This document shows, piece by piece, positions 1-25,712 of a DNA stretch of 25,712 nucleotides; position 1 is the first letter of the stretch; each line of letters begins with the position of its first letter. The notes under the pieces were generated by a model. It saw only the letters and a list, made by a program, of their open reading frames with translations, was not told where the DNA came from and did not search any database. Position numbers and translations under genes: made by a program. The stretch covers positions 1 to 25,712 of the IMG/VR virus record IMGVR_UViG_3300024520_000448; one strand, written 5' to 3'. This DNA is from a virus.

Positions 1-90
1 CGCGGAGAGTACGAACTCGCCCGCGAGTACACGACCCCCACACCGTTTCGGCCACCCGCAGCCCTGGAGATGAGATGGGGGAGCCCCTGA
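1..90 (+). CDS. 3' end of an upstream gene (partial)
   Basis: Frame 1 is open from the window edge to a TGA ending at base 90 and encodes 29 residues with a Pro/Thr-rich middle (TTPTPFRPP). The start lies outside the window. Codons resemble the neighbouring genes, which suggests a real C-terminus, but a fragment this short proves little. No function can be assigned. It lies just upstream of the packaging genes on the same strand. Confidence 0.35.
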   Translation, partial: RGEYELAREYTTPTPFRPPAALEMRWGSP

Positions 91-105
91 GCGGTCTGCG
101 CTAGG

Positions 106-130
106 CTCCAAGGGATCCATTCCCTCGGAG
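106..130. repeat. Imperfect inverted repeat before the packaging genes
   Basis: Arms CTCC-A-AGGGA and TCCCT-C-GGAG pair at 9 of 10 positions (one A/C mismatch) around the loop TCCAT. It lies in the only non-coding stretch (91-172) ahead of the first terminase gene. No T-run follows, so it is not a classical intrinsic terminator. It could be an RNA hairpin, a regulator site or part of a packaging site; the sequence does not decide. Confidence 0.45.
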
Positions 131-172
131 CGATCCCATCATGCTGATCCACTGCTGCACGATCAGCCCTTT

Positions 173-640
173 ATGAGTGCCGAGCATATTCGGGCCTTCC
201 AGTTCCAAAAGGGAACGTCTGGCAATCCGAAGGGCCGTCCCCGGAACGTCCCACAGCGCACCGTCGCGGAGCGGATCATCGAGTTCGCCGACGAGATCAA
301 GCCCGGAGAGATCGGCGAGGACGGGAAGCAGGGGCCAGACATGAGAGGCTCCGATCAGCTCGCCCAGGTGTTCTGGAATCATCTCCTAGCAGGCGACCCG
401 CGCTTCTGGGCGCTCGCGTCGGCGACGATGCCTAGCCTCCTGGCGAGCGTGCTGCCCATCGGCCTGGAAGAAGGCGAGACGAAGCAGATCACCGAAGGCC
501 CGGCAGCTCGGAAGGGCAAGCTCCTACAGCTCCGTCGCGTCCTCGATGACTGCAACCTGGAGCCGCCCGCTGCCCCGAAGATCGCGGCCTCGAAAGGCAA
601 CGGCGCTGTCCCGCATCCCGGCGGGAATGGGAAGGCGTGA
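173..640 (+). CDS. DUF5681-type protein, candidate small terminase subunit
   Basis: 155 residues. Residues 10-24 hold the glycine/lysine motif FQKGTSGNPKGRPR, the hallmark of the DUF5681 family, which is often found in phage genomes beside the large terminase. The rest is mainly helical, with a basic, Pro/Ala-rich C-terminus. Small terminase subunits recognise phage DNA and hand it to the motor, and the position two genes before TerL supports that role, but no helix-turn-helix is obvious by eye. The ATG at 173 is the only good start although no clear Shine-Dalgarno precedes it. The stop overlaps the next start (GTGA at 637). The family call is fairly safe; the role is inferred from context. 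Confidence 0.75.
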   Translation: MSAEHIRAFQFQKGTSGNPKGRPRNVPQRTVAERIIEFADEIKPGEIGEDGKQGPDMRGSDQLAQVFWNHLLAGDPRFWALASATMPSLLASVLPIGLEEGETKQITEGPAARKGKLLQLRRVLDDCNLEPPAAPKIAASKGNGAVPHPGGNGKA

Positions 641-1089
641 CGAGCCAACTCCACACGATCGACCTCGACGATCCAGGCGCGACGGCCTCGGTCCCGCCGG
701 ATGCCGGGGGGCTGCGCGCCGTTCAGGAGGCTCTCAATAACCTGGCGCTGGCGGCGCTCGTCGATCAGGGCCAGGACGTGCGGCCTGAATCGCTGGCCCG
801 CGTGCCGGATGCGGTGAAGCGCACGCTCGTCGGGGCAGGCGGCGAACTGCGTCGCGCTATCGCAGCGATGACCGCAGCCCACGACCAGCCCGCGGCCGAT
901 CAGATCCTGCAGAGATCGAGGACGCGGCTCGACGTGAAGGATCACGAGAGACTGAAGCAGGCGCTTGAGAGCGGCGAGGCCGAGATCGACGGCGGCGGCG
1001 AATCGCTCGGCGCGACGACTGAGCTGATCGCCGAGCTGGGCCTGGAAGAATCATCACACGAGCGATCCTTCCCGCGTGGCTCGCCGTGA
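637..1089 (+). CDS. Helical protein of unknown function in the packaging module
   Basis: 150 residues from a GTG at 637 that overlaps the previous stop by 4 bases, indicating coupled translation. The sequence is predicted mostly alpha-helical and acidic, with an Ala/Leu-rich segment at about residues 28-45 (EALNNLALAALVDQG), a helix around residues 65-90, and a Gly/Glu-rich acidic stretch near residues 117-127. I recognise no family. Its place between the DUF5681 protein and TerL suggests a packaging accessory or a second small-terminase component, for which there is no direct motif. Its last codons overlap the next small gene in another GTGA. Confidence 0.75.
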   Translation: MTSQLHTIDLDDPGATASVPPDAGGLRAVQEALNNLALAALVDQGQDVRPESLARVPDAVKRTLVGAGGELRRAIAAMTAAHDQPAADQILQRSRTRLDVKDHERLKQALESGEAEIDGGGESLGATTELIAELGLEESSHERSFPRGSP

Positions 1090-1265
1090 AGCCGAAGCAG
1101 ACGAAGCGACTGAACCCGCATGTCTGCTCGGATGGCGAGCGCGTCCTTCTGGCGCTCTGTGAGAGGTGCTCCGTCTGTGGGTATGACCCCCAGGTACCCA
1201 CGCGCCCGAAGCCGGCGCCTGAGCGCGGACGCACCCGCCCCGAGCGCCGGGGGCACACCCGCTGA
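1086..1265 (+). CDS. 59-residue Cys4 zinc-knuckle-like protein
   Basis: A complete small frame fills the gap between its neighbours exactly: GTG at 1086 overlaps the previous stop (GTGA), and its TGA at 1263-1265 overlaps the terL ATG. Cysteines fall at 14, 25, 28 and 31 in the local pattern LCERCSVCGYDP, a likely zinc site. The C-terminal half is Arg/Pro-rich and should be disordered and DNA- or RNA-attracting. The CxxC start resembles the first zinc knuckle of HNH nucleases, which often flank terminases, but no HNH core follows. It shares a 24-base in-frame word (residues QTKRLNP) with the gene at 8511. Function unknown; tight coupling on both sides is the best evidence that it is real. Confidence 0.65.
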   Translation: MKPKQTKRLNPHVCSDGERVLLALCERCSVCGYDPQVPTRPKPAPERGRTRPERRGHTR

Positions 1266-2623
1266 TGGCATCCAACCGGGCGAACATCGACCGGGCGCTA
1301 GGGCTCTGGGCGCTCGACGGCGACCTGAGCTACTGCCCGCACGACCCGACCGCGAACCAGCACGTCGCGCTCTGGCTGGCCGAGCAGACCCGCGAGGTCT
1401 TCTACGGCGGCGCGGCCGGCGGGGGCAAGAGCGACTGGATGCTGATGGGTGCTCTTGCCTACGTCCACATCCCCGAGTACTCGGCGCTCATCATGCGGCG
1501 GACCTTCCGCGAGCTGAACAAGCGCGGCTCGCTCATCCCTCGATCTCACGAGTGGCTGTCCGGGACCGATGCCCACTGGAGCGGGGAGCATTCCCGCTGG
1601 GCCTTCCCGAGCGGAGCGACGCTGGAATTCGGCCACTGCGAGCACGAGAAGGACCGATTCGCTTATCAGTCGGCTGAGTATCAGTGCGTAGCCTTCGACG
1701 AGCTGACGTCCTTCAGCGAGACGATCTACCGCTACATCGGATTCAGCCGCGTCCGCCGACTGAGAGGCTCAGCCGTCCCGACGCGCACGCTCGGTGCCTC
1801 GAACCCTGGCAATCACGGGCACGCCTGGGTCGATGATCGCTTCCACTGCGACGCCGCGAAGTGGAAGGACATCCCGCAGACGCCGGGCCGCGCCTTCGTC
1901 CCGGCACGCATGGCGGACAATCCCTATCTGGACGTCGAGGAATACGCCGAGAGCCTGCAGCATCTTCGCGCCGTCGAGCGCGTGCAACTGATGGAGGGCG
2001 ACTGGAGCGCCCGCGAACTCGGGGACTTCATGTCGAGCGAGTGGTTCCCAGTAGTGGACGCGGTCCCGGCCGGCGGACGCGAGGCGCGTTACTGGGACTT
2101 CGCGAGCACGAAGCCTCACAAGGGGAACCCGGACCCGGACTGGACGAGGGGCTGCCGCGGCAAGATCGCACCCGATGGGATCTTCTACATCACGGACTTC
2201 AGGTCAGCGCGCGACGCGCCGGGCGCAGTGCAGGCTCTCGTGAAGTCCACGGCCGGCAGGGATACGGGCCGGGTGCAGGTCCACTGGGAAGAGGAGGGCG
2301 GCAGCGCAGGGAAGATCGCGTCGCATCATCTCCGTCAGTTGCTGATGGGATACTCGGCGAAGGCCGACCGCGTGACCGGGTCGAAGATCAGCCGCGCTGT
2401 CCCGCTGGCGAATCAGGCCGAGGCGGGGAACGTCCGCGTCCTGCGCGGCGGGTGGAACCAGGATTTCTGGGACGAGGTCGATGCCTTCGGCTCGGGCGCG
2501 GGGCATGATGATATGATCGACGCCGCGTCCGGTCTCTTCGGCCAGCTCTCGGGCTCGTGGGGATGGAGCGATCTCTACCCGAACGCCGGCCAGGGCGAGC
2601 GGCAGCAGGAGGCGCGAGCTTGA
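1265..2623 (+). CDS. terL: Terminase large subunit (packaging ATPase/nuclease)
   Basis: 452 residues, usual length for the family. This is the motor that translocates phage DNA into the prohead and cuts it. The N-terminal ATPase has a Walker A loop GGAAGGGKS (48-56), Walker B VAFDE (142-146, with the catalytic Glu 146) and the coupling segment TLGASNPG (175-182). The C-terminal RNase H-like nuclease shows candidate metal ligands: Asp 278 in YWDFA, acidic residues in HWEEE (340-344) and Asp 415/416 in HDDMIDA. ATG at 1265 overlaps the stop of the small Cys4 gene. All expected catalytic motifs are present, so it should be active. Whether packaging is by headful or by cos cutting cannot be told from the sequence. 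Confidence 0.95.
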   Translation: MASNRANIDRALGLWALDGDLSYCPHDPTANQHVALWLAEQTREVFYGGAAGGGKSDWMLMGALAYVHIPEYSALIMRRTFRELNKRGSLIPRSHEWLSGTDAHWSGEHSRWAFPSGATLEFGHCEHEKDRFAYQSAEYQCVAFDELTSFSETIYRYIGFSRVRRLRGSAVPTRTLGASNPGNHGHAWVDDRFHCDAAKWKDIPQTPGRAFVPARMADNPYLDVEEYAESLQHLRAVERVQLMEGDWSARELGDFMSSEWFPVVDAVPAGGREARYWDFASTKPHKGNPDPDWTRGCRGKIAPDGIFYITDFRSARDAPGAVQALVKSTAGRDTGRVQVHWEEEGGSAGKIASHHLRQLLMGYSAKADRVTGSKISRAVPLANQAEAGNVRVLRGGWNQDFWDEVDAFGSGAGHDDMIDAASGLFGQLSGSWGWSDLYPNAGQGERQQEARA

Positions 2624-3153
2624 CCCAGCTCGGCGTGACAAATACGATTCGATATAGGACGCCGTTCGAGCGCGAGGCGGATCCCCAGGGCGTGCCTATC
2701 TTCCCCTATGGCATCTATGAGAAGGGCGATCACTTCTTCACGTTCGGCGCTCGGTACGATCTGATGGGCCAGGCGCCGGCGCTCGTCGAGGCGGGCGGAT
2801 ACATCATCGTCAAGCCGGTATCGATCGCGACGGCGGGCTTCGACATCGACGTCTTCAAGATCGCCGACGGCTGGCACCGCGTGAATGGCGAGATCGAGTG
2901 GCAGTCCAGACTATCGGTGCTGGACCGCGAGCTAGACTATGCCGTCCCGAAGGCGACGATCACGGTCCTCGCAGGCGCGACGGCGTATCAGGTCTATGCG
3001 TTATCAGACCAGAACCTGACGGGCGTGACGAACGCGCTGGACCTCAACTTCCCGCTGCCGATGTCGCTCGGCTTCAAGATATCCCCGATTAACGGGCCGC
3101 ACACTTTCGCCGTCCACTGGCTGCCGGTCGCCCGCGGACGCAGAGCCATCTAG
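2620..3153 (+). CDS. Beta-rich virion-type protein, first of a tandem pair
   Basis: I place the start at TTG 2620, overlapping the terL stop, because AGGAGG sits at 2607-2612 at good spacing; an upstream ATG at 2557 would lie deep inside terL. This gives 177 residues, rich in beta-strand and Gly/Thr. The C-terminal part (PLP..L, then H.FA, then GR.AI at the very end) aligns with the next gene, so the two are probably tandem paralogues. I do not recognise the family. The position between TerL and portal, and the strand-rich composition, fit a head decoration or other surface protein. Function is inferred. Confidence 0.75.
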   Translation: MTQLGVTNTIRYRTPFEREADPQGVPIFPYGIYEKGDHFFTFGARYDLMGQAPALVEAGGYIIVKPVSIATAGFDIDVFKIADGWHRVNGEIEWQSRLSVLDRELDYAVPKATITVLAGATAYQVYALSDQNLTGVTNALDLNFPLPMSLGFKISPINGPHTFAVHWLPVARGRRAI

Positions 3154-3163
3154 GAGCCACGAG

Positions 3164-3625
3164 ATGCCGACGAGCCAACTGATCCAGACCCTCGTCCCCT
3201 TCGCGACTTACAACAACGAGACCTACACAGTGGCGCTCGGCTACCAGGACTCGAACCAGAACAACTCGGTTGAGATGCCGGGCCTGACTGCTTCGGGCCT
3301 CTATATCATCTCGAACGAGGACGTCTTCACGGCCGGCACGGTCACGCTCGACATCGAGCTGGTCGATACGGGCTGGGGGAATAGTGACCTGATAACGAAG
3401 ACGGCGATCGTCTCGATCCTCGACGCGAGCCCCCCGATCACGGTCCACTCGGCGGCGGGCTATCACGTCACGGTCTTCAGTGCGGAGACGAGCCTAGAGG
3501 GCGTTGACCGTCTGATCGATCACCCGCTCCCCCCGAATCTGCTGCTGACCTACGTCTTCGACGCGAATGATCACGAGTTCGCGGCTGCGGCCTACTTCGT
3601 CGAGCAGGGCAGGAGCGCGATCTGA
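3164..3625 (+). CDS. Beta-rich virion-type protein, second of a tandem pair
   Basis: 153 residues, ATG at 3164 with a GGAGCCACGAG leader as a weak ribosome site, 10 bases after the previous gene. Predicted mostly beta. Shared landmarks with the preceding protein, in the same order: GYII/GLYII, TAG, a D.GW turn, a GATAYQV/AAGYHVTV strand, then PLP..L, N..H.FA and the terminal GR.AI. It lacks the roughly 25-residue N-terminal extension of its partner. This points to gene duplication followed by divergence. Likely a capsid-surface or accessory structural protein, with no family assigned. Its stop overlaps the ATG of the following small gene. Confidence 0.75.
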   Translation: MPTSQLIQTLVPFATYNNETYTVALGYQDSNQNNSVEMPGLTASGLYIISNEDVFTAGTVTLDIELVDTGWGNSDLITKTAIVSILDASPPITVHSAAGYHVTVFSAETSLEGVDRLIDHPLPPNLLLTYVFDANDHEFAAAAYFVEQGRSAI

Positions 3626-3789
3626 TGGGGCCGATTAAACGCCTGGAGCGCGCGATCCGACGCCTGAAGATGCGGCGCGTCCTGCGCCAGATCGAGGCCG
3701 AATGGCGCGAGCATCGACAGCGAGTCCTGTCCGGTGATATTGTAGAGATCGCTCCGCGCGAATCATCTACCGATGGGGGGTCGGAATGA
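3625..3789 (+). CDS. 54-residue basic helical protein before the portal
   Basis: A small frame with tight coupling at both ends: TGATG at 3623-3627 with the previous gene and ATGA at 3786-3789 with the portal gene. Residues 4-34 are an Arg/Leu/Glu-rich, strongly amphipathic helix (IKRLERAIRRLKMRRVL then RQIEAEWREH), followed by a short acidic, Ser/Gly-rich tail. No family recognised. A small helical partner of the portal or a DNA-contacting internal head peptide are possibilities, or it may serve mainly to keep ribosomes running into the portal gene. The exact fit between two stop/start overlaps is the main support. Confidence 0.6.
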   Translation: MGPIKRLERAIRRLKMRRVLRQIEAEWREHRQRVLSGDIVEIAPRESSTDGGSE

Positions 3790-5927
3790 GCGAGGGCGCG
3801 CTGCTGCTTCCTCATAGTCTGATCGACGAACTGGCCGAAGAGCGCGCGCTCAAGATCGCGAGAGAGCGCCGTCTGGCACGCGATCACGCCGGCCCGCCAA
3901 TCGTCTACCAGTCCAATGCAGTCACGCTCGGGGGTCTCGGCAGGCAGCCTGCGAAGACTGCGCTGCTAGAGGAGAACGTCGGCTGGTCTGCCATTGCCGG
4001 GACCGCGAAGGCGTCGCGCATCATGTCGCTCGACCCTCAGATCCGGGGGATGCGAAGGACCGAGCAGGGCGGGGTGGAGAGCTTCGACCTCCCCGAGCAC
4101 GAGGCGAAGAATCTCCTCGACCATCCGGGCGATATCTTCTCTCGGGCGATGCTGCTCTGGCTAACCAGCTTCCACCTCGATCAGATCGGCGAAGCCTACT
4201 GGCAGATCCTCCGCGACGGGATCGGGATCCCGCGCGAGCTGTGGCCGATGCCGCCGCAGCATGTCGAGCCGATCCCGCATCCCGAGATGGTGATCTCTGG
4301 CTATCGCGTCATCAGTTCCCAGGGGTCGCGAGACATCCCGCGCGAGGATGTGATCCGGTTCTGGAAGCCAGACCCCGAGACTCTCTTCAGCTCGGTAGGC
4401 TCGCTCGGGCCGCAGCGCTCAGAGTGGGACGCCGACCGATTCCGCATCGAGACGATCCGCACGCACTTCAGCGAGGGCGCGATCCCGCGCACGGCTCTGA
4501 AGGCCGAGAGCGGCGCGATGCTGCCGATGGGCGACGAGCGCGACGCCTTCAACGCGGACTGGATGCAGCGCTACCATCAGAGGAAGGGCCGCGACCGCGG
4601 CGTGCCTGCGTTCCTGCCTCCCGGCTTCGATGTCGTCCACCTCGATCAGTATGGCGGCGTGAATGACACGCTCGAATGGGGCGAGAAGGTCGCCGAGCAG
4701 ATCTTGGCAGCCTACGGCGTACCGGGCGCGATCGTCGGGATGATGGTCGATGTCAATCGGGCCGCGGCCGAGACCGCGCGCTGGACGTTCGATCAGTTCA
4801 CGATCCAGCCGATCACGAAGCTGATCTCGATGGCGATCACGGACCAGCTACTGCGGCCCAACTTCGGACAGGACGTGATCTGTGAGTTCGCTCCGTTCGT
4901 CTCGCCAGACAAGGACTTCGACCAGCGTCAGGAGTTCCAGGATCTGGCGACGAAGGTGCGCGTCATCAATGAAGTCCGCGCGGATCGCGACGGCCTGGAA
5001 CCCGTCGAGTGGGGGAATGAGCCGGTCGGGTCGATCGCCGACTCGCCCTATCGCCCTGACGAGGAATTCGGGGAGGAGAGCGCCGCCGATCTCGATGGGC
5101 CTCGTGCTAGCGGCGACTCGTCGCCATTCAACAAGAGCGACCGCGAGCCGCAGACCCGAGCGCTCGACTTCTTCGATCCGCGCAGCGTCGAGAAGAGGAT
5201 GGTCGCAGTCGAGAAGAAGAACGTCTCCAAGATGACCCGAGCGCTCGGCGGCGTATGGGAAGTCCAGAGGAAGGAGACGATCGCGCGGCTGCACCGGATG
5301 ATGCCCGGCAGCTCTAGCGGGGAGGCGTCGCGCGTCGTGGCCGAGCAGATCTTCAATCCCGACGACTGGGCCGACCTCTACAAAGCCCGCGTCCAGCCGC
5401 TGCTCGAATCAATCGCTACCGATGCGGCTGCAATCAACTATTCGGCATTGACAGAGGCGGGGGCCTTCAACTTCACGCCGCTCGTGGCGCAGCAGATCGC
5501 GAGCCAGGCCACTCTCTTCCAGTTCCAGGTCTCGACGGCGACGCAGAAGTTCATCGCCCGCGAGCTTGGGGCGGGCGTGGCCGGGGGCGAGAGCGTCGAT
5601 CAGATCGCGAAGCGGATTGACGGCGTATTCAAAGACCGGAAGCGGGCGCGCACGATCGCGCGCACCGAGGTCGGCAAGAGTAACCAGCAGGGCACGCTGA
5701 TCGGCTACCAGACGAGCGGCGTCGTCGAGAGTAAACGCTGGAATTCGAGCGACGTCGGCGTGAGGCCATCGCATCAGATCGACGGGCAGGAGGTCCGACT
5801 GAACGAGATGTTCACGCTGGGCGACGGCGAGCAGGCCAACGCTCCGCTAGATCCGGCGCTGTCGGCGAAGAATCTCATCAACTGCCGGTGCTTTATGACT
5901 CCGGTGCTCGGAGAGGGGGACGAATGA
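3786..5927 (+). CDS. Portal protein fused to a Mu F-like minor head domain
   Basis: 713 residues, far longer than a usual portal of about 400-500. Residues 1 to about 430 look like an HK97-type portal, the ring that forms the DNA gate at one vertex; a landmark is the stretch around VNRAAAETARWTFDQF (about 322-337), usual near the portal clip and stem. After an acidic, Ser-rich linker (about 435-465) comes a helical segment and then a Mu F-like domain: ARTIARTEVGKSNQQGT (about 621-637), HQIDGQEV (about 661-668) and the terminal NCRC (about 698-701). Mu F-like proteins are minor head proteins often encoded just after the portal; here they form one chain with no internal stop. The ATGA at 5924 couples it to the protease gene. 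Confidence 0.92.
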   Translation: MSEGALLLPHSLIDELAEERALKIARERRLARDHAGPPIVYQSNAVTLGGLGRQPAKTALLEENVGWSAIAGTAKASRIMSLDPQIRGMRRTEQGGVESFDLPEHEAKNLLDHPGDIFSRAMLLWLTSFHLDQIGEAYWQILRDGIGIPRELWPMPPQHVEPIPHPEMVISGYRVISSQGSRDIPREDVIRFWKPDPETLFSSVGSLGPQRSEWDADRFRIETIRTHFSEGAIPRTALKAESGAMLPMGDERDAFNADWMQRYHQRKGRDRGVPAFLPPGFDVVHLDQYGGVNDTLEWGEKVAEQILAAYGVPGAIVGMMVDVNRAAAETARWTFDQFTIQPITKLISMAITDQLLRPNFGQDVICEFAPFVSPDKDFDQRQEFQDLATKVRVINEVRADRDGLEPVEWGNEPVGSIADSPYRPDEEFGEESAADLDGPRASGDSSPFNKSDREPQTRALDFFDPRSVEKRMVAVEKKNVSKMTRALGGVWEVQRKETIARLHRMMPGSSSGEASRVVAEQIFNPDDWADLYKARVQPLLESIATDAAAINYSALTEAGAFNFTPLVAQQIASQATLFQFQVSTATQKFIARELGAGVAGGESVDQIAKRIDGVFKDRKRARTIARTEVGKSNQQGTLIGYQTSGVVESKRWNSSDVGVRPSHQIDGQEVRLNEMFTLGDGEQANAPLDPALSAKNLINCRCFMTPVLGEGDE

Positions 5928-7042
5928 GCGAAGACATCACGCGAGAGGGCGCCGGTCAGATCCGAGCGCGGAAGGGCGGCAAGGGTCACCTCGACTGGGA
6001 GACCGGCAGATTCTCGATGATACTGGCGACCGACAAGGAGGCGTCGGACGGTCACATCCTCTCGATGCGTGGCGCCGAGTTGCCCGAGCAGATGCCGCTG
6101 CTCGTCCAGCACTCGCCGCAGGTAATGATCCCGGCGCTCGGCTCGGTCGTCGATCTGAAGCCTCGCACTCATCAGCTCGACGCTGTCGGTCACGTCGAAC
6201 TCGGGGGCGCGGGCGACGATGCACGCGACGACGGTGCGCCATCGTTCAATGATCCGCTGCGCGAGATCCGCGCGGGATACGCGCACCTGATCGACAAGGG
6301 CCACATCTCGTCCGTCTCGATCCGATGGGAGGGCGACTCGGTCCCGCGGACATCGCTGAAGCCGACTCACCCCGCCTATATCGACGGGTCGAATGAGGCG
6401 CTGCCGCACGAGCAGAGATACGGCCGATTCTTCACGAAGTGGCGGGCGCTTGAGGGCTCAGTGGTTGCGATCGGCGCTGACCCCCTGGCGGCGATTCGAG
6501 CGCGGGCCTCCGACGAGGAGGTCGGCGATGTCGAGCGGCTCTACTGGGGATCCGTGGCGCGAGCCCACGAGTCCGGGGATGAGTCGCCCGACATGCTCGC
6601 CGCGATGCAAGCGATCAGCGAGGGTGCGGAGATCTTGCGCGCGGCGGGTCTTGAGCCTGCCGATCTGGCCCGCGTTCTGGTCAACTTCGGGGGCATCGCA
6701 GACGACGCGCTAGACAATTCTCCCGTTCGGGTTAACGTTCGGGGGCGCGTGGAGCTGGTCTCTCGGGACTGCTTTGAGCAACTGACGGGCGAGAGCCTGG
6801 ACAGATACCGAGAGGCGCTCCACCTCACGGGCGCGGCACGTTCCGCGCCTCCGGTCTCGCCGGAAGGCGACGACCCCCCGGAGCCGGAAGGCAGCCGGGC
6901 GGCTGCGACGCACACACACAAAGCCACCGAGCCCGGCCTGCTCAGTCTGAGCGACGAAGATCGTCGCGCGCTGACTCAGGGCATCCTCGGCGGCGTATCA
7001 CAGGCGCTCGGGGATGGATTCCGCGGCCTGCGAAGGAACTGA
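5924..7042 (+). CDS. Prohead maturation protease, HK97 type (S78), with long C-terminal extension
   Basis: 372 residues from ATG 5924, chosen because GAGAGGGGGA lies just upstream and ATGA overlaps the portal stop. The protease cleaves the capsid N-terminal arm during head maturation. The fold is shown by His 63 in LLVQHSP, the Ser-containing segment GHISSVSIRW (127-135) and the closing motif ALEGSVVAIGADPLAAI (175-191), which matches the conserved E(V/G)S.V..GA.P of the family; His 63 with a Ser at 130 or 132 is the candidate catalytic pair. Residues from about 200 to 372 form an acidic, helical, Pro-containing extension that may act as a built-in scaffold. The capsid gene follows after 1 base. 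Confidence 0.85.
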   Translation: MSEDITREGAGQIRARKGGKGHLDWETGRFSMILATDKEASDGHILSMRGAELPEQMPLLVQHSPQVMIPALGSVVDLKPRTHQLDAVGHVELGGAGDDARDDGAPSFNDPLREIRAGYAHLIDKGHISSVSIRWEGDSVPRTSLKPTHPAYIDGSNEALPHEQRYGRFFTKWRALEGSVVAIGADPLAAIRARASDEEVGDVERLYWGSVARAHESGDESPDMLAAMQAISEGAEILRAAGLEPADLARVLVNFGGIADDALDNSPVRVNVRGRVELVSRDCFEQLTGESLDRYREALHLTGAARSAPPVSPEGDDPPEPEGSRAAATHTHKATEPGLLSLSDEDRRALTQGILGGVSQALGDGFRGLRRN

Positions 7043-7043
7043 A

Positions 7044-8414
7044 ATGCGAATTCAAGTCAAGGCAAAGACGGCCATCGAAGCGACCGGCGATCTTCCGGCC
7101 CGCTCGATCGGCGACGAATGGGATCTGGAGCTGTCGGAGTTCAACGGCGAGACGATGGATCTCGTCGGGGAGTCCCAGGAAGACGTGCGAGCCGATCAGC
7201 TCGCCCAGATCGGGCGCCAGATCGGCGACGACCTGCGCGCCGAGTTGGGTCCGATCGTGACGGCCGCTCTCCGGGATGCCGGCGCGGGCCGCGTGACCGA
7301 GCGCCCCGCAGCCGATCTCGTCCCCGCTGGATCTGCCGGCCGGACGCAGCTCGCGAGTCTGTCGCAGCATCGCTATGACCGTCTCCCCGAGAACGAGCGC
7401 GCACTCCGATCGCCGGAGAGCGACGTCGCGGTGCAGCGCTACTTCCAGGGGATGATCCGCAAGGATCACTCGATGATGCTCGACGCGCTGGAGATCACCG
7501 AGGGGATCGGAGGCGTCCGGGGGGAGCGAGCTGCGCTGGCCGAGGGCGTGGCAGCAACGGGCGGCAATCTGGTCCCGACTCCGCTCGCGGCCATGATCGT
7601 CGAGAAGCGGCAGGACGTCGAAGTGATCGGCCCGCGTTCACGGATGTTCACCAGCCAGAACCAGAGCATCGCGATCCCGACGCAGGCTACGCTGATGACG
7701 GCGGCGCTGACGACCGAAGGCGCAGCCATCGCAGCGACCGATCCGACGTTCGGGCAGGTCGTGCTCAGTAAGAAGAAGATCGCGACGGCGACGCGCAGCT
7801 CCCGCGAGTTGCTCGACGATTCGCCCTTCGATCTCTTCGGGCAGGTCGCCGACATGGCAGCGAAGGCCATCGCGCTCCAGTACTCGGCGAGCGATGCGGA
7901 CGGCGCCAACTTCACGGACGCCATCTTCATCAGCTCGGCCCCGAACGTGATCGACGCCGCCGTCGCGGCGCTCACGATCGCGGAGATGGAGACGATGTAC
8001 TACACGCAGCCCAGTCGGTATCGCGCCGGCAGCGTCTGGCTGATGCACGCCGACACGGTAGAGATCGTCGCGGGCCTCGTGGACACGTCCGGCACGACTG
8101 GGCGGCGCTGGTTCGAGCCTGCAGGCGGGACGCCGGTAGGTCTGAACGGCGGGCAGGGCGCCTCGGCAGTCGGGACGATCCTCGGACTTCCGGTCCTGGA
8201 AGAATCGCAGGGGATCCCAGGTCTGGCGTCCGCGGAGATGTGTCTGGCAAACCTCGACTACTACGGCACGCTGGACGACGGCGGGCTGCGGGTCGAGGCC
8301 AGCGATCAGTTCGCATTCCTGGAGGACGAGATCGTGTGGAAGTTCATCGGACGCCGCGACGGCGCGGTGCTCCAGGGCGAAGCCTTCCAGGTCTATCGAG
8401 GGATCACCTCGTAG
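7044..8414 (+). CDS. Major capsid protein, HK97 fold
   Basis: 456 residues from ATG 7044, which has AAGGA at 7033-7037; in-frame codons further upstream lie inside the protease gene. Residues 1 to about 165 form an acidic, helical N-terminal arm of the kind the prohead protease removes. The shell domain begins near GGNLVPTPL (about 172) and shows the usual order: the strand pattern IAIPT, the TTEGAAIAATDPTFGQVVLSKKKIA region split by a turn, the helix with SRELLDDS, the A-domain region LPVLEES, and the terminal strand with DGAVLQGEAFQVYRG. It builds the icosahedral shell. Neighbours (portal, protease, connectors) are as expected. A hairpin and the longest gap in the head operon follow. Confidence 0.93.
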   Translation: MRIQVKAKTAIEATGDLPARSIGDEWDLELSEFNGETMDLVGESQEDVRADQLAQIGRQIGDDLRAELGPIVTAALRDAGAGRVTERPAADLVPAGSAGRTQLASLSQHRYDRLPENERALRSPESDVAVQRYFQGMIRKDHSMMLDALEITEGIGGVRGERAALAEGVAATGGNLVPTPLAAMIVEKRQDVEVIGPRSRMFTSQNQSIAIPTQATLMTAALTTEGAAIAATDPTFGQVVLSKKKIATATRSSRELLDDSPFDLFGQVADMAAKAIALQYSASDADGANFTDAIFISSAPNVIDAAVAALTIAEMETMYYTQPSRYRAGSVWLMHADTVEIVAGLVDTSGTTGRRWFEPAGGTPVGLNGGQGASAVGTILGLPVLEESQGIPGLASAEMCLANLDYYGTLDDGGLRVEASDQFAFLEDEIVWKFIGRRDGAVLQGEAFQVYRGITS

Positions 8415-8442
8415 GGCGGGGACGACGAGCGCACAAACGGCA

Positions 8443-8474
8443 GCGGGTCGCGGCTTAGGACGGTCGCGGCCCGC
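8443..8474 (+). terminator. Hairpin after the major capsid gene
   Basis: GCGGGTCGCG (8443-8452) and CGCGGCCCGC (8465-8474) can form a 10-pair RNA stem with one G-U pair and a 12-base loop. It lies in the 96-base gap after the capsid stop. The next bases are CAGCCAATAC with no U-run, so it is not a textbook intrinsic terminator. It may partly stop transcription or protect the 3' end of the abundant capsid message. The next gene has its own AGGAG at 8492-8496. Confidence 0.35.
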
Positions 8475-8510
8475 TCAGCCAATACAAGAGAGCAGGAGCA
8501 ACGGATACAG

Positions 8511-9116
8511 ATGGCGAACGTGAACATCGGTGATTGTCAATTTCTCCACGGTCAGCGGCGACAGAAGTCATCGCCGACGATGGTATGCAAGTGCGGACGC
8601 GAGGCGACGCAGATCGTGAAGCAACGGAGCCCGCGTTTCTGTCTAGAGCAGGCAGCGAGGGCCGTCCTGCGTCCCGTCTTCCGCGAAGACCTGGAGACCT
8701 ATTTGGCCGCGACCCCGGAGCAGACGAAGCGACTGAACCCGCCCGGCGGCGCGGCCTCGGCGGCGACGCACAAGGAGTGGCGGCAGGCGGCTGGGATCAG
8801 CGTCGAGGACTATCGGAAGGATCCAAGGCGCGGCATTCAGCCCGACACAGAAGGGCGGATCGACATCTTCGCCGCAGCCGATCAGATCCTGAGCGAGATC
8901 GAAGGCCAGGGCGTCGAGGCCGACGATCCTATCGGCCGCGTCCAGCCGGCGATCGAGGAGCGGACGGAGATCTCGCCGGACGAGGCCGAGGAGCTGGCCG
9001 CGTTCCGCGCGGATCGCGCAGACAAGGCAGCGAAGGCCGCAGCGCGGCGGGCAGCGAAGAAGGCCGACCGCGTGACCGGAGCGAAGACCACAGAGGCCAC
9101 GACGGCCAGCGTATAG
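8511..9116 (+). CDS. Unknown protein with N-terminal Cys cluster and Lys/Ala-rich tail
   Basis: 201 residues, ATG 8511 with AGGAG at 8492-8496. Cysteines at 9, 26, 28 and 44 (CKCGRE at 26-31), with a possible His 13, suggest a small metal site. The middle (about 65-115) is hydrophilic with aromatic residues; the C-terminus (about 155-195) is a charged helix ending in a Lys/Ala/Arg-rich tail. It carries two in-frame words also found in the packaging genes: QTKRLNP (shared with the gene at 1086) and KADRVTG (shared with terL). No family recognised. The position between capsid and connector genes is common for small decoration or head-closure accessories, but that is context only. Confidence 0.75.
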   Translation: MANVNIGDCQFLHGQRRQKSSPTMVCKCGREATQIVKQRSPRFCLEQAARAVLRPVFREDLETYLAATPEQTKRLNPPGGAASAATHKEWRQAAGISVEDYRKDPRRGIQPDTEGRIDIFAAADQILSEIEGQGVEADDPIGRVQPAIEERTEISPDEAEELAAFRADRADKAAKAAARRAAKKADRVTGAKTTEATTASV

Positions 9117-9128
9117 GGGGACTCGACA

Positions 9129-10058
9129 GTGCCGCAGTTCATCCCCGACGTAGGGGTAGTCGGTCTTCTGGCCCCGAAGGTCGGAGTCGATGCCGAGATG
9201 GGCCTGATCTCGGAAGCGACGACGCTGACGGACGTCTTCACATCGGTCGGCGACGCCCCGAGCGGCGGCACGGTAACGATCCTCTACAGCCCGACTGCGG
9301 GCGGCGGCGGGTCGGGGATCACGGTGACGATCGCAGACGGCGCGACATCCGGGACTGCGACCGGATCGATCGCGCTATCTGCGGGTGCGACTCTATATCG
9401 GCGGATCACCGCAGAGTCGGGCCTGGCGCTGAATCTCGGAGGCTATGCGACCGTCGCCCTATCCGGGATCACAGACACGGTACTGGCGACCCTGGGCGAT
9501 CTGAAGCTCCATCTCGATAAGACCGGGACCGGGGACGACGTCGCGCTGACGTTCTGCCTGGCCGCGGCATCGAGTGACATGGAGGCGTCACTCGGTCGGA
9601 GCCTACTGCGCGTCCCCTACACGTCGGAGAAGTATGACGTCGCGCCGTTCCAGGACTTCGTGCTGCGCGAGTACCCCGTGAATCCCACCTACTCATCGAG
9701 AGCAGTAACGGAAGGATCGACCGCGCTGACCAATGATGACGACTATCAATACCGCGGTGCCCAGGATCACGCGCCAGTGCGGCTGCGTCGGATGTCTGGC
9801 GCTGGCGGAGTGCCGCGGAAGTGGACCGAGGGCGAGGTGACCGTGACCTACGAGGCGGGCTACGCCCAAGTCCCGGCCGCGATCAGGAACGCCGTCGTCG
9901 AGATGGCGGCGCACCTCTGGCGGCAGCGCGTCGATTCGGGCAGATCGCAGCTCGGGCTCTCGTCGAAGACCCCGGCGAACGGCTCGGCCGAGTCCTACCT
10001 GCCCGAGCTTCCTCATATCGCGCACGTTATTCAGACCTTCAAGCGGAAGTTCGCCTAG
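9129..10058 (+). CDS. Head-tail connector (gp6-like) with extra N-terminal beta domain
   Basis: 309 residues from GTG 9129, supported by AGGGGGA at 9115-9121. The C-terminal part (about 120-309) fits gp6-like connector/adaptor proteins: LGDLKLHLDKTGTGDD starts the domain, SSDMEASLGR lies in the first helix pair, and YEAGYAQVPAAIRNAVVEM with HLWRQR forms the typical late helix. Such proteins form a ring under the portal. Residues about 20-115 are a Gly/Thr-rich beta domain (VGDAPSGGTVTILYS then GATSGTATGSIALSAG) like those on phage surface proteins. Usual gp6-like proteins are about 90-200 residues, so the N-terminal domain is an addition. The reading frame is continuous. The gp10-like gene starts two bases after its stop. 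Confidence 0.8.
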   Translation: MPQFIPDVGVVGLLAPKVGVDAEMGLISEATTLTDVFTSVGDAPSGGTVTILYSPTAGGGGSGITVTIADGATSGTATGSIALSAGATLYRRITAESGLALNLGGYATVALSGITDTVLATLGDLKLHLDKTGTGDDVALTFCLAAASSDMEASLGRSLLRVPYTSEKYDVAPFQDFVLREYPVNPTYSSRAVTEGSTALTNDDDYQYRGAQDHAPVRLRRMSGAGGVPRKWTEGEVTVTYEAGYAQVPAAIRNAVVEMAAHLWRQRVDSGRSQLGLSSKTPANGSAESYLPELPHIAHVIQTFKRKFA

Positions 10059-10059
10059 G

Positions 10060-10596
10060 GTGGCGCGGGTCGAGATCACGACCGAAGGGCTCGACGACGC
10101 CCTGCGGGTTCTCGACCGCCTGAATCTGAAGGCGAATCCAGGGAAGCGGGCCGCGGCGAAGATACTGATCTCGATCGCTAACGAGATCGCGAGCAATGCG
10201 CAGTCGACGCAGATCCTGCGCGGCGGCGGCAAGGGTCCGGCCACGGATCCGCCGACGAAGGTCACATCGCGCACCGGAACGCTGCGACGCTCGATCGCCG
10301 TAGATCGCGGCGAGCTGGGATCCTTGATCGTCTCGATCGGGACGGATCTCGTATACGGCGCCGTCCACGAGGAGGGCGGCAGGATAAAGATCCCGCAGAC
10401 GCGAGTCCGCGAGCATAAGCGCAAAAGCGCCTTCGGTAAGAAGTTCCCTGCGTTCACGGTGCCGGCGCATACACGCAAAGCACACACGGCGAAGTATCCG
10501 AAGCGTCCTTTCCTTCGGCCGGCGCGCGATGCAATCATCCGTAACGGGACGGCAGAGAGGATCGTCCGCCGCGGGATCGAGAATCTCCTAGCATGA
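10060..10596 (+). CDS. HK97 gp10-like head-tail joining protein
   Basis: 178 residues from GTG 10060, one base after the previous stop. Landmarks of the gp10-like family are an N-terminal strand plus long helix (VEITTEGLDDALRVLDRL), the Arg-rich TSRTGTLRRSI, the YGAVHEEGG turn (about 107-115), and KRPFLRPARDAI near the end (about 148-159). A basic loop (REHKRKSAFGKK) sits between. Family members help join the tail to the filled head. It ends in an ATGA overlap with the next gene. The order connector, gp10-like, terminator-like, tail tube is standard for siphoviruses and supports the assignment. Confidence 0.85.
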   Translation: MARVEITTEGLDDALRVLDRLNLKANPGKRAAAKILISIANEIASNAQSTQILRGGGKGPATDPPTKVTSRTGTLRRSIAVDRGELGSLIVSIGTDLVYGAVHEEGGRIKIPQTRVREHKRKSAFGKKFPAFTVPAHTRKAHTAKYPKRPFLRPARDAIIRNGTAERIVRRGIENLLA

Positions 10597-11003
10597 GCGA
10601 GCTGAACGATCGGCTGACGACCGTGAAGACCGCGATCGAGGCCGCAGTCGTCGGGATCACGGCACAGGTCGGCTTCACGCCGACGATGGACGTCGGGAAA
10701 GAGAAGTTCCCGTTCGCGATGGTCTACAACCCGGTCGAGACGACGCTAGAGGGCGACCATCTCCAGGCGATCCGCGTCGTGACGATGGCGATCATCTACA
10801 TCCGTGACCAGAACGAGTTCGCGCTGGCTTCGACGGACCTCGATCTGATCCGCGACGAGTTGGAGACTGGACCCTGGAAGGGTCTCGTCGCAGGAGAGGA
10901 GCATGGAGTCACGGTCACGCGGCGCGCGATCAACGAAGAGAACGATGAGCTGGGCCGGATCCAGGCGCTGATCGAGGTCGAGATGCGTCAGGAGGGCCAG
11001 TAG
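10593..11003 (+). CDS. Tail-terminator-like protein 1
   Basis: 136 residues, ATG 10593 overlapping the previous stop. It has an N-terminal helix (LNDRLTTVKTAIEAAV), alternating strands, a central charged segment and the C-terminal strand ALIEVEM. Size, alpha/beta pattern and place between the gp10-like gene and the tail tube gene match tail-terminator or tail-completion proteins, which cap the tail tube and dock it to the head. No catalytic motif is expected. A WKGLVAG turn (about 89-95) is mirrored as WKAVAG in the next protein. Family identity rests on context and fold pattern. Confidence 0.65.
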   Translation: MSELNDRLTTVKTAIEAAVVGITAQVGFTPTMDVGKEKFPFAMVYNPVETTLEGDHLQAIRVVTMAIIYIRDQNEFALASTDLDLIRDELETGPWKGLVAGEEHGVTVTRRAINEENDELGRIQALIEVEMRQEGQ

Positions 11004-11426
11004 ATGCCGACGATGGCGGTCTTCGATGCCTCCGTCGCGACGCTGCTGACGGACGCGCCCTACACCTGGACGCGCTCGGTCTCGGACTGGCGCGTCGATC
11101 GGGACCGTCCTGATCCTGGGCCGCTCTTCCAGCTTCGGATGTTCCAGACGGAGCTGGACGAGAGCCAGAGCGCAATCGTCGGATTCGAGATCGTGAAGAT
11201 CGAGCTAGCCGTTCATCGCTATCTTCAGGACACGGACGCCGAGCGGACGTATGTGATCTCGGAGATGGGGCCGGACCTGCTGACGCTGCTCGATCGAGCG
11301 ACCTGGAAGGCTGTCGCGGGCGTGAAGAAGGTAATCGAAGGCCCGGAGCTGACCGGGCCTCCGACGCTGAACCTGCGCGTGATGAGCTACACGGTAGAAT
11401 TGACAATAGAGAAGGTCGCGGCTTAG
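11004..11426 (+). CDS. Tail-terminator-like protein 2
   Basis: 140 residues, ATG 11004 directly after the previous stop, with GGAGGG at 10991-10996. It has an N-terminal helix, a central strand pair (IVKIELAVHRYL), a helix with LLTLLDRATWKAVAG (about 91-105) and a closing strand (VMSYTVELTIEK). The overall pattern resembles the preceding protein, and the two may be distant paralogues or two partners in head-tail closure. The major tail protein gene follows 18 bases later. No motif gives a specific function; a role in tail completion is inferred. Confidence 0.6.
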   Translation: MPTMAVFDASVATLLTDAPYTWTRSVSDWRVDRDRPDPGPLFQLRMFQTELDESQSAIVGFEIVKIELAVHRYLQDTDAERTYVISEMGPDLLTLLDRATWKAVAGVKKVIEGPELTGPPTLNLRVMSYTVELTIEKVAA

Positions 11427-11444
11427 CGACCTGGGGGAAATTCG

Positions 11445-12515
11445 ATGGCAGATATCAACCTACAATATGCGATGGCGATCGAGACGCAGACGACGCTCGG
11501 CACGATCTCGACGGCAGTGGCTGGACTGACGACTCCCGTGACCATCGCCGATGGGCTGATCTATGGCGACGCCGATTCGGGCACCCGCGGCACGGGGATC
11601 GAGTTCAGTACGGAGCCGAAGCTCCAGGAGCGCGGCTCGGTTGCTGGTAGCAAGACGGCGCTGATTGACTCATATCTCGGCATCGAGACGGTCGCCAACT
11701 TCACAGTGACGATGCCGTTCACCGGGTCGCTCGTCGATGTGGGCGGGGCGCTCGCGGATTCGGACTTCGATCTCGCGACCCATTACCCCGCTCTCGACGC
11801 TCTGCTGAGATGTTGCGGCCTAGTCGGAGCAGGCGGCGCTGGGGATAGCTGGGACTACACGCCCGTCCTAGCTGCCGGGACTACCGAGTTCTGCTCGGCG
11901 ATGATCTGGGATTCTGGATTCGTTCACGGCGTGAAGGATATCCGCGGCGATTTCTCGATCAAATACGATCCGGGAGAGGTGCCGATCATCACCTTCACGC
12001 TGCAAGGGATCGTCGATACGGCCGCGACGCAGACGGCGACATTCCCTGCGACGGTGACCTATGGGGTCTGGCTGACCGAGCAATTTCAGGCCGCAGAGTC
12101 GGCAGTCACTGCGGAGTGGGCGGGTACGACTCGGAGCTTCACGGAGCTTGAGGTGGCATCGGATAACAAGCTGACAGCGGTGAAGGACATCACGGCAGAC
12201 GAAGGGAAGCGGGTCAAGCTCGGCAGCCCGCGAGTCTATACGCTCAGCGGGACGATGATCGCAAACTCTGCGGACGCTCGCGCCGAGTATGACGCGATGG
12301 TCGGCACTGGAGCGGGCGACACTTACGTCCTCCAGATCGGCGCGGCGACGGCGATAAATACCAACGCCGACGCGCACAAGCTGACGATGACGGGACTCAG
12401 GCCCACGACGGTGAAGACGATCGACCTGGAGGAGACAGGCTCGAAGGGCGTCGAGTTCGAGGCGACGCTTTCCAATACCGTGGACGGCGCAGAGTTCGCT
12501 CTTAACTTCCTCTAA
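11445..12515 (+). CDS. Major tail (tube) protein
   Basis: 356 residues from ATG 11445, with a strong GGGGGA at 11433-11438. It is beta-rich and Thr/Ala/Gly-rich, with a conserved-looking N-terminus (RGTGIEFSTEPKLQERGS, about 48-65) and a C-terminal part with TLQGI and GTMIANSADARAEYDAM. Gene order (after the terminators, directly before the tape measure), size and strand-rich composition fit the protein that stacks to form the tail tube. At 356 residues it is larger than minimal tube proteins (about 150-250), so an added surface domain is likely. The next gene begins only 22 bases downstream, leaving no room for a tail-chaperone gene. Confidence 0.75.
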   Translation: MADINLQYAMAIETQTTLGTISTAVAGLTTPVTIADGLIYGDADSGTRGTGIEFSTEPKLQERGSVAGSKTALIDSYLGIETVANFTVTMPFTGSLVDVGGALADSDFDLATHYPALDALLRCCGLVGAGGAGDSWDYTPVLAAGTTEFCSAMIWDSGFVHGVKDIRGDFSIKYDPGEVPIITFTLQGIVDTAATQTATFPATVTYGVWLTEQFQAAESAVTAEWAGTTRSFTELEVASDNKLTAVKDITADEGKRVKLGSPRVYTLSGTMIANSADARAEYDAMVGTGAGDTYVLQIGAATAINTNADAHKLTMTGLRPTTVKTIDLEETGSKGVEFEATLSNTVDGAEFALNFL

Positions 12516-12537
12516 CCCGCCTCGGGGAGGGTAGATC

Positions 12538-14283
12538 GTGGCACGCGACCCCGAAGTCAATGTCCGGCTCGGACTGAAGGACAAGCTCAGCGCTGGACTG
12601 AAGAAGACCTCGTCGGGCGTCAAGAAGGCGAGCACGCGGTTCAAGCAGCTAGCGACGAGCGCCCGAGCCGCCGCTGCGGCTATGAGCGGCCCGTTCTTGG
12701 CAGGTCTAGCGCTGGCAGCGCTGGCCCTGCGCTCGCTAGCTCGTGTACTCGGCGAGGCTGTAGAGAAGAGCGCCGAGCAGGAGGCTGCGGTCAAGGCGCT
12801 GACGGACGCGCTCGCTCCGCTCGGGTCCAAAGCGGAGACGGTATCGCAAGCCCTGCAAGAGCAGGCGGCGGCGCTCCAGAAGGTATCGACCTTCGGCGAT
12901 GAGACGATCATCCGAGCCCAGGCTCTGATCGCGGCCTTCGTCCGGGATGAGGATCAGATCAAGGCCGCGACGAAGGCGACGCTCGATCTCGCCGCGGCCA
13001 AGGGTTTCGATCTCGTCACGGCTGCTGATCTCGTATCTAAGACACTCGGCTCTTCGACTAACGCGCTGAAGCGCTACGGAATCGAGGCGAAGGGCGCAGT
13101 CGGCTCGACCGAGCGGCTCTCGTCCCTGACGGGAAACATCGAGAAGGTCTTCGGCGGGCGCGCAGCCGGTGAGATCGATACCTACGCAGGCGCGATCAAG
13201 CAGTTGTCGAATGCTTACGGCGACTTCCTGGAAGTGCTCGGCAACACTGTTACGAAGAGCGGCGCGGTGCGCGAGACGATCGATCGGCTGCTCGGATTCT
13301 TCACGGATCCCGCGACGACCAAGGGGATCCGGGACTTCTCGAATCTGATCTTCTCCGTAGTCAACCATCTAGCGACTGCCGCGGGCATCGTGAAGAAGAT
13401 AGTGCTGCCGCCATTCCAGTCGATGGCGACGCTGCTGACGTCGTGGGTTCCTCTCGCGCTTGCTGCCGGCGAGTCGATCCGCCAACTGACGGACGACTCC
13501 GTCGATTATGCGGCGCAGGCCGAGCGTATGGGGATCACCGAGGCTGAGCTGCAGAGGATCGTGACGGCCCGGATCGCAGCGAATCGCGAGGCCAGCATCT
13601 CGACTACAGAGTTCGCCGCCGAACAGGCGAAGGCTGCAGAGGCTGCAGAGGAGCTAGCGAAGTCCGAGGCGATAGCAGTGAAGGCCGCGGAGGAACTGGC
13701 GCAGGCGCAGAAAGACGCGGCCATCGCGGCCGAGATCCAGAAGACCGAGCTAAACAAGCTGAAGAAGTCCGTCGAGGACACGGCGAACGCCTACGATGGA
13801 GCGCTGGCATCTGCCAGCCGGTTCGGGTCAGTCAGCAGCGCGATCCTGGAGGGCGAGATCATCGGGATCGAGACGGCGCTGCTCGACCTGAAGAACATCC
13901 ACGGCGAGTACTCCCTGGAGTACCAGAGGCAGGTAGAGGACGCGGCGCGGGCTACCGAGCGTCTTCAGCGTCGGATCGATTCGCTGAAGTCCGGCCACGG
14001 CGATCTGAAGACTGCAACGCAGGAGACTATTCGGGAAAATGTCGAGCTAGCGCAGTCTACCGAGACGGCCGCGCTCGGGCTCGGCCGACAAGCTCTCGCC
14101 GCGAACGCTGCGACGAACGCCCAGCTCGGGCTCAATTCTGCCTCCAACGCATATAGACAACTGAACGCGACGGCCTCCCAGATCGGCCAGCCATCGAGTT
14201 TCGCGAGCATCGGCCGCGGCACGTTCACCTTCCCGGCTGGGACTGTTGTAGTTGACGGGACTGGGAGAAGGATCACAGTCTGA
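12538..14283 (+). CDS. Tape measure protein (short)
   Basis: 581 residues from GTG 12538, with GGGAGGG at 12525-12531. The protein fixes tail length and helps DNA delivery. Visible features are a basic amphipathic start (KDKLSAGLKKTSSGVKK), a hydrophobic stretch (about 48-66), a segment typical of tape measures (ALIAAFVRDEDQIKAA through KTLGSSTNALKRYGI, about 127-182), a second hydrophobic region (about 285-315), and a long Ala/Glu/Lys coiled coil (about 354-418). At about 0.15 nm per residue the tail would be near 90 nm; this rule is general knowledge, not a measurement. No lysozyme or peptidase domain is seen. The stop overlaps the next ATG as TGATG. Confidence 0.88.
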   Translation: MARDPEVNVRLGLKDKLSAGLKKTSSGVKKASTRFKQLATSARAAAAAMSGPFLAGLALAALALRSLARVLGEAVEKSAEQEAAVKALTDALAPLGSKAETVSQALQEQAAALQKVSTFGDETIIRAQALIAAFVRDEDQIKAATKATLDLAAAKGFDLVTAADLVSKTLGSSTNALKRYGIEAKGAVGSTERLSSLTGNIEKVFGGRAAGEIDTYAGAIKQLSNAYGDFLEVLGNTVTKSGAVRETIDRLLGFFTDPATTKGIRDFSNLIFSVVNHLATAAGIVKKIVLPPFQSMATLLTSWVPLALAAGESIRQLTDDSVDYAAQAERMGITEAELQRIVTARIAANREASISTTEFAAEQAKAAEAAEELAKSEAIAVKAAEELAQAQKDAAIAAEIQKTELNKLKKSVEDTANAYDGALASASRFGSVSSAILEGEIIGIETALLDLKNIHGEYSLEYQRQVEDAARATERLQRRIDSLKSGHGDLKTATQETIRENVELAQSTETAALGLGRQALAANAATNAQLGLNSASNAYRQLNATASQIGQPSSFASIGRGTFTFPAGTVVVDGTGRRITV

Positions 14284-15722
14284 TGCCGGCAGCCACCCGA
14301 CCGAACCCCGCCCGCAACGCCCGCTTCGGCGTGCTCCATGCAGCCAGGGACGCAGGGGATTCTGCGCTAACCCTGACCGGCGCCTACGAGGCAGCAACGC
14401 CGAAGGCTCGCCTGATTGACGACCAGGCCGGTCGGCCTCTGGTTGCCACAACGAATACCGGGGTCCGCGAGGTGCTTCTCGATAGAGGCCAGCACGACGT
14501 CCGGGAGGGTACCGACAGGACCATCATCGCCGGCCACAACTTCGACGCCGAGAGCACCGTCACCGAGTACCGGACTGCGGCCAATTCATCCATGACGTCA
14601 GCGGATAGGATCCTGTACCAGGCGGACCTATCCACGGTTGATCTGCCGCTGGACTGCGGTTCGATCGGCCTCTATGACATCGAATACAGGCAGCTCGACG
14701 CCGCCGCACTCGCACCGAATCAATACCATGAAGTGCTGTTAGAGGACGGGACTACTAATCCCGTCAGGATGGGCGAGCTGTGGGCGACTCGAATGCTCAC
14801 GCCCTCCTCTGGGCATTCGACCGAGTGGAGCATCGACCCCGGCGGTAACGTCGCGATCACCCGCAGCATCTCGGGCAAGACCTACGCCACGAAGCTAGGC
14901 GAGCCTCAGAGGAGGTGGACGCTTAGGCACGAATCATGCAGCGACGCCGACCGGCGTGAGGTCTACGGGCGTTTAGATCGGGCGTATGCGAACGGGCAAC
15001 CCGTGATCTATGACCCGCCGGAAAGCGGGGACCATCGTTATATACGCTTCCAGATGGAGCAAGGAACTACCGCCGGTGCCCAGTGGCAAGACCTGTCCGG
15101 GTCCAGCACCTCGGTGATTGCCCTGGCCTCACAACGCGATCCGTGGCACGCCGATGTGAATACCGAGCACGGGATGCGCGTGACGACGAACGGCTTAGGC
15201 ACCTACGCACAAGGACCGGGGCATGATAATGCGACGACACGAACTGCACACGGTCTGACGGGCGAGAGCTGGGCAGGTCTGCACATCACGCTCGATCTAC
15301 GCTGGCCTGTAGGGGAGACTACTACCTGGGTGACGGCCAACAGATCCGTCTGCATTGAGATCGAGTCTAATACGGATAACGCCAAATACTCCCGATTCGG
15401 ACTCGCCCAGTGCGTCATCAATAGCGGCATCGCGACGGACGTCTGGTATCGCATCTGGCTCGATCCAAATACGCAGGCTCCGTTCTTGACGGGATCCTCC
15501 GGGCCTGCCGATCTGACGGACGTCACCGGGGTCAGGCTACTGATGGAGCCTGACGTGGCAGTTCGGAAGCTCGACTTCGCGAAGTTCACGCTCGTCGATC
15601 CCACGAAGGGGCCGCGCATCGTCGAGATTCTATCGCCTCCGACCTATCGTCAGGTCGCCGACTCTCCGTCCTCTGACCCCGAGTGGGACGTGGATCTGGA
15701 GATTCTAGAGCTGCTGACGTAA
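14283..15722 (+). CDS. Distal tail-type protein with jelly-roll-like domain
   Basis: 479 residues, ATG 14283 overlapping the tape measure stop. The position right after the tape measure gene is that of the distal tail or first tail-tip protein. The N-terminal half is strand-rich with Asp and Thr; the segment QRRWTLRHES through DRREVYGRLDRAYANGQPV (about 211-242) resembles the core of distal tail proteins that contact the tube. Residues about 295-455 form a separate beta domain ending in VRLLMEPDV and KLDFAKFTLVD, the pattern of carbohydrate-binding jelly rolls. Probably part of the tip and perhaps touching surface sugars. No enzyme motif seen. Confidence 0.65.
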   Translation: MPAATRPNPARNARFGVLHAARDAGDSALTLTGAYEAATPKARLIDDQAGRPLVATTNTGVREVLLDRGQHDVREGTDRTIIAGHNFDAESTVTEYRTAANSSMTSADRILYQADLSTVDLPLDCGSIGLYDIEYRQLDAAALAPNQYHEVLLEDGTTNPVRMGELWATRMLTPSSGHSTEWSIDPGGNVAITRSISGKTYATKLGEPQRRWTLRHESCSDADRREVYGRLDRAYANGQPVIYDPPESGDHRYIRFQMEQGTTAGAQWQDLSGSSTSVIALASQRDPWHADVNTEHGMRVTTNGLGTYAQGPGHDNATTRTAHGLTGESWAGLHITLDLRWPVGETTTWVTANRSVCIEIESNTDNAKYSRFGLAQCVINSGIATDVWYRIWLDPNTQAPFLTGSSGPADLTDVTGVRLLMEPDVAVRKLDFAKFTLVDPTKGPRIVEILSPPTYRQVADSPSSDPEWDVDLEILELLT

Positions 15723-15731
15723 AGGGGACGG

Positions 15732-18700
15732 ATGCGAACGCTACCGCGAGACGAACTGGCGAGGCGGCGGCGATGGCAGCCGCATCTCCTAGTCAAGTTC
15801 GAGCAGTATCGTCTCCGCGATACGCCCGGCAGCGAGTTCCTTCGGACTCTCTACTGGTCCACGGATCCCGTGACCTATGACTACGGAAACACGGGGACCG
15901 ATATCGACTTCGATGCTGTGGTTGTGGATGCGACCAGCGTGCTCGCGGGGATGGGTCACGTCCAAGGTCCATTCGAGATCGGCGGGCTTCAGAAGACGCT
16001 GACCCTGCGGCTTCGCAATGGTGAGATCTCTACGGCCACTGCCGCAGGCAGCCCGGCGACGATGCGTCTCTCCGAGTTCCTGCGCGATCAGTGGCCGCTC
16101 CAGTTCGGGATGATCGAGGTCGCGGAGATCCGGCTCGACCTGGACGCAGGCGAGCAGCTCCCGGACCTCTCGGCGCTCGACGGAGACGAACATGACGTCT
16201 GGTATCGCGGCGAGCTGGTGCGGGTCGCGGACGAGAACCAGAGCGAGATCGTGCTGGAGTTCTCGACGTCGCTCTTCAGTCGGAACGAGAAGAGCCTGCT
16301 GGGGCCACCGCTGCCCGGTACGGATGAGACGACCGATCCCATCGACCGAGGCACCCGCCTCCCGACGCTGCTCGGCGATGTCTTCCGTTCGAGTACGCGG
16401 GGGTTTCAGGTCGGCGGCGTGACGACGCTGGCGCGCACGATCAGCCCGACATCGACGGCGCTGCATTTCACGGACATCGGGGACTTCACATCTGCCGCTC
16501 GGATCCTGATCGGACGCGAGCAGATAACTATGTTTGGCGCTCCGTTGCAGGGCGTTAACGGCTGGCAAGTTTCCGGGGGCGCCGCGGGTCGCGGAACGAG
16601 TGGGACTCAGGCAGCGTCGCACGCGGCCGGCGAGACGATTCTCCAGCTCCCGGCCGGCTCGTCCGTGTATAAGTGGCTGGTCGCGGATCACGAGATTGAC
16701 TCCGTCGATGCGATCTACGCGCACTCGATCGCGAGCCCCGATATGGTGCGCGTCGATGAGAGTCTGTTTACGAAGACGTACACCGACACGACGAGTCTGC
16801 CGGCGGGTCTTGCGGGTCCGGTGACGACGATCTCGCTGAACAGGACGAACCTGCTCAGGATCATTAATGACCTGATCATCCTCGGCGCCGCGCAGACGCA
16901 GGATCAGCAGATCAGCGTCACGACTACCACTACCATCACGCCGCAGTCCTCGGTTACAAACGACGACCAGATGCCTACATCCTGGCACGGGCACGCGGAT
17001 ATGAGTCTGCTGATCGATGGACAGACGGGCTCCGCAAATACGCTGAATCAGGTCTCTTCGGGGAGCAAGTCGGGAACGATCTTCTTCCCAGATCCCGGCG
17101 GGACGATCATCAGCCAGCGCCTGAGGGTATGGATGGAGGATAATGCCAGCGACTATTCTGGAGTTGGAATAACCATCACACACGGGGGGACGCTGGTCCA
17201 CAATTCGCACACCGGCAGCTCGGGCGTGTATAACGACTATGCCCCGGTGCTTCTATCCAGTCTGAACTCCACTACTAACCGAGTGGACATCACTATGATA
17301 GGAGGGGTTAGCGCAAACCAGATGCAGATCGGCGAGATCCACCGGAGCGTGACCTATATCCCCTACCCGCCGGCCGTCACGTCACCGTCGAGAGTGACGA
17401 TAGACATCCAGAATCAGGCCGCGGCAGTCGGCGGGTCGCTCCGCTTCTTCGTCAACGCGCAGGGCGGCGTAGTCCCGGCCTTGGACACGAACTACACGGC
17501 CTCGGCGGGTGATCCTGTCTACAACCTGCCCGACATGCTGCGCTGGATCCTGACGGAACGGATGGGCCTGGCTCACGGCGACCTGGACGCTACAACCTGG
17601 AGCGCCGCCGAGACGGAGCTGGCAACCCAGGTACTCGGAACAGTCCTTCACGAACTCGGCGAGACGCCGGAAGGGATTATCGCGCGGCTCTGTTTCGAGG
17701 GCCGCGGCCAGATCGCTCTATGCGAAGGCGCAAGCGGCACCGTCTGGAAGCTACACGTCGCCGAGCAAAGCTCCGGCAGTGTCTACCAGTACCCTGCGGC
17801 GTCGCGGACGCTGACGCAGTGGGGGAGCCTGACGGCCGAAGCTCGCGACCGCTCGGGCCTCTATAACGAGACGACCGTCCTCGGGGACTTCGATCGCACG
17901 TTCCAGCCGGGCGATGCTGGTGGCTTTCAGTTCGCGCAGCAGATCAGCGAGGACGTCTCGGCGGTATCGACCTATGACTTCTTCCCTGCCGCAGGAGCGC
18001 TGCCGCTGAAGGGGTCGGCGCAATTCGACCGCGGCACCCACGGCGAGAGCCTTCGGATCTTCGGACGTCGGCCGCGCAATGATGTCTTCGGCCTATTGAC
18101 CCACGAGCACGCAGAGAAGCAGGGAGTGATCACCGCGGCCCGCGCATCGGCGCAGCGTGACATCGCTGGCTTTTACATGAATGACGCCATGAGGGCGAAT
18201 GCGCGAGTCTTCCACATGACGGACGTCCCGTGGGTGGAGGCGCTCGATCTCGAGCTGGGCGATATGGTGAGATTCATCCCGACCTGGCAGTCTGCGAGCC
18301 AGCCTCTTCTCTCGCTGACGGATCCGGGGACGACGGACCACATCCAACAGGTCGGGGGCTCGATCTTCAGCTACACGACAACGAATACCGGGGAGGCTCA
18401 GGGCGGGACGAGCCTCCGAGTCCAGCCGGCCACGAGCGGCACGGATACGAGCGTCAGGCTCCCGCTCGGATGCGATCTGGGCGCGACCGATGATGACACT
18501 GGGGATCAGATCGACTTCATTTCTGTCGATGTCTACTGCCCCGCATCTATGTTCGCGATCATTACTGCGGTGAATTTGCTCTTCACGAGCCATGAGAGTT
18601 TCTCCACGGACTACAAGGTCGCGGCCATGGGCGTCGGGGATCTAGTGTCAGATGAATGGGTGACACTGACGAAGAACGTCGCGGAATTCGCTTCTCCTAC

Positions 18701-18905
18701 GGGCACCTGGGAGCCGAGCAAGACGACCCTCGTCCAGCTCCAGGTCGGGCACTCAGCATCAGCGGCAGGGGCCGAGTCCTTTCACTGGTCCAACCTGCGG
18801 CGCGGCCCGACGATCAAGGGCCGGGTCATAGGGGCGACGAAGCAGCTCGGGGGCCAGGCCGCACGCGGCCGGATCGACCTCGACATCGCAGAGCAGCTCG
18901 TCTGA
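15732..18905 (+). CDS. Large tail-tip hub protein with inserted beta domains
   Basis: 1057 residues, the largest protein here, ATG 15732 with AAAGGGGA at 15721-15728. It lies where central tail-hub/minor tail proteins are found. The N-terminal region (to about 400) has hub-like strands (FEIGGLQKTLTLRLRNGE) and DRGTRLPTLLGDVF. A Ser/Thr/Gly-rich beta insert spans about 409-546 and includes RLRVWMEDN. A mixed segment with LPDMLRWILTERMGLAHGD follows (about 597-615). Near the end, about 888-1020, is a jelly-roll-like domain (SLRVQPATSG then VQLQVGHSASAAGAESFHW). It likely closes the tube, contacts the host and supports the fibre proteins. No peptidase or glycosidase motif is evident. Confidence 0.7.
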   Translation: MRTLPRDELARRRRWQPHLLVKFEQYRLRDTPGSEFLRTLYWSTDPVTYDYGNTGTDIDFDAVVVDATSVLAGMGHVQGPFEIGGLQKTLTLRLRNGEISTATAAGSPATMRLSEFLRDQWPLQFGMIEVAEIRLDLDAGEQLPDLSALDGDEHDVWYRGELVRVADENQSEIVLEFSTSLFSRNEKSLLGPPLPGTDETTDPIDRGTRLPTLLGDVFRSSTRGFQVGGVTTLARTISPTSTALHFTDIGDFTSAARILIGREQITMFGAPLQGVNGWQVSGGAAGRGTSGTQAASHAAGETILQLPAGSSVYKWLVADHEIDSVDAIYAHSIASPDMVRVDESLFTKTYTDTTSLPAGLAGPVTTISLNRTNLLRIINDLIILGAAQTQDQQISVTTTTTITPQSSVTNDDQMPTSWHGHADMSLLIDGQTGSANTLNQVSSGSKSGTIFFPDPGGTIISQRLRVWMEDNASDYSGVGITITHGGTLVHNSHTGSSGVYNDYAPVLLSSLNSTTNRVDITMIGGVSANQMQIGEIHRSVTYIPYPPAVTSPSRVTIDIQNQAAAVGGSLRFFVNAQGGVVPALDTNYTASAGDPVYNLPDMLRWILTERMGLAHGDLDATTWSAAETELATQVLGTVLHELGETPEGIIARLCFEGRGQIALCEGASGTVWKLHVAEQSSGSVYQYPAASRTLTQWGSLTAEARDRSGLYNETTVLGDFDRTFQPGDAGGFQFAQQISEDVSAVSTYDFFPAAGALPLKGSAQFDRGTHGESLRIFGRRPRNDVFGLLTHEHAEKQGVITAARASAQRDIAGFYMNDAMRANARVFHMTDVPWVEALDLELGDMVRFIPTWQSASQPLLSLTDPGTTDHIQQVGGSIFSYTTTNTGEAQGGTSLRVQPATSGTDTSVRLPLGCDLGATDDDTGDQIDFISVDVYCPASMFAIITAVNLLFTSHESFSTDYKVAAMGVGDLVSDEWVTLTKNVAEFASPTGTWEPSKTTLVQLQVGHSASAAGAESFHWSNLRRGPTIKGRVIGATKQLGGQAARGRIDLDIAEQLV

Positions 18906-19318
18906 TGGCCCGCCAACTCTGGGACTGGCAGGACATGAAGGAGCGGCACCCCGGCGCGATCTCGCCGAGCGCTGCCAGCTCGGCCTTCGTGGAGATGACG
19001 CTGCTCAATAACTGGGCAGATGCCTCCGCGGCCTGGGGTGTTCTCAGCTATCGGCTCGACGAGGACGGGATGGTCGAGCTGCGCGGAATGACAAAGCACA
19101 CGGCGTCGCTCACTAGCGGGGACTTTGTCATCGCGACGCTACCTGCTGGGGTCCGGCCGGGCGTCGAGATCCAGAAGGTCGAGTTCTACGTCTCGGCTTC
19201 GATCCCGGTCGTGACGCCGATTCGGGTTCTGACGAACGGGCAGATCGCGTGGAAGGGTTCGAGCGGGTCGGCGATCGACTACCTCGTCCTGGACATTGAC
19301 TTCCTGGCGGAACAGTAG
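18905..19318 (+). CDS. Fibre-tip / receptor-binding-type protein 1
   Basis: 137 residues; I choose ATG 18905 because it overlaps the hub stop as TGATG, while longer in-frame versions lie inside the hub gene. The signature is SYRLDEDGMVELRGM (about 47-61) followed by VIATLPAGVRPG (about 75-86): a strand-turn-strand with a conserved Y/RxDxxGxVxLxG and a later LPxGxRP. That signature is typical of C-terminal domains of phage tail fibres and minor tail proteins. It is the first of three tandem genes sharing this pattern. Its N-terminus (MARQLWDWQDMKERHPG) may attach to the tip. Likely a host-recognition subunit. Confidence 0.7.
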   Translation: MARQLWDWQDMKERHPGAISPSAASSAFVEMTLLNNWADASAAWGVLSYRLDEDGMVELRGMTKHTASLTSGDFVIATLPAGVRPGVEIQKVEFYVSASIPVVTPIRVLTNGQIAWKGSSGSAIDYLVLDIDFLAEQ

Positions 19319-19771
19319 ATGGCCCGCAGCCAGATCCCGACAGAGAGTCTCCTGAAGGTCGAGACGAGTTCGCTCTCGCCGTCCGACTCCGATGAATCCT
19401 GGACGACGGTCGGCGCAGCGGGCGCGATAGCCTACTCGGGGACATGGGCCGCGCACGCGACGGAGCCCGCGCTGCGCTACCGCATCGACTCGCTCGGGAA
19501 CGTCCACTTCGTAGGCAGTTGCCAACTGGCGGCGACGCCTCACGCGACGCTGGAAACGGTCCTCGTCCTGCCGGCGAACATGGCACCCGGATCTGGGATC
19601 CTTTACTACCTGAACGTCGCGGCGGAGCAGTCGCCCTACAGCCAACTCTACACCTACTCGGTGCGAATCGTCTACGCGGCCGACGCGACGTCTCCGCTCG
19701 CGCTCAACTGGTGGCTCGGGGGCGGCTCGATCTCGGAGCTGCGTTTCGCAAACTCCTGGCACCCGGTCTGA
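19319..19771 (+). CDS. Fibre-tip / receptor-binding-type protein 2
   Basis: 150 residues, ATG 19319 immediately after the previous stop. It repeats the signature as ALRYRIDSLGNVHFVGSC (about 50-67) and VLVLPANMAPGSG (about 80-92). Compared with its upstream neighbour, the N-terminal helix is replaced by a Ser/Asp-rich segment and the C-terminus ends in an aromatic-rich WWLGGGSISEL block. The divergence, with the core pattern kept, suggests duplication and change of binding surface. It ends in TGATG with the third copy. No enzymatic motif. Confidence 0.7.
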   Translation: MARSQIPTESLLKVETSSLSPSDSDESWTTVGAAGAIAYSGTWAAHATEPALRYRIDSLGNVHFVGSCQLAATPHATLETVLVLPANMAPGSGILYYLNVAAEQSPYSQLYTYSVRIVYAADATSPLALNWWLGGGSISELRFANSWHPV

Positions 19772-20226
19772 TGTCGCTCTTTTGGCGCCGCGCCGATCTG
19801 AAGAAGGTCAATCCGGGGACGAAGCTCCCGGCCGATGCGACCGACTGGATCGCCGTCTCTGGCGGCATCGGCTTCGCTGCAGCGGCCGGCTCGGACTGGA
19901 CGAATGCGGCCTTCGCGGACCCGCTCCGCTATCGGCGCGACGCCTCGGGCCGAGTCTATCTGAAGGGGACGATCGCGAAGAGCGACAGTCCGGTGCAGTT
20001 CCTCGGCTCCCCGGTCGTGACGATGCCGGCGGACTTTCGGATGAGTGGCTCGCTCGTGCAGTTATCGACCTGCTACTCCAGCCAGTCGTCCTCGGCGGGC
20101 CTCTCGGTCGTGACGATCTGGGGCGAGGGCAGCGTACTCGCGGGCCAGATTCGTTTCACGGGCTACGGCGGGACGAACGCAGTCGGGCTCTGTGTAATTG
20201 ATCTAAGCTATCTCGCGGGGGGGTAG
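19771..20226 (+). CDS. Fibre-tip / receptor-binding-type protein 3
   Basis: 151 residues from ATG 19771, overlapping the previous stop (TGATG); longer in-frame versions would lie inside the second copy. It carries the third example of the signature: PLRYRRDASGRVYLKGTI (about 50-67) and VVTMPADFRMSG (about 81-92). The N-terminus (SLFWRRADLKKVNPGTKLP) is basic and the C-terminus is Gly/aromatic-rich. Together the three genes look like a small family of recognition domains encoded as separate chains rather than one long fibre. The lysis module starts 8 bases after its stop. Confidence 0.7.
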   Translation: MSLFWRRADLKKVNPGTKLPADATDWIAVSGGIGFAAAAGSDWTNAAFADPLRYRRDASGRVYLKGTIAKSDSPVQFLGSPVVTMPADFRMSGSLVQLSTCYSSQSSSAGLSVVTIWGEGSVLAGQIRFTGYGGTNAVGLCVIDLSYLAGG

Positions 20227-20233
20227 TAGATAC

Positions 20234-20506
20234 GTGATGGAGATCCCGAACGAAGTAGTCGCTCTGGTAGTAACGGCTCTTGCCGGCGGCGGCGGGTTCG
20301 CGGCGCGGCGCTGGCACAACGGTAACGGCCGCCACGCGGCGGCGGTCGAGGGGACGGAGCGCCGGCAGGGGCAGTCTGAATTGATCGCGGCGGTGCGTGA
20401 AGGGACTCGGGCGACGCGCGAGGAGGCCAGCAAATCCCAAAGCGGTATTACGGCGCTCGCTAAAGAGCAGGCCGAACTCGTTGGCTACCTCAAGGCCAAG
20501 CTCTGA
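20234..20506 (+). CDS. One-TM membrane protein, candidate holin
   Basis: 90 residues from GTG 20234 (an ATG at 20237 gives one residue less); the upstream G-run at 20217-20223 fits GTG slightly better. Residues 8-24 form a single hydrophobic segment (VVALVVTALAGGGGFAA) with RRW right after it, so the N-terminus is short. The remainder (about 38-90) is a charged helix that may form a coiled coil. One-TM proteins with a helical tail occur among holins and related lysis proteins, and the endolysin follows directly. An inner-membrane spanin is an alternative because the helical tail would be long enough to reach outward. The holin call depends on context. Confidence 0.6.
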   Translation: MMEIPNEVVALVVTALAGGGGFAARRWHNGNGRHAAAVEGTERRQGQSELIAAVREGTRATREEASKSQSGITALAKEQAELVGYLKAKL

Positions 20507-20965
20507 ATGAGTCGAGGACCGTGGACCTACGGGCGGCGCTCGACGTCGCGGATTCTGACCTGCCATCCCGATCTGAGGCGCGTGCTGTACCGCGTAATCC
20601 TACACCTCGACGTAACGATCCTCTGCGGGTCGCGCACCGAGGCCGAGCAGGAGGCCGCGTTCCGTGGCGGGACTACTACGCTCCACTTCCCCGAGTCAAA
20701 GCACAACGTCAAGCCGGGCCGGCTCTACAGCGACGCGGTAGACCTCGCGCCCTACGATCCCGAGGTTCCGGGCGGCATCGACTGGGCCGACGTGGCCGGG
20801 TTCGAGCGCATGGCCGACCTCGTGCTAGCGTGCTCGGACGGCGAGGGCGTTCCGCTCCGCTGGGGGGGAGACTGGGATATGGGGGGCGACCGGAACCCGG
20901 CCGGAGCGCTTGAGGATCTCCCGCATTTCGAGCGACTGCGACCGTTCCGGGCGGTGAGTCCGTGA
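20507..20965 (+). CDS. Endolysin, M15-family zinc peptidase (L-Ala-D-Glu type)
   Basis: 152 residues, ATG 20507 adjacent to the holin-like gene stop. It should cut the peptide stem of peptidoglycan. Metal and catalytic motifs of the VanY/T5-endolysin group are intact: SKHN with His 66, SDAVDL with Asp 79, RWGGDWD (118-124) and EDLPHFE with Asp 137 and zinc ligand His 140. The length matches single-domain phage M15 endolysins. There is no signal peptide, so it needs a holin to reach the wall. It ends in GTGA overlapping the next gene. Part of AAFRGG (50-55) is encoded by a 19-base word also present in the gene at 23974. Confidence 0.9.
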   Translation: MSRGPWTYGRRSTSRILTCHPDLRRVLYRVILHLDVTILCGSRTEAEQEAAFRGGTTTLHFPESKHNVKPGRLYSDAVDLAPYDPEVPGGIDWADVAGFERMADLVLACSDGEGVPLRWGGDWDMGGDRNPAGALEDLPHFERLRPFRAVSP

Positions 20966-21240
20966 CGCAGTATCGCGCCGCGATGGTACTGACTGCGATC
21001 ATCTTCGGGCTCGCGATCACTGCGGCCTATACGATGCCCGCTCCTGCCTGCGGCTCGTGCAATGTCGAGGAGCGCGACGAGTCTGTTGGCTTCGGTCTGC
21101 GCCAGGCGTGCGAGAACCTGATCGGCGTCGAGGACTATGATCCGCTGATCTGCGTAGGAAAGATCTGCGCCGTATTCGAGAAGCAGGGCTTCGACCCCGG
21201 CGAGCTATGCCCGTCGCCTCTACCTATAGGACCACAATGA
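20962..21240 (+). CDS. Exported Cys-rich small protein in the lysis cassette
   Basis: 92 residues from GTG 20962, overlapping the endolysin stop. Residues 7-24 are hydrophobic and followed by a small-residue stretch, so it is a signal peptide or an N-terminal anchor. The exported part has six cysteines (30, 33, 50, 64, 69, 83), an even number suited to disulfides outside the cytoplasm. It is acidic and has no long coiled coil, so it does not look like a classical inner-membrane spanin. It overlaps the following lipoprotein gene by ATGA. A lysis or envelope role is inferred from position; the family is unknown to me. Confidence 0.65.
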   Translation: MTQYRAAMVLTAIIFGLAITAAYTMPAPACGSCNVEERDESVGFGLRQACENLIGVEDYDPLICVGKICAVFEKQGFDPGELCPSPLPIGPQ

Positions 21241-21512
21241 AACAGCTCATCGTTATCCTCTCCGCTCTTTTCCTTCTAGGCTGCGTCGGCCCGACGATCC
21301 AGAGGACCGCGTCGGGCTGGCAACTGACGACCGGCGTTCTGGGCCAGGGGACGGCGAAGGTCGGCGACGCCGAGACGGCGGGCTCGTCGATCTCCGAGGG
21401 CGCGGCCGAGATGCTGCAGGGGATCATCCTGCCTGCGATCGAGATGGGCTGCTCCGCGATCCCGACCTGCAATCCTCAGGACGCGACCCACATCCACGCC
21501 GCGCCCGAATGA
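21237..21512 (+). CDS. Small lipoprotein in the lysis cassette
   Basis: 91 residues from ATG 21237, which overlaps the previous stop and has AGGA at 21228-21231. Residues 1-15 form a lipoprotein signal ending in LFLLGC, with Cys 16 as the lipidation site. The mature chain is Gly/Ala/Ser/Thr-rich and acidic, with two more cysteines (MGCSAIPTC) near the end. In the lysis cassette this fits an outer-membrane spanin-like lipoprotein, suggesting a diderm host, but the sequence is longer than many o-spanins and the inner partner is not obvious. An envelope lipoprotein with another role cannot be excluded. Confidence 0.7.
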   Translation: MKQLIVILSALFLLGCVGPTIQRTASGWQLTTGVLGQGTAKVGDAETAGSSISEGAAEMLQGIILPAIEMGCSAIPTCNPQDATHIHAAPE

Positions 21513-21976
21513 AGCTGAAGGCGGGCTATCGCTACCAGCTCCAGGATGAGAACGCCTGGACCCTGCCTTTCGCGATCTCTCGCCACATCGACCCGGCCGC
21601 GAGGCAACCCCCCCACAATCGCCTAGAGCGGGTCGGCCGAGGCCAAGGTCCGGCGCAGCGCTGGCGGATCGTGCTCGAATCGGACTGGGCACTCGACGGC
21701 GCATCGGGCGGGATGCGCGACACGGACGCGGCTCTCGCGGGGGCTGGCGTCCACGACGGACTCTATCAGCAGCTCCGCTGGGGGGTGATCCACATCGACG
21801 CCCGCGACGCCTGCGACGACTTCTGCCGCGACCTCTGGCTGGCTGCCGGCATGTGGCGGATCCGCGCCTGGTACGGCCGGCGAGCGCTGAAGAGATTCGG
21901 AGCTGCCGCCGCGGATCCAGACGCACAGAAGCCGGTGCGCACGATCGCGAACGTGGAGGTCGAGACGCTGCCTTAG
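21509..21976 (+). CDS. DUF1353-family protein
   Basis: 155 residues, ATG 21509 in an ATGA overlap with the lipoprotein gene. The DUF1353 pattern is visible: LDGASGG (about 62-68), GVHDGLYQQLRWG (about 79-91), and an Asp-containing helix DARDACDDFCRDLW (about 96-109) followed by GMW. Family members are common in phage genomes near tail or lysis genes, and their function is not firmly known. The conserved His/Asp pattern hints at metal or ligand binding. It is the last gene of the long + strand operon, and its stop at 21974-21976 overlaps the end of the opposing operon. Confidence 0.8.
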   Translation: MKLKAGYRYQLQDENAWTLPFAISRHIDPAARQPPHNRLERVGRGQGPAQRWRIVLESDWALDGASGGMRDTDAALAGAGVHDGLYQQLRWGVIHIDARDACDDFCRDLWLAAGMWRIRAWYGRRALKRFGAAAADPDAQKPVRTIANVEVETLP

Positions 21977-22050
21977 TCTCCGTGGAAGAAGTGCCAGATG
22001 CCGAGCCTGAAGCGGATCCAGGCGATCTCAAGGCGCTCGCGTGCCGTCAA
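21973..22050 (-). CDS. Possible 25-residue peptide at the convergent junction
   Basis: TTG at 22050 overlaps the previous stop as TTGA and the frame runs 25 codons to TAA, ending within the stop of the opposing DUF1353 gene. The peptide is basic and aromatic (MTARERLEIAWIRFRLGI then WHFFHGD), likely an amphipathic helix. The stop/start overlap follows the habit of this operon, but so short a frame with a TTG start can arise by chance. Confidence 0.3.
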   Translation of the reverse strand: MTARERLEIAWIRFRLGIWHFFHGD

Positions 22051-22214
22051 TGGTCGCGCCTCGCGAGGCCCGGATGATCTTCGATCATTTTCTCGCTCTG
22101 CTCCAGACGAAGCTCCAGACACTCGAAGCAGACTTCAAGCTGGACGTCTGGCTCGCCGGGGGCCTCTGTATGAATGATAGACGCCTCTGCTTCCCCGCAG
22201 TCGATGCAGGTCAC
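22047..22214 (-). CDS. 55-residue zinc-ribbon protein
   Basis: GTG at 22214 overlaps the previous stop (GTGA), and 55 codons follow. Cysteines 3, 6, 29 and 32 make two CxxC knuckles (CIDC and CFEC) with a 22-residue spacer, as in zinc ribbons that bind nucleic acids or proteins. The C-terminus is a charged helix (LELRLEQSEKMIEDH). No enzyme domain is present. It is probably a small accessory factor of the replication/recombination operon. The start lies in a hairpin loop (22203-22220). The spacing of the cysteine pairs in a coupled frame makes this a convincing small gene. Confidence 0.65.
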   Translation of the reverse strand: MTCIDCGEAEASIIHTEAPGEPDVQLEVCFECLELRLEQSEKMIEDHPGLARRDH

Positions 22215-22220
22215 TGCATC
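22203..22220 (-). repeat. Perfect hairpin holding a stop/start junction in its loop
   Basis: GATGCAG and CTGCATC are perfect 7-base complements around a 4-base loop. On the - strand transcript the loop is UGAC: the UGA stop of the upstream gene lies in it, and the GUG start of the zinc-ribbon gene begins at the last stem base. The element could tune re-initiation at this junction, or be a protein-binding site. Confidence 0.6.
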
Positions 22221-22411
22221 CGGCCGATCGCGATCCCTGCCATCAGGATCGCAGCGCCGAGGATCAGGAGATCCATCTTCAGCTCGGAGCCGGTCGGCCA
22301 GTTGATCCAGCGCCGGCGCTCTCGGCGCCGGACGCGGACGAGATCGTAGGGCGGGCTACAGTCGTCGGGACTTCGCCATCTGCTTCGGGGAATCATCGTC
22401 GTCTCCTCCAT
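22211..22411 (-). CDS. Small C-terminally anchored membrane protein
   Basis: 66 residues on the - strand, with ATG at 22411 overlapping the stop of the ERF gene as TGATG. The N-terminal 45 residues are strongly basic (VRRRERRRW), and residues about 47-63 form one hydrophobic segment (LLILGAAILMAGIAIG) with a very short tail. That makes a tail-anchored or simple inner-membrane protein with a cytoplasmic Arg-rich face. The Arg cluster could bind DNA or acidic lipids. The family is unknown. Being coupled to a recombination gene is odd for a membrane protein. Confidence 0.6.
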   Translation of the reverse strand: MEETTMIPRSRWRSPDDCSPPYDLVRVRRRERRRWINWPTGSELKMDLLILGAAILMAGIAIGRMQ

Positions 22412-23280
22412 CAGAAGGGGATCTCGTCATCGCCGAGCGGCGCCAGCTCTTCGGCTGCGTCCTGCCCGGTCTCGGGGAAGGCTCCCGTCAGCCGGTCATA
22501 CATCCGATCATAGCCCGGCTTTGGGGGGCAGTGCTCCATCAGATGCGCGTGGACGGTCTTCTCCGTGATCGTTCCCGTGAGTAGCGGCAGCCGTTCGGCC
22601 TTGAGCGCGGCCTGGAGGACTTTGATCGTATCCAGACCCGAGGCTTTGCAGTGCTTCCGGCTGGCCGTCATCAGCCGCCAGGTCATGTTTACCGTGATCC
22701 CGGAGAATCCTCCAGACGCTGCGGTCTGTGCGGAGGGTGCGGAGGGTGCCGGCCCTGACGTGCGTCGCGCTGCGGGGCTGTCCGGGAACGGCTGAGAGTG
22801 ATCCTCGCCTTCGTTCGCCTCTGTGTCTGGCTGGTCTTCGGTCGGGATCGAGAACGCCTGGAAGATCCCGGCCTTCAGCGCAGTCGAGAGCGCCTGCGCT
22901 GCGCCCTTGTCGGGGGGATTGACGGCGTCGGCTCCCTGCCCGATCACCCGCATCGTCTCGCGATGCGTGGCCTCATTCGTCCCGTCGAAGCCGAGCAGCG
23001 TAAAGGTGTAGTCCACGGTCACGCGCGTGAGCAGCGCCTTCTTCTCGACGCCATTCCGGTCGCTCCAGGTCAGCTCCTGGACGGCGTCCGAGACGACGGA
23101 GGGCGTCATCACGAGACCCTTCGCGACGAGCTGCGGCTGGAGCCAGGCGAGCACCTGCTGAATCCCCCTGAAGGAGTATCCCATAGGGGAGCGCTCGGAG
23201 AGCGGGATCGCGGCGGCGTCGCGCATGATCGCGAGCCGGGCCTCGTATACTGACTTGAACGCTGCGGACTTCGCGGGCAT
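22411..23280 (-). CDS. erf: ERF-family single-strand annealing protein with SSB-like C-terminal tip
   Basis: 289 residues, ATG at 23280 preceded by AGGAGG. ERF-type proteins bind single-stranded DNA and anneal complementary strands in phage recombination. Signatures are MGYSFRGIQQVLAWLQPQL followed by VAKGLVMTP (about 33-60), the strand region with VDYTFTLLGFDG, and GQGADAVNPPDKGAAQALSTALK with FQAFSIPTEDQPD (about 113-152). A Ser/Pro/Ala linker (about 155-195) leads to a C-terminal domain with two Cys and ending in GDDEIPF. That last stretch resembles the acidic tip of bacterial SSB (DDDIPF), which docks replication and repair enzymes. No second SSB gene is seen here. The gene follows the Gp157-like gene by 10 bases. 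Confidence 0.88.
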   Translation of the reverse strand: MPAKSAAFKSVYEARLAIMRDAAAIPLSERSPMGYSFRGIQQVLAWLQPQLVAKGLVMTPSVVSDAVQELTWSDRNGVEKKALLTRVTVDYTFTLLGFDGTNEATHRETMRVIGQGADAVNPPDKGAAQALSTALKAGIFQAFSIPTEDQPDTEANEGEDHSQPFPDSPAARRTSGPAPSAPSAQTAASGGFSGITVNMTWRLMTASRKHCKASGLDTIKVLQAALKAERLPLLTGTITEKTVHAHLMEHCPPKPGYDRMYDRLTGAFPETGQDAAEELAPLGDDEIPF

Positions 23281-23290
23281 CGGGATCCTC

Positions 23291-23872
23291 CTAGCTGATC
23301 TTGAGAGTGATACGGCGGTCTCGGACGGCGTAGACCTGGAGCGTCGCGCCCTTCCCCAGGCTCAGCTCCTCGACGTCCGTAGCCTTCATCGCGTCGAGCA
23401 GGAGCTTCAGGCCCGGCGGGGGCGGCTTCGGGTCGAGTCGATACTTCTTCGGGACGAGATGCTCCTTCCCGTCGAGCACGATCGCGGCCTGGCTCTTGGA
23501 GTAGTGGACCCTGACGCGCTCGTCCTTCAGCTCCGAGGCCCATAGGTTCGAGCGCTTCAGGTTCTCAGCCAGATACCGAGCGAGTCCGTCTGCCTGGCGC
23601 TCCAGCTTGCGGGCGTCGAGCAGATAGCGTTCGGCCAGAGCCTTCGCGTCGGCGACGATCTGGGCGGCGATCCCGTTCGGTCCTGCGGCCTCCTGTCGAA
23701 GCCCCTTGATGTAGAGGGCGATCTCCAGCGCGCGCTCTCGGCTGTCCCCTTCCAGGGACTCGATCTCGGCCAGACCCTCCTCTGATACCTCGCCAGTCTC
23801 GCTATCGACGTGACGGCTGATCGCGCTCTGCAGCGCGTCGGCGATCTCGTACAGTCTGCGTTCGTCTGCCAT
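23291..23872 (-). CDS. Siphovirus Gp157-like protein
   Basis: 193 residues. ATG at 23872 is chosen because AGGGGGA lies 5-12 bases upstream; an in-frame longer version starting further upstream would enter the palindromic control region. The order matches Gp157 proteins: RLYEIADALQSAI at the start, a Glu-rich helix, ALYIKGLRQEA (about 65-75), a long helix with LLDARKLERQADGLARYL, and the C-terminal KSQAAIVL / LVPKKYRL / KGATLQVY strands ending in ITLKIS. Gp157 is common next to annealing genes in siphoviruses; its exact role is not settled. First gene of the - strand operon, transcribed away from the shared control region. Confidence 0.8.
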   Translation of the reverse strand: MADERRLYEIADALQSAISRHVDSETGEVSEEGLAEIESLEGDSRERALEIALYIKGLRQEAAGPNGIAAQIVADAKALAERYLLDARKLERQADGLARYLAENLKRSNLWASELKDERVRVHYSKSQAAIVLDGKEHLVPKKYRLDPKPPPPGLKLLLDAMKATDVEELSLGKGATLQVYAVRDRRITLKIS

Positions 23873-23938
23873 TGAATCCCCCTGAAGTGAGGCGAAAGCG
23901 TCGCACACATCCAGAGGTGACGCTACTGTCGAGCGCCT

Positions 23939-23957
23939 GATTGTGTGATACACAATC
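23939..23957. promoter_or_regulatory. Perfect palindromic operator candidate in the divergent control region
   Basis: GATTGTGT-GAT-ACACAATC: perfect 8-base arms with a 3-base spacer, centred at 23948. It lies between the divergent Gp157-like and initiator genes (starts at 23872 and 23974). A second weaker pair, AGCGTC (23897-23902) and GACGCT (23919-23924), lies nearby. The AT content of the palindrome is well above the surroundings. No clean -35/-10 pair could be chosen by eye on either strand. Likely a repressor or activator site controlling both operons. Confidence 0.7.
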
Positions 23958-23973
23958 GGGGATAGGGGGGCCG

Positions 23974-24843
23974 ATGGGATTCAGGCCGCACTTCAAGGCG
24001 CACGTCTCGATCACGACTCATCCGAAGATGGCCCGCATCTATGCGGACGATCAGCTCCTGGCCTGCTGGCTGCGGGTCGGCGTCGAAGCTGTCGAGAAGT
24101 TCGCCGGGAAGACGGGGGGCAGTTTCATCCTCCGCGACCTGGCTCTCTTGCCGCTAGCCAACACCCACGACCTCGCCGATGCGATCGATATCTTCCGGCG
24201 GATCGCGGCCGAGGGAATCTGGAAATTCACGCGCGCCGGCCCGAAAATTCACCGAATCGAATGGCTCAAGCTACCGGAAAAGCAGGGATTCGGAGGCGAA
24301 ACGCAACGGAAACCCGGAGAGAACCCGGAGCAAACGCAACGGAAACCCGGAGCAAACGCCTCGGATCCGACTCCGACTCCGACTCCGATCTTAGATAAGA
24401 AGAAGAAGAAAGAGAAAGAGAAGAGCGCGACGGCTCCCGCCGCCGCTGTGTCTGTGGATCCTCCTGGCGACTGGCCGAATGAGAAGGAGCGCGACCAGAT
24501 CGCAGCCTGGGCGGCGAAGCAGACGCCGAAGATCGAGCGCCGCTATCTCGGCCGGGCGCTGGAGCGATTCCGCGACAGCTCGGAGAACCGGAAGCAGAAG
24601 CGGAAGAACCCGCGCACCCGCCGCGGCTGGTCGGCCGCGTTCCGTGGCGGGCTGTCTGACGAGTGGTTGCTTCCCCCAGAGGTCCGCCGCGAGCGCAGCC
24701 GGCCAGTCGAAGCGAGGCCCGGTCACGGCCGGATCGACCGGCAGAATGCCGAGGCTCAGGCGGATATCGTCCAGGCACACGCGAAAATACACCCCGAGCC
24801 CGTCGAGGGCTGCGTCTGGTGCCCTCAATCAAGCCAGGGCTAG
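23974..24843 (+). CDS. Probable phage replication initiator
   Basis: 289 residues from ATG 23974, which follows a GGGGGG run at 23965-23970; an earlier in-frame TTG lies inside the palindrome. The N-terminal domain (to about 115) has the pattern of phage winged-helix initiator/helicase-loader proteins: GFRPHFKAHVSITTHPKM, then ARIYADDQLLACWLRVGVEA, LRDLALLPLA and IFRRIAAEGIW. Residues about 108-152 are a low-complexity linker (QRKPGENPEQ repeats, PTPTPTP, then a Lys/Glu run). A C-terminal basic domain follows (WPNEKERDQIAAWAAKQTPK, then KRKNPRTRRGWSAAF) and the last residues hold CVWC. It probably marks the origin and recruits helicase. DNA repeats in the linker-coding part may be the origin itself. 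Confidence 0.65.
   Translation: MGFRPHFKAHVSITTHPKMARIYADDQLLACWLRVGVEAVEKFAGKTGGSFILRDLALLPLANTHDLADAIDIFRRIAAEGIWKFTRAGPKIHRIEWLKLPEKQGFGGETQRKPGENPEQTQRKPGANASDPTPTPTPILDKKKKKEKEKSATAPAAAVSVDPPGDWPNEKERDQIAAWAAKQTPKIERRYLGRALERFRDSSENRKQKRKNPRTRRGWSAAFRGGLSDEWLLPPEVRRERSRPVEARPGHGRIDRQNAEAQADIVQAHAKIHPEPVEGCVWCPQSSQG
24299..24425 (+). other. Origin-like repeat block inside the initiator gene
   Basis: Two perfect 21-base direct repeats (24299-24319 and 24332-24352, period 33) contain AACCCGGAG, and a third AACCCGGAG lies at 24322-24330. They are followed by four tandem hexamers (TCCGAC three times, then TCCGAT; 24366-24389) and a 29-base all-purine A-rich run (24397-24425). Iterons followed by an A-rich, strand-asymmetric tract inside the initiator gene match the arrangement of the lambda origin within gene O. 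Protein low complexity alone could also explain it. Confidence 0.5.
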
Positions 24844-24909
24844 GACGGGACCAACCACCAGCGGGTGCTCTTAGAGAGCAACCTGCGCGCTCACAGAGGA
24901 GACTCCAGC

Positions 24910-25113
24910 ATGATCGAGATCGTGAAACGCCAGGCTCCAGCTATGACTCTGACCCCGCAGTTGCCATCGCGAACGCGGCGCGTCGTCCACTATCGCTGCT
25001 GCGACTGCTGCGAGATCCAGTACGTCTTCAAATATGTGGGTCTACCGCAGCGGCTCGTCCGCTGCGTAGCCTGCTCATTCGCGAGGTGGCGACGCCGCCA
25101 GGGCATCGCATGA
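24910..25113 (+). CDS. 67-residue zinc-ribbon protein
   Basis: ATG at 24910 is chosen because GAGGAG at 24896-24901 precedes it at good spacing; an in-frame start at 24865 has none. Cysteines 30, 31, 33, 34 (RCCDCC) and 52, 55 (CVAC) give two knuckles separated by about 18-20 residues, flanked by basic residues (RTRR before, RWRRRQ after). It looks like a small nucleic-acid-binding zinc ribbon without a catalytic domain. It overlaps the nuclease gene by ATGA, so the two may act together, for example targeting DNA ends or junctions. Function not established. Confidence 0.7.
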   Translation: MIEIVKRQAPAMTLTPQLPSRTRRVVHYRCCDCCEIQYVFKYVGLPQRLVRCVACSFARWRRRQGIA

Positions 25114-25559
25114 GCCGCTCGACTCACGCGATCGGGGCTGCTCGCGACGCGAATGAGCCCGAGATCCGGCGGGCATTCGAGGAGGTCTGTGGCGCGGTCT
25201 TCTGGCCGACCGCTGAGCCTGTGGACGCGCTCGTCTGGTGGATTGGGAGCTACGGCCCGAACAGCCCGCAGCTCCACGCAGTGGAGATCAAGCGCCCGGC
25301 AGGGCCGAAGGGCGGCACATCGGGCCGCAATCTGACCCCGGCCCAGGAGCGATTCTTCGCGGCCTTCCCGGCAGGCGTCCGACATGTCGTCAGGACGGTC
25401 GAGGACGTCTTCGATCTGGTCCCCCGGCAGCCTGGCTGGCCCGCGGCTCGCCATCGACCTGCCGTCTGGGAAGCTATCCGCGAGTTGAGGCCGACCCGCT
25501 CGCCCGAGGACGCGAAGTACGCCGCCGTCTTCCACGCGCGTCGAAGTAGCGAGCCCTGA
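25110..25559 (+). CDS. PD-(D/E)XK / VRR-NUC-type nuclease
   Basis: 149 residues, ATG 25110 overlapping the zinc-ribbon stop. A plausible active site is Asp 39 (EPVDALVWW) followed by VEIK with Glu 59 and Lys 61, then LTPAQERFF with Gln 79 (about 75-83), the order D...ExK...Q seen in VRR-NUC and Holliday-junction resolvase-like enzymes. A Glu in the first helix (NEPEIRRAFEE) would complete the site. Phage enzymes of this kind process branched DNA before packaging. The C-terminal 45 residues are basic and Pro-rich. The end of the gene (25474-25559) is antisense to the C-terminal tail of the regulator gene. The motif set is good; exact specificity is unknown. Confidence 0.7.
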   Translation: MSRSTHAIGAARDANEPEIRRAFEEVCGAVFWPTAEPVDALVWWIGSYGPNSPQLHAVEIKRPAGPKGGTSGRNLTPAQERFFAAFPAGVRHVVRTVEDVFDLVPRQPGWPAARHRPAVWEAIRELRPTRSPEDAKYAAVFHARRSSEP

Positions 25560-25712
25560 TTGCAGCGTTCACCAGCTCGGACACGTCGATCTCTCGGCGC
25601 CCGGCCTCGATCTCCAGGAGCGCATTCAGATCGGGCGCGAGGGCGACCGAGCGCCGTCTGACGGTCCCGCTCTCGTGCTTCGTGGGCCGGGAGCCCTGCT
25701 GTCTGTGGTAGA
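25474..25712 (-). CDS. Ribbon-helix-helix regulator (5' end cut by window)
   Basis: On the - strand a frame is open from 25710 to a TAG at 25474, 78 residues, with no in-frame start codon before the motif, so its start lies beyond the edge. It contains a clear ribbon-helix-helix: strand TVRRRSVALAP, helix 1 DLNALLEIEAGRR, turn EIDVS, helix 2 SELVNAAIRARYFD. Such proteins are dimeric repressors of the CopG/Arc type that bind inverted repeats with their paired strands. The tail after the motif is Arg/Ser-rich (GRRRRTSRPRASG) and antisense to the nuclease gene end. It could bind the palindrome at 23939-23957; this is inference. Confidence 0.7.
   Translation of the reverse strand, partial: YHRQQGSRPTKHESGTVRRRSVALAPDLNALLEIEAGRREIDVSELVNAAIRARYFDARGRRRRTSRPRASGSASTRG

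Follow-up and report, generated by a model that had tools for sequence, protein, structure and literature searches.

A candidate replication origin within the coding sequence of a putative initiator gene in an uncultivated tailed phage

The linker-coding DNA of a candidate initiator gene in an uncultivated phage probably serves as a replication origin. The DNA analyzed, referred to here as the window, is the whole of a linear IMG/VR record of 25,712 bases (64.8% G+C), which is an incomplete fragment. Within it, the stretch from about 24211 to 24425 appears to be a phage replication origin lying inside the gene for the phage's own initiator, with a probability of roughly 0.7. In the best reading, this origin has a layout like that of phage lambda, but its units are direct repeats in phase with the helix, like plasmid iterons. 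The repeats, their out-of-register nature, the stability minimum, the codon bias, the predicted bend and the lambda-like layout were computed here, and we infer that binding, melting, helicase loading and the start of replication take place at the linker.

The candidate initiator gene is an open frame at 23974–24843 on the plus strand. Its 289-aa product consists of an N-terminal domain (residues 1–106, approximately), a linker (about 108–150) and a C-terminal part. The original prediction placed a lambda-like origin at 24299–24425, inside what it called an initiator gene, and took the low complexity of the linker peptide as a sign that the DNA is under selection. The 21-base repeats, tandem hexamers and purine A-rich tract that it described there are all present as stated. 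The linker peptide is indeed of low complexity, but this is insufficient by itself because out-of-register repetition is stronger evidence of a DNA signal.

The 21-nt sequence AAACGCAACGGAAACCCGGAG occurs in two exact copies, at 24299–24319 and 24332–24352, 33 nt apart. No longer direct repeat occurs within 120 nt anywhere in the window, and 40 first-order Markov simulations of 25.7 kb each gave a maximum of 15 nt. When the peptide was held fixed and synonymous codons were resampled, the repeat had a P of 0.0055. These iteron-like repeats are better described as six 11-nt units covering 24299–24364 in the order A B B A B A', where A is AAACGCAACGG and B is AAACCCGGAGC. Specifically, the 66 bases read AAACGCAACGG / AAACCCGGAGA / GAACCCGGAGC / AAACGCAACGG / AAACCCGGAGC / AAACGCCTCGG. 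The units fall in codon phases 1, 0, 2, 1, 0 and 2, so that all three phases are used. The self-identity of the array is 58% at a lag of 11, 68% at a lag of 22 and 79% at a lag of 33, and a 16-nt exact repeat, AACCCGGAGCAAACGC, at 24322 and 24344 (lag 22) has a different reading frame in each copy. The array has an out-of-register score of 20/22, which was reached in none of 2000 synonymous resamplings, while the next best site in the window scored 16/22. Given the three codon phases and the resampling result, these are repeats of the DNA and not of the peptide alone. An iteron origin within a gene should contain repeated sites that the peptide leaves unexplained, and the 11-nt units are such sites.

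Following the array, the hexamer TCCGAC is repeated in tandem (3.8 copies, 24366–24388) and occupies a position like that of the C-rich 5-nt units in the linkers of actinophage initiators. It leads to a candidate DNA unwinding element at 24385–24425. When duplex stability was computed from nearest-neighbour energies, the minima of the window for lengths of 20, 30 and 40 bp began at 24391, 24388 and 24385, respectively. The purine run at 24397–24425 is 29 nt long, and no other purine or pyrimidine run in the window exceeds 13 nt. A poly-Lys/Glu peptide by itself leads to a rather unstable duplex, with a resampled mean of -1.286 versus -1.197 observed. An explanation of the A-rich tract by the peptide alone nevertheless holds only in part, as the instability of 24385–24425 exceeds what the peptide requires (P = 0.003). 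This stretch is thus the easily melted A+T-rich element that would adjoin the repeats in an iteron origin within a gene.

Codon usage in the linker is abnormal by the standard of this phage, with a log-likelihood z of -4.6 and a GC3 z of -3.8; when 2384 windows of 24 codons were compared, only the small gene at 24912–25113 gave lower values. When each repeat unit was counted once, the deviation persisted for both codon choice (P = 0.0008) and GC3 (P = 0.013). The low GC3 starts near 24238, upstream of the array. The DNA leading into the repeats, 24211–24310, is predicted to be intrinsically bent, and its A-tracts are in phase with the helix. Its 72.6 degrees make it the largest predicted 100-bp bend of the window (next, 43.3 degrees), and AA phasing at about 10–11.5 bp is strongest in the window at 24262. 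The bend model is a simple AA-wedge model with parameters chosen by the analyst. Under synonymous resampling the bend and the AA phasing are moderate (P = 0.025–0.07), and the bend is therefore regarded as supporting evidence and not as proof. Several of the features were picked for testing after inspection of the sequence. Overall, the three codon phases, the abnormal codons, the stability minimum and the strongest predicted bend support the proposal that the DNA, and not the peptide, is the signal. The end point first proposed for the origin, 24425, agrees with these results; the unusual DNA, judged by low GC3 and the predicted bend, probably begins upstream of the proposed start, near 24190–24240.

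Gene O of lambda was run through the identical tests as a positive control. The out-of-register test picked its iterons 1 and 2 (lag 20, P = 0.003), located at 0.39 of the gene. Its least stable 40 bp proved to be the A-rich tract at 0.48, and the strongest predicted bend lay at 39032, the first iteron. In the window gene, the repeats are found at 0.40 of the gene and the melting stretch at 0.47.

The same kind of repetition is found in actinophages. The test was applied to 20 initiator genes of phages that infect Mycobacterium, Gordonia, Microbacterium, Arthrobacter and Streptomyces, a set that contains a few mutually close relatives and from which two truncated Propionibacterium phage frames were excluded. 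Out-of-register repeats were detected at P ≤ 0.05 in 13 of the 20, against 1 of 40 neighbouring genes, and at P ≤ 0.01 in ten. In the positive initiators all of these repeats lie at 0.33–0.55 of the gene. The commonest unit is 5 nt long (CCCGA, CCCAA or CCCTT) and occurs in all three frames, with iteron-like sites preceding the tandem repeats. The palindrome core GTCACGCGTGA is present in seven initiator genes from three host genera (Mycobacterium, Microbacterium and Gordonia) in differing codon phases. In the linkers that carry it (L007, L011, L019, L104, L105, L106 and L109), C-rich 5-nt tandem repeats follow, and it looks like origin DNA conserved across phage genera. The out-of-register repeats, together with GTCACGCGTGA in differing phases, thus indicate that actinophage initiator linker DNA carries signals of its own. 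The window gene shares the actinophage feature of out-of-register tandem repeats in a mid-gene linker. By analogy, the actinophage linkers support the reading of the window as an origin, although they prove neither homology nor origin function.

The main rival to an origin is neutral repeat expansion in a tolerant linker. According to this explanation, an 11-nt unit grew by slippage in 33-nt steps, Thr-Pro and Lys/Glu runs followed, and the DNA holds no signal. Tandem duplication without selection can yield the array in three-unit steps, and the array fits a 33-nt in-frame duplication. The low complexity of the peptide is also as expected, the Lys/Glu run is inherently purine-rich and unstable, as the resampled mean indicates, and the long repeat exists in only two full copies. 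However, the rare-codon bias survives the single counting of units and starts upstream of the array. Moreover, the stability minimum, the bend and the repeats coincide and match the lambda layout, and the linkers of actinophage initiators repeatedly show an out-of-register repetition that the genes next to them lack. Neutral expansion is accordingly considered unlikely, and an origin in the linker is preferred.

While the gene contains an origin-like layout, its designation as an initiator gene is tentative. No usable family match for the 23974–24843 product was found in Pfam, PHROGs or NCBIfam. The same searches gave no match to the O family, to which the product of a lambdoid gene would be expected to belong. 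AlphaFold2 run from the single sequence gave a mean pLDDT of 44–46 and no confident fold. Searches of IMG/VR, GTDB genomes, phages and plasmids yielded no relatives of the gene except for one phage match at E = 6. This match, to the N-terminal domain, is annotated as a RepA-like initiator of Mycobacterium phage prophiT36-2a. No exact 19-mer of the repeat was found elsewhere in IMG/VR. When relatives of the linker were sought through the terminase, only the near-identical contig L003 was recovered, which stops short of the linker, and none were recovered through Gp157 and ERF. A helicase search returned 80 loci, whose frames included neither a relative of the initiator nor a gene with a comparable linker. 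The lack of a recognised initiator family and of a confident fold for the protein, and of a linker-covering relative among the collections searched, counts against the origin.

The product does possess an HPK...W.R.G pattern resembling that of actinophage RepA-like initiators. A profile of 15 such initiators aligned with the N-terminal domain at an hhalign probability of 48%. The domain ranked second of 2319 with all family members included and about tenth without the two nearest. A first suggestion of homology to these initiators did not reach significance without the two nearest members, as shuffled decoys then scored equally high. Based on this borderline sequence resemblance, the product is a candidate replication initiator. 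That it is instead another DNA-binding early protein, such as a regulator, with a repetitive charged linker is quite improbable. Such a protein would agree with the missing family assignment and the weak resemblance to actinophage initiators, but not with the ERF and Gp157 neighbours, the helicase elsewhere in the genome, the N-terminal pattern like that of phage initiators and the origin-like linker.

The window contains the gene set of a tailed phage, including terminase, portal and head genes. The nearest relative of the terminase (1265–2623) is that of the archaeal Methanobacterium phage psiM2 (46%), with Gordonia phages next. The divergent neighbour of the candidate initiator gene is a Gp157/Gam-like gene on the minus strand (23294–23872; PF05565, E = 2.4e-11), and a gene for an ERF single-strand annealing protein lies at 22414–23280 on the same strand (phrog_155, E = 4.2e-13; PF04404, E = 2e-07). 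Contig L003 reaches 1.6 kb past the left end of the window and encodes, upstream of the terminase, the C-terminal part of an AAA_25 helicase and a PDDEXK nuclease. The phage therefore owns a replication helicase. As replication and recombination neighbours, ERF, Gp157 and the AAA_25 helicase of L003 count in favour of the origin.

Several other features were observed. Within the helicase domain, L003:216–270 is an imperfect direct repeat with 29-nt spacing, out of codon register, which may reflect either a recent duplication or faulty assembly. A perfect palindrome, GATTGTGT-GAT-ACACAATC (chance expectation 0.01, with up to 3 mismatches allowed), lies at 23939–23957 in the spacer that separates the candidate initiator from the divergent Gp157 gene, and is a candidate operator. 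The small gene at 24912–25113, perhaps acquired recently, has a zinc-ribbon-like CxxC pattern, and GC3 is lower in its windows than anywhere else in the record. The end of a ribbon-helix-helix-like protein with no Pfam match is encoded at 25474–25710 on the minus strand, cut by the end of the record. GC skew showed no clear turning point over the 25.7 kb and is uninformative because the record is a fragment.

If the linker is the origin, the N-terminal domain of the product would bind the direct 11-bp units on one face of a pre-bent helix. Wrapping of the repeats by this domain would create stress that opens the adjoining purine-rich, least stable stretch at 24385–24425, and the tandem TCCGAC hexamers could possibly help to hold one of the opened strands. 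The C-terminal part would then recruit a helicase, a candidate being the AAA_25 (RepA-like) enzyme that the phage itself encodes. Direct repeats of the plasmid type also have control functions. Along with the intergenic palindrome and the incomplete, linear nature of the record, this would fit a site at which the product or a repressor binds to control expression, copy number or incompatibility, with replication beginning at another place such as the unsequenced part of the genome or the intergenic region between the divergent genes. Such a binding or autoregulatory site in place of an origin is very improbable, however, since the adjoining global stability minimum fits an origin and not an operator, and the position and order of the elements are as in the lambda origin.

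If an origin in the linker is correct, an uncultivated phage gains both a defined origin and an initiator. Origins might then be found from sequence alone, by searching candidate initiator genes for out-of-register repeats that occur with a stability minimum; the out-of-register test finds the lambda origin and tells actinophage initiators apart from their neighbours. Origin DNA could also explain why the linkers of many phage replication proteins are repetitive. A more tentative possibility is that the initiators of several phage lineages share an origin overprinted on the linker codons, in which phased iterons are combined with a melting element and with a short tandem block, rich in C, that lies either out of the codon register or beside it. 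The C-rich blocks, TCCGAC here and CCCGA, CCCAA or CCCTT in actinophages, may hold the opened strand like DnaA-trios. Were this three-part origin shared, the low-complexity linkers of initiators would be by-products of origin DNA.

Among known systems, the lambda origin, with iterons and an AT-rich tract in the middle of O (PMC7466680), has nearly the same layout. The smallest unwinding unit in lambda consists of two iterons and the AT-rich tract (PMC7466680). As in lambda, with its four iterons, repeats are followed in mid-gene by a melting stretch rich in A and in purines. Lambda iteron DNA is bent (PMC5043065), and a bend is likewise predicted at the window repeats. In contrast, lambda iterons are 18-bp inverted repeats spaced 20–24 bp apart (PMC6022878), while the window possesses direct 11-bp units with 22/33-bp spacing. 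The hyphenated inverted symmetry of lambdoid iterons is absent from these direct repeats. The window also differs in having a tandem hexamer block between the repeats and the melting stretch, and its protein has no detectable family match to O. Because its repeats are direct and those of lambda are inverted, the candidate is lambda-like in layout, as the lambda O control supports, but not in repeat form. Its helically phased 11/22/33-bp direct repeats are nearer to plasmid iterons than the original description as lambda-like implied.

Plasmid iterons usually lie outside the initiator coding sequence, whereas the window repeats are inside that of the candidate initiator. In iteron plasmid origins, direct repeats in helical phase adjoin an A+T-rich opening region (PMC5043065), and the window resembles the P1, RK2 and R6K type in this arrangement. 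In the RepA mycobacteriophage replicons of Miko, Rachaly and Jeeves, the cis-acting origin was placed within or adjoining repA and likened to lambda O (PMC7157519); these represent a different RepA set, in which no repeats were identified (PMC7157519). In the actinophage RepA-like initiators (phrog_2447, phrog_1882 and relatives), the tandem unit is mostly 5 nt and the iterons are often palindromic (GTCACGCGTGAC), unlike those of the window, and the origin role is putative there too. Despite these differences, the window gene resembles them in size and in the HPK...W.R.G N-terminal pattern, and they carry, at 0.4–0.55 of the gene, a low-complexity linker with iteron-like sites and C-rich tandem repeats out of register.
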